This document shows, piece by piece, positions 1 through 64,000 of a stretch of DNA of 64,000 nucleotides (position 1 is its first letter; each line of letters starts with the position of its first letter). Source of the stretch: Soonwooa buanensis (GTDB lineage: Bacteria > Bacteroidota > Bacteroidia > Flavobacteriales > Weeksellaceae); the NCBI RefSeq assembly GCF_900167905.1, contig NZ_FUYZ01000001.1:248001-312000 (forward strand), written 5' to 3'. The notes beneath the pieces are model-generated. The model was not told the origin of the DNA and searched no databases. It saw only the letters and a program-made list of their open reading frames with translations. The translations under genes were made by a program, and so were the position numbers.

Positions 1-12
1 TATTTATTTTAT

Positions 13-45
13 TTCCGTATATTCTTGATGAGAATATTTACGGAA
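13..45. other. Imperfect inverted repeat at window edge
   Basis: Arms at 13-25 and 31-45 pair as a hairpin with a 2-nt bulge and a 5-nt loop. No T-run follows on either strand, so terminator function is not shown. It lies about 190 bp beyond the end of the PspC-domain gene, and its other neighbour is outside the window. Confidence 0.35.
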
Positions 46-233
46 TGACCTTCTGTTTCTGCTATTTTTTAGAATAAGTTAGATACGAAATCTACAACTT
101 TGATAGCGAATTCTATGACGATCTGGATCATGAGATTTGGTTTTTATAGTTAACAAAATTAGTGTTTATTTTTCATATTAATATTTCTTTTTAGTTAAAA
201 TATTTTAAAGTTATAACTAAAAAGTAGATTTCA

Positions 234-1988
234 TTATTTAGTTGCTTTTATTGTCACTTCTTTTTTGCCATCTTTAATATTAATGTCAAGATCGTTAAGT
301 TCTGTTTTATCAATATTAAGTTTGTCTAAAACTGCGTCAGCACTGTCGATATGGTATCTTTTTCCGTTGATTCTTACATGGTCGTCATCATTAGAATTGT
401 ACTCAATCGTGTTTCCGTTAATTTTGATTTTATTCTTCTCAATGCTAATTCCGTTATTGTTATTATTCCCGTTTGAGTAGTTGTCGTAATCAAAATCTTG
501 GCTGTCGCTGCTGTCTGGATTGTTGTCATCATCAATGTCTCCGCGGAAACTAACGTCGTTACCATGCTCTTTGATGATTTTCATACTTTTAGGAACAACC
601 AATTCGTAATCCACTCTATAACTTCTGAATCTGTAATCATACGGATAAGAGAAATAATTAGGTAACAAAATTCTATTGCCAACAACTTCTACCGGAACTG
701 ACATCCTAAGCGGCGTGTTATAACCTTCACCATCTTTTTTAATGATAAGATATGGCGTTGTTACGTTGTCTTTTCTAATAACTTCAACACTTGGATAATC
801 TTGCTTGTAGATAACTTTTTTGTCAGAGTAGATTCTTCCCCAATAACCTTTGAATTGTTGTGGAATTGTCACATTTTTACTTCCTACAAAAAGACTGTCA
901 GATTTTGAATTAATCGATACATTCTCAGTCTCTTCATTATGACCTTCAAATTGATTTTCTACAGAAATTGCACTGTATGCAAAAACTCCAACTACACCTA
1001 ACCAAATAAGTCCTAAAATCGCCATGAAAGTCCCAACATAATTGAATTTTGATTTCGGAGAAAAAATCTTAATCGCCAATAACAAAAAGCAAATACCACA
1101 CATTAAAACTGGGATCCCAGCCAAAGCCAACATTAGGTAAGACATATTGTTTTCTTGTAGATAGAAAGACAAGTTATCACCAACGTTAAAACTTCCAGTA
1201 TTAAAAGCTGCGAAAATCGCAAACAATCCAATGAAAGATCCAGCCGTACAAAGTATTGCGAAAACGCCTACAACATATTTAAGAACATTCCAGATGCTGC
1301 TTCCAGCATTGTTAATGCTTTGTTTGTTGTTGTCGTAGATTTCGCCAACGCGTTGTGTTGACTCGTTCGCGAACTGTACAATCTTACCAGACTCTTCTTT
1401 TAAGTTGTCAAAATTAAGTGGTTTCCCTTTTAGCTTTAGATAATCTGAAGCCGATTCTGCTTTTGGAAGCACCATCCAAAGGATTCCGTATAATAATACA
1501 ACCAAAAGAGAAGATCCTGGCGCTACCCAAAGTAGGATAAAAGCACCAACCCAGATTAGTCGCATCCATGTAACGTCTAGTCCAAAATATTCTGCTAAAC
1601 CAGCACAAACACCAGCTATTTTTTGTTGACCTGGATCACGGAAAAGCTGTCTTTGTCCGTTAACATTTCTACTAAAGTTAGATCTAGATTTTTGATTATT
1701 TTGTTTACTTTCAGAAAAGTAAGCTTCTTCTTGCTCGTCGATTTGTTCTGGTGTGCCGATTTGGGCAATCACTTTTTCAACATCGATATCGTTAATAACT
1801 TCTCTTTTGCCAAGGCTTTCTTTGAAGATTTCGACCATACGGATCTCGATGTCATGCATCACTTCGTCCGCTTCGGTTGCATCTAGAGAACTACGCAACG
1901 CATTAAGATAGTCGCTAAGTTTTATATAAGCATGCTCATCAATGATGAAGGAAAATCCTGCGAGTGCTATTGATAATGTCTTGTTCAT
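234..1988 (-). CDS. PspC domain-containing membrane protein
   Basis: 584 residues. The N-terminal ~90 residues are soluble and acidic. A PspC module follows at about 113-175 (RQLFRDPGQQKIAGVCAGLA, then a hydrophobic segment ending in GILWMVLPKA). Three further membrane segments lie at about 235-345, and a long C-terminal domain has an Asp/Asn/Ser-rich stretch near 495-515. PspC proteins act in envelope-stress responses at the inner membrane; Bacteroidota fuse PspC to larger C-terminal domains, as here. It starts 10 bp after a PadR-type regulator, a pairing often seen for PspC genes, so the two probably form an autoregulated operon. The membrane-stress role is family inference. Confidence 0.85.
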   Translation of the reverse strand: MNKTLSIALAGFSFIIDEHAYIKLSDYLNALRSSLDATEADEVMHDIEIRMVEIFKESLGKREVINDIDVEKVIAQIGTPEQIDEQEEAYFSESKQNNQKSRSNFSRNVNGQRQLFRDPGQQKIAGVCAGLAEYFGLDVTWMRLIWVGAFILLWVAPGSSLLVVLLYGILWMVLPKAESASDYLKLKGKPLNFDNLKEESGKIVQFANESTQRVGEIYDNNKQSINNAGSSIWNVLKYVVGVFAILCTAGSFIGLFAIFAAFNTGSFNVGDNLSFYLQENNMSYLMLALAGIPVLMCGICFLLLAIKIFSPKSKFNYVGTFMAILGLIWLGVVGVFAYSAISVENQFEGHNEETENVSINSKSDSLFVGSKNVTIPQQFKGYWGRIYSDKKVIYKQDYPSVEVIRKDNVTTPYLIIKKDGEGYNTPLRMSVPVEVVGNRILLPNYFSYPYDYRFRSYRVDYELVVPKSMKIIKEHGNDVSFRGDIDDDNNPDSSDSQDFDYDNYSNGNNNNNGISIEKNKIKINGNTIEYNSNDDDHVRINGKRYHIDSADAVLDKLNIDKTELNDLDINIKDGKKEVTIKATK

Positions 1989-1998
1989 AGTTTTAGTG

Positions 1999-2328
1999 TT
2001 ATTGTGGTTTTGTAATTTGGTTAACCGACTCTGTCAGTTCGTTCCAAGTATTTTGTAATTCTTTCAAGAAAAGACTACCTTTTTCGGTAATTTGATAATA
2101 CTTTCTTGGTGGTCCGCTTGTAGATTCTTCCCAACGGTAGTTAAGGAATTCTCCATTTTTCAATCTGGTTAGTAACGGGTAGAGCGTGCCTTCTACCACA
2201 TCCAGTTTTCCTTTTTTGAGTTCGTCAATCAGATCCGAGACATACATTTCTCGACTCTGAATAAGGCTCAAAATACAGAACTCCAGAATGCCTTTACGCA
2301 TTTGCGCTTTTGTATTTTCTGTATTCAT
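1999..2328 (-). CDS. PadR family transcriptional regulator
   Basis: 109 residues forming one winged-helix PadR domain: a first helix region (MRKGILEFCILSLIQ), the recognition-helix region with VVEGTLYPLLTRL at about 44-56, and a wing ending in PPRKYYQITEKG. PadR repressors respond to small ligands or membrane stress and usually control their own operon. It is the first gene of a two-gene unit with the PspC protein, separated by 10 bp. A -7-like box lies about 80 bp upstream on the same strand. The ligand is unknown. Confidence 0.9.
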   Translation of the reverse strand: MNTENTKAQMRKGILEFCILSLIQSREMYVSDLIDELKKGKLDVVEGTLYPLLTRLKNGEFLNYRWEESTSGPPRKYYQITEKGSLFLKELQNTWNELTESVNQITKPQ

Positions 2329-2407
2329 AGTGTTTTATGATTATTAATGATCGTTATTCTCGAAAAGCGACTTAGCTTTTCTACGCAGTTTAAGTAATAT
2401 TACATAG

Positions 2408-2415
2408 CAAAGATA
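2408..2415 (-). promoter_or_regulatory. Bacteroidota -7 promoter box for padR-pspC
   Basis: The minus strand reads TATCTTTG, an exact match to TAnnTTTG. A TTG lies 21 nt further upstream (CAA at 2437-2439 on the plus strand), two more than the ideal 19. It predicts an RNA start near 2402 and an untranslated leader of about 75 nt. Confidence 0.5.
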
Positions 2416-2502
2416 TGTATTAAGTTTGGTATTATGCAATACAAAGTAGTAAAATATTTTTAGCAGCATATTTAACTCCTTGATTTTCAGCATTAAAATT
2501 TT

Positions 2503-2612
2503 TAGAAGCCGAGAACCTGCTTTCGCTACTCGCTGTTACAAAGCCAAGTTTTTGGCCATATTTTTTGTAACGAGCTCACACATGCCGCTCAATCAGGGCT
2601 AGGGATTTGTGG
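2503..2612 (+). repeat. Mosaic intergenic repeat, copy 1
   Basis: The left end (AGCCGAGAACCTGCTTTC) and right end (CAATCAGGGCTAGGGATTT) match the two ends of the inverted copy at 51880-52001 almost exactly, but the core differs completely. Here the core holds its own inverted repeat (TTACAAAGCC... / ...TTTTTTGTAACG). Shared ends with an exchanged core suggest a modular repeat. Confidence 0.65.
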
Positions 2613-2851
2613 GTTTTGTTTTGGACTTTGGATTTATAATTTGAGAATTAGGATTTGTTCTTATGTAGCTATTACCTTATTGTGGATAGATTTCAATTTA
2701 ACTAAATCTACCTCCTTAAGCCCTTCAAACTTCCCAAATTTTGAATGTCTTTTTAAAACAATCTTATCAACTATGTTTAATACAAGGAAGGATTTCTTTT
2801 AAGATTAGCTAACGGAAGAACTTAGCTAAAATAAATAACACGAATTTCATT

Positions 2852-2884
2852 AAGCCTTTCAGGGTTTGAAACCCTGAAAGGCTT
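2852..2884. repeat. Perfect 16-bp-stem palindrome, copy 1
   Basis: Arms at 2852-2867 and 2869-2884 are perfectly complementary around one central G. A second copy occurs at 38595-38627 with the central stem bases changed on both arms (GGG/CCC here, GAG/CTC there). This copy is far from any gene end, so it is a dispersed repeat and not the terminator of a neighbour. Confidence 0.75.
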
Positions 2885-2911
2885 TCTTGTCTAAATATTT
2901 TATGAATTATA

Positions 2912-2939
2912 AATTCATAATTCATAATTCATAATTCAT
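2912..2939 (+). repeat. Heptanucleotide tandem repeat (AATTCAT)x4
   Basis: Four exact, contiguous copies of AATTCAT, with an inverted partial copy (ATGAATT) just upstream. It is one of several 7-bp-period arrays in this window. Confidence 0.85.
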
Positions 2940-2954
2940 TACTTAAATTTTAAA

Positions 2955-3066
2955 AATTATCCGTTGTCCGCGTCCCAGATGGAACGGCATGTTGGAGCTC
3001 GCGCCGCAGGTATGGGCAAGAGTTTTGGCGCGACGCAGCGACTAGTGACAGCTGGTTAAGACGCCC
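2955..3066. other. GC-rich island in AT-rich intergenic DNA
   Basis: About 110 bp with much higher GC than the surrounding DNA, containing several GCGC and GCGACGCAG-type words. No open frame of note and no clear hairpin. It ends where the MITE target duplication begins. It may be a remnant of another repeat or of transferred DNA; function unknown. Confidence 0.4.
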
Positions 3067-3069
3067 TTA

Positions 3070-3260
3070 GAGCCTGTTTAAAAATTTTGCCGAAAGATTT
3101 TTTTTAAATATTCACACCTTCTTTACTAAATTTTGATGCCACTTTGAACCTATTTTTCACTTCATACTTTTGATTTATCCCGATAAAGCTTCAAATATGA
3201 AGCAAAAAATCCGTCCCAAATTATCTATAAAAATTTTAGTAATAAAATTTAAACAGGCTC
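3070..3260. mobile_element. MITE-like element, 191 bp, with 13-bp inverted ends
   Basis: The left end GAGCCTGTTTAAA (3070-3082) and right end TTTAAACAGGCTC (3248-3260) are perfect inverted repeats, flanked by a direct TTA (3067-3069 and 3261-3263). A 3-bp T-N-A duplication with ends of this kind is what IS5-family elements of the IS1031/IS427 type leave. No transposase is encoded, so this is a non-autonomous element. It ends 98 bp before the rpoD start codon and may supply or displace its promoter. Confidence 0.7.
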
Positions 3261-3358
3261 TTAAAAAATAATAATTAATAGTTAAAGTAAATTGTTTGTA
3301 ACCTTTTGGCAAACTTCTTCGTATAATATAATAGAACTCTACATTGAGTGATTTTATA

Positions 3359-4225
3359 ATGAGACAGTTAAAAATTACAAAACAGGTTACCAACAGGGAA
3401 ACCGCTTCGCTAGACAAATATCTACAGGAAATTGGTAAAGTAGAATTGATCACGGCTGACGAAGAAGTAGATTTGGCACAACGTATCCGCGCCGGCGATA
3501 GAGCTGCATTGGAAAAACTTATTAAAGCCAACCTTCGTTTCGTAGTATCCGTATCTAAGCAATACCAAAACCAAGGTCTTTCTCTTCCGGATCTTATCAA
3601 TGAGGGCAACTTGGGCTTAATGAAAGCTGCTAAACGTTATGACGAAACTAGAGGTTTCAAATTTATCTCTTATGCGGTATGGTGGATTAGACAATCTATC
3701 TTGCAAGCTTTGGCTGAGCAATCGAGAATTGTAAGACTTCCGTTGAACAAAATCGGTTCTATCAACAAAATTAACAAAGCCTACGCGCACCTAGAGCAAG
3801 AGAACGAAAGACCACCTTCTCCTGAAGAATTGGCTGAAGTGCTTGACATGAGCGAGGACGATATTAAAGAGTCTATGAAGAACTCTGGTCGTCACCTATC
3901 GATGGATGCTCCGCTTGTTGAGGGTGAAGACTCTAACCTATACGACGTTTTGCGTTCTGGAGAATCTCCTAGTCCTGATAAAGACCTAATGCTAGAATCT
4001 TTGCAGATTGAGATCGAAAGAGCTCTTAATACTTTGACGCCTAGAGAAGCTGATTTGGTGAGATTGTATTTTGGACTGGGTGGTAAGCATCCTATGACTT
4101 TGGAAGAAATCGGGGAAACATTCGATCTTACAAGAGAGCGTGTTCGTCAGATTAAAGAAAAAGCCATCAAGCGTCTGAAACATAATTCGCGAAGCAAAAT
4201 CCTAAAATCATATTTGGGTAAATAA
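3359..4225 (+). CDS. rpoD: RNA polymerase primary sigma factor RpoD (sigma-70)
   Basis: 288 residues from the ATG at 3359; a TTG 15 bp upstream would add five residues, but the family begins MRQLKITKQ. It lacks the long region 1.1 of proteobacterial sigma-70, as Bacteroidota primary sigma factors do. Region 1.2 is near residues 15-45. Region 2 is near 60-130 with [13 protein letters not shown] and [13 protein letters not shown]. Region 3 lies mid-protein, and the region 4 helix-turn-helix is near 245-275 ([20 protein letters not shown]). It directs recognition of the TTG/TAnnTTTG promoters seen across this window. Followed by a strong terminator. Confidence 0.97.
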
Positions 4226-4245
4226 TTTTAACGATTTTAATATCT

Positions 4246-4274
4246 AAGCCTCAACTTTGTTGAGGCTTTTTTTG
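4246..4274 (+). terminator. Rho-independent terminator after rpoD
   Basis: A 10-bp perfect stem (AAGCCTCAAC, arms 4246-4255 and 4259-4268) with a 3-nt loop is followed by a T-run. It lies 20 bp after the rpoD stop, between convergent genes. Confidence 0.9.
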
Positions 4275-4277
4275 TAA

Positions 4278-4733
4278 TTAGCATTTTTCTTCGTGTAGCT
4301 CAATACCACTTAATGTTTTTTCCAAAGACAACTTTTGAGCCTTAGATAGCTGACCGATTTTGTACTGAAGCTTCTTCTTACCATGAGAGGTTGATAACGT
4401 TATCGACAAATAATTGGATAATAAAAAAGAGCTCAAATCGTATGATGAAACATTAGCGAAAGGAACATCCAAAACAGGAAAATTCGGTCCTTTTTTAAGT
4501 GGATGTCGATATTTAACAGTCAGCACAAAAGTGCTGACTTCCACGATGAGATATTTCAGTTTGATAAGTTTCAACAAGTTTATAAAAAATAATCCGAAAG
4601 CGATACAAACTACAAAAATGCTCTTCTCAAAAAAGTAAGCAAAACATGTAATCAAGAATAATACACTTGTGATAATTGCGACTATGTAGAATGTTAAGGA
4701 TACTTGTTTATAATTAGTAAATTTCGTTTTCAT
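4278..4733 (-). CDS. Hypothetical two-TM membrane protein
   Basis: 151 residues. Two hydrophobic segments at about 13-33 and 36-58 are followed by a soluble domain of about 90 residues with alternating strand-like pattern and a charged C terminus. The layout resembles small bacterial PH-like membrane proteins, but no motif proves this. Convergent with rpoD. No function is assigned. Confidence 0.7.
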   Translation of the reverse strand: MKTKFTNYKQVSLTFYIVAIITSVLFLITCFAYFFEKSIFVVCIAFGLFFINLLKLIKLKYLIVEVSTFVLTVKYRHPLKKGPNFPVLDVPFANVSSYDLSSFLLSNYLSITLSTSHGKKKLQYKIGQLSKAQKLSLEKTLSGIELHEEKC

Positions 4734-5345
4734 AACTCTTAATAAAAAAATTTGAGGCTTTCGCTAATTCAAGTCAAAACGGAAAGCAGATAAATATTGG
4801 AGAAACTTTGTGTATTAAAAATTCCGCCTCAGAGTTCTTAGACTTTTAACATAAAGATGTTTGATCAAACAAAAAGACATTTAGCAAAATATTTAAAATT
4901 CAATAATTGAAGTAAATAAGTATTCATTATTATAAATTATATAATCATAAACATTTATTACAAACTATAAATCAAAATTAAACATATTTAATGTCAAAAT
5001 AAAAACAAATAAGCCAAAACTGAGATGTATCATTTTAACAAAAAGTCAAAATGAAAATATTGAAATTTCAAATATGAAAGCCATAAGTCAACTGCCACAA
5101 CAATCGTCAAATTATACTAACTTTCTATCCTGAAAATTCATAAATAATAATTTACTTTTAATGAAATAACAATATTTTAAAAATGGAAATCTGGTATCAG
5201 CAGTGCATATATTTTGAGTAAATAATTTAACATATTTTACAATCTTAATAAAACTATGCTAAAATACGAATTAAAACAAGAAAATAAACCTTTAAACGAG
5301 ATATTAATACTAAATTTATTAACCTAATCTCAAAAGAAAAATCAA
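4734..5345. other. AT-rich intergenic stretch without visible features
   Basis: About 610 bp of very AT-rich DNA between divergent hypothetical membrane-protein genes. I see no open frame with coding character, no hairpin terminator and no copy of the repeats found elsewhere in the window. It presumably holds both promoters, but no exact TAnnTTTG box stands out. Confidence 0.5.
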
Positions 5346-5813
5346 ATGCTAATAAAAGCAAACTATGTCATCATTTTCTACATCATTAATATTCTAGTTG
5401 GTGTATTTGGTATTCTATTACATTACGAAGATCATCCGATTTTTGGAATTATCTTTTCCCTGCTTCAAATGTTATTTCTTGCATTTGGAGGTTTTCTCAA
5501 TGCAAAAAAGCAGAAAAAAATATTATCCATCTTTTGGATTGGTATTTTTAATTTGATTCTCGGTTTGGCGAGCATTTTTGCCATTGAAGTTTTAGGAGCA
5601 CGTTTTAGTATTTTCGGCGGAAGTACGGATTCGGTTTTGGTTGTTTTATTCCAATATACAATCAATTCCTACCTCTACCCTTTTCTAACTCGTATCGAAG
5701 CTATCAACGAATCACTTGCAATCATATTTATTATTTTTTGCTCGTTTATTATTCCATTCGTAGGTTTTGTTATTGGAAGAAAAATGTATTCGAACAAAGT
5801 TGAACAACATTAA
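5346..5813 (+). CDS. Hypothetical four-TM membrane protein
   Basis: 155 residues, mostly hydrophobic, with four likely membrane segments (about 7-25, 31-50, 58-80, 125-147) and a short lysine-rich loop (NAKKQKK) after the second. No conserved motif recognised. Starts at ATG 5346. The neighbours are unrelated hypotheticals. Confidence 0.7.
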   Translation: MLIKANYVIIFYIINILVGVFGILLHYEDHPIFGIIFSLLQMLFLAFGGFLNAKKQKKILSIFWIGIFNLILGLASIFAIEVLGARFSIFGGSTDSVLVVLFQYTINSYLYPFLTRIEAINESLAIIFIIFCSFIIPFVGFVIGRKMYSNKVEQH

Positions 5814-5888
5814 TTATGAAAATAAGTACAACAAGAAAATTAAAACTTTTCCGAATTTTTAAAACGCACATCTATAAAAATTTTAATC

Positions 5889-6686
5889 CTAAAGCTTCCT
5901 GATAGGTCTTTGCTTGTTATAAAAATCTATTCTGAAAATATAGCTTTTCTTGGTTTCTTCATTAATGATTTCAATCCAGTCTGATCCTTCCATGAAGTAA
6001 ACATTTATATTATATTTACCTTTTATACTAAAACTTTCTGACGACGAAATGCTTGTAATTATCGTAACATCATCTTTTGATTCTGTTGAAAATTCACGCG
6101 GTACAACCATAGTTGCCATATTGCTCTCAGCCTTCATCTCGACAAAATTTGGTGCTATAACTTCCTTAACTTTAGATTCATTATTTACTTTTTTCGGATA
6201 AGTTTTTAGAAGATTAAATTTTGAATCATACACAAGTATCTTATCAAGACCATAAAAAGCGCTTACTTCTTCGGTCTTTTTTATGGCTTTATTCAACATT
6301 TTTGAAGTCAAAACATTTGTTGCCGCAATATTTTTCAGTTTTGGTGTTTGGAAATCAGGATTGATATAAACATCAAAATGATTAGAATCTCCAAGTATCA
6401 CAGCATCTTCAACGCCAATCGCACTTGTGTACTTTTTTTTAAAAACCAATTTCTTAGATGTATCGAGTGGAATTAAAACAGTTTTTCCTTCTTTTTCAAA
6501 AGCTTGGTAATAAATTTTGTTACAGTACAAAGCATTATTTAAGTCAACATAATCTTCTGTTGCGCCTGTTTTCTTATCAACAAACTTATACTTATTGTCA
6601 TTGAATAAAACCAAATCCGAAAAAACCTTTATCATACTTTTTTCATAAGTTGGCGCAATATATTCGGAGAAATTACTCGTATCCAC
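5889..6686 (-). CDS. Hypothetical protein, probably missing its 5' end
   Basis: 265 residues from a GTG at 6686. The reading frame stays open about 57 nt further upstream (reaching ...ISIGYGVVDTSN) with no ATG and no signal peptide, although the first residues look like the mature start of an exported protein. The rest is a soluble mixed alpha/beta sequence without recognised motifs. It abuts head-to-head with another open frame that also lacks a good start, so a deletion may have removed both beginnings. Function unknown. Confidence 0.55.
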   Translation of the reverse strand: MDTSNFSEYIAPTYEKSMIKVFSDLVLFNDNKYKFVDKKTGATEDYVDLNNALYCNKIYYQAFEKEGKTVLIPLDTSKKLVFKKKYTSAIGVEDAVILGDSNHFDVYINPDFQTPKLKNIAATNVLTSKMLNKAIKKTEEVSAFYGLDKILVYDSKFNLLKTYPKKVNNESKVKEVIAPNFVEMKAESNMATMVVPREFSTESKDDVTIITSISSSESFSIKGKYNINVYFMEGSDWIEIINEETKKSYIFRIDFYNKQRPIRKL

Positions 6687-6768
6687 AACGCCGTATCCGA
6701 TTGAAATTTTAAACGATTTCGAAAATTTTAATTTTCAAGTTAAAGATTTCAAATTTACTGGATTCGAC

Positions 6769-7308
6769 TTGGATGCGTTTGAATTGGAGAATGCAGAAAG
6801 TTTCATGGACGAAGATTTATCCAATTTTGACATTGTAAAACGACAAGATTATTTTGAGTTAACTAATTATCAACTTGACTTAAAGATTCAGCAACGACTT
6901 ATTGACATGCTCTCCAAGGAAGAAATCGAAGTCGATTTGGATTTTCATTTTGAATTGAGCGAAAAGCATGAAGAAGCCAAAATTGGATTTAAAATAAATG
7001 ACAATTACTTCGAAGCTAAAAACGGATTCATGGAATTAATTTTTGACAACTTACAAAAACAATTTGACGGAAAATACCGTTTCAAAAATTGCTATGGATG
7101 TTTGTACGGTGATTATTCGGTTTATGGACAAGGTTTTATGGGGCCAGTTTTATGCTTTAAAAATCAAAAAGAAGCCTATCTTAGAGTTCAAAACAAAGGT
7201 GAATATATGGATTTAGATCCTCAAGAATCCACACAACAAGAGATATTTTGCTGTGACGAATACGAAATCCGTGATAAATCGGTTGGTTATAGAGGAACTG
7301 TGATTTAA
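6769..7308 (+). CDS. Hypothetical acidic protein, 5' end probably lost
   Basis: 179 residues from a TTG at 6769; the same frame is open back to 6649 and reads like protein from about 6688 (TPYPIEILNDFENFNFQVKD), but no ATG, GTG or other clear start exists there. The first ATG in frame is at 6805. The protein is soluble and acidic, with no signal peptide and a C-terminal half containing CYGCLYGDYSVYGQG. I do not recognise the family. It overlaps the presumed start region of the opposite gene, consistent with a rearrangement junction near 6688. Confidence 0.55.
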   Translation: MDAFELENAESFMDEDLSNFDIVKRQDYFELTNYQLDLKIQQRLIDMLSKEEIEVDLDFHFELSEKHEEAKIGFKINDNYFEAKNGFMELIFDNLQKQFDGKYRFKNCYGCLYGDYSVYGQGFMGPVLCFKNQKEAYLRVQNKGEYMDLDPQESTQQEIFCCDEYEIRDKSVGYRGTVI

Positions 7309-7358
7309 GTTTGATATTCATTAACGGACTTCGACTAAATCTACATAACAAATATTAC

Positions 7359-8108
7359 ATGAAAAAAATTTTATATCTAACATTAATCCTTAGCGCATTT
7401 ACGACTCACGCCCAAGATAAAATCCAAAGAATTTTGCCCAAGCAACCCATTTACATCGATCTTTTGGATGATTTAGGAAATCCATTGAAGGGCGATCCAG
7501 TCTTAGTTCTCAATTACTTTGCAGAAAAAGAAGGAAGCTATTTATTTTATTTTAATGAAGCTAAATCTAAAGGCGAATCTTATTTAACAGAAAATCCAAA
7601 AGATCTGTATGCAGGACTTTACATTGAAGATCACGGCGGAATTTTGGAGCTTATCACTTTTAAAGATTTTGCAGGTCCACTTTCAGAACCTTCTTATTTA
7701 CTGGATTATTGCGTTGCTGAAGATGTAGACAAAAACAAAAGTCCTGAGTTTTATTTAACCTATTTCGAAACTTCGGATGGATTGGACGCCAAACCTTTAA
7801 AAATTATCGTTTATTCAAAAAATGATAAAAATTTTGTAAAATCAAAAATCACAGCTTGGATTCCATATCAACCAGAAGACAAATATAAAGTTGAGAAAGA
7901 TGAGAACTATAAAAAGTTACCAAAAAGCATTCAAGCAAAAGCAGAAAATATATTAAAAAAAGCGCAACTATCATTACAACAAGAGAAAAAAAGCTTAATG
8001 AATAAAGAAAAGAATTCTGCAATTCAGAATCGAGCTGCGACAGCTTACTCTAAATACCAAAAAATATCTTTAAAGTCGGCTAAAAATCTTCTCGTCTCTG
8101 GTTGGTAA
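7359..8108 (+). CDS. Hypothetical exported protein
   Basis: 249 residues from the ATG at 7359, which opens a clear signal peptide (MKKILYLTLILSAFTTHAQ). A TTG 48 bp upstream would put 16 non-secretory residues in front and is rejected. The mature protein is soluble, with a helical lysine/glutamine-rich segment near 195-225 and no recognised domain. It is the first of three exported-protein genes in a row on this strand. Confidence 0.75.
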   Translation: MKKILYLTLILSAFTTHAQDKIQRILPKQPIYIDLLDDLGNPLKGDPVLVLNYFAEKEGSYLFYFNEAKSKGESYLTENPKDLYAGLYIEDHGGILELITFKDFAGPLSEPSYLLDYCVAEDVDKNKSPEFYLTYFETSDGLDAKPLKIIVYSKNDKNFVKSKITAWIPYQPEDKYKVEKDENYKKLPKSIQAKAENILKKAQLSLQQEKKSLMNKEKNSAIQNRAATAYSKYQKISLKSAKNLLVSGW

Positions 8109-8134
8109 TTTTAAAAAAAACACTTAAAAACTAA

Positions 8135-9166
8135 ATGAAAAAAATTAATCTATTTTCGCTAATCTTTGCATTAATCTTTTCGTTACAATCTTGTGCGCAA
8201 GAGTCCAAAACCTATTGGAAAATTAAAGACATATACAGGGAAGACAAACAGGAATTCCTTGGTCTAAATGGAATCTACATGAAAGAAATTCTCAAACAAA
8301 ATTTCCATTTTATCAGAGAAAACAATACTCTATCATTTGACCTTCCATCAAAATTTGAACTCGATTTAAAAAACTTTAAAAATTTAAACCAAATCAAAAT
8401 TACGGATCAAGAATATTATGAAATGTATGATCAAAAATTTAGTGGAAATACATTTCTTGTCAAATTTAAGGATGAAATGACGACGTCCGATTCTAAAAAC
8501 ACAATCATCGAATTTGAAAAAAGAAGCAAGGAAGATTACGATAAAGACCTTGCAAAAGCCGCTGCTGAACGAAAAGAAATTGCACAAAAAATGACTACTC
8601 TTAAAGAAGAACTAAAGAAAAATCCACCTATACATCTAGAACCAACCAAAAAATTTCCGCAAAAAGAAGTTTCAATTCTTATCGACAAATCAGAAAAAAT
8701 TGAACTTCTTATTCCTGATCAAATCGAATTGCGAGAAAGCGGCGACATAAAAAATGAAAAATTCAATGATATCAAAATTGGGACTTTCAGAAAAGATTCT
8801 AAAATCTATGACATCGAGCATTCTGGAGAAGATTATGGACTAGATCAACTTACGATTTGGGTGTCTACAGATCCCGCGAATTTTGACATTGAAAAATACA
8901 TCAAAGACAATCCCAATATGTTTTTAGTAAAACAAGAAAACAATAATATTTTGGGCTATATTCTGCGATATGACGACGAAAACAAAGAAGCCGTTATCCA
9001 ATCTTTTTTCAGTCTAAAATATCTTAAAATAGGAAAATCTCAAATTTTTATTTACTCAGATGTTAACCGTTCTCAAATTAAAAACTATCCAAATTCTGAA
9101 AAAATGAACAAAATTATAAATTTCAATTACTCAATTTCTGAGAATATTAGTTTAGTAAAAAAATAA
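8135..9166 (+). CDS. Hypothetical lipoprotein
   Basis: 343 residues with a lipoprotein signal peptide: a hydrophobic run followed by SLQSC, Cys at about residue 20. Residues 125-165 are rich in Lys/Glu/Ala and likely helical; the C-terminal half looks like a compact alpha/beta domain. No family recognised. It starts 27 bp after the preceding exported protein, so the two are probably cotranscribed. Confidence 0.75.
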   Translation: MKKINLFSLIFALIFSLQSCAQESKTYWKIKDIYREDKQEFLGLNGIYMKEILKQNFHFIRENNTLSFDLPSKFELDLKNFKNLNQIKITDQEYYEMYDQKFSGNTFLVKFKDEMTTSDSKNTIIEFEKRSKEDYDKDLAKAAAERKEIAQKMTTLKEELKKNPPIHLEPTKKFPQKEVSILIDKSEKIELLIPDQIELRESGDIKNEKFNDIKIGTFRKDSKIYDIEHSGEDYGLDQLTIWVSTDPANFDIEKYIKDNPNMFLVKQENNNILGYILRYDDENKEAVIQSFFSLKYLKIGKSQIFIYSDVNRSQIKNYPNSEKMNKIINFNYSISENISLVKK

Positions 9167-9228
9167 GCTTGCACAATATTTTAATTAAATATATTTTAGC
9201 AAGAATCAAAAATCATAAATATTTTTAC

Positions 9229-9750
9229 ATGAAAAAAATTTCTCTTCTTGCTTTAGGCTTGTTCGCAAGTCTTAACTACGCACAAAGTCAGTTTTCGGTT
9301 GGAGCGCATATTGGGATTCCAATGATGGATGTTTCTGATGTGTCATCTTTAAACCTAGGTGCTAATATCTCGTATTTACACACACTATCTCCTAGTTTCA
9401 AAATCGGAGCAGCGTCTGGATATAGCCATTTTTTCGTAAAGAAATTTGGGACTGATGCTGGTTATATTCCGATTGCAGCAAAAGGACAATATATCATCCC
9501 GAAATCCAAATTCTTTATTGATCTCGATCTTGGATATGCTATTTCGATAAGAAATGAAGGCAAAGGAGGTTTTTACACTTATCCAAAAGTGGGTTATCAA
9601 TTAGGTTCAGGAGAATTGTATTTAGGTTTACAAACTTTCTCTAATAAAGCCAATTATTATTACACCGACCATAACGGAAACGAAGCTATATCAAAACAAA
9701 ACTTTACTGCAGGATCTATTAACTTAGGCTATAATTTTATTTTTAAATAA
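9229..9750 (+). CDS. Outer-membrane beta-barrel protein
   Basis: 173 residues from the ATG at 9229 with signal peptide MKKISLLALGLFASLNYAQ; a TTG 60 bp upstream is rejected because it would precede the signal peptide. The mature chain alternates short amphipathic strands (GVGAHIG-like, LGANISYLH, YAISIRNE) and ends in an aromatic residue plus Lys (NLGYNFIFK), typical of small eight-stranded barrels. Substrate unknown. A strong terminator follows. Confidence 0.8.
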   Translation: MKKISLLALGLFASLNYAQSQFSVGAHIGIPMMDVSDVSSLNLGANISYLHTLSPSFKIGAASGYSHFFVKKFGTDAGYIPIAAKGQYIIPKSKFFIDLDLGYAISIRNEGKGGFYTYPKVGYQLGSGELYLGLQTFSNKANYYYTDHNGNEAISKQNFTAGSINLGYNFIFK

Positions 9751-9777
9751 ACTCTTTTTTAAATAGATATAGAATAG

Positions 9778-9815
9778 CAAAACGCACTAACTTTTCTTTT
9801 GGTGCGTTTTGTTTT
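9778..9815 (+). terminator. Terminator after the beta-barrel gene
   Basis: A 10-bp stem (CAAAACGCAC at 9778-9787, complement at 9802-9811) with a 14-nt loop is followed by TTTT. It lies 28 bp after the stop codon. Confidence 0.8.
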
Positions 9816-9874
9816 GTATACATTACTAGCTTTACGACAAATCAATCTTACCTTAGCTAAAATAAAACATCATT

Positions 9875-10102
9875 ATGTTATCATCTGCAAACATAGACAT
9901 CGAAGGTGCGTTAATCCTATTAGCCTTACTAATCTTCTTTTGCTCGGGATTTATCGCCCTTATCATAGTTTTTATCATCAACAAAGTTCAAAAGAAAACT
10001 AAAAGTGGACTTTATTATTTTCTTAGCTTTGTTCTTTCTGGCATTGCTGTTCTTACATTAGCAACGATAATATTTTTTGCAATTTTCTTTTCAAATATGT
10101 GA
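9875..10102 (+). CDS. Small two-TM membrane protein
   Basis: 75 residues with two long hydrophobic segments (about 12-36 and 47-72) separated by a basic loop (NKVQKKTKSG). Start ATG at 9875. Too small to assign a function. A longer-starting frame on the same strand is a shadow. Confidence 0.65.
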   Translation: MLSSANIDIEGALILLALLIFFCSGFIALIIVFIINKVQKKTKSGLYYFLSFVLSGIAVLTLATIIFFAIFFSNM

Positions 10103-10154
10103 TGACTACAAATCCATTTATCAACGACAAAAACTTTATTTTTAAAAGTTTTCT

Positions 10155-10640
10155 ATGAATAACGAACTTGTTGAAAAAATTAAACTAGCTTTTGCCGATG
10201 TAAAACTCGAAGATGGCATTGGATTATGGGAAGCGCAAGGCATCGACAATTATGCAGACGAAAAACAAATTTTGGATCTTCGTAATAAAGATGAACGCGA
10301 AAATTGGCATCAGATTCCGTATCGAGACATTGCATTAGCCGGCACTTCTTTGTCCTTTGTAGATGCAAAAGGAATGCGATTTTTACTAGCGCAATTTCTA
10401 ATTTTTGATGTGTTGGAAAAGGACATTTGCAAAGAAGAATTATTTGATGCTCCTGATGTTGTATTTATATTAACTAACGATCTACAAAGTGAGTATAAAG
10501 AAATTCAATTTCAACTTTTAAATAGTCTCCAAATAAAAACGATTATCGATTTTTTAAGTTATAAACTTGAGCAAAACCTTAATGATTACGAAGTTTCAGA
10601 AATAAAAAAAGCCCTCAAACACTGGCAACAAAAAGTTTAG
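10155..10640 (+). CDS. DUF6714-like protein
   Basis: 161 residues, cytoplasmic, acidic. The central motif IPYRDIALAGTSLSFVDAKG followed by MRFLLAQFL resembles DUF6714 proteins, in which a similar sentence about a residue-filled pocket and FDAEGFRFYLP recurs. No enzymatic role is known for that family, and the assignment is from memory of its motif only. Start ATG at 10155. No operon partner. Confidence 0.6.
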   Translation: MNNELVEKIKLAFADVKLEDGIGLWEAQGIDNYADEKQILDLRNKDERENWHQIPYRDIALAGTSLSFVDAKGMRFLLAQFLIFDVLEKDICKEELFDAPDVVFILTNDLQSEYKEIQFQLLNSLQIKTIIDFLSYKLEQNLNDYEVSEIKKALKHWQQKV

Positions 10641-10746
10641 AATAGATTAAATAAATATTTAGTGTGAAAACTTAGAACATTTCTACCATTTATTTGTCAT
10701 ATTTTCAAATATAGAAAATAAAATCACAAAGAGTATAAAAACAATA

Positions 10747-10769
10747 AAAACCGCCATAGTAGCGGTTTT
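10747..10769 (-). terminator. Terminator downstream of tRNA-Ser
   Basis: An 8-bp stem (AAAACCGC at 10747-10754, complement at 10762-10769) with a 7-nt loop. On the minus strand it ends in a T-run, and it sits 5 nt beyond the 3' end of the tRNA. Confidence 0.8.
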
Positions 10770-10773
10770 ATAA

Positions 10774-10862
10774 GCAGAAGAGAAGGGATTCGAACCCTCG
10801 ATAGAGTTACCCCTATACCAACTTTCCAGGCTGGCTCCTTCAACCACTCGGACACCCTTCTG
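10774..10862 (-). tRNA. tRNA-Ser (GGA anticodon)
   Basis: On the minus strand the 89-nt segment folds as a class II tRNA. The acceptor CAGAAGG pairs with TCTTCTG, the D-loop carries GAGTGGTTGAAGG, the anticodon loop is CTGGAAA with GGA at 34-36, a long variable arm follows (TATAGGGGTAACTCTATC), and the T arm is GAGGGTTCGAATCCCTC. The long variable arm and GGA anticodon identify serine. CCA is not encoded. It stands alone and has its own terminator. Confidence 0.95.
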
Positions 10863-10905
10863 TAATAGTTTGCAAATATAGTTAAATATTTGATTTCACC
10901 TAATA

Positions 10906-11928
10906 TTAGTGGAAATCTTTCGTGACTTCGCCACAAATATCCTCATCAAATAATTCTGCAAAATTAGTTTTGTATCGAGGATTATTTAGCAAGTGCATGG
11001 ACTTTGTAATCGCAGCTTCAGCGGTCATATCTTTTCCATTAATTGCGCCAACTTGGCTAAAAATATTGCTATTGCTATACTTCCCAAAACTAATCCCGCC
11101 CGACACGCATTGGCTGATGACAATAATCTCAACTTTACGTTGACGAAGCTCTCTTAAAACACGTTCTGTTTTTTCGTTATTAAAAATAGTTCCTGACCCA
11201 AAAACTTGAAGAATAATAACCTTAACGGAAGTTACTTCTAACAAAAAATCGAAGTTCATTCCTGGGAAAATTCTCCAAAACAAAACATTTTCATCAAGAT
11301 GTAGATCGATTTCAAAATTGGTAGATTTTGGTTTGAGAAGACTATCTTTATCAATATTTAGATGAACACCAGATTGCCCAAGAATAGAATAATTTGGACT
11401 TTGATAAGCATCAAAATATTCTGCCGAGAATTTTAAACTTCGATTGCCACGCAACAATTTGTATTCAAAATACAAAGTCACTTCTTGTATCACCGCTTCG
11501 TCGTTTTCGTAAAGACTCGCGTAGTAAAGACTTGTCAAAAGGTTTTCTTTAGCATCTGTCCTTAGATCACCAATTGGTAATTGAGAACCCGTTAGCACAA
11601 CAGGTTTCCCAAGATTTTTAAGCATAAAACTAAGTGCAGAAGCCGTATACGACATCGTATCTGTCCCATGAAGAATCACAAATCCATCAAAAGCTTCATA
11701 ATTTTCTTGAACAATTTTTGCGATGCCTTGCCATTGTTTTGGTCCCATATCCGAAGAGTCTACAGGGTAGTCAAAAGACTTTACCGAAACCTCACATTCC
11801 ATAAGGTTCATTTCGGGCATACGTTTAAAAATATTTGAAAAATCAAAAGGAACAAGACTTCCCGTCGCATAATCTTTCTCCATCCCAATCGTTCCACCTG
11901 TGTAGATGATTAAAACCTTTCTTTTCAT
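10906..11928 (-). CDS. ansA: Type I (cytoplasmic) L-asparaginase
   Basis: 340 residues, the length of the cytoplasmic AnsA family, without a signal peptide. Both catalytic threonine motifs are present: YTGGTIGM near residue 9 and HGTDTMSYT at 87-95, followed by the Asp-Ala-Lys motif (RTDAKEN) near 153. It hydrolyses asparagine to aspartate and ammonia. A promoter box lies exactly 4 nt upstream of the ATG, predicting a leaderless transcript. Confidence 0.93.
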   Translation of the reverse strand: MKRKVLIIYTGGTIGMEKDYATGSLVPFDFSNIFKRMPEMNLMECEVSVKSFDYPVDSSDMGPKQWQGIAKIVQENYEAFDGFVILHGTDTMSYTASALSFMLKNLGKPVVLTGSQLPIGDLRTDAKENLLTSLYYASLYENDEAVIQEVTLYFEYKLLRGNRSLKFSAEYFDAYQSPNYSILGQSGVHLNIDKDSLLKPKSTNFEIDLHLDENVLFWRIFPGMNFDFLLEVTSVKVIILQVFGSGTIFNNEKTERVLRELRQRKVEIIVISQCVSGGISFGKYSNSNIFSQVGAINGKDMTAEAAITKSMHLLNNPRYKTNFAELFDEDICGEVTKDFH

Positions 11929-11932
11929 GCCT

Positions 11933-11962
11933 CAAAAATAAGGAATTATCCCATTCTGCAAA
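11933..11962 (-). promoter_or_regulatory. ansA promoter, leaderless spacing
   Basis: The minus strand reads TATTTTTG (11933-11940), four nt before the ATG at 11928. Upstream, after an 18-nt spacer, is TTTTG (CAAAA at 11959-11963 on the plus strand). The spacing puts the predicted RNA start at or next to the A of the start codon. Confidence 0.65.
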
Positions 11963-12000
11963 AAGAAAAACTCAGCCGAAATAACTGAGTTTTCATAATG

Positions 12001-12957
12001 TTATTTAGCATGAAAAATACTATCTATTTGTTCTGCGAGGCTTGTCCCTATCCTATCCTGCGCTTCCTCTGTAGATGCGCCAGTATGCGGCGTTAGCGAT
12101 ATTTTTGGATGTTGCAAAACTTTTTCTGAAGGCGTTGGTTCATTTTCAAAAACGTCAAGTCCAGCAAAAGATAACTTCCCTGCGTCTAATGCTTCCAACA
12201 AAGCTTCCTCATCAACAACGCCACCACGAGCACAATTAACAATTGCAGCATCTGTTTTCATCATATCGATTTCACGCTTGCCAATAATAGCGCCATCTTG
12301 CGCTGGGACGTGCAGTGTGATAAAATCAGCGTGAGAAATTAATTGATCCAATGGTTCGGTTTCGATCTCGACATTTATAAATTGTTTGTTGTAAAAATCA
12401 ACACGAACGCTTGCTTTTCCGATTCTAGTATCCGACGCAATAACCTTCATACCAAGACCAAGCGCAATTCTCGCTACCTCTTGCCCAATACGTCCAATCC
12501 CGACAATACCAATGGTTTTACCGCGAAGTTCAACACCTTTTTCGTAGGCTTTTTTCAACGCATTAAAATTCGTTTGACCTTCCGTTGGCATCGCACGATT
12601 CGAAACTTGCAAAAATCGACATCCTGCAAAAAGATGTGCAAACACCAATTCGGCAACAGACTCAGACGAAGCCGCAGGCGTATTAATCACATGTACACCT
12701 TTCTCGCGTGCATATTCGACATCGATATTATCCATACCAACGCCACCACGACCTATAATTTCCAAATTGGGACAAGCGTCAATCAAATCTTTTCGAACCT
12801 TTGTTGCGCTACGCACCAAAAGCACTTTCACGTTTTCACGATTGATAAAATCCGCCAAATCCTCTTGATTCACTTTTGTTGTAATCACTTCATAAGACTT
12901 CGCTGTCAGCGCGTCAATCCCACTTTGTGTCAAACCATCGTTTGCTAATACTTTCAT
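12001..12957 (-). CDS. serA: D-3-phosphoglycerate dehydrogenase (SerA-like)
   Basis: 318 residues, a single-domain D-2-hydroxyacid dehydrogenase. The NAD-binding motif is GIVGIGRIGQEVAR near 147-160. The active-site Arg is in NCARGGVVDE, the Glu in FENEPTP and the His in PHTGAST. It oxidises 3-phosphoglycerate in serine synthesis. Short SerA proteins without C-terminal ACT or ASB domains are common in Bacteroidota and are probably not inhibited by serine through an ACT domain. No serC is adjacent, so another 2-hydroxyacid substrate cannot be excluded. Confidence 0.85.
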   Translation of the reverse strand: MKVLANDGLTQSGIDALTAKSYEVITTKVNQEDLADFINRENVKVLLVRSATKVRKDLIDACPNLEIIGRGGVGMDNIDVEYAREKGVHVINTPAASSESVAELVFAHLFAGCRFLQVSNRAMPTEGQTNFNALKKAYEKGVELRGKTIGIVGIGRIGQEVARIALGLGMKVIASDTRIGKASVRVDFYNKQFINVEIETEPLDQLISHADFITLHVPAQDGAIIGKREIDMMKTDAAIVNCARGGVVDEEALLEALDAGKLSFAGLDVFENEPTPSEKVLQHPKISLTPHTGASTEEAQDRIGTSLAEQIDSIFHAK

Positions 12958-13000
12958 TTATTTTTATTGATTTATTATTTAAAATTGATAATTATTTTTA

Positions 13001-13113
13001 GGAGCTAATCCCGCTCTCAGCTCTATCTTTAGTGCGAGTCTCGGACGGCTCCGCTACGCTCCGCCGCCTCACCTCGCCCCAAAGGATGCCGCTTCCATCG
13101 GGGCTAGAGATAC
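13001..13113 (+). repeat. Mosaic intergenic repeat, copy 2
   Basis: Related to the inverted copy at 51880-52001 through most of its length: GGAGCTAATCCCGCT, then TCGGACGGCTCCGCT, CCGCCGCCTCAC, AAAGGATGCCG and GGGGCTAGAGAT appear in the same order. The GC-rich centre is a strong hairpin. It fills the gap between serA and the HAD gene. Confidence 0.7.
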
Positions 13114-13134
13114 TACTTCGTTGATTATTTAAGT

Positions 13135-13536
13135 TTAATCTTTAAAAACCTGAATGCTCACATTTTTCTCTACAAGATCTGTAAATTTCCCTTTGTAGCG
13201 CGTTGCTTTCACAAGATGATTATCAATCCAGTGGTAATTTCCACCACGCGGTTTCCCGCACAGAATACTGTGATATTTAAAACCATGACGATTAAGCCAT
13301 TCTTCTGTTATCGCTTTCAGATCTTCCGTTCTGGACGTGAAAAAGCAAATTTGGTGACCTTCGTCGTACCATTTGTTGATGGTTTCCAAAGCGTCAAGGA
13401 AAGGCAAACAAGTTGACATTCTTTCGGGTTCCTCGTTTGGGATATCATCTGTTATCGTTCCGTCGATATCGATTAAATAATTTTTAATGCCATCTTTCAG
13501 GATGGGACTTTCGTGGTTTTTGTATTCTAACTCCAT
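13135..13536 (-). CDS. HAD-superfamily phosphatase-like protein
   Basis: 133 residues. HAD motif I is YLIDIDGTITDD near 20-31 (nucleophile Asp and acid Asp), motif II is the Ser/Thr in CFFTSRTEDL near 67, and a Lys (LCGKPRGG) follows at about 94. The acidic motif IV may be WIDNH. It lacks a cap, as in small HAD/LNS2-like phosphatases. Substrate unknown. A -7 box lies 20 nt before its start. Confidence 0.75.
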   Translation of the reverse strand: MELEYKNHESPILKDGIKNYLIDIDGTITDDIPNEEPERMSTCLPFLDALETINKWYDEGHQICFFTSRTEDLKAITEEWLNRHGFKYHSILCGKPRGGNYHWIDNHLVKATRYKGKFTDLVEKNVSIQVFKD

Positions 13537-13556
13537 GATTATTGTCTTATCTCCCT

Positions 13557-13564
13557 CAAATTTA
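13557..13564 (-). promoter_or_regulatory. -7 box of the HAD gene
   Basis: The minus strand reads TAAATTTG, matching TAnnTTTG, 20 nt upstream of the ATG at 13536. No convincing -33 TTG at 19 nt was seen. Confidence 0.45.
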
Positions 13565-13706
13565 GGATTTATCGTTCAGTAGAACATTACGAAATCTTTA
13601 AAATATTGAACACTTCTACAAAATTCATTATTAACAACATAAGATATTTTCGCTTATAAAAAAGATAAACTTTCTATTAGTTCATTAGTTTTTATGTAGA
13701 CTTTTA

Positions 13707-13714
13707 TATATTTG
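13707..13714 (+). promoter_or_regulatory. -7 box of the APC permease gene
   Basis: TATATTTG matches TAnnTTTG, 14 nt upstream of the ATG at 13729. The -33 element is weak. Confidence 0.45.
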
Positions 13715-13728
13715 ATTCAAATAAAACT

Positions 13729-15135
13729 ATGGAAAAGAAACTAAAACTTTGGGACGCCACCATGATTGTCATGGGATCTATGATCGGGAGCGGCATCTTC
13801 ATTGTAAGCTCCGATATCATGCGGAATCTCGGTTCGGGTTATTGGCTAATTGTCGTTTGGTTGTTGACCGCCCTTATGACAATTGCTGCAGCAATCAGCT
13901 ACGGCGAATTGTCAGCCATGTTTCCGAAAGCTGGAGGACAATACACTTACATCACCGAGATTTTCGGAAAAATGATGGGTTTTCTTTATGGTTGGGGATT
14001 GTTTACAGTTATCCAAACCGGAACAATCGCCGCTGTTGCTGTCGCTTTTGGAAAATTCACAGCCTATCTCATCCCAAGTCTTAATGATGCCACACCACTT
14101 TTCCAAAGCGGAAGTTTCAAAATTACGTGGATACAAATTCTTGCAATCGCAATTATACTTTTACTAAGTTTTATCAATACTAGAGGCGTACAAAGCGGAA
14201 AAATGCTTCAAAATATTTTCACGTCTTCCAAAATTATTGCGCTTTTAGGATTGATTGCTTTAGGATTTATTTTGGTTGAACATTCTCAATTGATGAGTAA
14301 CTTTCAATTTGGGTGGGAAGCTTTTCAAAATTTCGGAACTGAAATTAATGGTCACAAAGAATCAGCTAGCTGGCTTCCAATCTCTGGAACCACAGTTCTT
14401 GGCGGCATTGCAGCGGCAATGGTAGGATCTGTATTTAGTTCTGTCGCTTGGGAAAACGTAACTTTTGTCTCTGGTGAAATAGAAAATCCGCGCAAAAATG
14501 TTGTTCGTGCCATGATTATTGGGACGACATCTGTTATGATTTTGTATCTTTTAGTCAATCTCGTTTATCTCAACACATTAACCCGTGACGAAATCGCTTT
14601 TGCAGCCAACGATCGTGTTGCTGTCGCTTCAGCAGAAAAAATCTTCGGAAATGCAGGGACAATTATTATGGCTGTTTTGGTGATGATTTCGACTTTTGGA
14701 TGTGTTAACGGAATTATCCTCGCTGGTGCGCGTGTTTTCCAAACCATGGCAAAAGATGGTTTATTTTTAAAAGCAGCTATCAAAAATAATCGTTTTAATG
14801 TTCCCGCCAATTCGCTATGGATGCAAGGTATTTGGGCAAGTTTGCTTTGTCTTAGCGGTCAATACGGCGATTTGCTAGATATGATTTCGTTTGTAATTGT
14901 TTTATTTTACATGCTAACCGTTTTTGGTGTTATCTATCTCAGAATTAAAAAACCGAATCTAGAACGCGGCTACAAAACTTGGCTCTACCCTATTACACCG
15001 GCCATTTATTTAATAATCGGCATTTCGTTTTGTGTACTTTTGTTTATTTATAAACCGCAATACACTTGGCCTGGATTAGGTTTGATATTGATAGGATTAC
15101 CCGTATATTTACTCATCAATAAAAAGTCTTCTTAA
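13729..15135 (+). CDS. APC family amino-acid permease
   Basis: 468 residues with about 12 membrane segments. The first helix carries GSMIGSGIFIVSSDIM, the unwound substrate-binding motif of APC transporters, and a second conserved stretch is SVAWENVTFVSGEIENPRKN near 235-255. It is probably a proton-coupled amino-acid importer or exchanger in the inner membrane; the substrate cannot be read from the sequence. The next gene begins 12 bp downstream in the same frame. Confidence 0.9.
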   Translation: MEKKLKLWDATMIVMGSMIGSGIFIVSSDIMRNLGSGYWLIVVWLLTALMTIAAAISYGELSAMFPKAGGQYTYITEIFGKMMGFLYGWGLFTVIQTGTIAAVAVAFGKFTAYLIPSLNDATPLFQSGSFKITWIQILAIAIILLLSFINTRGVQSGKMLQNIFTSSKIIALLGLIALGFILVEHSQLMSNFQFGWEAFQNFGTEINGHKESASWLPISGTTVLGGIAAAMVGSVFSSVAWENVTFVSGEIENPRKNVVRAMIIGTTSVMILYLLVNLVYLNTLTRDEIAFAANDRVAVASAEKIFGNAGTIIMAVLVMISTFGCVNGIILAGARVFQTMAKDGLFLKAAIKNNRFNVPANSLWMQGIWASLLCLSGQYGDLLDMISFVIVLFYMLTVFGVIYLRIKKPNLERGYKTWLYPITPAIYLIIGISFCVLLFIYKPQYTWPGLGLILIGLPVYLLINKKSS

Positions 15136-15147
15136 AAATTTGACCAA

Positions 15148-15870
15148 TTGAGTAACATCAAATCCTTATTATCAGATATTCAACATCGTCCATATCCTTT
15201 GCCACAAGGGGAATTTCAGTATTATCAAGAATGGAATCGCGCAGTTTTTCTGCATTGGAAAGTCGATTATGAAAGCTTGAGAAAATTGGTACCAGAGGTT
15301 TTTAATTTAGACCAAATTGATGGTGATTATTACATTTCTATTGTTGCTTTCACCATGGAAAAAATCCGTCCAAGATTGTTGCCATCGCTTTCTTTTTTAT
15401 CAAATTTTGATGAAGTTAATACTCGAACTTATATCGAAAACGATGGCAAAAAAGGCGTTTTCTTCATTAATATCGAAGGGCAAAAACTATTGTCTTGTTT
15501 GGTAGCGAAAGAACTTTCGGGGCTTCCCTATCAAAAAGCAAATATGAGAAGAAGTTATGGACAATATGATTCTCAACTCGATTCAAAAAATCTAAAACTC
15601 CACATCGACTACGAAATAGGAAATCCTTTAAAACAAAAAACGAATCTCGATCTTTGGCTTACAGAGCGATATTGTCTGTATTTGCAACATAAAGGACAAA
15701 ATATCCGTTACGACATTCATCATAAAGAATGGGAAATTAATGATGTCAAAATTGAAAATTTAGAAACAAAATATAAATTTGGAACCATTGACTTTACCAA
15801 CCGACAACCAGATTTGACTCACTATTCAAAAGGTGTAGAAGTCATTTCTTGGAAGAAAGTCATTTTATAA
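15148..15870 (+). CDS. DUF2071 (YqjF-like) protein
   Basis: 240 residues from TTG at 15148; the permease stop codon lies in the same frame 12 bp upstream and no ATG occurs before residue 69, so TTG is the best start. The family signature near residues 30-60 is visible: the AVFLHWKVDYESLRKLVPEV pattern (falling inside a hydrophobic-Trp-rich strand), with YYISIVAFTM after it. DUF2071 proteins are acetoacetate-decarboxylase-like folds of unknown role. Probably cotranscribed with the permease. Confidence 0.8.
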   Translation: MSNIKSLLSDIQHRPYPLPQGEFQYYQEWNRAVFLHWKVDYESLRKLVPEVFNLDQIDGDYYISIVAFTMEKIRPRLLPSLSFLSNFDEVNTRTYIENDGKKGVFFINIEGQKLLSCLVAKELSGLPYQKANMRRSYGQYDSQLDSKNLKLHIDYEIGNPLKQKTNLDLWLTERYCLYLQHKGQNIRYDIHHKEWEINDVKIENLETKYKFGTIDFTNRQPDLTHYSKGVEVISWKKVIL

Positions 15871-15877
15871 ACAAAAA

Positions 15878-15904
15878 AAATCCGTAGCAAAAAACTACGG
15901 ATTT
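15878..15904. terminator. Bidirectional terminator
   Basis: A 10-bp stem (AAATCCGTAG at 15878-15887, complement 15895-15904) with A-rich and T-rich flanks lies between the convergent DUF2071 and holin-like genes. Confidence 0.85.
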
Positions 15905-15926
15905 CTTATTTTTTATGTTTTAAAAA

Positions 15927-16268
15927 TTAATCTTTCGAGAATAAAGCGCCGAAAACTGCTGTTACAATCGACAATAGAATACTGAAGATAAACGCCCAGC
16001 CAAAGCCATCAACCGTCATACTGTCCATAAAATGGTCACAAAGCAAAATCATAACGGCATTGATAACCAACGAGAAAAGTCCTAAAGTTAAGATCGTAAT
16101 TGGTAACGACAAAATCGCTAAAATTGGACGAACCAACATATTAAGAATCCCTAAAACTACAGCAAAAATAATCGTCGATGTGAAATCCTGAAAATGTACG
16201 CCCGACAAAATTTTGCTTAACAAAAACGCTGATACAGCGGTAATAAGTAAATTGATAATTAATCGCAT
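15927..16268 (-). CDS. Holin_4-type small membrane protein
   Basis: 113 residues with four hydrophobic segments. The pattern NMLVRPILAILSLPITILTL followed by GLFSLVINAVM is the signature of the widespread phage-holin-4-superfamily (YvlD-like) membrane proteins. Despite the family name, there is no phage context here; such proteins often sit near PspC or stress genes. Role unknown. Confidence 0.85.
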   Translation of the reverse strand: MRLIINLLITAVSAFLLSKILSGVHFQDFTSTIIFAVVLGILNMLVRPILAILSLPITILTLGLFSLVINAVMILLCDHFMDSMTVDGFGWAFIFSILLSIVTAVFGALFSKD

Positions 16269-16331
16269 AGTTTATAATATTTTAAGTTAAAAAATCTTTT
16301 TTAGGACGTTGCAAATTTCGTGCAGTTTCGA

Positions 16332-16955
16332 TTATAATGGCAATCTTTTGAAAGCGTCAACTTTAATAATATTAGAATCTGTCTCGTTTTTGCTCTTGTC
16401 TTGAATTAAAATTCCTGATAAATGATCGATCTCGTGTTGGAAAATAACCGCTGTGAAGCCTTCGACAATTTCGGTGGTTTTCTTACCCGACAAATCCCAA
16501 TATTCTAACTGAATGACTTGGCTTCTATAAAACATATCTCTAAAATCCGGAATCGACAAATCGCCTTCTGGACCGAAGTTAAGAATAGCAGATTTCCAAA
16601 GAATCTTAGGATTCAGAAAATACTCTAGTGGATTTCCTTCTTTATCAAAACGTTGCACCCAAATCACATTTCGGTTAACACCAACTTGTGGCGCAGCAAT
16701 CCCAACACCGCCGTCTGTCGCCAATAACGCCAACTTCATACGATTGACCAAAGTCGCCGTATGCGGATCTTTTGGATTAACATGTTTTGACATCGATAAT
16801 AAAACCGAATGTTGATGTTCATCGGTTGTTTGATAAATTGGAAGCGCCGAATTTTTATCGTTGGAATTGATTAATTTAATTTCGGACGCTGTGTATTTTT
16901 GTCCAAAAACCCAACAATTAAGAGAAACCGCAACAAGTAGTAAAAGTGTTTTCAT
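16332..16955 (-). CDS. Exported peptide deformylase-like protein, metal Cys replaced
   Basis: 207 residues. An N-terminal signal peptide (MKTLLLLVAVSLNCWVFG) precedes a deformylase fold. Motif 1 GVGIAAPQ is intact (83-90), and motif 3 QHEIDH (173-178) supplies two metal histidines and the catalytic Glu. Motif 2, normally EGCLS with Cys as metal ligand, reads EGDLS here (Asp 132). True deformylases are cytoplasmic and remove N-formyl groups from new proteins; an exported form with a changed ligand suggests another hydrolase or a structural role. It lies 18 bp after the ChaN-like gene and is probably cotranscribed. Confidence 0.85.
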   Translation of the reverse strand: MKTLLLLVAVSLNCWVFGQKYTASEIKLINSNDKNSALPIYQTTDEHQHSVLLSMSKHVNPKDPHTATLVNRMKLALLATDGGVGIAAPQVGVNRNVIWVQRFDKEGNPLEYFLNPKILWKSAILNFGPEGDLSIPDFRDMFYRSQVIQLEYWDLSGKKTTEIVEGFTAVIFQHEIDHLSGILIQDKSKNETDSNIIKVDAFKRLPL

Positions 16956-16973
16956 AGTTTTTTGAAGATAAAT

Positions 16974-17843
16974 TTAATAAGTTTTTGTCATATCGGATGG
17001 CAAAATCAAATTAAATTCTGTCGGGACAACATCTTTTTTAGGAAAACTTAAATCTTTGGATTCGCTTTCGACAACGCTTATAACCGCAACTTTAAGACTC
17101 GGATTTGCTTTCTTCAAATACCAAAAAATTCCGCCATATTCTTTACTATGATAATTTCCGTTGTAATGCAGAAAAAGCTTTCCAGACGTCCAAGATTTAA
17201 GAATAGATTCTGCCATTGTTGCGTCTTTCACCGCTTGTGCAGCTACAAAATTCATGACTTTCATTTCATCAGCGTGATCGCCCATCATGGCTTTCATTTC
17301 GGGATAACCCGGCGTGTCCAAAGTCACATTAATAGGAAGTTTTGCAATGTTAATTTTGTCAGAATCTGGAAGTTGATTTAGAGATTCCAAACCTTGTTTT
17401 GAAACCTGAGAAGCAAATTTTCGAGGAATATTTGTAGCGATAAATTCTAGCTTTTTTGATTTAGCAAAATCTAAAAGCGGTTGATAATCGGTGGTGAAAT
17501 TATTCCAAAGTCGAACAGAATCTTTCAACTTTTTTGAATCTAATTTCCCTGCCAAATATTGATTAAGTCCCGATTGATTATCGCGCTCAAACATCTCTGC
17601 ACCGAGAATTAAATTTTTATTTTTTTCAAACAAAGCTTCTGTCAAACGCAATTGCAACCAATGATTAATGGAATTATTATGAAACTCTCCAAACAAAATG
17701 ATATCGTAATCCAAAAGGGATTTTATCATTTTTTCAGTTTTAATTTCTTTTCCTGATTTATCATAAAACTGAAAAGCTTTAAAATCCTGAGCTTTAAAAC
17801 CAATCGCCAAAAACGTTACAAAAACTAAAACTATTTTTCTCAT
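16974..17843 (-). CDS. ChaN-like (DUF399) heme-related protein
   Basis: 289 residues from the ATG at 17843; an upstream TTG would put five residues before the signal peptide MRKIVLVFVTFLAIGFKAQ. The ChaN/TIKI signature is DIILFGEFHNNSINHWLQL near 45, with the second conserved His in LFLHYNGNYHS near 225. ChaN of Campylobacter binds heme at the cell surface, and the family includes EreA-like hydrolase folds. Location just downstream of the heme-uptake operon supports a heme role, though a terminator hairpin separates them. Confidence 0.85.
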   Translation of the reverse strand: MRKIVLVFVTFLAIGFKAQDFKAFQFYDKSGKEIKTEKMIKSLLDYDIILFGEFHNNSINHWLQLRLTEALFEKNKNLILGAEMFERDNQSGLNQYLAGKLDSKKLKDSVRLWNNFTTDYQPLLDFAKSKKLEFIATNIPRKFASQVSKQGLESLNQLPDSDKINIAKLPINVTLDTPGYPEMKAMMGDHADEMKVMNFVAAQAVKDATMAESILKSWTSGKLFLHYNGNYHSKEYGGIFWYLKKANPSLKVAVISVVESESKDLSFPKKDVVPTEFNLILPSDMTKTY

Positions 17844-17861
17844 GTTATAAAAATACAAATT

Positions 17862-17900
17862 AAAAAGACCGTTTTGAAATTAGAAAAAACAAAACGGTCT
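17862..17900 (-). terminator. Terminator of the hmu operon
   Basis: An 11-bp perfect stem (17866-17876 with 17890-17900) is followed on the minus strand by TTTT. It sits 43 bp beyond the hmuS stop and just before the chaN-like start. Confidence 0.85.
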
Positions 17901-17943
17901 AACGTCAATAAAAGTAATATTAAAAAGTAAAATCAGATAAAAT

Positions 17944-18969
17944 CTAATTTAAGTTATTCGCAAGATTGCGCCATTCTTCCAACTCAGGAATACCTGGTTT
18001 TCTTTTTCCAAAAAATTGAACAATAAAATCACCATCTTCGTTGAAAACTTCGATAGCATGCACCAATCCGTCTTCTGTCGGTTTTTTAACCAACCAAACA
18101 TCAGCAATTTTGGAGGTGTCAAGATGTAAGTTAAAATCTGGATCCATCACATTAATCCAGCTTCCTTGCCAAAAAATCTTATTAACTTCTCCCGTATGGA
18201 TTTGGATAATTCCGCGATTTCCCACAAAAACCATAATTGGTAATTTTTCGTCTGAAGCTTTATTTAATAGAGTTTCAACAGCCGAAGTTTCAAGTTTTGT
18301 TACAAATTCTGGTGAAGCCAAACGCAAAGCTTGCGTTCTCGAAACGCCAAATTTTCTCGTCATTGAGAAGAAGTCATGCGTGTCTTTCAGCTCTGACCAA
18401 GCTTTTTGGAAAGCCTCAACATCGATTTCGGAATCTGGCTTTTCATCAGCTTTTGCAGGAATCGCTTCAAAAAGAATCGTTGAAGTTTGATCTTCTGCTT
18501 TGTATTTTTCTACCAAAGCATCAAAAGCAGCATCGTTACTGTCTTTTGTTAAATAAATCTTGTGAAGCGCCAAACCATCTTTCCCAAAAAATTGCAAACT
18601 TTTTTTGTCGCCATCAACTACCGCAAACGCGTGCTTCCAAGAGTTAAGGAAAATCCTTAGATCGATATCTTCACCAACAAACAACTGTGCATGCGGACTC
18701 GAAAAATCTCCATTTTTGTAAATTCCTTTTCTTTCGTGGACGCATTCTTCATTTCGTGTCAAAGCCATCACTTTTCCTAGAACCTCAACATCTGTCAAAA
18801 TCCCCGCAAAATCTGGTGTCAAAAGAGTTACCGTTTCGCCCAAATCTGTCATCAACAATTCGGCTTCGCTAACGCCCAATTCTTCGGCAGCATTTCTTAT
18901 TCTTAGTCTTGGATTTTCAGTTTTTAACTGATTCCATTTTTCTTTTAAAGTTTGATTAATTGTACTCAT
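17944..18969 (-). CDS. hmuS: Hemin-degrading factor HmuS/HemS
   Basis: 341 residues made of two homologous halves, the HemS architecture: each half has an LG-rich start (ENPRLRIRNAAEELGVSEAE in the first, HDFFSMTRKFGVSRTQAL in the second). HemS/HmuS proteins bind cytoplasmic heme and degrade or deliver it after import. It is the last gene of the heme operon, 29 bp after hmuV. Confidence 0.92.
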   Translation of the reverse strand: MSTINQTLKEKWNQLKTENPRLRIRNAAEELGVSEAELLMTDLGETVTLLTPDFAGILTDVEVLGKVMALTRNEECVHERKGIYKNGDFSSPHAQLFVGEDIDLRIFLNSWKHAFAVVDGDKKSLQFFGKDGLALHKIYLTKDSNDAAFDALVEKYKAEDQTSTILFEAIPAKADEKPDSEIDVEAFQKAWSELKDTHDFFSMTRKFGVSRTQALRLASPEFVTKLETSAVETLLNKASDEKLPIMVFVGNRGIIQIHTGEVNKIFWQGSWINVMDPDFNLHLDTSKIADVWLVKKPTEDGLVHAIEVFNEDGDFIVQFFGKRKPGIPELEEWRNLANNLN

Positions 18970-18998
18970 TTTTAAAAAGTATTAAATGTTAAAAAAAA

Positions 18999-19778
18999 TT
19001 AAGTTCCGAAAATGATCATCGGATTTTTATTAATCGGATTTTCGCAAATCTGACAAGGGAAACTATAAGTTTCAGAAATTTTTTCAGGAGTAAAAACATC
19101 GTTCGGTTTTCCCGAAGCCACAACCTTCCCGGCTTTCATCAACAAAATTTTATCTGCAAATTGCGCTGCCAAATTAAGATCGTGCAAAACGACAATCGCA
19201 GAATTTGCCTTTGCAGTAAAGTTTTTAATTAATTGTAATGTTTTGTACTGATGTTTAATATCCAAATTGTTAAGCGGTTCATCCAAAAAAATCAATTTGT
19301 GAGCGACATCATTCTGAAGTTGTGCCAAGACTCTTGATAAATGGACGCGCTGTTTTTCGCCACCAGAAAGCGAATTGTAATCTCGATTTTGAAGATGCAA
19401 AATATCAGTTTCAATCATCACAAAATTAACCGCTTCGTAATCTTCATTTTTAGCTTCATTATCAAAATATGGATAACGTCCCATCATCACAACATCCTTT
19501 ACCAGCAACGGAATATCGTTACTATGATGTTGAGAAAATTTTGCTTTATGATGTGACAAATCAATGATTTTCCAATCTTTTATTTTTTTGTTTTTAAATA
19601 AAATTTGTTGGTCGGTATTTTCTTTAATTTCATTGGCTAAGATGCTCAACAAACTTGATTTACCAGCACCATTCGGACCGACAATTGCGAGAAATTCACC
19701 ATATTCCACAGACACATCAACCGCATCTAGGATATGAAAATTTTTATGTTTATAATTGATTTGATGCGCCTCTATCAT
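18999..19778 (-). CDS. hmuV: Heme ABC transporter ATPase HmuV
   Basis: 259 residues. Walker A is GPNGAGKSS near 34-42, the ABC signature LSGGEKQR near 140, Walker B LIFLDEP near 165, and the switch His is in VLHDLN near 200. It powers heme import through HmuU. Its start overlaps the hmuU stop by 4 nt, showing translational coupling. Confidence 0.94.
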   Translation of the reverse strand: MIEAHQINYKHKNFHILDAVDVSVEYGEFLAIVGPNGAGKSSLLSILANEIKENTDQQILFKNKKIKDWKIIDLSHHKAKFSQHHSNDIPLLVKDVVMMGRYPYFDNEAKNEDYEAVNFVMIETDILHLQNRDYNSLSGGEKQRVHLSRVLAQLQNDVAHKLIFLDEPLNNLDIKHQYKTLQLIKNFTAKANSAIVVLHDLNLAAQFADKILLMKAGKVVASGKPNDVFTPEKISETYSFPCQICENPINKNPMIIFGT

Positions 19779-20818
19779 CGGATTGATTTTTTCTGTTTTA
19801 ATAAAATAATAATGAAGATTGGTCCGCCCAACAAGGCTGTCAAAATCCCAATTGGTAACTCGGTTGGCGCAACAATACTGCGACTAATTGTATCCGCAAT
19901 TAATAATAAAACTGCACCAAAAATAGCCGACAATGGTAGAATCATGACATAATTTGATTTAAAAATCAGTCTTAAAATATAAGGAACGATAAGTCCTACA
20001 AAACCAATTGTCCCTGAAAATGCCACGCAAGTCCCCACCATTAAAGCTGTGATCACGACGATTTGTTTTTTGAGTTTTTCTACATTGATTCCTAAATGTT
20101 CTGCATCTTTCTCTCCCAACATCATCGCATTAAGTGCTTTTCCTTTTGGTAATAAAAAACTGTAACTGATAATTAATACTACAAAAAGCACCAAATTTTT
20201 AGTCCAAGTTGCAGCTGCCAAACTTCCCATATTCCAAAATGTTAAATCACGAAGCTGGTCGTCTTTAGCCAAATAAATTAAAAATCCTGTTATCGAAAAA
20301 CCGATGGCTGTAATCGCAACGCCCGTCAATAACATGATGACAACATTGGTTTTGCCTTGGCTTGTTGAGATTTTATAAACTAAAATCATCGCCAAGAGCG
20401 CACCAACAAATGCGGAAAGTCCAACCAAAGGAAGCTGCAAAAAGTCGGGTAAATATTCTCTAAAATGTCCGCCCAACACAATACTAATTGCTGCTAATAA
20501 AGTTGCGCCAGCTGTTAAACCAATTAAATCGCTGGTTGCTAAAGGATTTTTGAATAGACCTTGCAACGCCGTCCCAGAAACCGCCAACATACTTCCGATA
20601 AGAATCGCCATAACAATTCGCGCTAACCTGACGTCCCAAATCACATATTTGTCACTTAATAACAAGGCCGAATCTCCACTTGCAACTTGCCACAAAACAA
20701 AGAATGGCGATTTTCCATTAAAGTCGAAAACTCCAATATTAAGGGAAGTTGCTGCCAGCAGAACCAGCAACAAACCTCCCACTAACATGAATAGAAAAAG
20801 TTTATTTTGTGTTTTCAA
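19775..20818 (-). CDS. hmuU: FecCD-type heme ABC permease HmuU
   Basis: 347 residues, about 10 membrane segments, with the FecCD signature GTALQGLFKNPLATSDLIG near 85-103 and LGGPIFIIIL at the C terminus. The predicted start is TTG at 20818, overlapping the end of hmuT by 17 nt; a later ATG at residue 11 would shorten the first helix. It forms the inner-membrane channel for heme. Confidence 0.92.
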   Translation of the reverse strand: MKTQNKLFLFMLVGGLLLVLLAATSLNIGVFDFNGKSPFFVLWQVASGDSALLLSDKYVIWDVRLARIVMAILIGSMLAVSGTALQGLFKNPLATSDLIGLTAGATLLAAISIVLGGHFREYLPDFLQLPLVGLSAFVGALLAMILVYKISTSQGKTNVVIMLLTGVAITAIGFSITGFLIYLAKDDQLRDLTFWNMGSLAAATWTKNLVLFVVLIISYSFLLPKGKALNAMMLGEKDAEHLGINVEKLKKQIVVITALMVGTCVAFSGTIGFVGLIVPYILRLIFKSNYVMILPLSAIFGAVLLLIADTISRSIVAPTELPIGILTALLGGPIFIIILLKQKKSIR

Positions 20819-21677
20819 TTAGAAGTTTGTTAAGATCCAAAGCTGCTTCACCAAGTCGAGGTCCAAAGCTCGACACCAATCCACCATCCATTGCTATCAC
20901 TTTTTTGTTCTTCCCAGCGTTAGTTTGTCCAACACCAGCCATTTTAAGAACAGCGTCGGTACCGCCGGCACCTTGTAATCCGCTATTGAACAAGAAAAGA
21001 ATATCAGGATTAGCTTTAATCACCGCTTCTGGCGTTAATGGTTTGAAATCTTCGAAATCGTTGAAAGCATTTTCTCCGCCAGCCAATTCGATAAGCTTAG
21101 ACATTGCTGTATTTTTTCCAGAAACCATCAAGTTGTTACCACGCGCATAGATGAAAAGCACTTTTGGCTTTTTCGCAAGTGGCTGAATTTGTTTGATATC
21201 ATAATCAATTTTGTCATTTAATTTTTGATAATCGGTGTTACCAACAGCTTTTGCAACTTCTTCAATTAATTTTTTAGTTCCATCAACAGAAAATTCTTGT
21301 TTGAATAATTCTGTTTTGATGCCCGAAGATTTCATTTTTGCTAAAAGATCAGGATTGATGTCTTTTTCAGATGCCATAATCAAAGTTGGACTAATTGCCA
21401 TAATAGGCTCAATCGTCATACTTCTAACGTGTCCCAAATCTTTAGCTGTAGCTTTTAGACTTTCAGGAAAAGTGCTCGTCACGTCTGTCCCAACAATCTC
21501 AGACTCGTGACCAAGTGCACTTAGGATTTCTGTAATTCCGCCTGATAAACTAACGATTTTGTTTGCAGATTTTGGCGCTTCCGAAGATTGTTGCGTTTCT
21601 GTTGTGTTTTTAGAATCGTCTTTTTTGCAAGAGTAAAGTGCAAGCGCAAATGTCGCTGCTAATAATACTTTCTTCAT
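20802..21677 (-). CDS. hmuT: Hemin-binding ABC lipoprotein HmuT
   Basis: 291 residues. The lipobox is LYSC (Cys at about residue 17), followed by a Ser/Thr/Gln linker and two substrate-binding lobes: KIVSLSGGITEILSALGHES at the start and a C-terminal lobe with LTPEAVIKANPDILFLF. It captures heme in the periplasm for HmuU/V. In the order hmuR-hmuY-hmuT-hmuU-hmuV-hmuS. Confidence 0.92.
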   Translation of the reverse strand: MKKVLLAATFALALYSCKKDDSKNTTETQQSSEAPKSANKIVSLSGGITEILSALGHESEIVGTDVTSTFPESLKATAKDLGHVRSMTIEPIMAISPTLIMASEKDINPDLLAKMKSSGIKTELFKQEFSVDGTKKLIEEVAKAVGNTDYQKLNDKIDYDIKQIQPLAKKPKVLFIYARGNNLMVSGKNTAMSKLIELAGGENAFNDFEDFKPLTPEAVIKANPDILFLFNSGLQGAGGTDAVLKMAGVGQTNAGKNKKVIAMDGGLVSSFGPRLGEAALDLNKLLIENTK

Positions 21678-21708
21678 AGATATTGTTATTTAGAATTTTG
21701 ATTAAATT

Positions 21709-22809
21709 TTATAATGGATCGTACTCAAAAGTTGTGTGTCCACGTTCGCCTTTGTCATTGGTCATCCTGTTAAATCTTAATTTAAAATAGAAACCGTCAG
21801 CACTTTTAATAATGAAGAAGCGGTTAGAATAGACTTGTGCACCGTTGCTACCAGTGGTAATTCGCCACTTGTCACCAATGGCTCGTTGATCGTTAAAAAT
21901 AAATTTGGAAGCGTCGATATCTTTCAGTTTGAAAGCATTGTAGGCAGCGTCCAATGTCTGTCCAGTTGCAACATTAACCTGATATGCGCCAACACCATCA
22001 ACAAGATTTGATACTACAAAATCTGCAAAAACATAGCTTCCAGCCGCTTGACCTTCGGCGGTGTAGACTTCATTGGTGAAAACGGTGAAGCCTAAATCCC
22101 ACATTTTTTTCTTAGGGTGAATGACAACTTCACGTTTTTGATTTAGGTTTAAAAATTTAAAATTATAGTCAGAATCTTTACTCACGACATATTCTTGATG
22201 TGAACTCTCTTCTAGCTTAGCATATTTTATTTTGTAAGCAGTAGCGGTTTTTAAAATTTGAATCTTCATCCAACCACGATGTTCTCCACCTGTAATCACA
22301 GAGCCAGTCGTAATTGTACCATCATAAATGTCGCGTCCCATGTTAAGGAGATAAATTGAGTTATCGGAATCTGTATCTTTAATTTCTCCTATTCCGCTGG
22401 TTTGGTTTCGAAAATCACCATTTGGGTTATCAATATATTTAAGATTGTTGGCATCGAAAGTTCCGATTTGAATTTGATCCTGAAGTGCTTCAACATCTTT
22501 TGCAGTGATTTTATCGATATCTGTCGCATTGGGAATTTTACCAACCGCCGAAATAATTGAAGAATTAATCAACACTCGAAATTGTTCTCCCGTATAGAAA
22601 GCCAAATCCCAATCCGTTCTTTTATTAGTCGTCATTTCGCCAGTCGAAAGATGCACCCAAACTTGATTAGGTTGTGCGGCTCCACCAATATTTGGAGTAA
22701 GATTTTTTCCAGAAATTGGCGCTAACTTCACTGGATCTTCGTCAGCAGACAAACAAGATTGTGCAAGTATTGTCAACACAGAAAAGCCTAATATTTTTAA
22801 TAATTTCAT
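21709..22809 (-). CDS. hmuY: HmuY-family heme-binding lipoprotein
   Basis: 366 residues with lipobox AQSC (Cys 19). HmuY family features: NQVWVHLSTGEM followed by DWDLAFYTGEQF near 50-85, a second beta-repeat with KKKMWDLGFTVFTNEVY near 225, and a C-terminal FFIIKSADGFYFKLRF strand. In Porphyromonas HmuY takes heme from host proteins and passes it to HmuR. The heme ligands of this copy cannot be fixed without alignment. It begins 14 bp after hmuR and shares its fold with the exported protein encoded divergently at 25039. Confidence 0.9.
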   Translation of the reverse strand: MKLLKILGFSVLTILAQSCLSADEDPVKLAPISGKNLTPNIGGAAQPNQVWVHLSTGEMTTNKRTDWDLAFYTGEQFRVLINSSIISAVGKIPNATDIDKITAKDVEALQDQIQIGTFDANNLKYIDNPNGDFRNQTSGIGEIKDTDSDNSIYLLNMGRDIYDGTITTGSVITGGEHRGWMKIQILKTATAYKIKYAKLEESSHQEYVVSKDSDYNFKFLNLNQKREVVIHPKKKMWDLGFTVFTNEVYTAEGQAAGSYVFADFVVSNLVDGVGAYQVNVATGQTLDAAYNAFKLKDIDASKFIFNDQRAIGDKWRITTGSNGAQVYSNRFFIIKSADGFYFKLRFNRMTNDKGERGHTTFEYDPL

Positions 22810-22822
22810 TTTTTAAAAGAGT

Positions 22823-24928
22823 TTAAAATTGATAAGATAATCTTGCGAAATAACTTCTTCCATAGAACAAATTGAGATTCCCCGAAGATTCGTTATGACC
22901 ACTAGCAGCAACCGTTGTATTTTTAATAGTTGTAACATCAAAAAGGTTTTTAACACCTGCAGAAACTTCAAATCTATTCTTCCAAAAAGATTGATTCACC
23001 ATAAAATCTAACATCGAAAATGCGCCAATTTCGCCCAGCTCGTATTTAGAATTTCGGTACACATAACGCTGTTCTCTACCATTGTATTTATAAAAAGCAG
23101 AAATTGAAGTTCCTAATTTTTCGAATTTATAAGTTGCCGAAGCACCCAATTGTAATTGATAATTGTAGTCATCTGGCGCGGTAACATTCGCTTCTTCCAA
23201 ACCTCGTTTAATGGCATTAACAGAAGCTTTGAATCCAAATAAAAATTGATCTTTTTTGACATCAAAATTTCCTGAATACAAAATCGAACTAAAATTATTA
23301 ATATTTAAAAATTTGTAAGTTGACGGCTCTTTAATCATCACCATTTCGATTTTATCTTTTAAATCAAGGTATAAAAAGTTGAGTCCGTAATTGATTCGCC
23401 AATCATTTTGAGTTTTAAAATTTTGATCCCAAAATGCACCAATCGAATATCCAACTTCAGGATTTAAATCTGGATTACCTTGCAAATCATGATTGGTGTT
23501 GACAAAATAAGTGAACAATTCATCGTAGGTCGGCAACTTGTTCGCACTACCTAAAACAGCACGCAGGTATGAATTTTCGGAAGTTTTTAGCTTGGCTGAC
23601 AATGAATAATTGAATTGATTTTTGAACTGATTACTAACAGTCAATCTCGCGCCTGGACGAATTGAAAACTTGTCGCTAACATTCCATTCGGCGGATAAAA
23701 AATTGGCGTAAGTAAAGATTTTTCTTGAAACATTGTCGCCAAAAAAGTCACCAGCAATTAATGCGGCGTAACCATCTGTGTGATCCAACTCGTAACCTAA
23801 TTGAAAATCGAAAACTTTACTATTTAAGAAATTACTTAAAATCGCTCTCGAATAAAAAACATCAGTTTTGAAGTAGGATTTACTAGCTTCAGTTGATTTG
23901 ACTTCTCTATTTGGGATGTCATAAAGTTTATCCTGATATTCTCGATTTTGAGATTGGTAAGAAACATCCGCATCAAATTTAACATGACCAAACTGGCTTT
24001 GTACATTCAGTTGATGAATCCATCGTTTTGTATTGTAATCGCGATCTATCGCTGTGTAAGTTATGCCACCAAGCCCATCGTTAAGAGATTCTCTCGACAC
24101 CAACGGATTGTAATAATTGAATTTTTCTCTAAGAAATGACGCCTTATAAAAAATACTCATGTTTTTATTCTGATATTTCAAAACAGCATTGGCATCGTAT
24201 TGATCTTTTGGATTCCAGTCGTAGCCTCGTAGATTATCTTGTTCAAAATACTTGTAACCCTGCAAATTCCCTTTGAAACCCATAAACTGATTATGATTAA
24301 CCGAAACACTTGCAAACCAATTCTTGTCAATATTATAATTTAGGTTTACATTTTGAATGTGTCTTCCGTTACCTTTTTTGCGAATATCATAATTATCTCG
24401 TACAGTTTCTTCTTGTAAAGTCAAACGTCCAGACAGGGTTTTACTACTCGATTTTTTTGTAATAATGTTAATAACACCAGATAAGGCGCCATTGCCGTAC
24501 TCTACACCCATGCTACCTTTCACTACTTCGATTCGCTCAATATTGTTAACACTCAACTTCGTCAAATCAATATTGCTACCAAGTCCAGTATCACCAACAA
24601 CAGGAATATTATCAATTAAAATTTTAACATAATCGCCACCCAATCCCAAAATATTTGCAGTAGAATTTCCAGATTTAGAATCCGATAAGACTAACATATT
24701 CAGGCTCTGGTTAAGGACTTCTGACACATTGTTAGCAGCCATCGCTCGAATTTGAGTTTCATTAATAACCTCAACTTTATAGATTGATTTGTCGATAGTT
24801 TGAGCTTTGTATTGTGCAGTCATCACAACAACTTCATCAATCTTTTTGGTTTGGATTGAATCTAATTTTTGTGCTTTAACTGCAATTGAAAGTCCTAGAA
24901 CTACGATTGGCATTAGCTTCCTTTTCAT
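22823..24928 (-). CDS. hmuR: TonB-dependent heme receptor (HmuR-like)
   Basis: 701 residues. A signal peptide is followed by a TonB-box-like KKIDEVVVMT near 29, the plug domain to about 150 (GVEYGNGALSGVINIITKK), and a 22-strand barrel ending in YFARLSYQF with terminal Phe. It imports heme across the outer membrane using TonB energy and is the first gene of the hmu operon, directly next to hmuY. Two Fur-like palindromes and a -7 box lie upstream. Confidence 0.92.
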   Translation of the reverse strand: MKRKLMPIVVLGLSIAVKAQKLDSIQTKKIDEVVVMTAQYKAQTIDKSIYKVEVINETQIRAMAANNVSEVLNQSLNMLVLSDSKSGNSTANILGLGGDYVKILIDNIPVVGDTGLGSNIDLTKLSVNNIERIEVVKGSMGVEYGNGALSGVINIITKKSSSKTLSGRLTLQEETVRDNYDIRKKGNGRHIQNVNLNYNIDKNWFASVSVNHNQFMGFKGNLQGYKYFEQDNLRGYDWNPKDQYDANAVLKYQNKNMSIFYKASFLREKFNYYNPLVSRESLNDGLGGITYTAIDRDYNTKRWIHQLNVQSQFGHVKFDADVSYQSQNREYQDKLYDIPNREVKSTEASKSYFKTDVFYSRAILSNFLNSKVFDFQLGYELDHTDGYAALIAGDFFGDNVSRKIFTYANFLSAEWNVSDKFSIRPGARLTVSNQFKNQFNYSLSAKLKTSENSYLRAVLGSANKLPTYDELFTYFVNTNHDLQGNPDLNPEVGYSIGAFWDQNFKTQNDWRINYGLNFLYLDLKDKIEMVMIKEPSTYKFLNINNFSSILYSGNFDVKKDQFLFGFKASVNAIKRGLEEANVTAPDDYNYQLQLGASATYKFEKLGTSISAFYKYNGREQRYVYRNSKYELGEIGAFSMLDFMVNQSFWKNRFEVSAGVKNLFDVTTIKNTTVAASGHNESSGNLNLFYGRSYFARLSYQF

Positions 24929-24946
24929 GAACTAAAAAATTTTGAC

Positions 24947-24954
24947 AAATATAT
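24947..24954 (-). promoter_or_regulatory. -7 box of the hmu operon
   Basis: The minus strand reads TATATTTG, matching TAnnTTTG, 18 nt upstream of the hmuR ATG. The imperfect palindrome at 24961-24979 covers the expected -33 region. Confidence 0.55.
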
Positions 24955-24960
24955 AATTTT

Positions 24961-24979
24961 ATTTAGAACAATTAAAAAT
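24961..24979. promoter_or_regulatory. Fur-like operator, hmuR side
   Basis: ATTTAGAACAATTAAAAAT is an imperfect inverted repeat (6 of 9 base pairs match) sharing the TTTAGAA half-site of the better palindrome nearby. Placed just upstream of the hmuR -7 box, it is a plausible iron-responsive site. The binding protein is inferred. Confidence 0.4.
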
Positions 24980-24986
24980 AATTATA

Positions 24987-24994
24987 TAGTTTTG
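24987..24994 (+). promoter_or_regulatory. -7 box of the exported HmuY-like gene
   Basis: TAGTTTTG matches TAnnTTTG. The palindrome at 24995-25007 follows immediately, so a bound repressor would sit on the transcription start. Confidence 0.55.
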
Positions 24995-25007
24995 TAGAAT
25001 AATTCTA
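24995..25007. promoter_or_regulatory. Fur-like operator, perfect 13-bp palindrome
   Basis: TAGAATAATTCTA is a perfect 6-1-6 palindrome with the AT-rich AGAAT/ATTCT half-sites expected of a flavobacterial Fur box (from memory). It covers the predicted transcription start of the exported HmuY-like gene and lies between two heme-related transcription units. Confidence 0.55.
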
Positions 25008-25038
25008 AATAACAATTTTAAACTTTACATTTTTCTCT

Positions 25039-26322
25039 ATGAAAACAAAATTATTTTTAGCGTCAATGTTAGCCTTAATGGTTCAGACTCAAGTTGTAGC
25101 ACAGACAGACGAATTAGGCTACAAGACGGTAAATCTCTCAATGGGACCATCTTATCAGAATCAAGTATTCTTCAACTTGACTAATGAAAACACAAAATCG
25201 CAATTGGCGAATCAATGGGATATTGCGTTTTATCGAAATTCTAACATGGATATGGGGATTAAGGTTAACGATGCTAAAGACATCAAAGTCTATCAAGTTT
25301 CGGCGACGCCATCAGCTTATGACGCTGTAGATTTATCGCAAAAATCAACTTGGGGCGAATCTCTTTATAACCCAGATTTAACAAATAGAATTCAAGAAGG
25401 TGCCTTTGACAAAGCCACTTTATTACCACAAGGGCAGTTCAATTTTGGTTGGGGTTCATACGACATGGTAACTCATAAGATTACAGGAAAAGTCACTTTT
25501 GTGTTGGAATATGGTGATGGATCGTATTACAAATTCTTCATTAATGAATTTTATGGCGGCTATACTTTCAAATATGCAAAATGGAACGGGTCGTCTTGGG
25601 AAGCTACACAAACTAAAACTGTTGCAAACGGTTCTGATGATGCATTTTTTAACTATTTTTCATTTGATAGTGGTGAAAAAGTTAACAATATCGAACCAAC
25701 AAAAAATGATTGGAATTTTATGCTAACAAGATATTATACATTTTACAATAATATCATGATGTATCGTATGTCAGGAATTGTCCAAAATCCAAACATTAAA
25801 GTAGCGAAAAAACAGCCCGAAACACAAGCTAGTTCGACCTATTCAACGCCAGAACAATCCGATTATTCGGATATCATTACAAGTATTGGTCATAGTTGGA
25901 AACCTACAAGTGGTGTACATCCAGATGTTGTATATTACGTAAAAGACGCTAGCAATTATTACAGATTATATTTTACAGAAAATGGTGGCACAACGACTGG
26001 GAATGTAAGTTTTAAATACAAAAACATCACCTCAGAACTTGGTGTTACTGACCTTGGCAAAAAAGCAAGTTTCGGTGTTTATCCTAATCCTATTTCGAAT
26101 AAAAAAGCAACCATTCTTTTCGATGTTAAAGAAAATTCTAGCAACAACGGAAGTGCAGAAATCTACGATTTTTCTGGTAAAAAAGTTTTTGAAACTAAGC
26201 TTAGTAAGCAAAACGGTCTTCAACAACAAGACCTGAATCTTTCTAATTTAAATACAGGAACTTATCTTTTAAAAATCACTTACGGAGGTATTTCTGAAAC
26301 TAAAAAAATTATTATTAAATAA
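25039..26322 (+). CDS. T9SS-exported HmuY-like protein
   Basis: 427 residues. The signal peptide (MKTKLFLASMLALMVQTQVVA) precedes a HmuY-like domain with the same landmarks as the neighbouring lipoprotein: NQVFFNLTNENTK, then QWDIAFYRNSNMD, FKYAKW and KNDWNFMLTRYYTFYNN, and VYYVKDASNYYRLYF. A C-terminal type A T9SS sorting domain of about 80 residues starts at FGVYPNPISNKKA and ends GISETKKIIIK. It should be secreted or surface-attached and could act as a hemophore feeding HmuY/HmuR. Divergent from the hmu operon. Confidence 0.85.
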   Translation: MKTKLFLASMLALMVQTQVVAQTDELGYKTVNLSMGPSYQNQVFFNLTNENTKSQLANQWDIAFYRNSNMDMGIKVNDAKDIKVYQVSATPSAYDAVDLSQKSTWGESLYNPDLTNRIQEGAFDKATLLPQGQFNFGWGSYDMVTHKITGKVTFVLEYGDGSYYKFFINEFYGGYTFKYAKWNGSSWEATQTKTVANGSDDAFFNYFSFDSGEKVNNIEPTKNDWNFMLTRYYTFYNNIMMYRMSGIVQNPNIKVAKKQPETQASSTYSTPEQSDYSDIITSIGHSWKPTSGVHPDVVYYVKDASNYYRLYFTENGGTTTGNVSFKYKNITSELGVTDLGKKASFGVYPNPISNKKATILFDVKENSSNNGSAEIYDFSGKKVFETKLSKQNGLQQQDLNLSNLNTGTYLLKITYGGISETKKIIIK

Positions 26323-26361
26323 GAAATCCATATCAATTTCAGATCATCTTTTATTAGATGG

Positions 26362-26392
26362 AAAGCTCATCAAATTTGGTGGGCTTTTTCAT
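26362..26392 (+). terminator. Terminator after the exported HmuY-like gene
   Basis: A 10-bp stem (26362-26371 with 26378-26387, including G-T pairs) is followed by TTTTT. It lies 40 bp after the stop codon. Confidence 0.75.
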
Positions 26393-26415
26393 TTTAATAT
26401 CGACAAAAATAAATG

Positions 26416-26423
26416 TAAATTTG
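26416..26423 (+). promoter_or_regulatory. -7 box of lipB
   Basis: TAAATTTG matches TAnnTTTG. The predicted start of RNA (about 26428) lies after the GTG at 26425 and so favours the ATG at 26446 as the lipB start. Confidence 0.5.
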
Positions 26424-26445
26424 TGTGAATAATTTTTCTACAATT

Positions 26446-27159
26446 ATGAATCATAAACTAAATAAAATAGTAAAATTTGAAGATCTTGGGACTCGCGATT
26501 ATATGCCGACTTGGGATTATCAAGAAGCTTTGATGAAAGAAAACCTAGACATCAAAGTAAAAAATCGCGATACTGAGCCAGAGGAACAAGAAATAACGAA
26601 TAATCATTTGTTATTTGTGGAGCATCCACATGTTTATACTTTAGGAAAAAGCGGACACGAGGATAATATGCTCGCCAATGCTGATAAACTAAAGGAAATC
26701 GAAGCAACTTATGTTAAAGTAAATCGCGGTGGCGACATTACTTATCACGGATTTGGGCAGATTGTTGGCTATCCGATTTTGGATTTGGAAAACTTCTACA
26801 CGGACATCCACCGTTATATGCGCGATTTGGAAGAAGTTATCATCCGTACCATTGCAGAATATGGTCTAAAAGGTGAACGTTCTCCAGGCGAAACTGGCGT
26901 TTGGTTAGACGTTGGAAAACCTTATGCTAGAAAAATTTGTGCAATGGGCGTTAAGGCTTCTCGTTGGGTAACCATCCACGGTTTTGCATTAAATGTGAAT
27001 ACCAATATGAAGTATTTTGATTACATTGTACCTTGCGGAATTACCGATAAACAGGTAGCTTCTCTTAAAAATGAACTAGAACACGAAGTTGATGTTGAAG
27101 AAGTAAAACAAAAAATAAAGAAACATTTCGTGGACGTTTTTGAGTGCGAATTGGTTTAA
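26446..27159 (+). CDS. lipB: Octanoyl-(acyl carrier protein) transferase LipB
   Basis: 237 residues from ATG 26446 (a GTG 21 bp upstream lies before the predicted RNA start). The LipB signature is RGGDITYHGFGQIVGYPI near 82-99, the catalytic Lys is in YARKICAMGVK near 160, and the catalytic Cys in IVPCGI near 193. It transfers octanoate from ACP to lipoyl domains, the first step of lipoate synthesis. No lipA is adjacent. Confidence 0.94.
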   Translation: MNHKLNKIVKFEDLGTRDYMPTWDYQEALMKENLDIKVKNRDTEPEEQEITNNHLLFVEHPHVYTLGKSGHEDNMLANADKLKEIEATYVKVNRGGDITYHGFGQIVGYPILDLENFYTDIHRYMRDLEEVIIRTIAEYGLKGERSPGETGVWLDVGKPYARKICAMGVKASRWVTIHGFALNVNTNMKYFDYIVPCGITDKQVASLKNELEHEVDVEEVKQKIKKHFVDVFECELV

Positions 27160-27162
27160 AAC

Positions 27163-27196
27163 AAAAAAGCGATTTCAAAATTGAAATCGCTTTTTT
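27163..27196. terminator. Bidirectional terminator between lipB and dgt
   Basis: A perfect 16-bp stem (27163-27178 with 27181-27196) and 2-nt loop, flanked by A and T runs, lies between the convergent genes. Confidence 0.92.
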
Positions 27197-27202
27197 ATGT
27201 TT

Positions 27203-28561
27203 TTAAACCGTCATTCCGATTTCGATACCTTTTATTTTTCTATAAAGATCGGTCGCATAATTGTCCGTCATACCAGAAACAAAATCCAAAACGCCCAAAA
27301 CTTTGTCATAGACACTTCCCTCTTCATAAACAAACTGTTTTGGGATAAGCTTTAGAGCCATTTTATCATAATTTTTTCGCTCCGATTTTTCTAAAATAAT
27401 GGATGGAATAAAATGATCTAGCAATTCGTACATAACATTGTAGCCAGCATTTTCGATTTCGATGACTGCTTTATGATTGTAGATTTTCTCAATAGAAAAA
27501 CGTTCGATTTCCGTTAACGACGAGCTTTCTTGTTTAAAAATATCCAACAAAGCTTTATCCATTGTACCATCAATAATTTTATCAAAATTAGCTTGATATG
27601 TCGAAATCGATTTATTAATCAACGAGTTAATAACTTTCGCTCGCAAATAAGAAATTCGCTCATTAGGATTTTTAATAATATTGAGTTTATCATTAACACG
27701 TTTGATGTCATCAGGATTCACAGATTTAATTAAATCAATAAACAAATCTTCGCAATCTCGAGAATTAACAATGCCCAAACGGTGCGCGTCTTCCATATCG
27801 ATGATGCTGTAACAGATATCGTCCGCCGCCTCTACCAACCAAACAAAAGGATGTCTTTTATGGATAATTGGTTCGTCGCTTTCACGCTGCATGCCTGTTG
27901 CATTAGCAATTTCTAAAAATGTAGATTTCGAATTCTGAAAAAAACCAAACTTCTTGCGATGGATAATACCTTTTTGCTTTGCAATCGCTTCACAAGGATA
28001 TTTCGCGATACTCGCCAAAGTCGAAAACGTTAGTTGTGTTCCACCTTCGTCTTTACCTTGTTGCTGATGCGTCAACACTCGAATCGCATTAGCATTTCCT
28101 TCAAAATTAACAAGATCCGCCCATTCTTTCTCGTTAAAAAGAGGTTTAAGATCTTTTTCATTTTGTTCAAAATAACTAGCAATCGCGTCTTCGCCAGAAT
28201 GTCCAAAAGCTGGATTTCCGATGTCATGACAAAGACAAGCTGCTGCAATCACATCACTTAACTGATATTGGTAAAAATTATTAGAAGTTTCGTTAAGATC
28301 GTTTTTATAATTTTTTGAAACAAAATCTCCGATTAAACTTCCCAAACTACGACCAACAGACGCAACTTCTAGAGAATGCGTCAAACGATTGTGTACGAAA
28401 ACACTTCCCGGCAAAGGAAAAACTTGTGTTTTATTTTGCAATCTTCGAAAAGCCGACGAAAAAATAATTCGGTCAAAATCTCTCTGAAAATCTGTTCTAG
28501 ACACAAAAGTTGGTTGATGATTTCCGGTGCGTTGGTTGGTAAAAAGCTCGTTAAGATTCAT
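27203..28561 (-). CDS. dgt: Deoxyguanosinetriphosphate triphosphohydrolase (HD)
   Basis: 452 residues. The HD metal-binding signature is present: the first His in RLTHSLEVASVG near 63, the HD pair in CLCHDIGNPAFGHSGED near 115, and the later Asp in WLVEAADDICYSIID near 237. It cleaves dGTP to deoxyguanosine and triphosphate, controlling the dNTP pool. The -7 box lies four nt before the ATG. Confidence 0.92.
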   Translation of the reverse strand: MNLNELFTNQRTGNHQPTFVSRTDFQRDFDRIIFSSAFRRLQNKTQVFPLPGSVFVHNRLTHSLEVASVGRSLGSLIGDFVSKNYKNDLNETSNNFYQYQLSDVIAAACLCHDIGNPAFGHSGEDAIASYFEQNEKDLKPLFNEKEWADLVNFEGNANAIRVLTHQQQGKDEGGTQLTFSTLASIAKYPCEAIAKQKGIIHRKKFGFFQNSKSTFLEIANATGMQRESDEPIIHKRHPFVWLVEAADDICYSIIDMEDAHRLGIVNSRDCEDLFIDLIKSVNPDDIKRVNDKLNIIKNPNERISYLRAKVINSLINKSISTYQANFDKIIDGTMDKALLDIFKQESSSLTEIERFSIEKIYNHKAVIEIENAGYNVMYELLDHFIPSIILEKSERKNYDKMALKLIPKQFVYEEGSVYDKVLGVLDFVSGMTDNYATDLYRKIKGIEIGMTV

Positions 28562-28565
28562 AACA

Positions 28566-28573
28566 CAAAAATA
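28566..28573 (-). promoter_or_regulatory. dgt promoter box with leaderless spacing
   Basis: The minus strand reads TATTTTTG, then TGTT, then the dgt ATG at 28561. RNA would begin at about the start codon. Confidence 0.55.
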
Positions 28574-28661
28574 CAGAATCCGATTTCAAAAGCCTAACAA
28601 AGACTTGGATTTTCATCTATTAAAAAATAAATCAGTATTATTGTAGCCCTAAAAAAAATTT

Positions 28662-29576
28662 ATGAAGAAGTTTTATGTATTAGCAGCACTTTCTGTTGCT
28701 AGTTTAGCATTTTCGCAAAATGCAATTTCATTCGAAGCCTCAGAAGGTTTTACACTTGGTGACATCAATGGTCAAAACGGTTGGGAAGTAACTGAAAGTA
28801 GCGACGGACCTTTAACTAACCAGATTATCACAAACGAAAAAGCAAGCAATGGAAATTTTTCTTTTAAAAATGCACACGTTGATGAGTACCAAGACCAATG
28901 GTTCCCGATAATGGGTGTAGAAAAAACCTTTGCAACGCCTTTAGATTTTAATGACACAACTATTTCTTACGATTTTAATGGTTCTACAAAAGGAGGTTCA
29001 GATTTTGAATTTGCAGTCTATGCAATAAATGAAGCAACTGAAGAGTTTGACACTTTATTGGCTACAGGTTTTGAAAATCGCGGTATGATATATATTTGGA
29101 ACGAAAATTTTTCAGAAATTGGATACGCAAATAAAACGTGGGAACCGAATAAGTGGTACAATATGAAAGTCCACATTACGGCTGAAAAAATCACATATTA
29201 TCTAGATGATGTTCAAATTTTTGAAAATCCTAATAATTCAAAAGTAAATATATTAGGAATGAATTTTTTACATAATAACTATGGCGGAAATGCATATTAT
29301 GACAACATCAAAATAAATAATGTTGACCTTGCAACTTACGAAGCGCAACATTCCACAGGCTTAAAAATCTATCCAAATCCAGCAAAAGATATCGTAAAAG
29401 TCGATAGCAAAGATACGGTTGAAACCTACAACATCTTTAATATGGCGGGACAAAAAGTGCTTTCTGGAAGCAATGCTAAAGAAATTAACATTCAATCTTT
29501 AGCAAAAGGAAATTATATCCTTCAAGTTAAAACTAAAGACAACAAAACGCAATCAACTAAGTTGGTTAAGAACTAA
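28662..29576 (+). CDS. T9SS-exported protein with LamG-like domain
   Basis: 304 residues. Signal peptide (MKKFYVLAALSVASLAFSQ), then a beta-sandwich of about 200 residues with a concanavalin/LamG-like pattern (DQWFPIMGVEKTFATPLDF, then NKWYNMKVHITAEKITYYLD), and a C-terminal type A T9SS sorting domain starting LKIYPNPAKDIV at about 228 and ending STKLVKN. It is an exported or surface protein of unknown ligand. Confidence 0.85.
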   Translation: MKKFYVLAALSVASLAFSQNAISFEASEGFTLGDINGQNGWEVTESSDGPLTNQIITNEKASNGNFSFKNAHVDEYQDQWFPIMGVEKTFATPLDFNDTTISYDFNGSTKGGSDFEFAVYAINEATEEFDTLLATGFENRGMIYIWNENFSEIGYANKTWEPNKWYNMKVHITAEKITYYLDDVQIFENPNNSKVNILGMNFLHNNYGGNAYYDNIKINNVDLATYEAQHSTGLKIYPNPAKDIVKVDSKDTVETYNIFNMAGQKVLSGSNAKEINIQSLAKGNYILQVKTKDNKTQSTKLVKN

Positions 29577-29581
29577 AATTG

Positions 29582-29608
29582 AATCCTGCTTCGGCAGGAT
29601 TTTTTTTT
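29582..29608 (+). terminator. Terminator with UUCG tetraloop
   Basis: An 8-bp stem (AATCCTGC at 29582-29589, complement 29594-29601) closed by the stable TTCG loop is followed by eight Ts. It lies 5 bp after the stop of the T9SS cargo gene. Confidence 0.92.
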
Positions 29609-29630
29609 GATTAAAAGTCAATAAATTTTC

Positions 29631-29638
29631 TAATTTTA
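29631..29638 (+). promoter_or_regulatory. Promoter box variant before the esterase
   Basis: TAATTTTA differs from TAnnTTTG in the final base only and lies four nt before the ATG at 29643, the same spacing seen at five other genes here. Confidence 0.4.
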
Positions 29639-29642
29639 TTAA

Positions 29643-30773
29643 ATGAAAAACTTTCTAATTCTTTTTCTTATGATGCTGTTTGGATTCACTGAGGCGCAAA
29701 TTACAATTTTGGTGGAGAAATTACCCACCAATACAAGTCCTGAAACTCGTCTGTATTTGGCATCTTCACTTAATAATTGGAATCCAAAAGATGTAAATTT
29801 TGAATTAAAAAAGAATGCAGAAAATCAGTTTCAAATACAAATAAATGCAGATAAAGATTTTGATTTTAAGATCACACAAGGCAGTTGGGATTCCTCTGAA
29901 GCTAATAAGGATGGAAGTCCAATTGACAATCATAAAGTCAATATAAATACTGTTTCTTCTTTAAAAATCAATATCAAAAATTGGACTAGGCCACAAGAAA
30001 AACAACATAGTACAACTTCGAATGTTAAAATTTTGAGTGAAAATTTCAATATACCTCAACTTAAAACGACTCGTAGAATCTGGATTTATTTGCCTCCCAA
30101 TTATGATTCGACATCAAAAAAATATCCTGTTATCTATATGCACGACGGACAAAATCTATTTGATAATGCCACAAGCTTTTCTGGAGAATGGGGCGTTGAC
30201 GAAACAATGAATCAAATTTCTGAAAACCATCAACTCGACGCAATTATTATCGGGATCGATAATGGTGGCGACGCACGCTTAGACGAATATTCGCCTTGGA
30301 AAAACACCAAATACCAAAAAGGTGGTGAAGGAAATCAATACATCGATTTTATTACACAAACGCTAAAACCTTATATTGATAAACGTTATAGAACACTGCC
30401 GCAACCTAAAAATACAGCATTAATTGGAAGTTCGATGGGCGGATTAATTTCGCTTTATGGCGGCGTAAAATATCCAAAAATCTTTGGACGAATTGGGATT
30501 TTCAGCCCAGCTTTTTGGTTTGTAAGTAAAGATTTAAATTATTTTGTCAACAAAAATCGAAACAATTTGCGCCAATCAAAATTTTATTTTATTGCAGGAC
30601 AAAATGAAGACGCGGGAATGCCTCAAGAAATCGAAAATATCAAAGATTTATTACTTCAAAAGAAAGTACCAGAACGAAACATTTCTGTAAAAATTGATGC
30701 CGACGGTACACATTCCGAAACCTATTGGCGCCGCGAATTTGGGAACGCCGTATTGTGGTTGTTGCGAAGATAA
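29643..30773 (+). CDS. Exported esterase (putative ferric-siderophore or feruloyl esterase fold)
   Basis: 376 residues. A signal peptide (MKNFLILFLMMLFGFTEA) is followed by an N-terminal beta domain with a starch-binding/CBM48-like motif (LYLASSLNNWNPKDVNF near 40) and an alpha/beta-hydrolase of the esterase D (Fes-like) superfamily from about 130. The nucleophile is in GSSMGGLISLYGG (near 265) and the late His is in DGTHSETYW. Fes-type enzymes cut siderophores or sugar esters; the substrate is not determined. Confidence 0.8.
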   Translation: MKNFLILFLMMLFGFTEAQITILVEKLPTNTSPETRLYLASSLNNWNPKDVNFELKKNAENQFQIQINADKDFDFKITQGSWDSSEANKDGSPIDNHKVNINTVSSLKINIKNWTRPQEKQHSTTSNVKILSENFNIPQLKTTRRIWIYLPPNYDSTSKKYPVIYMHDGQNLFDNATSFSGEWGVDETMNQISENHQLDAIIIGIDNGGDARLDEYSPWKNTKYQKGGEGNQYIDFITQTLKPYIDKRYRTLPQPKNTALIGSSMGGLISLYGGVKYPKIFGRIGIFSPAFWFVSKDLNYFVNKNRNNLRQSKFYFIAGQNEDAGMPQEIENIKDLLLQKKVPERNISVKIDADGTHSETYWRREFGNAVLWLLRR

Positions 30774-30888
30774 AATTCAAAAGCACAAACAACTCAATTA
30801 CAACAACTTACAATTTAATTTAAAAATAATTACCTTTTTGATGTAACAGAAAATCCTTCTGCTTTGTTATACCTATAAAATTAGTGTT

Positions 30889-33240
30889 ATGAAAAAAGCA
30901 AGTTTCTTGTTAATCAATTTATTCGGTATTTTAACTTTTGGACAAAAAATAGAAGGCAAAATAACTGATACCAATAATACCAATCTTTCGTACGTTGAAA
31001 TTGTGGCAACACAAAAGGATAAAAAATACTCGAGCATAAGTACTGAAAATGGAAATTTTGTACTTCAACTTCCCGAAAACGGAACTTACAAACTAGAAAT
31101 TTTTAAAGACCAAAAAAGTATTTTTAATGAAGAAATCCAAGTGCAAGGGACACTTCTTAAAAATATACAAACAACATCGCAACCCACAGCAGAAAAGCAA
31201 ATCGAAGGCGTAACTGTTGTTGCATCTAGCAAAAAATTGGTAGAGCGAAAAGTTGATCGCTTGGTTTTTAATGTTGAAAATTCTGTAGCGTCGCAAGGTG
31301 TTGACGCTGTCGAAGCTTTGTCCAAAACGCCAATGTTGCGCACAACCGACGACGCCATAAGCATTGCGGGAAAAAGCAGCGTTGCAATTATGGTCAACGA
31401 CCGCCTTCTGAATTTGTCAGGTGAAGAATTGATCAATTATCTTAAAAATCTACGTTCTGATGACATTGCAAAAATCGAAGTGATAACAACGCCACCTGCA
31501 AAATATGCTGCGGAAGGCAAAAGTGGACTCATCAATATTATTCTGAAAAAGAATACAAACATCGGCTGGAATGCCTCTTTGCAAACTTCTGGTAACGTGA
31601 GTTCTGTCACAAGTTGGCGCGATGGTGCAACTTTTAATTATCAAGGAAAAAAACTTTCGGTGTCAACGTCTGGAAGTATGGGCGAAAATATTTGGAAGCA
31701 AAAAAACTATAATTATAGCATTGGTGAAGATCAATATTGGAATTCCGATGGAACCTATTGGGGAAATTATCGCTACAAAAATGCCAACATAAAAACGGAA
31801 TACAAACTTAATGACAAAAATTTAATTGGTTTTAATTATAACTATTCATTTTCAAATCCTTACAACATTAGCAGAAATAATGTCAGAACTTTACAAAATG
31901 GAATTTCGACAGAATTTGCATCGCAAAATGTCAATCACAATCACAACAATAATCATTACGCAACAGCTTTCTACGACATCAAATTGGACAGCTTAGGTAG
32001 TAAATTAAGTTTTTCTGGAAATTTAATTTCTAATAAATTAGCGTTGATTAACAATGTTTCAACCTTTCAAAACACAGAAAAAGAAGGAGTTAACTACAAC
32101 GATAACTTGTACAATGTTTACTCGGGACAAGTCGATCTCGAAAAGAATTTTTCAAAAATAAAAACCGAGTCAGGTCTTAAATATACCATGTTTAAAAATG
32201 AATCTACTGCTCAATTTTTTGATATTGAAAATGATGAAACTCTGTTAAATCCACAGCGAAGCAACGCCTTTATTTATCATGAAAAAAATTATGCAGCTTA
32301 TATGTCATCAAGTTTTAAAATCGCTGAAAAATGGGATGCAAAATTAGGACTTAGATACGAATATACAGAGTTAGATGGCACTGCAAAATCTGACGGCGCA
32401 ATGGTTAAATCGTCTTATGGAAAATTCTTCCCAACGGTTTATTTTAGCTACAAAGCGGACGATAACAACACGATGTCGCTTAACTATTCACGCAGAATTC
32501 GTCGTCCGTATTTTGGAAATCTTAATCCTTCAAAAGTCTACACTTCGGACTATGAATATTATGTAGGAAATCAGTTTTTGAAACCTTCTTTTTCGGATAA
32601 TGTAGAATTGAGTTATGTTTTTAAAAACAACTTTACGACAACACTTTACTTTACGCATACATCCGATTCTTGGGATAGAATTCAGAAGATTGAAAACGGA
32701 AACAAATTCACGACCACAGAGAATTTCTTCACCGAAAATCAAACTGGGATGAGCCTTAACTACAGCTATAATCAATTACGATGGTTGGAGTCAAATATAT
32801 TCTTAACGGGCTTCTACAACCAATCTACGAGTACCAGATCCGATGTCAATATTTTCCCAGCAAGTTTTGGCGCCAACCTTAATATCAACAATAGTTTTTA
32901 TTTAAGAAAGGATAAAAACCTTGCATTTACGCTTGGTTATTGGATGGATTTGCCGAGTAAACAAGGCAATTCGGATATTGACTTTAGTAACAATTTATAT
33001 GCAGGTTTAAAACTAAATTTACTACAAAAGAATCTTATGATCAACTTGAGTGTTAATGATATTTTTAACACACAAGCTTACAAAGGCCGCGAAACGTACT
33101 CGAATTTCACATCGAATTTTAAATACAAAGGTCTTTCTCAAAGCGCCAACCTTTCGGTGACTTACAAGTTCGGAAATAACAACATAAAAGGCGCAACCAA
33201 ACAAACCAAATTTGAGGAACAAAGTCGCGTTGGCGGTTAA
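30889..33240 (+). CDS. Outer-membrane beta-barrel (TonB receptor-like) protein
   Basis: 783 residues. A signal peptide precedes a carboxypeptidase-regulatory-like domain (IEGKITDTNNTNLSYVEI near 23-95), a plug-like segment from about 105 (VEALSKTPMLRTTDDAISIA, then SGLINIILKKN), and a long barrel. This is the OMP_b-brl_3 type of TonB-dependent-receptor relative, generally without an obvious TonB box and of unknown substrate. The extreme C terminus (FEEQSRVGG) lies beyond the last strand. Confidence 0.88.
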   Translation: MKKASFLLINLFGILTFGQKIEGKITDTNNTNLSYVEIVATQKDKKYSSISTENGNFVLQLPENGTYKLEIFKDQKSIFNEEIQVQGTLLKNIQTTSQPTAEKQIEGVTVVASSKKLVERKVDRLVFNVENSVASQGVDAVEALSKTPMLRTTDDAISIAGKSSVAIMVNDRLLNLSGEELINYLKNLRSDDIAKIEVITTPPAKYAAEGKSGLINIILKKNTNIGWNASLQTSGNVSSVTSWRDGATFNYQGKKLSVSTSGSMGENIWKQKNYNYSIGEDQYWNSDGTYWGNYRYKNANIKTEYKLNDKNLIGFNYNYSFSNPYNISRNNVRTLQNGISTEFASQNVNHNHNNNHYATAFYDIKLDSLGSKLSFSGNLISNKLALINNVSTFQNTEKEGVNYNDNLYNVYSGQVDLEKNFSKIKTESGLKYTMFKNESTAQFFDIENDETLLNPQRSNAFIYHEKNYAAYMSSSFKIAEKWDAKLGLRYEYTELDGTAKSDGAMVKSSYGKFFPTVYFSYKADDNNTMSLNYSRRIRRPYFGNLNPSKVYTSDYEYYVGNQFLKPSFSDNVELSYVFKNNFTTTLYFTHTSDSWDRIQKIENGNKFTTTENFFTENQTGMSLNYSYNQLRWLESNIFLTGFYNQSTSTRSDVNIFPASFGANLNINNSFYLRKDKNLAFTLGYWMDLPSKQGNSDIDFSNNLYAGLKLNLLQKNLMINLSVNDIFNTQAYKGRETYSNFTSNFKYKGLSQSANLSVTYKFGNNNIKGATKQTKFEEQSRVGG

Positions 33241-33264
33241 GAATTCATTTAATATTTACTCAAA

Positions 33265-33300
33265 AAAAATCGGCAGTGTTATTAGGAACTGTCGATTTTT
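33265..33300. terminator. Bidirectional terminator
   Basis: A 13-bp stem with one G-T pair (33265-33277 with 33288-33300), A and T runs on both sides, lies between the convergent barrel gene and lipoprotein gene. Confidence 0.85.
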
Positions 33301-33332
33301 GATTTTTTTAAATTTTGATAATTCTAACCTTT

Positions 33333-33821
33333 TTAACGGTATAATCTTATTTTATTTAACTCATTAGAACAATTTTTATTTACTTCTACATAAAACATTG
33401 TATCTTTTTTCAATACGAACCTTGTATCGATAAAAGCTTTGTACAAATTAGAAATAGTTTGTGGTTCGCAATCATCAAAAGTTGTATTGATTTTATCTTC
33501 AATTACAATATCAGCATGTTCGCAATATGTTCCAAAATTGACAACATACAAACATTCCTTGGGAGTTATCGAATTTAAAACCAAAGTATCTTTTACGACT
33601 TTCCATTTTCCTATCGAGAAAGACTCATTAAGATGACTTACTCCTTTATAATAAAACGTATTATCACCATTAATTTCTAAATACTCTTTGTTATATTCAT
33701 TATTTTTAATCTTCCAATTTCCGATTATTTTATCTTGAATAATTGAATCAATTTCTTTTTTCTTACAACTATTAAAGGCAAAGATTAGCAAAAAACAATA
33801 TGTTAGAGTTTTGTTTGACAC
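33333..33821 (-). CDS. Hypothetical lipoprotein
   Basis: 162 residues from GTG at 33821. The lipobox is FNSC (Cys at about 19) followed by KKKEID. The mature part has a lipocalin-like opening (IIGNWKIKNNEYNKEYLEIN near 34-55) and two possible disulfide cysteine pairs. No family assigned. The GTG start is chosen because it directly opens the signal peptide. Confidence 0.7.
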   Translation of the reverse strand: MSNKTLTYCFLLIFAFNSCKKKEIDSIIQDKIIGNWKIKNNEYNKEYLEINGDNTFYYKGVSHLNESFSIGKWKVVKDTLVLNSITPKECLYVVNFGTYCEHADIVIEDKINTTFDDCEPQTISNLYKAFIDTRFVLKKDTMFYVEVNKNCSNELNKIRLYR

Positions 33822-33866
33822 GTATTATTTAATTGATTTGTTATTTACAACTCACTCATTTTAATT

Positions 33867-34748
33867 TTACGTCTTCTTCATCTTTTTTACGATTGTTTGA
33901 ATTAAAGTAATTACCACAACCATCGCAGTTCCGACGATAATACCAAGTCCAGCTTCATTTATAATATCCGGAATATGTGGAAGATAATCGTGAAGATGAT
34001 CTATATTATGCATAAAAATACCGCCCGAAACCAACAACAATGCAATCGTACCAACAACGCCCAAAACTTTAATAACAATCGGAAGAAGTTTCACCAAGAA
34101 ATGTCCAATTTTTGAGAAAATTCCGCGGTCGTTAGATTTATCAATCAATCTAAAACCAGCGTCATCCATCCTAACAATTAGCGCAACAATCCCATAAACA
34201 CCAACAGTTGCTAAAACTGATACTATACAAACTGTGATAATTTGGATATTAAGTGGTTGTTTAAGAACCGTACCCAAAGCAATAATCACAATCTCAATGG
34301 ACAAAATAAAATCCGTTGTAATAGCAGCTTTTACTTTTGCTTTTTCCTGTTGTTCAGGAAGTTGATGCTCAAGAACTTCAGTAATATTATTACCCGTTTG
34401 TTCAATTTCTTTTTTATGAAACAAAAAATGGAAAATCTTTTCCATGCCTTCGAAGGCTAAATAACAACCGCCAGCAATCAAAACATATTTAATAACAACT
34501 GGGAAAAACGCGTTTAGCAAAAGTGCAACTGGCACAATCATTAATTTATTAAGAAAAGAACCTTTCGTAATCGCCCACAAAACTGGAATCTCGCGCGAAG
34601 ACTGAAATCCTGTTGCTTTTTCGGCATTTACCGCAAGGTCGTCGCCCAAAATACCAGCGGTTTTTTGAGTTGCGACTTTACTCGCCACTGCGACATCGTC
34701 CATTAACGCTGCCAAATCATCTAAAATTGCAAAAATGCCTGAAGCCAT
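33867..34748 (-). CDS. DUF808 (YedI-like) membrane protein
   Basis: 293 residues. Conserved N terminus: MASGIFAILDDLAALMDDVA, then VATQKTAGILGDDLAVNAEK, the DUF808 signature. Several membrane segments follow. An inner-membrane protein of unknown function. A -7 box lies 23 nt upstream of the ATG. Confidence 0.92.
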   Translation of the reverse strand: MASGIFAILDDLAALMDDVAVASKVATQKTAGILGDDLAVNAEKATGFQSSREIPVLWAITKGSFLNKLMIVPVALLLNAFFPVVIKYVLIAGGCYLAFEGMEKIFHFLFHKKEIEQTGNNITEVLEHQLPEQQEKAKVKAAITTDFILSIEIVIIALGTVLKQPLNIQIITVCIVSVLATVGVYGIVALIVRMDDAGFRLIDKSNDRGIFSKIGHFLVKLLPIVIKVLGVVGTIALLLVSGGIFMHNIDHLHDYLPHIPDIINEAGLGIIVGTAMVVVITLIQTIVKKMKKT

Positions 34749-34771
34749 AAATTGTTGTAAATTTTGTTGAA

Positions 34772-34779
34772 CAAAAATA
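34772..34779 (-). promoter_or_regulatory. -7 box of the DUF808 gene
   Basis: The minus strand reads TATTTTTG, 23 nt upstream of the ATG at 34748. Confidence 0.45.
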
Positions 34780-34828
34780 TCAAAAGCTTAGAAAATATTA
34801 AACTTTGATTTGTATTTTTTTCTAAAAA

Positions 34829-35860
34829 TTAATTCAAATTGTGGATGGCTGCAACAAATTCTTCAACTGCTTCGTCCGTCGTTGCCCATGAACAAATCAA
34901 ACGTATCGCTGCGAAGTCCGAATCTATTTCTTTCCAAACATAAAAATCAAATTGGGTTTGTAAAACCTCAATATGTTCTTTTTTAAGAATCGGAAACATC
35001 TGATTACTAACTGAATCGGTCAAAAATCTAGTATTAATTTCGTCAAAAGCATTTTTAAGTTTTTGAGTTTGACGATTGGCGTGTTCTCCCAATTTCAAGT
35101 ACAAATCGTCTTTCAATAATTCTAAAAACTGAATTCCCAACAATCGTCCCTTTGCCAACATCGCGCCTTTTTGTTTGATGAAATAAGGAAAATCTTCGCA
35201 CAATTTTTCATTATTAAAAATAATAGCTTCACCGATTAAAGCACCGTTTTTTGTTCCACCAAAATAAAAAACATCACAATTTTTAGCAATAACTTCTAAA
35301 CTTAAATCCGCTTCTGGAATCGCAATAGCTTGTGACAATCTTGCACCATCAATGAAAAACAAGAGATTTTTTGACTGACAAAATTGATACAAGTCTTCCA
35401 ATTCAGATTTAGAATAATGTGTCCCAACTTCTGTCGTATTCGAGATATAAACCAATTTTGGTCTGACTTGATGCGGAATATTGAGATGCGTGTCTAATAT
35501 TTTTTGAATGCCTTCTGTCGTTATTTTCCCATTGTCGGTCGGTATCAAATTAATCTTGTGACCAACCGCTTCGATAGCGCCAGTTTCGTTAGATTCGATG
35601 TGTCCAGTTTGCGCCGCGATAACGCTTTCAAAAGGTTTTAACAAAGAAGAAATCACCAACAAATTGGCTTGGGTACCGCCACTTACAAAGAAAATGCCTG
35701 CTTTTTCATTTTTAATTTTTGATCTTAAAATATCTTCAGCTTGCTTGCAATAATCGTCATGTCCGTAACCCAATTGCTGCACCGAATTGGTATCCACCAA
35801 AGCTTGCAAAATATTAGGATGACAAGCTTCGGAGTAATCGTTTTTAAAAAAATATTTCAT
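34829..35860 (-). CDS. Low-specificity L-threonine aldolase
   Basis: 343 residues, PLP-dependent fold type I. Visible landmarks are GIFFVSGGTQANLL near 57-70 and GHIESNETGAIEAVGHK near 86-102. FFIDGARLSQA near 165 carries the PLP-facing Asp, and FGGTKNGALIGEA near 200 carries the Schiff-base Lys. It splits threonine or allo-threonine into glycine and acetaldehyde. It is 14 bp downstream of the sulfurtransferase and close to threonine dehydrogenase, a second threonine-breaking enzyme. Confidence 0.88.
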   Translation of the reverse strand: MKYFFKNDYSEACHPNILQALVDTNSVQQLGYGHDDYCKQAEDILRSKIKNEKAGIFFVSGGTQANLLVISSLLKPFESVIAAQTGHIESNETGAIEAVGHKINLIPTDNGKITTEGIQKILDTHLNIPHQVRPKLVYISNTTEVGTHYSKSELEDLYQFCQSKNLLFFIDGARLSQAIAIPEADLSLEVIAKNCDVFYFGGTKNGALIGEAIIFNNEKLCEDFPYFIKQKGAMLAKGRLLGIQFLELLKDDLYLKLGEHANRQTQKLKNAFDEINTRFLTDSVSNQMFPILKKEHIEVLQTQFDFYVWKEIDSDFAAIRLICSWATTDEAVEEFVAAIHNLN

Positions 35861-35874
35861 TTAGAATCAATCAA

Positions 35875-36690
35875 TTATAATTTATTTCGAGACCATTCGC
35901 TCCAAGAACCAACATACAAATTCGGAATTTCATAACCAGCTTCGCTCATCGCCAACAAAGTGTGACAAGCCGTTACACCAGAACCGCAATGCACAATAAT
36001 TTGATTTTTAGAATGTTGATTAAAAATTTCTTCGTATTTTTTGTGAAGATCTTCCGACGTTTTGAAGTTTCCGTTATCGTCAAGATTCTCAGCAAACGGA
36101 ATATTAATCGCATTCGGGATATGGCCAGCAACCAAATCGATTGGTTCTGTAATGCCCGAATATCTTTGGTTTTCGCGAACATCAATAATCACAAAATCTT
36201 TGTTTTGCGTTGCCTTTTCAACTTCATCAATTTTCATTGTTGGCAAAATCCAATCAGAACTTGGATAATCTGCTTTTTCATATTTAAAATCACCAGATTC
36301 CATTTCAATATTGTTGGCTTTTGCAGATTGAAGTCCGCCATCCAAAACTTGTACTTTCTCGTGACCAAGCGCTTTTAACATCCACCAAAATCTCGCCGCA
36401 GCATTGCCTCCGTTTTTATCATCATAAATCACAATATGCGAATTGAGATTTATTCCTAGATTCCCTAAAGTTTCGGCAAACTTTTCAGCACTTGGCAATG
36501 GATGTCTGCCACCAATTTTGAAATCGCCAATCTCCGCCAAATCATTATCCAAACTTACATAAGCGGCATTTTTCAGATGTTCATTTTTATAATTTTCAAC
36601 CGCATTTGGCCCAGTTCTTACATCATAAATTCGGGTTTCGGGATTATCTTTTATTTTAATAAAATCTTGAAGTCTTAGGATAGGTTTCAT
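35875..36690 (-). CDS. 3-mercaptopyruvate/thiosulfate sulfurtransferase
   Basis: 271 residues made of two rhodanese domains; the C-terminal one has the active-site loop CGSGVTACH near 238. The CGSGVTA form points to 3-mercaptopyruvate sulfurtransferase over thiosulfate sulfurtransferase (CRKGVTA). The N-terminal domain (DVRTGPNAVENYKNEHLKNA) is inactive, as usual. It moves sulfur from cysteine catabolism to acceptors. Confidence 0.88.
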   Translation of the reverse strand: MKPILRLQDFIKIKDNPETRIYDVRTGPNAVENYKNEHLKNAAYVSLDNDLAEIGDFKIGGRHPLPSAEKFAETLGNLGINLNSHIVIYDDKNGGNAAARFWWMLKALGHEKVQVLDGGLQSAKANNIEMESGDFKYEKADYPSSDWILPTMKIDEVEKATQNKDFVIIDVRENQRYSGITEPIDLVAGHIPNAINIPFAENLDDNGNFKTSEDLHKKYEEIFNQHSKNQIIVHCGSGVTACHTLLAMSEAGYEIPNLYVGSWSEWSRNKL

Positions 36691-36804
36691 TTCTTAAATT
36701 TTAATGAAACTAAGGTACTTAATAATTCTTGGGAATCGAAAATTTATCATCATAAAATCGTGGATAATTTCGATTAAAAATTTCGGTGAGCAGTTATTTT
36801 TTTT

Positions 36805-36812
36805 TAGTTTTG
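36805..36812 (+). promoter_or_regulatory. -7 box of the threonine dehydrogenase gene
   Basis: TAGTTTTG matches TAnnTTTG, 19 nt before the ATG at 36832. Confidence 0.5.
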
Positions 36813-36831
36813 TATAACATAAAAAGTAATT

Positions 36832-37794
36832 ATGAGTAGCCCTACAGAACGCATTCTTGTGACTGGTGCTTTGGGACAAATCGGCACCGAATTAACATTA
36901 AAATTAGTAGAACTTTACGGTAAAGAAAATGTGTTTGCATCTGGCCTTGACAAGTGGAAAGAAGGCATTACAGAAGCTGGACATTACGAAAGATTGGACG
37001 TTAGCAATTTTGATGCAATGACCAATTTTATCAAAGAACATAATATAACAACTGTTTATCATTTGGCTTCCCTACTTTCTGGGACGTCGGAAAAGCAACC
37101 TCTTTTCGCTTGGAAACTTAATCTAGAACCTCTTCTTCATCTTTGTGAGTTGGCAAAACAAGGCGTAATTAGCAAAATATTTTGGCCAAGTTCTATCGCT
37201 GTTTTTGGGAAAGGACTTCCTAAAGAAAATGTTGGGCAAGAAGTTGTGCTTAACCCGTCAACAGTCTATGGAATCTCAAAAATGGCTGGTGAAAAATGGT
37301 GCGAATATTATTTTGATAAATATGGTGTGGATGTGAGAAGTATCCGTTATCCCGGTCTTATCTCTTGGAAAGCGCCTGCTGGTGGAGGAACAACCGATTA
37401 CGCGGTAGAAATTTTTTATGAAGCTGTAGAAAACGGAAACTACACAAGCTTCATCAAAGAAGATACAAAAATGCCAATGTTGTACATGGATGACGCCATT
37501 AATGCAACGATTAAATTGATGACTGCTCCAAAAGAAGATGTGAAAGTGAGAACGTCTTACAATCTTGGAGGCATGAGTTTTAATCCTAAAGAATTGGCTG
37601 AAGAAATCACAAAAATCATCCCAGATTTCACGATTAAATATGAGCCAGATTTCCGTCAAGCGATTGCGGACTCTTGGCCAGCAAGCATCGACGATTCTGT
37701 TGCAAAACAAGATTGGGGACTTAGCTACGATTTTGATATCAAAAAAATGTCGGAAGACATGATCAAAAATTTAAAAGTAAAATTGGCTAAATAG
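36832..37794 (+). CDS. tdh: L-threonine 3-dehydrogenase (SDR type)
   Basis: 320 residues, short-chain dehydrogenase/epimerase fold. The NAD motif is VTGALGQIGTEL near 9-20, and the catalytic YxxxK is in YGISKMAGEK near 144. It matches the SDR-type threonine dehydrogenases of Flavobacteriia, which oxidise threonine to 2-amino-3-ketobutyrate. No kbl is adjacent. The next gene starts 21 bp downstream. Confidence 0.85.
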   Translation: MSSPTERILVTGALGQIGTELTLKLVELYGKENVFASGLDKWKEGITEAGHYERLDVSNFDAMTNFIKEHNITTVYHLASLLSGTSEKQPLFAWKLNLEPLLHLCELAKQGVISKIFWPSSIAVFGKGLPKENVGQEVVLNPSTVYGISKMAGEKWCEYYFDKYGVDVRSIRYPGLISWKAPAGGGTTDYAVEIFYEAVENGNYTSFIKEDTKMPMLYMDDAINATIKLMTAPKEDVKVRTSYNLGGMSFNPKELAEEITKIIPDFTIKYEPDFRQAIADSWPASIDDSVAKQDWGLSYDFDIKKMSEDMIKNLKVKLAK

Positions 37795-37815
37795 TCATAA
37801 AAATATGTTCTGAAG

Positions 37816-38571
37816 ATGCTATTATTGAGTTTCAATCTTACAATTCCTTTTGGAGAAGATCGCGCCAATCCAAATTTGGACGACGAAACTTTGATAGCAT
37901 CTTTGGAACAAAACCTTGAGATTATTCTTCAAAATCTTGAGATCTACTCCACTTTAGTGACTTTTTTTGTTGAAGTTAAAATTGCGGAACGACTTTCTAA
38001 AACTTTAAAAAAGCTAGCTTCTGCTGGACACGAAGTCGCCTTGTATAACATTTCGTCGTCAGTTGCAGATATCGAAATTGTCAAAAATAATCTCGAAGAT
38101 CAGCTTCAAAAAAGTGTCCGTGGCCTTCGTCAAAAAATATTACGACTTCCAAATAAAGATATTAAAAACCTAGGTTTTTCGTACGTTTCGGATATTGAGC
38201 ATTCTAATATTGGTTTCGTTTTTCGTCGTTTAAAAAAGGAAAAAACGCAGCTTTATTACGATGATAATCTTGTGATTGTCCCAGAAAGTTTGTCGCCTTA
38301 TTCGCAATTGCCTTTCAACGATTATGTTTTCCAGATGACGCCTTTGCAGTTTTATGAAAATATGATTTTGGAAACGCTTCAAAACGAAGATTACGTCCAA
38401 ATTTACATGAATGCTTGGCAGTTTTATGAAAAGGAAGATTTGCCTTACAAGTTTCCGTTTTATAAAAAATATAATCTTGGAAAAAAATTTGAGGACAAAC
38501 TTATCGCTTTCTTAGAATTTGTCAACGAAAAAGAAATCGCAACGTCGAGAATGAAGGATTATTTGTTTTAA
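37816..38571 (+). CDS. Polysaccharide deacetylase-like protein, catalytic residues changed
   Basis: 251 residues. The N-terminal half resembles the NodB fold: MLLLSFNLTIPFGED where active enzymes carry the Asp-Asp dyad, TFFVEVKIAERL near 52 and AGHEVALYNIS near 74, in the place of the zinc histidine segment. The dyad is absent, so catalysis is doubtful. The C-terminal half is helical and unassigned. Probably cotranscribed with tdh. Family assignment is moderate. Confidence 0.6.
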   Translation: MLLLSFNLTIPFGEDRANPNLDDETLIASLEQNLEIILQNLEIYSTLVTFFVEVKIAERLSKTLKKLASAGHEVALYNISSSVADIEIVKNNLEDQLQKSVRGLRQKILRLPNKDIKNLGFSYVSDIEHSNIGFVFRRLKKEKTQLYYDDNLVIVPESLSPYSQLPFNDYVFQMTPLQFYENMILETLQNEDYVQIYMNAWQFYEKEDLPYKFPFYKKYNLGKKFEDKLIAFLEFVNEKEIATSRMKDYLF

Positions 38572-38594
38572 AATTTTGATTAATTAGAATAAAA

Positions 38595-38627
38595 AAGCCT
38601 TTCAGAGTTTGAAACTCTGAAAGGCTT
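38595..38627. repeat. Palindrome, copy 2, possible bidirectional terminator
   Basis: A perfect 16-bp stem around a central G (38595-38610 with 38612-38627), the partner of the copy at 2852-2884, with an A-run before it. It lies between convergent genes and could terminate both. Confidence 0.75.
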
Positions 38628-38646
38628 CTATATATTTTAATAAGTT

Positions 38647-39855
38647 TTAACTCAACTCAAATAAGGTAATTTCTGGTAAAATCCCTACTCTTCCCGAATA
38701 GCCAATTACGCCAAAACCTCGATTAACATAGAGATATCGATCGTTGCTTTCATAAAGATCCATCCATTTTTTGTACTTATATTCGACTGGCGACCATTTA
38801 ACATTTTTGAGATCAACACCGAATTGCATCCCATGCGTATGTCCTGACAATGTCAAATGCACAAAATTAGGATGATTTTTAACCGCATAATCAAAATGCG
38901 TTGGATCGTGCGACATCAAAATTTTAACAGAATCTTCTGGCACATTTTGCAAAGCTTTATCCAGATCTCCGTACTGTGGAAAAGGTTTTTCTCCCCAGTT
39001 TTCGACACCGAGAAGATAGATTTTTTCACCATTTTTATCGATGCTAAGATTTTCGTTTCGCAACATTCTAAAGCCAGCTTCTTTTTGAAATTTAATTAGA
39101 TTCGGTACATTTTGACGCTCTTCTTCTTTAGAATTAAATTTTCCGTACATGCCGTAATCATGATTCCCAAGCACCGAAAACTTACCATCTTTAGCCTGAA
39201 TAGATTTAAACAAATTAATAAACGGCTGAAATTCTTCCGCATAATTATTCACCATATCGCCCGTAAACAGGACTAAATCTGGTTTTTGCTGATTAATTAA
39301 ATCAATCGCATGTTGCAATTTTGCAGGCTCTTGGAAAGTTCCGCTGTGGACATCTGAGATTTGTACAATTTTGTAACCTTTGAAGCTTTCGGGAAGACCT
39401 TTCAATTTTAATTTCACTTTACGAACGCGATGACGGTATTTTCCGAAAATCATCCCATCCAAAAATGCATAAGACATCAATCCTGCAGCGCCCAAACCTA
39501 CCAAACTTACAAACTTCCTCCTGCTCGGCATTTGTGCAGAACTTGTCGAAGAAAGCGCCTGAAATCCATACCTTGACAATCTAACGATATCTTCTATTAA
39601 TAAGAAAACAAAGGTTAAAAGTTTAGGCATAACAAACACCAAAATGAGTCCCATAATAATGTTGACTTGCATTGGGTTGCGATCTGTACGATCAAACTGG
39701 GTAACCAAATATATCAAAATTGCGTAGATAGCAACGGTGATAACCCAATATGCGCCACGCGCCCAAGGCTGACTAACGACAGTGCGAACAGCTTGGTAAA
39801 TATAAAATTCGATGAGAATAAAGAAAACTATTATTCCCAAAATATTTTTCATCAT
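38647..39855 (-). CDS. Membrane-bound metallophosphoesterase
   Basis: 402 residues. Three or four N-terminal membrane segments (about 1-95) are followed by a twin-arginine-like SRRKFVSLVGLGAAGLMSY near 110-128. A calcineurin-like phosphoesterase domain spans about 155-400 with metal motifs ISDVHSG, FTGDMVN, LGNHDYGM and SGHTHGMQ. The family includes YkuE/UDP-diacylglucosamine hydrolase-like lipid enzymes. The catalytic domain probably faces the periplasm, an inference from the twin-arginine-like segment. Confidence 0.88.
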   Translation of the reverse strand: MMKNILGIIVFFILIEFYIYQAVRTVVSQPWARGAYWVITVAIYAILIYLVTQFDRTDRNPMQVNIIMGLILVFVMPKLLTFVFLLIEDIVRLSRYGFQALSSTSSAQMPSRRKFVSLVGLGAAGLMSYAFLDGMIFGKYRHRVRKVKLKLKGLPESFKGYKIVQISDVHSGTFQEPAKLQHAIDLINQQKPDLVLFTGDMVNNYAEEFQPFINLFKSIQAKDGKFSVLGNHDYGMYGKFNSKEEERQNVPNLIKFQKEAGFRMLRNENLSIDKNGEKIYLLGVENWGEKPFPQYGDLDKALQNVPEDSVKILMSHDPTHFDYAVKNHPNFVHLTLSGHTHGMQFGVDLKNVKWSPVEYKYKKWMDLYESNDRYLYVNRGFGVIGYSGRVGILPEITLFELS

Positions 39856-39891
39856 TTAAAAACAATTTAAAAAAATGTGCAAAAAGAAAAA

Positions 39892-39926
39892 GCACAAAGT
39901 AAACCAAATTGTTACTTTGTGCCTTT
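39892..39926 (-). terminator. Terminator of the FabH-like gene
   Basis: An 11-bp perfect stem (39892-39902 with 39912-39922) lies 29 bp beyond the stop codon at 39951, with a T-run on the minus strand. Confidence 0.8.
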
Positions 39927-39950
39927 TTGACTTATTTTTATTTAAATAAA

Positions 39951-41030
39951 CTAAATTTTATCAGCTGGAAAACGATATACCACGCAATTGATGTTCATAC
40001 CAGCGCCAACAGAAGTAAAAATAATATGACTTCCAGGCTTAAAGCTTTGTCCTTCCATTTTGCCTTTTCTGATTAAATCAAACATTGTCGGAACTGTTGC
40101 TACAGAAGAATTTCCGAACTTCTGAATCGTCATCGGCGAAATCGCATGATCATAATCTTTAATCCCATAAAGCTTGAACAATCTCGAAATCATTGCATAA
40201 TCCATTTTAGCATTCGCTTGGTGAATTAAGATTTTATCAATGTCCGAAATATCTAAGTTAGCTTTATCGATTGTTTCTTTTATCGCATCAGGAACATTTT
40301 TAAGAGCATATTCGTAAATTTTACGACCACGCATTCTGATGTATAAGCGAGGCTCTTTATCTTCTAAATTTAATGATGGTCCATTTTCTAGATAGCATAA
40401 TTCTTCGCCATTATCACAAATTGTAGAATCTGCGATGATACCAACATTTTCTTCGTCTGTTGTTGTTACTACGACTGCACCAGCGCCATCTGCAAAGATT
40501 AATTTGTTTCGGTCATAGTTATCTGTAACGCGGCTCAAAGTTTCGCCACCAACAACAAGTATATTTTTTGCACGACCAGATTTTAGTAAAACATCAGCCA
40601 AAATCAAAGCTTCTACCCAACCTGGACAACCGAAAATCATATCATAATTGATACATTTTCTGTTTTTGATGCCCAATTTATTTTTTAATCTAGCTGCTAA
40701 AGAAGGCATAAAATTCGGGATTCCTCTTTCGTCAACTTCACCAAAATTAGTTGCGTAGATAATGTAATCAATTTCTTCTTTATCAATACCCGCATCATCA
40801 ATCGCTTGTAAAGAAGCGCGAAGTCCCAAATCCGAGTTATAATCACCTGCACTGATGTAACGTCTTTCTTCAATTTCTGTAATTTCTACAAATTTTTGAA
40901 TGATTTCATCATTTGGTTTATCAATTTTTTCGTTGTTTTCGTCAAAAAAAACTGAGTCCATGAAGTGAGAACCGGTGATAACATTCTCTGGGATATAACA
41001 TCCAGAGCCTATAATAACTGTATTTGGCAT
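39951..41030 (-). CDS. 3-oxoacyl-ACP synthase III-like (FabH family)
   Basis: 359 residues from ATG 41030, supported by a -7 box at 41057-41064; an earlier start at 41114 would precede the promoter. The active-site Cys is in FGCPGWVEAL near 120, His in LIHQANAKMDY near 265 and Asn in KFGNSSVATVP near 310. It is longer than housekeeping FabH and of a type found in Flavobacteriia for specialised acyl chains (for example flexirubin or long-chain synthesis); the exact product is unknown. Confidence 0.85.
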   Translation of the reverse strand: MPNTVIIGSGCYIPENVITGSHFMDSVFFDENNEKIDKPNDEIIQKFVEITEIEERRYISAGDYNSDLGLRASLQAIDDAGIDKEEIDYIIYATNFGEVDERGIPNFMPSLAARLKNKLGIKNRKCINYDMIFGCPGWVEALILADVLLKSGRAKNILVVGGETLSRVTDNYDRNKLIFADGAGAVVVTTTDEENVGIIADSTICDNGEELCYLENGPSLNLEDKEPRLYIRMRGRKIYEYALKNVPDAIKETIDKANLDISDIDKILIHQANAKMDYAMISRLFKLYGIKDYDHAISPMTIQKFGNSSVATVPTMFDLIRKGKMEGQSFKPGSHIIFTSVGAGMNINCVVYRFPADKI

Positions 41031-41056
41031 TGAAGATTTTTGAATAATTAAAAGAA

Positions 41057-41064
41057 CAAAATTA
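41057..41064 (-). promoter_or_regulatory. -7 box of the FabH-like gene
   Basis: The minus strand reads TAATTTTG, matching TAnnTTTG, 26 nt before the ATG at 41030. Confidence 0.5.
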
Positions 41065-41182
41065 CATATTTTTTTGAATAAGAAGTCGAGATTTGTTAGA
41101 AAAGCTATGCACAATCACAGAGAAGTATCTACAACTATAAGTAATACGAAATTTATCATCTAAATTTCTTACAAATTATTAC

Positions 41183-41190
41183 TAAATTTG
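41183..41190 (+). promoter_or_regulatory. -7 box upstream of 41234
   Basis: TAAATTTG matches TAnnTTTG, 43 nt before the ATG. It would drive the 41234 gene, ubiE and the porT-like gene as one transcript. Confidence 0.45.
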
Positions 41191-41233
41191 CGCATTGTCT
41201 TTTTGAAAACTAATCAACAAGATAAATCTTAAA

Positions 41234-41806
41234 ATGTTAAAGAACAACCCATCGCTAAAGGGGCTTTTGTTTGCTATTTTGGCAACAATTGCAGCTTTTG
41301 CAATTTATTTTATATTTCTAGCAAAACCAAATTATTATTTGGTGGACAATCCAACGCCCGACACATACTTCTTTAGTGTTAATAATGGAGAACAAAAGAT
41401 TTTGTCATCTGGACAATACTTAAAAGTTGACCTTAATAAAGGGAAAAATAGCATTAAAGTTTTTGACCAAAACAAAAAAATGCTGTATGATTCTGCTTTT
41501 GATGTAAAGAACCAACGAGGATTAATCAATATTGCGCATAAGGATTATTATGTTTTCAAGCAGTTTTATGGTTACTTCCGCGACAAAGATTCTTTAATTA
41601 TGGCGCAAGGAAGCATGAATATTGACGGTAAACCTTTTCTTGGTAACATCAAGAAAGAGAACAAATTGTATAGCGAAGATTTCTATTTTAATATCGATGA
41701 AGATTATAACAAAGTCATCAAAAATATTGACAAGGTAGAAAGCCGCACCAAAATCTTTAGAAAACAAGATTTTATTAATTATTACAACGAAAACTATAAG
41801 TTTTAA
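41234..41806 (+). CDS. Hypothetical membrane-anchored protein
   Basis: 190 residues. One N-terminal membrane segment (about 9-29), no signal-peptidase site, then a soluble domain with many Tyr/Lys residues, likely periplasmic. No family recognised. The next gene is ubiE, 32 bp downstream. Confidence 0.7.
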   Translation: MLKNNPSLKGLLFAILATIAAFAIYFIFLAKPNYYLVDNPTPDTYFFSVNNGEQKILSSGQYLKVDLNKGKNSIKVFDQNKKMLYDSAFDVKNQRGLINIAHKDYYVFKQFYGYFRDKDSLIMAQGSMNIDGKPFLGNIKKENKLYSEDFYFNIDEDYNKVIKNIDKVESRTKIFRKQDFINYYNENYKF

Positions 41807-41838
41807 TCAAATTTCACGTTTAATTATATATTTTTATT

Positions 41839-42564
41839 TTGGATCATAATAAAGTAACACCATATAACAGCGATAACAGCAAAAAAAGTCAAGTCGAAGA
41901 CATGTTCGACAACATTGCACCAAAATATGACCTTCTTAATCATGTTTTATCAATGAAGATTGATGTGCTTTGGAGAAATACTTTGGTTAAATGGTTAAAT
42001 AAAGACCAACCAAAAAGTGTTTTGGATGTTGCAACAGGAACGGGAGATCTTGCCATTGCAGTACAAAAAGGTACACAAGCGCAAGTGACAGGACTTGACC
42101 TTTCTCAACAAATGTTGAATGTTGGTATCGAAAAGGTGAAAAAGCAAAACCTGTCAGACAAAATAACGATGATAAAAGGCGATGCAGAACATCTACCTTT
42201 TGAGGACAATCATTTTGATGCGGTGACAGTAGCTTTTGGTGTTCGTAATTTTGAAAATCTTGAAAAAGGTTTAGCCCAATTAAAAAGAGTTGTGAAAAAT
42301 AACAAAAGTGTTTATATATTAGAGTTTTCAAAAGTTGAAGGACTTATGGGACCACTTTATATGTTTTATTTTAAAAACATTTTGCCAGCCATTGGGAAGT
42401 TGGTGTCCAAAGATAACAGAGCTTACACCTATTTGCCAGACTCGGTTAATGCCTTCCCTTTTGGTGAAAAAATGAAAAATATATTGTTGCAAACAGGCTT
42501 TTCTAATGTAGAATATAAAAAACTAAGCTTAGGTATTGCAACTATTTATAAAGCCACAAAATAG
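41839..42564 (+). CDS. menG: Demethylmenaquinone methyltransferase UbiE/MenG
   Basis: 241 residues from TTG at 41839. The SAM-binding motif I is VLDVATGTGDLAIAV near 60-74, and the family signature FDAVTVAFGVRNFENLEKG is near 130. It performs the last methylation of menaquinone, the flavobacterial respiratory quinone. The porT-like start codon lies 5 nt after its stop. Confidence 0.94.
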   Translation: MDHNKVTPYNSDNSKKSQVEDMFDNIAPKYDLLNHVLSMKIDVLWRNTLVKWLNKDQPKSVLDVATGTGDLAIAVQKGTQAQVTGLDLSQQMLNVGIEKVKKQNLSDKITMIKGDAEHLPFEDNHFDAVTVAFGVRNFENLEKGLAQLKRVVKNNKSVYILEFSKVEGLMGPLYMFYFKNILPAIGKLVSKDNRAYTYLPDSVNAFPFGEKMKNILLQTGFSNVEYKKLSLGIATIYKATK

Positions 42565-42568
42565 TAAG

Positions 42569-43363
42569 ATGATAAAACTGAAACTTAAACATCTTGTAGC
42601 CTTCGGACTCTTGTGCAGCTTCTCAGCTAATGCACAATTGACGGACATTTTCAGGAAAAAAGATAGATTAGATAACCTAGAAGATTTTGACACACAAAAA
42701 TTCAGTTGGGGATTTTATCTTGCCGCGAATAATTTTGATTCAAAACTAGTTTTGGATCCGCATTACGGGATGAATGGTCAGCAAAGTCTTATCACCTCAA
42801 AACCTGGCTATAGCTTTGGTGCAGGACTTATTGGGAAGATGCGTCTTAACGAATATTTAGATCTTCGTATGGAACCTGGACTTCATTTTACTGAGAGAGA
42901 ATATACTTTTAACACGCAAAGTAATGATCAATATTCAGGTGGCACAACACAATTTCCAGCTTTTACGCCAATCGGTCTAACAGATGTTGACAAGGTAAAA
43001 AGAGTAAAATCGACCTACCTTGACATTCCTATTATGTTAGAAATCCACGGTGACAGATGGTACAATACGCGTCCTTACGCTGCTGGAGGTGTCAATTATT
43101 TAATGAATTTACAATCCAACGAAACCAGTACAGAAGACAACTCTCGAAATATTTTCCGTTCTACAACGCATAATTTTGGTTGGACTGCGGAGATTGGGAT
43201 GCAGATCTATTTCAGTCGTTTCAAACTGACGCCAGCTATACGTGGTACTTTCTTTATGAACAACGAAATTGTCGCAGATAATCCAGAAACGCCACCATAT
43301 TGGGCGGCTGGCATTTCGACCATGCAAACACATGCTTTTATGTTTGTTCTTAAATTTGAATAA
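42569..43363 (+). CDS. porT: PorT-like outer-membrane protein (T9SS)
   Basis: 264 residues from ATG 42569; a longer frame begins inside ubiE. Signal peptide (LVAFGLLCSFSANA) and a PorT-family beta-barrel: FSWGFYLAANNFDSKLVLD near 38 and GYSFGAGLIGKMRLNEYLDL near 78. PorT is needed for type IX secretion in Porphyromonas and Flavobacterium, and sitting next to ubiE is the arrangement I recall from Flavobacterium. It fits the T9SS cargo proteins in this window. Confidence 0.85.
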   Translation: MIKLKLKHLVAFGLLCSFSANAQLTDIFRKKDRLDNLEDFDTQKFSWGFYLAANNFDSKLVLDPHYGMNGQQSLITSKPGYSFGAGLIGKMRLNEYLDLRMEPGLHFTEREYTFNTQSNDQYSGGTTQFPAFTPIGLTDVDKVKRVKSTYLDIPIMLEIHGDRWYNTRPYAAGGVNYLMNLQSNETSTEDNSRNIFRSTTHNFGWTAEIGMQIYFSRFKLTPAIRGTFFMNNEIVADNPETPPYWAAGISTMQTHAFMFVLKFE

Positions 43364-43381
43364 AAAATTTCTTAAAAACTA

Positions 43382-43411
43382 TTGTTTTATTAAAAAACAT
43401 TTTTACATTTG
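43382..43411 (+). promoter_or_regulatory. trp operon promoter
   Basis: TTG (43382-43384), a 19-nt spacer, then TACATTTG (43404-43411): a full match to the Bacteroidota consensus. The leader-peptide ATG begins four nt after it. Confidence 0.85.
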
Positions 43412-43415
43412 CCTT

Positions 43416-43475
43416 ATGAATTTATCATTAAACAAAAACTGGTGGTGGTCTTCAAAATCTTGGTCAAGGTCTTGA
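43416..43475 (+). CDS. trpL: trp leader peptide
   Basis: A 19-residue frame that begins MNLSLNKN and contains three consecutive Trp codons (43440-43448) and a fourth Trp codon (43461-43463), ending at TGA 43473-43475. Trp-codon clusters this dense are the mark of ribosome-stalling attenuators. It lies between the trp promoter and the terminator, and its ATG starts four nt after the -7 box, so the RNA is probably leaderless. No Shine-Dalgarno sequence is visible. Confidence 0.9.
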   Translation: MNLSLNKNWWWSSKSWSRS

Positions 43476-43557
43476 AGCCATTCGGCTTTTTGTATAGTGT
43501 AGAAATAAAATATTAAATCACAAAGACTTTGACGAATCCGTTAAAGTCTTTTTTTGT
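43464..43557 (+). promoter_or_regulatory. trp attenuator: antiterminator and terminator
   Basis: The terminator has arms 43522-43534 and 43539-43551, with one G-T pair and a 4-nt loop, followed by a T-run. The alternative: leader segment 43464-43473 (TCAAGGTCTT, the last codons of the peptide) pairs with 43523-43532 (AAGACTTTGA), which is the 5' arm of the terminator. A ribosome stalled at the Trp codons leaves 43464-43473 free (readthrough); one that reaches the stop codon hides it (termination). A small hairpin (43475-43488) with a T-run may act as a pause site. Confidence 0.82.
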
Positions 43558-43597
43558 GGGATTTTGCGGCTTGGTCAAATTAAAAACAATATCAAAA

Positions 43598-45019
43598 ATG
43601 AACATCAAACGCAATATCCAAATCAAAACATCGGTTAAATCTCAACTAGCTGATTTGTTTACGCCAATCGGAATTTATCTAAGACTTCGAGATCAATTTC
43701 GTGATACTATTCTATTAGAAAGTGCTGGCAATCAAAACAATGACAAAAACTATTCTTTCATTTGCATTAATGCTATCGCTGGTATAGAAATCCGAAATTA
43801 TAATGAAGCGGAACTAAAATTCCCTTTGGAAAATCCTTTCAAAGTACAGCTAACAAATGAAAAACTAACTAAAATACTTCAAGACTTTTCTCAAAGTTTT
43901 AACTGTGAAAAGCCAAATTTAGAAATTGGAACACAAGCCCAAGGACTTTTCGGATATACAAGTTATGATGCGATTCCGTTCTTTGAAAATATTAAGTTTA
44001 AAGAAAAAAGTGACGAAACTAAAATCCCACTTCTTCGTTACAGATTGTACCAATATGTCATCGCAATCAACCACCACAACGACGAAATGTACGTCATCGA
44101 AAATAAAATCGACGGTTTAAAATCCGAAATTTCTTTAGTCGAAAATATCATCAATCAGAAAAATGCACCAATTTTTCCTTTCGAAAAAATAGGTAAAGAA
44201 ACTTCAAATCTTATCGATCAAGATTATCTAGACTTGGTGGAACTTGCTAAAAAACACTGTTTCCGTGGCGATGTTTTTCAATTGGTGTTAAGCAGAAGAT
44301 TCGAGCAGCAATTTCGCGGTGACGAATTCAATGTTTATCGAGCTTTGCGGAATATTAATCCGTCGCCTTACTTATTTTTCTTCGACTATGGCGATTACAA
44401 ATTAATGGGATCAAGCCCAGAAAGTCAATTGATCATCAAAGATGGAAAAGCCATTATTCATCCTATTGCTGGGACTTTCAAGCGAACAGGAAATGTAGAA
44501 ACAGATCTACAATCGGCGGAAGAACTCAAAAAAGACCCGAAAGAAAATGCAGAACACACGATGTTGGTAGATTTGGCGCGCAATGATTTGAGTATTCATG
44601 GGAAAAACACAACAGTTTCAAAACTTAAAGAAATTCACTTCTTTTCGCATGTTATTCACATGGTTTCGGAAGTTGTTGCTGATGTTACAGAAAATCAAAA
44701 TCCTTACGAAATGATTGCAACAACCTTTCCACAAGGCACTTTGAGTGGCGCACCCAAATATCGCGCGATGCAGTTGATTGACGATTACGAAAAAACCTCG
44801 CGTAGTTTTTATGCAGGTTGCATTGGTTTTGTTGGCTTCGACGGTAGTTGCAATCAAGCGATTATGATTCGTACTTTTTTGAGCAAAGACAACCGACTGT
44901 ATTATCAAGCTGGCGCTGGTTTGGTGGCAAAATCAGTTCCAGAAAATGAACTCCAAGAAGTCAATAATAAACTAGGAGCACTCAAAAAAGCGATTTCAAA
45001 AGCAGAAAAAATGCATTAA
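43598..45019 (+). CDS. trpE: Anthranilate synthase component I
   Basis: 473 residues from ATG 43598; earlier TTG starts lie inside the terminator. The feedback-inhibition element LLES is near residue 45, and the chorismate-binding core (FRGDVFQLVLSRRF near 225, HPIAGTFKRTG near 290, GTLSGAPKYRAM near 385, and GCIGFVGFDG near 410) is intact. It makes anthranilate with TrpG. Confidence 0.96.
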   Translation: MNIKRNIQIKTSVKSQLADLFTPIGIYLRLRDQFRDTILLESAGNQNNDKNYSFICINAIAGIEIRNYNEAELKFPLENPFKVQLTNEKLTKILQDFSQSFNCEKPNLEIGTQAQGLFGYTSYDAIPFFENIKFKEKSDETKIPLLRYRLYQYVIAINHHNDEMYVIENKIDGLKSEISLVENIINQKNAPIFPFEKIGKETSNLIDQDYLDLVELAKKHCFRGDVFQLVLSRRFEQQFRGDEFNVYRALRNINPSPYLFFFDYGDYKLMGSSPESQLIIKDGKAIIHPIAGTFKRTGNVETDLQSAEELKKDPKENAEHTMLVDLARNDLSIHGKNTTVSKLKEIHFFSHVIHMVSEVVADVTENQNPYEMIATTFPQGTLSGAPKYRAMQLIDDYEKTSRSFYAGCIGFVGFDGSCNQAIMIRTFLSKDNRLYYQAGAGLVAKSVPENELQEVNNKLGALKKAISKAEKMH

Positions 45020-45024
45020 TTTTT

Positions 45025-45108
45025 GGGCAGCATTTCCGCCTTCCGCTCCCACTCTTTTTGCCAAAGCTTTTGCAATTCAAAAAAGGAGTTCCGCTCAAGT
45101 CGGGCTGC
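45025..45108 (+). repeat. Hairpin element, copy 1 (R4)
   Basis: Runs GGGCAGCATTTCCGCC, TTCCGCTCCCACTC, TTTTTGCCAAAGC, then AAAAAAGGAGTTCCGCT, AAGTCGGGCTGC. The ends GCAGC and GCTGC are complementary, as is the inner ACTCTTTTTG / AAAAAAGGAGT. It shares most of its sequence with the copy at 47001-47086. Confidence 0.75.
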
Positions 45109-45182
45109 AATTCATGGATAATAATAAATCATCAAAATCGATATGTAGCAAATCGTAAAGCGAGGATTTGACAAAAACCAAA

Positions 45183-45227
45183 AGTCCCAACGGGACGACT
45201 TAACAAAGAATAGGATGAAATCCTATT
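45183..45227 (+). repeat. REP-like double hairpin, copy A
   Basis: Hairpin 1 GTCCC/GGGAC (45184-45188, 45192-45196) and hairpin 2 ATAGGAT/ATCCTAT (45210-45216, 45220-45226) separated by GACTTAACAAAGA. Confidence 0.85.
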
Positions 45228-45292
45228 TATAAAGAAAAGGATTATAAACAAAATAGAACAAAAACCAATTAAATTGGACATAAAATAAAAAA

Positions 45293-45336
45293 AGTCCCAA
45301 AGGGACGGCATAACAAAGAATAGGATGCAATCCTAT
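45293..45336 (+). repeat. REP-like double hairpin, copy B
   Basis: Same structure as copy A, same orientation: GTCCC/GGGAC (45294-45298, 45302-45306) and ATAGGAT/ATCCTAT (45320-45326, 45330-45336). Confidence 0.85.
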
Positions 45337-45374
45337 TAAAATTAATTGAATTGAAAATTCAAAAAAGTAAAAAC

Positions 45375-45947
45375 ATGAAAAACAAAATATTAGTCTTCGA
45401 CAACTACGACAGTTTTACATACAACCTTGTGCAGATCATTGAGCAAATCACAGGTCACGAAGTAGACGTTTTTAGAAACGATGAAATTACTATTGAAGAA
45501 ATTCAGAAGTATGATAAAATCATCCTCTCTCCTGGCCCTGGAATTCCATCTGAGGCAGGCATACTTCTAGAAGTCATCAAAACCTATGCGCCCACAAAAT
45601 CCATTTTCGGCGTTTGTCTCGGTCAGCAAGCGATTGCAGAAGCTTTTGGAGGAAGTTTAATCAACCTTTCCGAGATTTATCATGGTGTTGCAACCACGGC
45701 AAATCAAACTAAAGAACATTCGATTTTCAAGAATTTACCAGAAAATTTAGAAGTAGGAAGATACCATTCTTGGGCAGTTAATCCTCAAGATTTTCCAGAA
45801 GAATTGGAGATCACTTCGGTTGATGAAAAAGGTATGATTATGAGTCTTAAACACAAAACTTATAACGTCCATGCCGTACAATATCATCCCGAAAGTATTT
45901 TAACACCGCACGGAAAACAAATCCTCGAAAATTTTTTAAATTTTTAG
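45375..45947 (+). CDS. trpG: Anthranilate synthase component II (glutamine amidotransferase)
   Basis: 190 residues from ATG 45375 (the TTG upstream adds only 8 residues). The triad is visible: Cys in FGVCLGQQAIAEAFG near 78, His in VQYHPES near 168 and Glu two residues later. It hydrolyses glutamine and passes ammonia to TrpE. Bacteroidota may use one such subunit for both tryptophan and p-aminobenzoate synthesis. Confidence 0.95.
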   Translation: MKNKILVFDNYDSFTYNLVQIIEQITGHEVDVFRNDEITIEEIQKYDKIILSPGPGIPSEAGILLEVIKTYAPTKSIFGVCLGQQAIAEAFGGSLINLSEIYHGVATTANQTKEHSIFKNLPENLEVGRYHSWAVNPQDFPEELEITSVDEKGMIMSLKHKTYNVHAVQYHPESILTPHGKQILENFLNF

Positions 45948-45966
45948 TTTTTAAAACCCAAGAACC

Positions 45967-46001
45967 GCAAACTGACAACCGACAACCGACAACTAAAAAC
46001 C
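45967..46001 (+). repeat. Degenerate 7-bp tandem array
   Basis: GCAAACT, GACAACC, GACAACC, GACAACT, AAAAACC: five units with 7-bp period in the trpG-trpD spacer. Confidence 0.8.
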
Positions 46002-46011
46002 AAACCAGATT

Positions 46012-46995
46012 ATGAAACAAATATTAGAATATCTTTTCAATCATCAGACGCTTTCAAAATCCGAAGCCAAAGCTATTTTGACAGAAATTTCGATGAACAA
46101 ATTCAATGACAGCGAAGTCACAGCTTTCATCACGGTTTTCATGATGCGAAGCATTACGCTGGACGAATTTGATGGTTTCCGAGAAGCTTTGTTGCAATTG
46201 GCAAACAAAATTGATTTGGGAACTGACGATGTTGTTGACATTGTCGGAACAGGCGGCGACGGAAAAGACACATTTAATATTTCGACTTTAGCAAGTTTTG
46301 TAGTCGCAGGAACTGGTCAAAAAGTAGCTAAACATGGCAATTATGCGGCATCTTCAGTGAGTGGTTCTTCCACGGTTTTAGAGGAATTGGGTTATCGTTT
46401 TAAAGCAAATCAAGACGATCTCAGACAAGAATTAGAAACAGCAAATATTTGCTTTTTGCACGCGCCTTTGTTTCATCCCGCTTTAAAGACCGTTGCGCCA
46501 CTTCGCAAACAATTAGGTCTAAAAACCTTCTTTAATATTATGGGACCTTTGGTGAATCCTGCGCAACCAAAATATTCGATGATTGGTGTCGCAAATCTGG
46601 AGATTGCAAGGATTTATCAATATTTACTTCAAAAAGAAAATAAAAATTTCATGTTAGTTAATGCGTTGGACGGCTATGATGAAATCTCACTAACTGCTGA
46701 TTCCAAGATATTTACACAACAAGGCGAAAAGATTTTTTCGGCACAAGATTTAGGTTTCGAAAATCTAAAACCAAGAGAAATTTTCGGTGGAAAAACTAAA
46801 GCTGAAGCAGCCAAAATCTTCATGTCAGTTTTACAAGGCGAAGCGACGGAAGCTCAAAATAAAGTCGTTTGCGTCAATGCTGCTATGGCTTTGTTGAACA
46901 CCGAAAAGTATGGTAATTATTCGGATTGTTTGGCTTTAGCAAGCGAAAGTTTAACCTCAAAAAAGGCGCTTAAAGCCTTTCAAAATTTAATTTAA
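46012..46995 (+). CDS. trpD: Anthranilate phosphoribosyltransferase
   Basis: 327 residues. The PRPP-binding motif is VGTGGDGKDTFNISTL near 80-95, followed by KHGNYAASSVSGSSTVLEEL near 104. It attaches the phosphoribosyl group to anthranilate. Start ATG 46012. Confidence 0.96.
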   Translation: MKQILEYLFNHQTLSKSEAKAILTEISMNKFNDSEVTAFITVFMMRSITLDEFDGFREALLQLANKIDLGTDDVVDIVGTGGDGKDTFNISTLASFVVAGTGQKVAKHGNYAASSVSGSSTVLEELGYRFKANQDDLRQELETANICFLHAPLFHPALKTVAPLRKQLGLKTFFNIMGPLVNPAQPKYSMIGVANLEIARIYQYLLQKENKNFMLVNALDGYDEISLTADSKIFTQQGEKIFSAQDLGFENLKPREIFGGKTKAEAAKIFMSVLQGEATEAQNKVVCVNAAMALLNTEKYGNYSDCLALASESLTSKKALKAFQNLI

Positions 46996-47000
46996 TATTT

Positions 47001-47086
47001 GGGCGTCTTTTCCGCCTTCCGTTCCCACTCTTTTTTGCCAAAGCTTTTGCCATGCAAAAAAAGGAGTTCCACTTAAGTCGGGACGC
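47001..47086 (+). repeat. Hairpin element, copy 2 (R5)
   Basis: Close relative of 45025-45108. The ends here are GCGTC (47003-47007) and GACGC (47082-47086), complementary to one another though different from copy 1, so the end-pairing is conserved by paired changes. It lies between trpD and trpC. Confidence 0.75.
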
Positions 47087-47119
47087 AGATTCTACAACAA
47101 TAGAAAATTAAGTAACAAA

Positions 47120-47899
47120 ATGACAATTTTAGATAAAATCATAGAACGTAAAAAGCAAGAACTGGAAGTTTCAAAAACGAAAGTCAGCCTTCAACAATTA
47201 AAAGACTCCGAGTTTTTTAACAGAGAAACTATTTCCTTAAAAAACACTTTAAAATCCAAATCTGGCATCATTGCTGAGTTCAAAAGACAATCACCAAGCA
47301 AAGGCATTATCAACAATCAATTTTCGTCTTTGGAAGTTGTTACAGCTTATGAAAAATTTGGAGCGAGCGCGGTTTCCATTTTGACAGATTCTGATTTTTT
47401 CGGCGGAAATTTTGAGGATATTACATCAGTTCGAAATCATATTAACATTCCGATTTTGCGCAAGGATTTTATGATAGATACTTATCAGTTTTGTGAAGCC
47501 AAATCAATGGGAGCTGATGTCGTTTTGTTGATTGCAGCTTGCCTTTCTCCAACTCAAGTTTCAGAATTTACAGATTTAGCGCACCAACTTAATCTTGAAG
47601 TTTTATTAGAAATTCATTCAGAAAAAGAACTAAAACACATTAACAACAACATCGACTTTGTAGGCATCAACAACCGAAATCTCAAAGATTTCAAAGTCGA
47701 TTTACAACATTCGGTTAATCTCAAAAATCAATTACCGAAAGATATTTTATCCATTGCAGAAAGCGGAATTTACAATGAAGAAGATTTTAGATTTTTAAAA
47801 GAAAAGGGCTTTGATGGATTTTTGATGGGCGAATATTTTATGAAATCTGACAATCCGGGAAACAAATTTGAAGAATTTGTAACTAATGTATCAAAATAG
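47120..47899 (+). CDS. trpC: Indole-3-glycerol-phosphate synthase
   Basis: 259 residues, TIM barrel. Catalytic Lys in IIAEFKRQSPSKG near 54, the Glu/Lys in PILRKDFMIDTYQ near 113, GINNRNLKDFKVD near 183 and the phosphate loop ESGI and DGFLMGEYFM. Stop at 47899, 17 bp before trpF. Confidence 0.96.
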   Translation: MTILDKIIERKKQELEVSKTKVSLQQLKDSEFFNRETISLKNTLKSKSGIIAEFKRQSPSKGIINNQFSSLEVVTAYEKFGASAVSILTDSDFFGGNFEDITSVRNHINIPILRKDFMIDTYQFCEAKSMGADVVLLIAACLSPTQVSEFTDLAHQLNLEVLLEIHSEKELKHINNNIDFVGINNRNLKDFKVDLQHSVNLKNQLPKDILSIAESGIYNEEDFRFLKEKGFDGFLMGEYFMKSDNPGNKFEEFVTNVSK

Positions 47900-47916
47900 A
47901 AATTTACCTTTCAAAA

Positions 47917-48594
47917 ATGCAATCTAAAATCTCAAATCTCGAATCTCAAATCCAATTGAAAGTTTGCGGATTGATAAAGCTTAACCAAATCCAAGAATTA
48001 GTTGCGATGGATGTTGATTTTTTGGGATTTATCTTTTACGAAAAATCGCCAAGATTTGTGTTAAATCATTTAGCTTTAGAACAAATTGCAGAAGTCAATC
48101 ATCAAGGAAAAGTCGGTGTATTTGTAAACGAAACAATAGAAGATATTATAAAAATAACTGGAAACGCAAAACTTAATTATATTCAATTGCATGGTGACGA
48201 AGACGAAAATTTTATTTCTGAATTAAAACAAAAACTTCCAGACCTTGTAAAAATCATCAAAGTAATTCGAGTTGGAAATGACATTTCGGAAGTCAAAAAA
48301 AAGTTAGCCGAAATCTCAAACCTCGAATATCAAATTTCAAATTTATTATTTGATACCGATTCCAAAGCTTTTGGCGGGACAGGAAAATCATTTGATTGGT
48401 CAATGTTGAACGAATTAGAAATTCCTTTGCCTTATTTTTTGAGTGGCGGCATTTCAGAAGATAATTTCCAACAATTAACAAGTTTAAAACAAAAACCTAT
48501 TGCCTTGGACATCAATTCAAAATTCGAAATCGAAGCTGGCAATAAAGATTTAGAAAAAATAAAAAACTTTATAACGCAAATAAAAAGTCCCTAA
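47917..48594 (+). CDS. trpF: Phosphoribosylanthranilate isomerase with repeat-derived segments
   Basis: 225 residues, TIM barrel: the catalytic Cys in KVCGLIK near 16, LDTDS-like FDTDSKAFGGTGKSFDW near 145 with the catalytic Asp, and SGGISEDNF near 175. The N terminus (MQSKISNLESQIQL) and an internal segment (EISNLEYQISNL near 132-143) are encoded by 7-bp-period repeat arrays, and the stop codon lies inside REP copy C, giving a C-terminal KSP. Catalytic residues are kept, so it is probably active. Confidence 0.93.
   Translation: MQSKISNLESQIQLKVCGLIKLNQIQELVAMDVDFLGFIFYEKSPRFVLNHLALEQIAEVNHQGKVGVFVNETIEDIIKITGNAKLNYIQLHGDEDENFISELKQKLPDLVKIIKVIRVGNDISEVKKKLAEISNLEYQISNLLFDTDSKAFGGTGKSFDWSMLNELEIPLPYFLSGGISEDNFQQLTSLKQKPIALDINSKFEIEAGNKDLEKIKNFITQIKSP
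47921..47955 (+). repeat. 7-bp tandem array inside trpF (N-terminal)
   Basis: AATCTAA, AATCTCA, AATCTCG, AATCTCA, AATCCAA: five units encoding residues 2-14 of TrpF. Confidence 0.85.
48312..48346 (+). repeat. 7-bp tandem array inside trpF (internal)
   Basis: AATCTCA, AACCTCG, AATATCA, AATTTCA, AATTTAT: five units in the same phase, encoding EISNLEYQISNL just before the catalytic DTDS segment. Confidence 0.8.
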
Positions 48595-48634
48595 GGGACG
48601 ACTTAAATCAGAATCAGATAAAATCCGATTTATA
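48586..48634 (+). repeat. REP-like double hairpin, copy C, overlaps trpF stop
   Basis: GTCCC/GGGAC (48587-48591, 48595-48599) and AATCAGAT/ATCCGATT (48612-48619, 48623-48630, one mismatch). The trpF stop codon TAA (48592-48594) is the loop of hairpin 1. Confidence 0.85.
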
Positions 48635-48669
48635 GAATTCAATTTTTCGAAAAAAATAAAACACAAATC

Positions 48670-49122
48670 ATGTCACAGTCATTAGTCAAAAATTATGTTC
48701 ACATCATTTTTAGCACAAAGAATCGTGTGGATTTTATTGACGAAACAATAGAAAATGAATTGTTTTCGTATATAGCCAGCCTTTGCAAAGATTTCGAAAG
48801 TCAGGCCTTACAAATTGGTGGCACAGACAATCATATTCATATTTTATGTTTATTATCAAGAAAAATTGCATTGATGAAGCTTGTTCAAGAAGTAAAAGCG
48901 CATTCATCTAAATGGATAAAAACGAAAGCCGAAAAATATGAAAACTTCTTTTGGCAAGATGGTTACGCCGCATTTTCAGTAAGTCCAACTAATGTAAATA
49001 CAGTCATCAATTATATTAAAAACCAACGAGAGCATCATAAAGAATTTGGATTCAAAACCGAAATCCTAAATTATTATAAAAAATATCAAATCGAATACGA
49101 CGAAAAATACCTTTGGGATTAA
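48670..49122 (+). CDS. REP-associated tyrosine transposase (RAYT, IS200-like)
   Basis: 150 residues, the Y1_Tnp (IS200/TnpA_REP) fold. The HUH metal motif is DNHIHIL near residue 57, and the likely catalytic Tyr is in VINYIKNQ near 118. It nicks and joins single-stranded DNA through a Tyr-DNA link; RAYT members act on REP palindromes and are usually single-copy and domesticated. It lies inside the trp operon, and REP copies C and D bracket it in inverted orientation. Confidence 0.9.
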   Translation: MSQSLVKNYVHIIFSTKNRVDFIDETIENELFSYIASLCKDFESQALQIGGTDNHIHILCLLSRKIALMKLVQEVKAHSSKWIKTKAEKYENFFWQDGYAAFSVSPTNVNTVINYIKNQREHHKEFGFKTEILNYYKKYQIEYDEKYLWD

Positions 49123-49125
49123 ACA

Positions 49126-49173
49126 TTAATAGGAATATCTTCCTATCCTTTGTTAAATCGTTCCTTCGGAACT
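49126..49173 (-). repeat. REP-like double hairpin, copy D (inverted)
   Basis: In reverse orientation relative to A-C: GTTCC/GGAAC (49160-49164, 49168-49172) and ATAGGAA/TTCCTAT (49129-49135, 49140-49146) with the shared CGATTTAACAAAGG spacer. Both stems differ from A-C at paired positions. It starts 4 bp after the transposase stop. Confidence 0.82.
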
Positions 49174-49197
49174 CTTTTAAATAAAAAAAATTATAAA

Positions 49198-50385
49198 ATG
49201 AACTACAAAAACCCAGATAACAACGGCTATTACGGCGAATTCGGAGGTGCGTTTATCCCGGAAATGTTGTACCCGAATGTCAAAGAATTGCAAGAACAAT
49301 ATTTAGAAATCATAGAATCCGAAGATTTCCAAAACGAATATCAGGAGCTTCTTAAAAATTATGTTGGACGTGCGACACCGCTTTATTTTTCGAGAAATTT
49401 AAGCGAGAAATATCAGACCAACATTTATCTAAAACGCGAAGATCTCAACCATACTGGTGCGCATAAAATCAACAATGCACTTGGCCAAGCTTTGCTAGCA
49501 AAAAAGCTAGGTAAGCACCGCATTATTGCAGAAACTGGTGCAGGTCAACATGGCGTGGCAACCGCGACTGCTTGCGCGCTTCTTGGCCTCGAATGCATCG
49601 TGTACATGGGCGAAATCGACATCCAACGTCAAGCGCCCAACGTTGCCAGAATGAAAATGCTCGGTGCAAAAGTTGTGCCCGCAACTTCGGGTTCCAAAAC
49701 TCTTAAAGACGCTGTCAATGAGGCTTTGCGAGATTGGATCAACCATCCAACAACCACGCATTACATCATTGGCAGCGTTGTCGGACCGCATCCTTTTCCC
49801 GATTTGGTAGCGCGATTCCAAAGTGTGATTTCAAAAGAAATTAAAGAGCAACTTCACGAACAAATCGGTCGCAAAAATCCAGATTATGTTATCGCTTGCG
49901 TCGGCGGCGGAAGCAATGCAGCAGGGACTTTTTATCATTTTGTAAATGAACCCGAAGTCAAAATTATCGCAGCCGAAGCTGGCGGTTTGGGCGTCGATTC
50001 GGGTAAGTCGGCGGCGACCACTTTTCTTGGGACTTTGGGCGTTTTACATGGTAGCCAAAGTTTGGTGATGCAGACTGAAGATGGCCAAGTTATCGAGCCA
50101 CACTCGATTTCAGCGGGTTTGGATTATCCCGGAATTGGACCGATGCACGCCAATCTTTTCAAAGAAAAACGTGCAGAATTTTTCAGTATCAATGATGATG
50201 AAGCTCTGAAATCAGCTTTCGATTTGACCAAGCTCGACGGCATTATTCCAGCGCTCGAAAGTGCCCATGCTTTGGCGGTTTTGGATAAGAAAAAGTTCGA
50301 AAAAGATGATGTAGTCGTGATCTGTTTGTCGGGACGTGGTGATAAAGACATGGAAACCTACCTTTCTGTACTAAGTACGATGTAA
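49198..50385 (+). CDS. trpB: Tryptophan synthase beta chain
   Basis: 395 residues from ATG 49198. The PLP Lys is in [14 protein letters not shown] near 83-96, [20 protein letters not shown] follows, and the phosphate loop is GGGSNAAG near 234. It joins indole and serine to give tryptophan. The in-frame extension upstream overlaps REP copy D and is rejected. Confidence 0.97.
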
Positions 50386-50416
50386 AATGTACATAATATT
50401 AAACTAAAAAAATGAT

Positions 50417-50444
50417 ACAATTTACTTTGTACTTTGTACTTTTT
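50417..50444 (+). repeat. 7-bp tandem array after trpB
   Basis: ACAATTT, ACTTTGT, ACTTTGT, ACTTTTT: four units with 7-bp period between trpB and the DoxX-like gene. Confidence 0.75.
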
Positions 50445-50455
50445 ACAGATAAAAT

Positions 50456-51004
50456 ATGAAACAACTCAAAATAACAAAAGAAGAAATCCTCAACATCTTC
50501 GAATGGATTTCAGTAATTATTGTAGCGATTTACATGATTGGTTATGGCGTTGGAAAACCTTTACAATTTGGTGACATTTCTAGTTATACAAAACCAGTTA
50601 ATAAGCTAGATCCTATGACGTTGATGTGGGCTTTTTATTCCTATTCAAAACCTTATGTTATAATAATTGGCTTCTTCGAAATTTTGGGTGCGCTTCTTTT
50701 AGTAATCCCAAGAACACGACTAATTGGTGGTTTTTTGTTGACAGCTATTTTGACAAACATCATTTTGCAAGATTACTTTTTCGGAGTTCTCCAAGGCGCT
50801 TTAGCCAACGCTATTTTTTATCAATTGGTTATTTTATTTGTTTTTTATAGACATAGACACAAAATTATTAAAGCTTACATAGCCTTGGAAGGCAGATTCA
50901 CTTTCAAATTTAGATGGATTTATATTCCTGTTGCGGTCGTTGTCGCACTGAGTAACGAAGTCATTATGTACGCAATTAATCAACTATTAACACTTATTTT
51001 ATAA
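50456..51004 (+). CDS. DoxX-like membrane protein in the trp operon
   Basis: 182 residues with four or five membrane segments and the pattern MIGYGVGKPLQFGD near 24 and GFFEILGALLLVIPRTRLIG near 70, resembling DoxX/DUF417-type quinone-related membrane proteins. Its stop overlaps the trpA start by one nt, so it is translated together with trpA. No role in tryptophan synthesis is known; I infer only that it is coexpressed. Confidence 0.65.
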   Translation: MKQLKITKEEILNIFEWISVIIVAIYMIGYGVGKPLQFGDISSYTKPVNKLDPMTLMWAFYSYSKPYVIIIGFFEILGALLLVIPRTRLIGGFLLTAILTNIILQDYFFGVLQGALANAIFYQLVILFVFYRHRHKIIKAYIALEGRFTFKFRWIYIPVAVVVALSNEVIMYAINQLLTLIL

Positions 51005-51738
51005 TGAAAAAATTAAACATATACTTTACAGCAGGCGTTCCTAATCTTAATGATACTGGAAAAGTTGCTCAACTTATCCAAGATTCTGGAGCAGACATGA
51101 TGGAAATCGGTATTCCTTATTCCGATCCTGTTGCTGATGGATCGGTTATCCAAGATGCTCACATTTTGGCTTTAAAAAACGGAATGACCATCGCAAAATT
51201 GTTCGAACAACTTTTAGAAATAAAAGATTCTGTCACGATTCCAAAAGTTTTGATGGGCTACATTAATCCAGTTTTGCAATTTGGTTTTGAAAATTTTTGC
51301 AAAAAATGTCAGGAAGTTGGCGTTTCGGGCTTGATAATTCCAGATTTGCCAGCTTTCGAATTTGAGAAACAATACGGCGAAATTTTAAAAAAGTACAATA
51401 TTAATTTTAGCTTTTTGGTGACACCCGAAACTTCAGAAGAGCGCATTAAATATTTGGATTCGTTGAGTTCTGGATTTTTGTACGCTGTAAGTTCGTCTTC
51501 GACAACGGGAAATGCCAATGCAACTTTAAAGAATGATGATTATCTGAGTCGACTTGCTTCGCTTAATCTTAAAAATCCTGTATATGTAGGATTCGGAATT
51601 AAAAACAAACAGGATTTTGATTCGGTGACAGAAAAATTGCAAGGTGGCATCATCGGAACTGCTTTTGTGAAAATCCTCCTCGAAAATAAAAATTGGGAAT
51701 CTGAAGCTTCCAACTTTGTGAAGTCTGTCATAGCCTGA
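51004..51738 (+). CDS. trpA: Tryptophan synthase alpha chain
   Basis: 244 residues, TIM barrel. The catalytic Glu and Asp are in MEIGIPYSDPVADG near 37-50 and IIPDLPAFEFE near 109. It cleaves indole glycerol phosphate to indole and glyceraldehyde phosphate. The start overlaps the preceding stop (TAATG). Confidence 0.96.
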   Translation: MKKLNIYFTAGVPNLNDTGKVAQLIQDSGADMMEIGIPYSDPVADGSVIQDAHILALKNGMTIAKLFEQLLEIKDSVTIPKVLMGYINPVLQFGFENFCKKCQEVGVSGLIIPDLPAFEFEKQYGEILKKYNINFSFLVTPETSEERIKYLDSLSSGFLYAVSSSSTTGNANATLKNDDYLSRLASLNLKNPVYVGFGIKNKQDFDSVTEKLQGGIIGTAFVKILLENKNWESEASNFVKSVIA

Positions 51739-51879
51739 GTTTAAGATTAGAAAATTAACCTCAGTTAGAATAGATAAAAAAATCGTATTGAGATCTTTAG
51801 TCAAAAACGCTGCGCTACTCGAACCGACGCCTTGTTAAAGAAAATATACTATCCTGAAACGATGTTACAATAGAACGAC

Positions 51880-52001
51880 AAATCCCCTAGCCCTGATTGA
51901 CACGGCATCCTTTTGGGTTGGCGTGAGGCGGCGGAGCGGAGCGGAGCCGTCCGAGCACCAACACAAAAGATATAGTGGAAAGCAGGTTCTCGGCTCCTAA
52001 G
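51880..52001 (-). repeat. Mosaic intergenic repeat, copy 3 (inverted)
   Basis: The reverse complement of this segment begins GGAGCCGAGAACCTGCTTTC and ends CAATCAGGGCTAGGGGATTT, as in copy 1, and its GC-rich core matches copy 2. The plus strand core (GAGGCGGCGGAGCGGAGC) can form a strong hairpin. It links the other two copies. Confidence 0.75.
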
Positions 52002-52043
52002 AATTATCAACGCTTTTATTAGGCGTGGGAGAAAGCAATTGCT

Positions 52044-52051
52044 TAACTTTG
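52044..52051 (+). promoter_or_regulatory. -7 box of tyrS
   Basis: TAACTTTG matches TAnnTTTG, 19 nt before the ATG at 52071. Confidence 0.45.
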
Positions 52052-52070
52052 CAAATTAAATTTTAACCGA

Positions 52071-53366
52071 ATGAATGCATTTATTGAAGAACTAAAATGG
52101 CGCGGGCTTTTTGCCGACATGACGCCTGGGATTGAGGAGCAACTTGAAAAAGAGATGACCACAGCCTATATTGGTTTTGACCCAACTGCAGATTCGTTAC
52201 ACATCGGAAGTTTGATTCCAATTAAAATTTTGGCTCATTTTCAACGTCATGGACACAAACCAGTTGCTCTGGTTGGTGGTGCGACGGGGATGATTGGTGA
52301 CCCATCTGGAAAATCCGCAGAACGAAATCTGTTAGATGAGGCTACCCTTTTGTATTACGTTGATTGTCTTAAAGGTCAATTGTCACGATTCCTAAACTTT
52401 GATGGTAACGAACCTAACAAAGCAGAATTGGTGAACAACTATGACTGGATGAAGGATATTTCGTTTTTGGATTTTGCTAAAAATATCGGAAAGCACATCA
52501 CCGTTAATTATATGATGGCGAAAGATTCTGTTAAAAAACGTTTCTCTGGCGAAGATGGCGCGGATGGAATGAGCTTTACAGAATTCACTTACCAATTGAT
52601 GCAAGGTTATGATTACCTACACCTATACCAAACTATGGGTATGAAGTTGCAAATGGGTGGATCTGACCAATGGGGAAACATCACGACTGGGACTGAACTA
52701 ATCCGTCGTAAAGCCCAAGGTGAAGCTTTTGCATTGACGACTAAATTGATTACTAAAGCGGATGGTTCAAAATTCGGAAAGTCTGAAAGTGGTGAAAACT
52801 ACTGGTTGGATGCGAAAAGAACGTCGCCTTACCAATTCTACCAATTTTGGTTAAATGCGACAGACGACGATGCTGAGCGCTTTATTAAATATTATACTTT
52901 TATCGACAAGCCAGAAATTGAAGCTTTGATCGAGGAACACAAAACGGCGCCACACGAGCGTAAACTCCAAAAGCGTCTAGCGGAAGAAGTAACGATTTGG
53001 GTCCATGGAAAAGAAGAGTTCGAAAAAGCTTTGAAAGCTTCGGAAATTCTTTTTGGACGTTCGACTGCGGAAGATTTGCAAAGTCTTGATGAGGATTTGT
53101 TTTTACAAATTTTTGATGGCGTTCCGCAAAAGGAAATCGCAAAATCGGAAGTTATCGGTGCCAACATCGTGGATTTGGTTTCGGAGAAATCTGGTTTCTT
53201 AAAATCTAAATCTGAGGCTACGCGCGAACTAAAAGGGAATTCAATTTCTGTAAATAAAGACAAAGTTGATGATACTTTTACGGCTTCGGAAAGTGACCTT
53301 ATCGATGGTAAGTTTTTACTTCTACAAAAAGGTAAAAAGTCTTACTTTATCGTAAAAGCTGTTTAA
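52071..53366 (+). CDS. tyrS: Tyrosyl-tRNA synthetase
   Basis: 431 residues. The HIGH-type motif is [10 protein letters not shown] near 42 and the KMSKS-type motif is [10 protein letters not shown] near 230; an S4 RNA-binding domain forms the C terminus (about 365-430). It charges tRNA-Tyr. The spacing and length agree with bacterial TyrRS. Confidence 0.96.
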
Positions 53367-53391
53367 GTTTTTATTTAAAACAAGATAAACT

Positions 53392-53421
53392 AAGCTTCCT
53401 CAAATTGGGGAAGCTTTTTTT
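53392..53421 (+). terminator. Terminator after tyrS
   Basis: AAGCTTCC pairs with GGAAGCTT across a 9-nt region and is followed by seven Ts, 25 bp after the stop. Confidence 0.85.
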
Positions 53422-53459
53422 GTTTCAAAAATATTTATATTCGTTGGACAAACACAATT

Positions 53460-54341
53460 ATGCATCCATTTTCGGTTTCTTTTGAAGTTATTGACAATAT
53501 TTTCATACAGATTCTTACAATCCTCGCGGCTTTATTTATTGCTTGGACTTGGTTTTATTATCAAAATCATCGACCAATGTTTCAATGTATTGGTGGGGCT
53601 ATAATTGGTGGGATTATTTCATATTTTGTTGCTTTGTTGTTCTTCGGAATTATAGGAAGTTTTTATACCATAATTAAAGACGAACTAAATCCTAATAAAC
53701 AAACCGCAACTATTGTTAATTACGACACTTTTACAAGTACTTCGCAAGACTCAAATCGAAGAACGATTAGCAGAAGAACGCGAACTAATACTTACTACAA
53801 ACCGACTTTAGAATATCGCGATAAAAACGGAAATATTAGACAAGTCAAAGGAGATGTTTCTTTCAGTAAAAGTAATCAGAAACCAGTCGGGAGCGTCGTA
53901 AAAGTTATTGTTGAAGATAATAAAGTTAGGATGCAAGAAACACCTATCAAAACATTTGCTTTTGTCATGAACATTATAGTTTTGGCCTTCATGTTTATGT
54001 TTTACTTTATCTTTTACACTTTTGCAAAAACTGGAGGTTTTGAAGATTCTTCCAATATATTGCTTTTAATTTTCGCTTACGTTGTTTTTCCTATTGCATT
54101 TTTTGTTTTAATCTATCTATTCCTAAATATTGGTTACGATTATTTTATCCTCAGCGAAAGGTACACGAGCTTTGGCGGTGCTATAATTTGCACAGGTTTA
54201 GGATTTTTTCTCGTGCTATGTATTTACGGTTTTATTAAATATAAAATAGAATATGCTGCGAAAAAAAAGAAAAAAGCTTTGAAAAAACTCGAAAAGAAAG
54301 CGAAAAAAGAAAGAGAGAAAGCCAATGCTATTCAACATTAA
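53460..54341 (+). CDS. DUF3592-like membrane protein
   Basis: 293 residues. Two membrane segments (about 15-32, 40-65), a soluble loop (about 70-165) with the DUF3592-like pattern of a beta module (TNTYYKPTLEYRDKNG, then KPVGSVVKVIVEDNKVRM), more membrane segments (170-200, 210-232, 245-262), and a lysine-rich C-terminal tail (AKKKKKALKKLEKKAKKERE), which is likely cytoplasmic and helical. Function unknown. Confidence 0.7.
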   Translation: MHPFSVSFEVIDNIFIQILTILAALFIAWTWFYYQNHRPMFQCIGGAIIGGIISYFVALLFFGIIGSFYTIIKDELNPNKQTATIVNYDTFTSTSQDSNRRTISRRTRTNTYYKPTLEYRDKNGNIRQVKGDVSFSKSNQKPVGSVVKVIVEDNKVRMQETPIKTFAFVMNIIVLAFMFMFYFIFYTFAKTGGFEDSSNILLLIFAYVVFPIAFFVLIYLFLNIGYDYFILSERYTSFGGAIICTGLGFFLVLCIYGFIKYKIEYAAKKKKKALKKLEKKAKKEREKANAIQH

Positions 54342-54396
54342 TTATTTATAAGACAATTCGTCATTTAGGATTTTGCTTCTTTAAAAACTAAAAAAG

Positions 54397-54404
54397 TATC
54401 TTTG
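54397..54404 (+). promoter_or_regulatory. Promoter box with leaderless spacing
   Basis: TATCTTTG, then CTTT, then ATG at 54409. A TTTG lies 21 nt further upstream (54372-54375). Confidence 0.6.
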
Positions 54405-54408
54405 CTTT

Positions 54409-55047
54409 ATGGATTTAAAATACCTCCTTAGAGAACCCGAAAATATTACTTCTTCTACGCCACTTTTAGTTTTAATACATGGCTATGGAAGCAACGAAGA
54501 AGATCTTTTTAGCTTTGTACCAACGCTTCCCAAAGATTGGTTAGTTGTAAGCTTTCGAGCGCCAAAAGACACGCCTTATGGTGGTTACGCTTGGTATGAT
54601 ATCGATTTGACAAATCCTGAAAAATATGTGGATGTAGAACAAGCGGAAGCTGCAATTTCTGGAATAATGGAAGCTATCATGAAGATCAGCAACCAATACG
54701 GCTTGGTCGATAACCCGACGCATCTTTGTGGCTTCAGTCAAGGCGGAATTTTGAGTTACGCGATGGCATTACGTTTTCCTCAATTATTTAATAAAATTGC
54801 GTGTCTTAGCAGTTATCCAGAAGAAAAGCTTTTAACAAACATTGTAAAAGACAAGAAAAAACTAGAGCAATTAAGATTTTTTGTTTCTCATGGGACAGAT
54901 GACGCTGTTATTCCAATGGATTGGGGACGAAAAGCTGCAGAATTGTTATACGATTTAAGTTGCTACTTCAGTTTTAGAGAATATATGAGTGGACATGGTG
55001 TTAATCAAAAAAATTATATGGATTTGATGACATTCTTCGAATCTTAA
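54409..55047 (+). CDS. Phospholipase/carboxylesterase-family hydrolase
   Basis: 212 residues, alpha/beta-hydrolase. LVLIHGYGSNEEDLF near 20, nucleophile GFSQGG near 110, Asp in GTDDAVIP near 165 and His in SGHGVNQ near 197: the YpfH/carboxylesterase type, length typical. Cytoplasmic esterase of unknown substrate. Confidence 0.88.
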   Translation: MDLKYLLREPENITSSTPLLVLIHGYGSNEEDLFSFVPTLPKDWLVVSFRAPKDTPYGGYAWYDIDLTNPEKYVDVEQAEAAISGIMEAIMKISNQYGLVDNPTHLCGFSQGGILSYAMALRFPQLFNKIACLSSYPEEKLLTNIVKDKKKLEQLRFFVSHGTDDAVIPMDWGRKAAELLYDLSCYFSFREYMSGHGVNQKNYMDLMTFFES

Positions 55048-55123
55048 TAAATTTCAATTTATTTGTGTGGCATAGCATTTGCAAGCTTTTCTACGAACAC
55101 AAATAATGGAGAACAATAAAATA

Positions 55124-55153
55124 AAAAAGCTATTCATAACAGAATAGCTTTTT
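55124..55153. terminator. Bidirectional terminator
   Basis: A 12-bp stem (55124-55135 with 55142-55153) with A and T flanks, between the convergent hydrolase and head-GIN genes. Confidence 0.85.
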
Positions 55154-55176
55154 GTTTATAATCGATTATTATTGAA

Positions 55177-55845
55177 TTATTTGTAATTCACTTTTCCGCC
55201 GATAACTTTTTTCTCGTTTCGATTTTCTGGATTACCATAAACATTGATAATTCCCCCTGCACGAGTCGTTGTCGTAACATCTTGACTTGCAAAAACATTA
55301 GCTTCACCTCCAGCATTAACAGTCACCGAAGTATTTTCGGACTTCAATTCTGCACCTTCATATTTTCCGCCAGCGTTAACAACAACATCTTGTGTAGTCG
55401 TTTCACCAGCAATTTTTATTAAACCTCCAGTGTTCACTTTAGAAGAAATAGCTGTCGAGTTCGCAACAACATCAATCACCGAACCTTCATTTGATATTAA
55501 ACTTAGATTAGAAGACGTAATTGGAGAAGTCGATGAAATAATAGAGCCTTGGCTCGCTTGGATGCTTCCAAGGTTTTTGTAATACAAAATAATTTTTGTG
55601 GCATCACCTTGCATCACTTTAGAAGTCACCATTCTAACTTTTAACTCATTGCCGCTATTTACAAACTCGACATTTCCAGCATTTTTTCCAGAAATATCGG
55701 CTTTATACTCGTCTCCAGGGATTAGTTCTACATTAATCTGATCAAAAACTTTAAGTTTTGTAAAGCTTCCTACATTTTTCATTTGTGCAAACGCAAGTGT
55801 CGTACCTGCTGCAATCATCATTGTGGTCAAAATTTGTTTAATCAT
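55177..55845 (-). CDS. Head-GIN domain (DUF2807) exported protein
   Basis: 222 residues. A signal peptide (MTTMMIAAGTTLAFA-like) is followed by a DUF2807 beta-helix/solenoid: VGSFTKLKVFDQINVEL near 24, repeated short strands, and late GGKYEGAEL, GGEANVFAS and GGIINVYGNPE turns. It is exported, of unknown role; such proteins accompany envelope-stress genes. Confidence 0.85.
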   Translation of the reverse strand: MIKQILTTMMIAAGTTLAFAQMKNVGSFTKLKVFDQINVELIPGDEYKADISGKNAGNVEFVNSGNELKVRMVTSKVMQGDATKIILYYKNLGSIQASQGSIISSTSPITSSNLSLISNEGSVIDVVANSTAISSKVNTGGLIKIAGETTTQDVVVNAGGKYEGAELKSENTSVTVNAGGEANVFASQDVTTTTRAGGIINVYGNPENRNEKKVIGGKVNYK

Positions 55846-55971
55846 AATTTTGGTTCTTATTTAGCTTTTTTAGTCATGACAAAATCAATACCATAATAGG
55901 TTGGCAAGATAATTTAATTTTAATTAATTATCATTCATAAATAGTTTTTAAAAACTTTTCAATAAAAACAT

Positions 55972-55979
55972 TACATTTG
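55972..55979 (+). promoter_or_regulatory. -7 box of the S41 peptidase gene
   Basis: TACATTTG matches TAnnTTTG, 22 nt before the ATG at 56002. Confidence 0.45.
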
Positions 55980-56001
55980 ATTTCGGAAAGATTTATATTC
56001 G

Positions 56002-57525
56002 ATGGCAAGACTTTATTTATTCGTTTTTTGTTTTTTAATAATAGATTGTCAATCTGTTAAAAAAGCTAATGCCGAATTCGAAAAAAAAATTCCTATCCAG
56101 CAACTACAAGACGATATTGACCAAACCTATATTTCTCTTAAACGATTTCACCCCGAACTTTATTGGTACATTTCTGAAAAAGAGTTAGAAAAGAAATTTG
56201 ACAGTCTCAAAAGCACGATTTCGGAACCGTTAAACAAGCAAGAATTTTATTTTAAACTCGCGCCAGTTATCGCCCAAATCCGAGAAGGTCATCTCCGACT
56301 TCGCATTCCACAAAAACAATATACAAAGGCAGAAACAAAAGTGTTTGATAAAAAAACGCCACTTTTCGGACAATATACCTATCGCATTTCGGATGAAAAA
56401 ATGATCGTTTATAAACCAACGGTTGATTCTGAAAAGAAGCTTCTTCCTGGCACCGAAATTTTAGAAATAAATGGTGTAAAAGTTATTGATTTAATCAAAA
56501 AATATCGAAGTGTTATGACTTCGGACGCTTACAACCAAACCTATTACAAATATGCGTTGAGCGAGGCTTTTTTTAATTATTACACTGCAGAATTTGGTCT
56601 TTTGAGTGAAGCTAATTTAAAGATAAAATTCAAAAATCAGATTAGCGATTTTGTCTTAAAAAGAGTTGATAAAGAGGAAATTAAAAAACAAAAATATACG
56701 CCTAGTAAAGAGATAAAAAAAATCTATGATTTTGATGCGAGAACCAATTCTTTCAACCGAAGTATGCGTTTTGCAGTCGCAGATAGCTCTGTCGCTTACA
56801 TGAAAATAAAAACTTTCTCGGATACAGGTTCTTCCAAATTTTATAAAAAAACCTTTAAAAAAATCAAAGAAGCCAAATCAAAATACTTAATTCTTGACAT
56901 TAGAAATAATCTTGGTGGCTCTTTGGACGAAATCAACAATCTGTATTCTTACCTTACAACTGAGAATTATACTTTGGTAAAAATGCCAGAGATGACTTTT
57001 GAAAATGCTGCGATACATCGTAATTTTTTTTACAATTTACCAACAACCAGCAAAATAATTTCAGCGCCCGCTTATCCGTTTTTTATCGCTGGCAATCGTT
57101 TTTTATCAGGAAAAAATAAAGAAGGTAAAGCTATTTTTAAAGAATCTGCTGCTAAGGAAAGTAAGTCCAAAAAAGATGCTTTCCAAGGGAAAATTTATGT
57201 CTTAGTAAATGGTTCAAGCTTTTCTGCATCTTCTGTTATTTCAGCAAAATTAAAACACGACAAACGCGCCATTATCGTTGGCGAAGAGACTGGCGGCGCT
57301 AATGATGGTACAGTCGCAGGTTTTAATAATACGATTGAACTAACCAATTCTAAACTTAATCTACCAATTGGTTTACTTTTCATCCAACCTAACATCGAAC
57401 CTCTTGGGCAAAAACGTGGTGTAATGCCCGATGTGGAAGTTGATGCCGATTTCTATAATGTCAGCCAAGGCAAAGATCTTCAACTCGAATGGATTCTTAA
57501 CGATATCAAAAAAAAATCGGACTAA
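56002..57525 (+). CDS. S41 family peptidase (C-terminal processing protease type), lipoprotein
   Basis: 507 residues. A lipobox-like IIDCQS is at about residue 15. The protease core is near 270-450: YLILDIRNNLGGSLDEINN, the nucleophile Ser in LVNGSSFSASSVI near 400 and VGEETGGANDGTVAG near 428. An N-terminal helical region and a PDZ-like part (LPGTEILEINGVKVIDLIKK near 150) precede it. A periplasmic endopeptidase of unknown substrate. Confidence 0.85.
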   Translation: MARLYLFVFCFLIIDCQSVKKANAEFEKKIPIQQLQDDIDQTYISLKRFHPELYWYISEKELEKKFDSLKSTISEPLNKQEFYFKLAPVIAQIREGHLRLRIPQKQYTKAETKVFDKKTPLFGQYTYRISDEKMIVYKPTVDSEKKLLPGTEILEINGVKVIDLIKKYRSVMTSDAYNQTYYKYALSEAFFNYYTAEFGLLSEANLKIKFKNQISDFVLKRVDKEEIKKQKYTPSKEIKKIYDFDARTNSFNRSMRFAVADSSVAYMKIKTFSDTGSSKFYKKTFKKIKEAKSKYLILDIRNNLGGSLDEINNLYSYLTTENYTLVKMPEMTFENAAIHRNFFYNLPTTSKIISAPAYPFFIAGNRFLSGKNKEGKAIFKESAAKESKSKKDAFQGKIYVLVNGSSFSASSVISAKLKHDKRAIIVGEETGGANDGTVAGFNNTIELTNSKLNLPIGLLFIQPNIEPLGQKRGVMPDVEVDADFYNVSQGKDLQLEWILNDIKKKSD

Positions 57526-57586
57526 ATGTCTAAAATTCCGTTTTGGCAGTTTCTTTGTGTAATCTGACAAAGAAATACATAACATT

Positions 57587-58126
57587 ATGGAAGATAACAA
57601 AGATATACACGAGGAAAACGAACATTTAACGACTGACGAACAAACCAACACAGAAGAAAACACGACTGACAATGTGACAGCAGAAAAGACTTCTGAGGAA
57701 TTATTGGCAGAAGAAAAAGACCGTTACCTTCGTCTTTATGCAGAATTTGAAAATTACAAAAGAAGAACTGCAAAAGAAAAGAACGAATTCTTTATGTATG
57801 CTAACCAAGACATTATGATCTCGATGTTAGCAATCCTTGACGACTTCGAAAGAGCACTTAAAGAAATTGCTAAAACTGGCAACGAAGACGATATTAAAGG
57901 CGTAGAATTGATTTATCAAAAATTCAAAGGAAAATTAATGGAAAAAGGTCTTAAACCAATTGAAGTTAATCCTGGCGACGACTTTAACGTAGATTTTCAT
58001 GAAGCAATTACGCAAATCCCAGCACCAACACCTGAATTAAAAGGAAAAATTGTTGACGTCATCGAGAAAGGTTACCAACTTCATGACAAAGTTATTCGTT
58101 TCACAAAAGTGGTAACAGGAGCTTAA
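57587..58126 (+). CDS. grpE: Nucleotide exchange factor GrpE
   Basis: 179 residues. An acidic N-terminal tail and coiled coil, the core EKDRYLRLYAEFENYKRRTA near 44 and the C-terminal beta wing (LKGKIVDVIEKGYQLHDKVI). It drives ADP release from DnaK. It lies 38 bp upstream of dnaJ; dnaK is not adjacent. Confidence 0.96.
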   Translation: MEDNKDIHEENEHLTTDEQTNTEENTTDNVTAEKTSEELLAEEKDRYLRLYAEFENYKRRTAKEKNEFFMYANQDIMISMLAILDDFERALKEIAKTGNEDDIKGVELIYQKFKGKLMEKGLKPIEVNPGDDFNVDFHEAITQIPAPTPELKGKIVDVIEKGYQLHDKVIRFTKVVTGA

Positions 58127-58164
58127 AATCGCTTAATACATAAAGCATTTTAGAATTTAAGACA

Positions 58165-59286
58165 ATGGCAAAAAGAGACTATTACGAGATATTAGAAGTT
58201 ACGAAAACTGCAACTTCCGAAGAAATTAAGAAAGCTTATCGTAAACAAGCGATCAAATATCACCCTGATAAAAACCCTGGCAACGCAGAAGCTGAGGAGA
58301 AATTCAAAGAAGCTGCGGAAGCTTATGAAGTGTTGAGCGATGACAACAAGCGTGCACGTTATGACCAATATGGTCACGCAGGTCTTGGTGGCGCTGCTGG
58401 AGGCGGATTTGGCGGTGGCTTCGGTGGCGGTATGAACATGGAAGATATTTTCAGCCAATTTGGAGATATTTTTGGTGGGCATTTCGGCGGTGGCTTCGGT
58501 GGCGGGCGTCAACAACAATCGAGAGGAACTAACCTTAGAATCCGTATCAAACTTAACCTAGAAGAAATGGTGAATGGTACGCAGAAGACGGTTAAGGTTA
58601 AAAAAATGAAGTTGGCAGAAGGTGTAACTTCTAAAACTTGTCCTACTTGTCAAGGTTCTGGTGTGCAGATTAAAGTGATGAACACGATGTTCGGACAAAT
58701 GCAAACGCAAGCTAATTGTGGAACTTGTAATGGTATCGGAAAAGTTGCTGACAAAATTCCTGCTGGTGCTAATGCACAAGGTTTGGTTAAAACTGAGGAA
58801 GAAATCACAATCAACATCCCAGCTGGAGCTAGAGACGGCATTCAACTTAATGTAAGAGGAAAAGGTAACGACGCGCCTTTTGGTGGTGCAGCGGGCGACC
58901 TGTATGTTGTGGTTGAGGAAGAAGTTGACAAATTGATCAAACGCGAAGGCGACAATCTTCACCAAGAATTGTTTATTTCTTTTGCTGAAGCGGCTTTAGG
59001 AACTTCTAAAGAAATCAATGTCGTTGGTGGAAAAGTAAAAATCAAAGTTGAAGAAGGCACACAGTCTGGAAAAATTTTGAGACTTGCTGGTAAAGGTCTT
59101 CCAAATATCGAAGGCTACGGTGGCAAAGGCGATATGTTTGTACACATCAATGTATGGACGCCTCAAAAGCTTACTAAAGAACAAAAAGCATTTTTCCAAA
59201 GTCAAATCGATAATAACGAAATGGCTGCAGAACCAACTGGAAAAGAAAAATCTTTCTTTGAAAAAGTTAAAGATTTATTTGATTAA
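58165..59286 (+). CDS. dnaJ: Chaperone DnaJ
   Basis: 373 residues. J-domain with HPD ([10 protein letters not shown] near 32), a Gly-rich linker (75-120), and a zinc region with only two CxxCxGxG repeats (CPTCQGSG near 155, CGTCNGIG near 180) where classic DnaJ has four. C-terminal substrate-binding domains follow. It stimulates DnaK ATPase. Confidence 0.95.
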
Positions 59287-59305
59287 ATAGTTGCAAAATA
59301 TATCT

Positions 59306-59333
59306 AAAACCTACTTTCTGAGTAGGTTTTTTT
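59306..59333. terminator. Terminator between dnaJ and 59332
   Basis: A 10-bp stem (59306-59315 with 59321-59330) with a 5-nt loop and a T-run on the plus strand; it overlaps the stop of the convergent gene. Confidence 0.8.
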
Positions 59334-60489
59334 ATTTAAAAATATCAGCAACGTTTTTCACAATGGCATAATGAATCGTCGTAGCAATAAGATTTTCATC
59401 TGTTGAAAAAGCAAAATCCATAATGTTGTACACATCGGTATCTTCAAGGTCAAAATTGGAATTTTCTGTAATTTTTTCAAAACCTTTTCCCCAAATTTTT
59501 TGAACACCAAAAACCATGGCATAAGGAAGATATTTTTCGAAAATTTCGGGTGTTTTTTTAGGAGCGTTTAAGAATTGTAATTGCTTTTCTTCGGCTGCAC
59601 TTAGATACATTTTAAAACCTTCGATCTCGTTTAATAATGATTGATATTCTTTCGACACTTTATTAAAAACATCTTGAATAAAGAATAACACTAAAAAATT
59701 AATCAACAAAAAGCATCTCACACGCAAGAAGTTGACAATATCTGGATTAAGATAATACAACTTCAAAAATTGAAATGCGATTAAACAACCGACCACAATT
59801 AGAAGAATTGTTTTTAAACGTTTGGAAGATCGTCGATTCGGTCTTAAAAGCAAAAATACAACAAGCCAAAATATAAAAAAACCAATATTATGAACCAGGT
59901 CAAGAACTTCCCAATAACTGCCTTTGACGTAAGAGTAAATCGTCAATCCGAAATACAAAAAGCTAATAATCGACGCGCTAAACATCAAAAATAATCGTCC
60001 ACGAAAACCTCTTCGAATGGTCTTTCGATACTGACTTCGTAGAGAATTTGATAGATTATCACAAGCCGAATTGATGTTTTCATTTTTATCACCATTAATG
60101 ATAATCTTAGAATCTTCAGCAAATAAATTTCTCATAAGTTGAGCTTCGTCAAGAGACAAATTATTGTCAGGTTCTTTCAAAACTTCTAATTGATATGTGA
60201 TATTAACTTTTGATTTTCGAATTTTAATATATTTTTTAACCGCCAAATTAATGATCAAAGTTGACAACATTCCGGTTCTGAAATCGCCATAAATTAAAAA
60301 AGCCATTTCAGCAGGCGACATATTTTTAGGCGGAGAAAACTGTGGAATGATGATATCTTTTTTCCATTTTCTAGTTATTAAAAAACAGAATAAAAAATAG
60401 ACGATCATAATAGCAAAAGCTATCATCACCCAATGTGTATTGTCGTACACAACTCTTTCTACATAAATAACATTGGGCTCGTTTTGCAT
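59332..60489 (-). CDS. DUF2207-type membrane protein lacking the exported N-terminal domain
   Basis: 385 residues. Membrane segments near 20-38, 165-190, 200-216, 225-243 and 252-275 and a soluble stretch between. The opening PPKNMSPAEMAFLIYG near 53 is typical of the DUF2207/YciQ C-terminal half, whose full proteins have a large exported domain upstream. Here only about 15 residues precede the first helix, so this is a short form. Function unknown. Confidence 0.7.
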   Translation of the reverse strand: MQNEPNVIYVERVVYDNTHWVMIAFAIMIVYFLFCFLITRKWKKDIIIPQFSPPKNMSPAEMAFLIYGDFRTGMLSTLIINLAVKKYIKIRKSKVNITYQLEVLKEPDNNLSLDEAQLMRNLFAEDSKIIINGDKNENINSACDNLSNSLRSQYRKTIRRGFRGRLFLMFSASIISFLYFGLTIYSYVKGSYWEVLDLVHNIGFFIFWLVVFLLLRPNRRSSKRLKTILLIVVGCLIAFQFLKLYYLNPDIVNFLRVRCFLLINFLVLFFIQDVFNKVSKEYQSLLNEIEGFKMYLSAAEEKQLQFLNAPKKTPEIFEKYLPYAMVFGVQKIWGKGFEKITENSNFDLEDTDVYNIMDFAFSTDENLIATTIHYAIVKNVADIFK

Positions 60490-60585
60490 TTTTAGGAATA
60501 TTTTTTTTGATTATTTCGATTTTAAAATACAAATTTTAATCAAAAAAACCAATTTTAATTAAAAGACAAAAGTATTAGACAAAAA

Positions 60586-60610
60586 AAGCCTTTTAAAATT
60601 TAAAAGGCTT
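60586..60610 (-). terminator. Terminator of the DtxR-type regulator
   Basis: Near-perfect 25-nt palindrome AAGCCTTTTAAAATTT... with a T-run on the minus strand, 9 bp beyond the stop codon. Confidence 0.75.
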
Positions 60611-60618
60611 ATCATTAT

Positions 60619-61266
60619 TTATTTTACTAAAAGTTTTTCGCAAACCAACTTACTAAAAACCTCCTGTTTACCATCAATTTCGATGAGCATCGATTGGTCA
60701 AAATTTTCGATACTTATAACTTTCATTTCGGTTCCTAATTGGATATTTCTCTTGTTAAGATAACTAAGAAAATCGTCGGAAGATGTTGTAACAGAAGCAA
60801 AAACAACATTTTCATTCTCTTTGCATTGACTTAATTTTTTAAGCTCTGGTTGTACGACAACACCATCTTTATCAGGAATTGGTTCGCCATGTGGATCAAC
60901 TTTTGGGTGATTTAGGATTTCATCCATTTTATCAAAAAAAGCATCAGAATGTATATGTTCTAGTTGCTCCGCAATTTCGTGGACGTTTTCCCAACCAAAT
61001 CCCATTTTCTCCACCAAAAACATTTCTGTTAGACGATGCTTTCTCACGATGAGTGCAGCCTCTTTCCTACCCGATTCGGTGACACGGATTGGTTTGTAAG
61101 ATTCGTAAATCACCCAATTTTTCTCTGCAAATTTTTTAATCATACTGTTCACAGATGGCATTTTAATTTGCAGACGTTTGCTAAGATCATTTACAGAAAC
61201 CTCGTGTTCATCATTCATTAGATGATATAAGGCTTTTAAATAATTTTCTTCTGTTAAGGAATTCAT
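60619..61266 (-). CDS. DtxR/MntR family metal-dependent regulator
   Basis: 215 residues. An N-terminal winged helix (NYLKALYHLMNDEHEVSVND near 6-25), a dimerisation domain with the metal-site histidines and glutamates (RKHRLTEMFLVEKMGF near 73; EQLEHIHSDAFFDKMDE near 97), and a C-terminal FeoA/SH3-like domain. It represses metal-uptake genes when Mn or Fe is bound. The promoter box is four nt from the ATG. Confidence 0.9.
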   Translation of the reverse strand: MNSLTEENYLKALYHLMNDEHEVSVNDLSKRLQIKMPSVNSMIKKFAEKNWVIYESYKPIRVTESGRKEAALIVRKHRLTEMFLVEKMGFGWENVHEIAEQLEHIHSDAFFDKMDEILNHPKVDPHGEPIPDKDGVVVQPELKKLSQCKENENVVFASVTTSSDDFLSYLNKRNIQLGTEMKVISIENFDQSMLIEIDGKQEVFSKLVCEKLLVK

Positions 61267-61270
61267 ACAT

Positions 61271-61278
61271 CAAAGATA
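61271..61278 (-). promoter_or_regulatory. DtxR-type regulator promoter box, leaderless spacing
   Basis: The minus strand reads TATCTTTG, then ATGT, then the ATG at 61266. Transcription should start at about the start codon. Confidence 0.6.
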
Positions 61279-61371
61279 CAAAATGTTAGATTAACTTAAT
61301 TTTAAAACTAACTTTTAATAATTTCGCCATTTTTATTGAATTAAAAACGATTAAAACCATATTATTATTTG

Positions 61372-61379
61372 TAATTTTG
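61372..61379 (+). promoter_or_regulatory. -7 box of pepP
   Basis: TAATTTTG matches TAnnTTTG, 40 nt before the ATG at 61420. Confidence 0.45.
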
Positions 61380-61419
61380 AAAGGAATTTTAAATTTAATA
61401 CCGAAAATAAAAATAGAAC

Positions 61420-62718
61420 ATGACTACAAAATACGACAGAATTCCTAATACCTTGTTCATCAAAAATCGTAAAAAATTTGTCTCTCAAATGAAGCCAAAT
61501 TCGATAGCGATTTTTAATTCTAACGACATTTATCCTATCAGCGCAGACTCTACACTAGCTTTTCAGCAACACCGCGACATTTTTTATCTTTCGGGTGTTG
61601 ACCAAGAAGAAAGCATTTTGTTAATTTTCCCGAATGCTTACAAAGAAGAGTATCGCGAAATTCTATTTGTTAGAGAAACCAACGATCATATTGCCGTTTG
61701 GGAAGGTGAAAAATTGAGCAAAGAAGATGCAACGGAAGTTTCTGGAATTAAAACCGTGATGTGGTTGTCAGAATTCGAAAAAGTATTTTACGATTTGATG
61801 GCGGAAGCAGAAAATATTTATTTAAATAAAAACGAACATTATCGCGCGGCTGTTGAGACACAAACGCGTGAAGATCGCTTCATCGAATTTGTAAAAAAAC
61901 AATATCCGCTTCATACAATTTTGCGCAGCAATCCTATTTTGCAACGTTTAAGAAGTATCAAAGAACCTGAGGAAATTGCTTTGATTCAACATGCTTGTGA
62001 CATTACAGAAAAAGGAATTCGCAGACTTCTTGGCTTTGTAAAACCTGGCATTTGGGAATATGAAATCGAAGCTGAATTGGCGCACGAATTTATAAAAAAT
62101 AGAAGTCGTGGATTTGCCTACACACCAATTATCGCAAGCGGAAACAATGCGAATGTTTTGCATTATATTTCTAACAATATGCAACTGAAAGACGGTGATC
62201 TTATTCTATTAGATGTCGGCGCAGAATACGCGAACTATTCATCGGATTTAACGCGTACAATTCCCGCAAATGGAAAATATACGCCTCGCCAAAAACAAAT
62301 CTACAATGCCGTTCTTAATTGTAAAAAAGAGGCTGAAGATCGCTTGATTGCTGGAAATAATTGGCATAAATTCCATAAAGAAATGGGCGAAGTCTATACT
62401 TCTGCTTTGTTAGATTTGGGATTAATTGATAAAGCGGATGTCCAAAATGAGGATCCAAAATGGCCAGTTTACAAAAAATACATGATGCACGGGACATCGC
62501 ACCACATGGGACTTGACACGCACGACTATGGACTTTTGTCAGATGATTTCGTGGCAGGAATGGTCTTTACCAACGAACCTGGATTCTATATTCCAGAGGA
62601 AGATTTTGGTGTGCGACTTGAAGACGATTACGAGATCCAAGCTTCAGGAAATCCGAAAAATTTTATGAAAAACATTCCTATCGAAGCCGACGAAATCGAG
62701 TCTTTGATGAATTCTTAG
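61420..62718 (+). CDS. pepP: Aminopeptidase P (Xaa-Pro aminopeptidase)
   Basis: 432 residues, M24 family pita-bread fold. An AMP_N domain (about 1-130, FYLSGVDQEESILLIFP) precedes the metal site: the first Asp in ILLDVGAEYANYSSDLTRTI near 263, His in HGTSHHMGLDTHDYG near 350, Glu in FTNEPGFYIPEE near 383 and GVRLEDDYEI near 400. It removes N-terminal residues before proline. Confidence 0.94.
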   Translation: MTTKYDRIPNTLFIKNRKKFVSQMKPNSIAIFNSNDIYPISADSTLAFQQHRDIFYLSGVDQEESILLIFPNAYKEEYREILFVRETNDHIAVWEGEKLSKEDATEVSGIKTVMWLSEFEKVFYDLMAEAENIYLNKNEHYRAAVETQTREDRFIEFVKKQYPLHTILRSNPILQRLRSIKEPEEIALIQHACDITEKGIRRLLGFVKPGIWEYEIEAELAHEFIKNRSRGFAYTPIIASGNNANVLHYISNNMQLKDGDLILLDVGAEYANYSSDLTRTIPANGKYTPRQKQIYNAVLNCKKEAEDRLIAGNNWHKFHKEMGEVYTSALLDLGLIDKADVQNEDPKWPVYKKYMMHGTSHHMGLDTHDYGLLSDDFVAGMVFTNEPGFYIPEEDFGVRLEDDYEIQASGNPKNFMKNIPIEADEIESLMNS

Positions 62719-62732
62719 ATTAAAAAACAACA

Positions 62733-62762
62733 AAAAAGGCTCTCAAATTTGAGAGCCTTTTT
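62733..62762. terminator. Bidirectional terminator
   Basis: A perfect 30-nt palindrome (arms of 15 bp) with A and T runs, between convergent pepP and the YjdI-type gene. Confidence 0.9.
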
Positions 62763-62769
62763 ATTATTT

Positions 62770-62994
62770 CTATTTTGAATTATCTTCTATAACATAAGCC
62801 AAAGCACCAGAAGGGCAAGCATTAATTTGTGCAATTAATTCTTCCTTTGTCGCATTTTCTGGTTTAATCCAAGGTTTGGCTTTGGGATCATAAACTTGGG
62901 GAAGTGACTTTACACAAACTCCTGCATGTTTACATTTACTTGGCGTCCATAACACCGTAATATCTTTGTTGTTAGTATATCTTTTAGTTTCCAT
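62770..62994 (-). CDS. YjdI-type (4Fe-4S) cluster protein
   Basis: 74 residues, one single-cluster ferredoxin domain: KCKHAGVCVKSLPQVYD near 20-36 and the C-terminal CPSGAL near 60, four cysteines in the order C-C-C and C. It matches the YjdI domain; electron partner unknown. Confidence 0.88.
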   Translation of the reverse strand: METKRYTNNKDITVLWTPSKCKHAGVCVKSLPQVYDPKAKPWIKPENATKEELIAQINACPSGALAYVIEDNSK

Positions 62995-63079
62995 ATCAAT
63001 TTTATTTATTATTTAAAGTTATGCAAATTTGAGATAACCGAACTTTTTTAAAATTACTTTTTTTAAACCTAAATTACTT

Positions 63080-63994
63080 CTACTTCAAAAGATCTTTCAG
63101 AGCATCTTCTAATTTTGGAAACTTAAATTGAAATCTTTGTTTTAAAATCTTTTCCGATGAAACGCGACTTCCTTTTAAGATTAAATTCGCCATTTCGCCA
63201 AACATTATTTTTAATCCAAAAGCTGGCACATTCGGGAACCAAAGTTTCTTTTTAAGTTGTTTCGCAACAGCTTTCGTTAAATCTTTATTGGTGATATGCT
63301 CAGGCGTCGCCGCATTGTAAGCGCCAGACATTGTATTATCCTCGATCGCTTGCAAATACATCTCACACATATCATCGATATGAATCCATGGTACATATTG
63401 TTTTCCACTTCCTAAAGGCGACCCCGAATTCTTTGCAATCGGTTCTTTTAATTCCGCCAAAAGTCCACCTTTATCGGACAAAACGCCAGAAGTTCGCAAC
63501 ATGACCACTCTATCTGCAACATTCTTAAAATCCTGAGCTTTTTTCTCCCAAGCCTGACAAACTTTACCTAGAAAATCATCGGCAGGCGAATCTGTTTCAA
63601 CAAAGATTTTATCAGAGGTTATTGCACCATAATAGCCAACCGCCGAAGCAGAAATAAAAGCTTTAAGTCTAATATTTTGCTTTTCTATTTCAGCTTGGAT
63701 AATGTCCGCAGAAATTACACGACTATCTATAACTAATTTTTTGTAAAACTTTGTCCAACGCATCGCAATAGGTGCACCCGCAAGATGTACAACATACTCA
63801 ACGCCATCCAAAGCACCATCTTCGATAGAATTATTATCGTAATCTAACTTAAAAGCTTTGTAAGGACTTTGTTGTTTTTCGTCATCGAATCTTACCAAAA
63901 CATGAACGTCATAGCCTTTAGAAACGAGCAATTCGCACAATGCAGAACCTATTAAACCTGTTGCACCAGTGACAAGAACTTTAGATTTCATCAT
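63080..63994 (-). CDS. TIGR01777 epimerase/oxidoreductase (SDR39U1-like)
   Basis: 304 residues from ATG 63994; a TTG just before it is not needed, and an ATG at 63991 is almost equivalent. The NADP motif is VTGATGLIGSALCELL near 8-23, ISASAVGYYGA near 113 with the active-site Ser/Tyr, and a C-terminal DUF1731-like tail (SSEKILKQRFQFKFPKLEDA). Cytoplasmic; substrate unknown. The gene is complete at the window edge. Confidence 0.92.
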   Translation of the reverse strand: MMKSKVLVTGATGLIGSALCELLVSKGYDVHVLVRFDDEKQQSPYKAFKLDYDNNSIEDGALDGVEYVVHLAGAPIAMRWTKFYKKLVIDSRVISADIIQAEIEKQNIRLKAFISASAVGYYGAITSDKIFVETDSPADDFLGKVCQAWEKKAQDFKNVADRVVMLRTSGVLSDKGGLLAELKEPIAKNSGSPLGSGKQYVPWIHIDDMCEMYLQAIEDNTMSGAYNAATPEHITNKDLTKAVAKQLKKKLWFPNVPAFGLKIMFGEMANLILKGSRVSSEKILKQRFQFKFPKLEDALKDLLK

Positions 63995-64000
63995 CAATTA

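Follow-up and report, generated by a model that had tools for sequence, protein, structure and literature searches.

A probable Trp-responsive attenuator with a predicted leaderless leader peptide upstream of trpE in Soonwooa buanensis

Results

Parts of the probable attenuator

We consider that the region 5′ of trpE in the trp operon of Soonwooa buanensis (Weeksellaceae) is probably a Trp-responsive, ribosome-mediated transcription attenuator, whose leader peptide would start at an AUG that lies at the 5′ end of the RNA or no more than about 3 nt from it. The window analysed here is a 64,000-nt stretch of DNA (positions 248,001 to 312,000 of contig NZ_FUYZ01000001.1), and all coordinates without a locus label are positions within it. 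The features of the locus are as follows.

43382..43384, + strand: TTG of the predicted promoter (−33 type), read directly, with a 19-nt spacer to the −7 box
43404..43411, + strand: −7 box TACATTTG, read directly (Bacteroidetes consensus TAHHTTTG, from PMC6847099)
43416..43475, + strand: Trp leader ORF MNLSLNKNWWWSSKSWSRS with its stop codon, read directly; predicted leaderless from the box spacing
43440..43448, + strand: Trp-Trp-Trp control codons, read directly; a fourth Trp codon is at 43461-43463
43421..43503, + strand: long hairpin whose 5′ strand includes the Trp codons, a prediction for the window sequence only
43463..43473, + strand: antiterminator 5′ strand GTCAAGGTCTT, which falls in the last part of the leader ORF (duplex scans, covariation)
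43523..43533, + strand: antiterminator 3′ strand AAGACTTTGAC, which is also the terminator 5′ arm (duplex scans, covariation)
43522..43557, + strand: intrinsic terminator, with a 13-bp stem at 43522-43551 (4 GC), a 4-nt loop at 43535-43538 and a T-run
43598..45019, + strand: trpE, first gene of the trp operon (best model TIGR00564, 407 bits, below the curated 517.7)

The earlier note, which had been made from the sequence, described a TTG-N19-TACATTTG promoter with an ATG 4 nt further on, and both can be read directly at that place, where CCTT separates the −7 box from the ATG at 43416. The leader has 19 codons, with TGG at codons 9, 10, 11 and 16 and TGA at 43473-43475; the short ORF with adjacent Trp codons upstream of the trp genes, likewise pointed out before, is thus present. 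Among shuffled upstream sequences, 0.35% have an exact box 4-8 nt 5′ of an ATG. In F. johnsoniae, transcription start sites fall 4-5 nt after TAHHTTTG (PMC6847099); a gap of 4-5 nt would therefore put the start on the AUG itself, and from this spacing we predict a transcript start at 43416-43417.

Between the leader and the first structural gene lies the 13-bp terminator with its T-run that had been reported before (stem −15.3 kcal/mol; a single hit, where shuffled sequence would yield 0.2). The end of the leader pairs with the 5′ arm of this terminator, 43463-43473 with 43523-43533, so that the coordinates first given for this pairing were right to within one base. The duplex has 11 pairs, one of them G-U, and a computed energy of −17.0 kcal/mol; a second scan gave −16.0 kcal/mol (z −5.1), equalled by none of 200 shuffles, and the attenuator region as a whole folds far better than shuffles (z −5.2). 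The antiterminator is predicted to be exclusive with the terminator, free when a ribosome stalls at the Trp codons and covered when it reaches the stop codon.

Computed folding of partial transcripts ending at 43545 gave the antiterminator a probability of 0.98 with a ribosome stalled at codon 9 and of 0.02 without it. At equilibrium, the terminator is favoured in the full-length RNA in every case, also when a ribosome is stalled (0.88-0.96), so the switch would depend on the order of folding during transcription. The hairpin at 43421-43503 is predicted to hide the antiterminator strand in untranslated RNA. As a conserved element in Weeksellaceae, however, a 1:2 hairpin was rejected (with 55.6% of cells paired, it did not exceed the slid controls), and for this reason the behaviour of the RNA without translation is uncertain.

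Operon setting

The gene 5′ of the leader is porT/sprT, and a terminator scan of the interval between it and the leader found none. After trpE come a TrpG-type amidotransferase gene, trpD, trpC, trpF, an IS200-type transposase gene, trpB, a 182-aa ORF and trpA. We noted several further elements in this region. The IS200/IS605-type transposase gene (48670-49122) sits inside the operon, between trpF and trpB, and the 182-aa ORF (50456-51004) between trpB and trpA. The palindromic repeat AAGTCCCNNNGGGACG occurs three times, twice in the trpE-trpG gap (45182-45197 and 45292-45307) and once just 5′ of the transposase gene (48585-48600), an arrangement reminiscent of REP/RAYT pairs. Three Flavo-1 RNAs (RF01705, function unknown) lie in the window, at 47004-47089 (−), 51885-51993 (+) and 13003-13109 (−); one lies in the trpD-trpC interval and another 5′ of tyrS.

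Conservation of the proposed switch among relatives

A TrpE search yielded 80 loci from Weeksellaceae, Capnocytophaga and Chitinophagaceae (81 with the window), the best named relatives being Epilithonimonas, Kaistella and Chryseobacterium. The earlier note had proposed looking for the same leader in related genomes, and a WW or WWW leader ORF is present within 400 nt 5′ of trpE in all 80. A terminator was found in 81 of 81 loci. In nearly all of them the antiterminator strand begins about 19-25 nt on from the first Trp codon and occupies about +19 to +35, counted from the first base of that codon; two Kaistella loci (L022 and L023) were mis-anchored by the script on an earlier TGGTGG. A shuffled-strand test of the antiterminator gave p ≤ 0.05 in 70 of the 81 loci. 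The strands themselves are of the GGTCT/AGACT type in Flavobacteriales and of the CGGGG/CCCCG type in Chitinophagaceae, at the same offset.

In an 18-row alignment, 83% of antiterminator cells are paired, against at most 53% when the strands are slid, and the covariation score exceeds that of 500 out of 500 shuffles; the terminator is paired in 97.9% of cells. A locus's own two antiterminator strands bind better than swapped ones (p 5e-5 over all loci, in Flavobacteriales and with one locus per lineage). The swap test within Chitinophagaceae alone (p 0.85) was uninformative, because the strands there are nearly invariant. Since scans in most Flavobacteriaceae and in other families found nothing significant, the antiterminator model is put forward for Weeksellaceae (with Capnocytophaga) and Chitinophagaceae. 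The Trp cluster in every relative and the covarying antiterminator bear out the original reading of the locus as a trp attenuator.

Conservation of the box spacing

How general is the short distance between promoter and start codon? Counting as a box any site with at least 5/6 letters matching, we found a −7 box 4-8 nt before the leader ATG in 66 of the 81 loci. Wherever an exact box has an ATG within 8 nt, that ATG is in frame with the Trp codons (51/51). In 33 of 55 loci a TTG precedes the −7 box at a spacing of exactly N19, where 0.84 would be expected per spacing in shuffles. Inspection by eye added three further loci (L050, L079 and L080) in which the start codon is a GTG, 4 nt downstream of an exact box, and three of Hydrotalea type whose box is degenerate and lies 7 nt 5′ of the ATG. 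About nine of the 81 loci lack a near box and look leadered, so leaderlessness appears to be favoured and not obligatory.

In three of the loci without a near box (L002, L012 and L019), an insert of about 48 nt separates the promoter-proximal start from the Trp ORF. The related L010 has it as well, with its first ATG still in frame. The inserts are ACGACAGTTNCATCTGTC-like and lie about 50-100 nt before the Trp codons; on the basis of their sequences, these four loci look like natural leadered variants of the Trp leader. A stretch loosely similar to the insert occurs in L030, L034 and L036.

In one-per-genus samples of other families the box-ATG spacing is mixed, and some genomes lack a WW leader; spacings of 4-10 nt occur, those of 4-6 nt in several Flavobacteriaceae-like genomes and one f5 genome, but also spacings of 16-32 nt elsewhere. 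A phylum-wide count found the pattern TTTG-N2-8-ATG-N12-30-TGG x3 in 217 of 392 genomes and a shifted-spacing control in 208 of 392. The count was uninformative, the pattern being too short and the real −33 TTTG being picked up by the control as well.

A His leader in the same family

The genome of S. buanensis also contains, 5′ of hisG (L125:1179-1235), a His leader MYNNQLHHYYHHTCTQAS that begins 19 nt after its −7 box and is followed by a hairpin and a T-run; from its sequence this is a probable his attenuator. Among Weeksellaceae, a His leader is present at 14 of 29 hisG loci, that is, in this genome and in 13 of the other 28. At the ten His loci with an exact box, the gap between box and ATG is 12-23 nt, mostly 16-19. 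The Trp and His gaps differ by a rank test (p 4e-8), in which the sequences are related and not independent. A pattern search for His leaders was dominated by chance matches and was set aside. Of other amino-acid genes, the DNA upstream of the homoserine dehydrogenase gene (thrA) contains no such leader, and ilvD (PF00920) was not found in the genome, whose assembly is 99.96% complete, which suggests branched-chain amino acid auxotrophy.

Discussion

A model for the trp switch

How might these parts work together? In our model, which assumes that the front edge of the ribosome lies 12 nt past the first base of the A-site codon, a ribosome with enough charged tRNA-Trp would pass the three Trp codons, reach the stop codon and cover 43463-43473. 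The 5′ arm of the terminator would then be free, the hairpin at 43522-43551 would form, and transcription would stop before trpE. If tRNA-Trp were short, the ribosome would wait at codons 9-11 with its front edge at about 43452-43458, leaving 43463-43473 free to pair with the emerging 43523-43533, and RNA polymerase would continue into trpE. For this to work, antitermination would have to be decided before the terminator has been fully transcribed, as it is in other attenuators.

Alternative explanations

Ribosome-mediated transcription attenuation is the best explanation of the locus, and the alternative that deserves most attention shares it, differing in the start of the RNA. Transcription might begin upstream, either from the box TAAATTTG at 43351 or by readthrough from the upstream gene, and the leader might be initiated internally, as in most Bacteroidetes genes. 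From the box at 43351-43358, the 5′ UTR would be some 50 nt long, readthrough would meet no terminator that we could find before the leader, and leadered messages are the rule in the group: 87% of F. johnsoniae leaders are longer than 10 nt (PMC6847099), and leaderless mRNAs make up only 5.5% in F. psychrophilum (PMC9723704). The roughly nine leadered-looking relatives also fit. However, the box at 43351 is located within the final codons of the upstream gene and has no TTG at a distance of about 19 nt on its 5′ side, whereas the box at 43404 has both promoter elements, a position conserved across genera and an ATG that is always in frame. We therefore regard a leadered transcript as unlikely here. 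The earlier note had argued that the leader leaves no room for a ribosome-binding site; the ATG is indeed 4 nt from the box, but the argument weighs less in Bacteroidetes, because their mRNAs lack Shine-Dalgarno sequences anyway (PMC6847099). Its proposal that the leader is probably translated from a 5′-terminal AUG gains support instead from the conserved box spacing.

A terminator with a competing structure would, taken alone, fit TRAP- or T-box-like attenuation just as well, with a Trp-binding protein or a tRNA as effector and the short ORF incidental. Yet every relative has an in-frame Trp run at a fixed distance from the antiterminator, and no T-box or other Rfam family reached the gathering threshold in the attenuator region, so that we consider such a mechanism very improbable. 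That the parts came together by chance and have no regulatory role is scarcely credible, being contradicted by the conservation in 80 relatives, the covariation and the fold z-score. Taken together, the locus is very probably a real trp attenuator and probably a leaderless one, as judged from sequence comparison.

Relation to known systems

Rfam contains a family at this place, RF01692 ('Bacteroid-trp'), an RNA of Bacteroidetes that its authors (Weinberg et al. 2010, PMC2864571) list as probably cis-regulatory. Over the full model the window reaches 23.2 bits, below the gathering threshold of 49, whereas Kaistella/Chryseobacterium-type relatives exceed it at the same leader position (L020, 51.5; L038, 52.6; L024, 49.8), as do the Flavobacteriaceae loci L128, L129, L133 and L139 (59.5-75.5 bits). 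The window leader is thus a divergent, sub-threshold member of the family. The model sits at the same position, 5′ of trpE; it starts about 20 nt ahead of the AUG and includes the TGGTGGTG Trp codons. It differs in its structure, a hairpin that spans the Trp codons and lacks conservation in Weeksellaceae, and in that, as seen here, it contains neither the antiterminator nor the predicted leaderless start of the window.

The likeness to Escherichia coli trpL lies in the tandem Trp codons and in the mutually exclusive antiterminator and terminator; that system has in addition a Shine-Dalgarno site and a 1:2 hairpin, neither of which is a conserved feature here. Contrary to the initial impression that a leaderless set-up had not been described for an attenuator, two such trp systems have been published. 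In Sinorhizobium meliloti, the ATG of the Trp leader is the very start of the trpL-trpE(G) RNA, and termination is Trp-dependent (PMC7298713); this is an alphaproteobacterium, in which the released RNA and peptide also act in trans. In Streptomyces lividans, trpL1-trpE has a leaderless 18-residue WWW leader, MFAHSTRNWWWTAHPAAH, and a terminator before trpE (PMC8079986), but this is an actinobacterium with a monocistronic trpE, in which leaderless transcripts are common (17%). Leaderless polycysteine attenuators in mycobacteria are mentioned as known (Canestrari 2020, as cited in PMC9031893). For amino-acid operons of F. psychrophilum, leader-peptide attenuation has been suggested (PMC9723704). 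In the literature searched, which covered few subscription papers and is thus weak evidence on this point, we found no description of leaderless attenuators in Bacteroidota.

The novelty is therefore smaller than was first claimed, because RF01692 covers the leader in relatives and leaderless trp attenuators have been published elsewhere. The new elements are the conserved and predicted leaderless arrangement in Bacteroidota, the contrast with the His leader and the assigned antiterminator. We tentatively propose that in Bacteroidota selection may keep the Trp leader, in contrast to the His leader of this family, at the RNA 5′ end, giving leaderless trp attenuation in a group in which most genes are leadered and free of Shine-Dalgarno sequences.

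With these results, a catalogued Bacteroid-trp RNA gains a concrete and testable switch, in which an antiterminator strand lies at a fixed distance from the Trp codons and covaries with its partner across two bacterial orders. Moreover, the Trp leaders at 4-8 nt from the box, compared with the His leaders at 12-23 nt and with the insert variants, offer a natural test of leaderless initiation in Bacteroidota.
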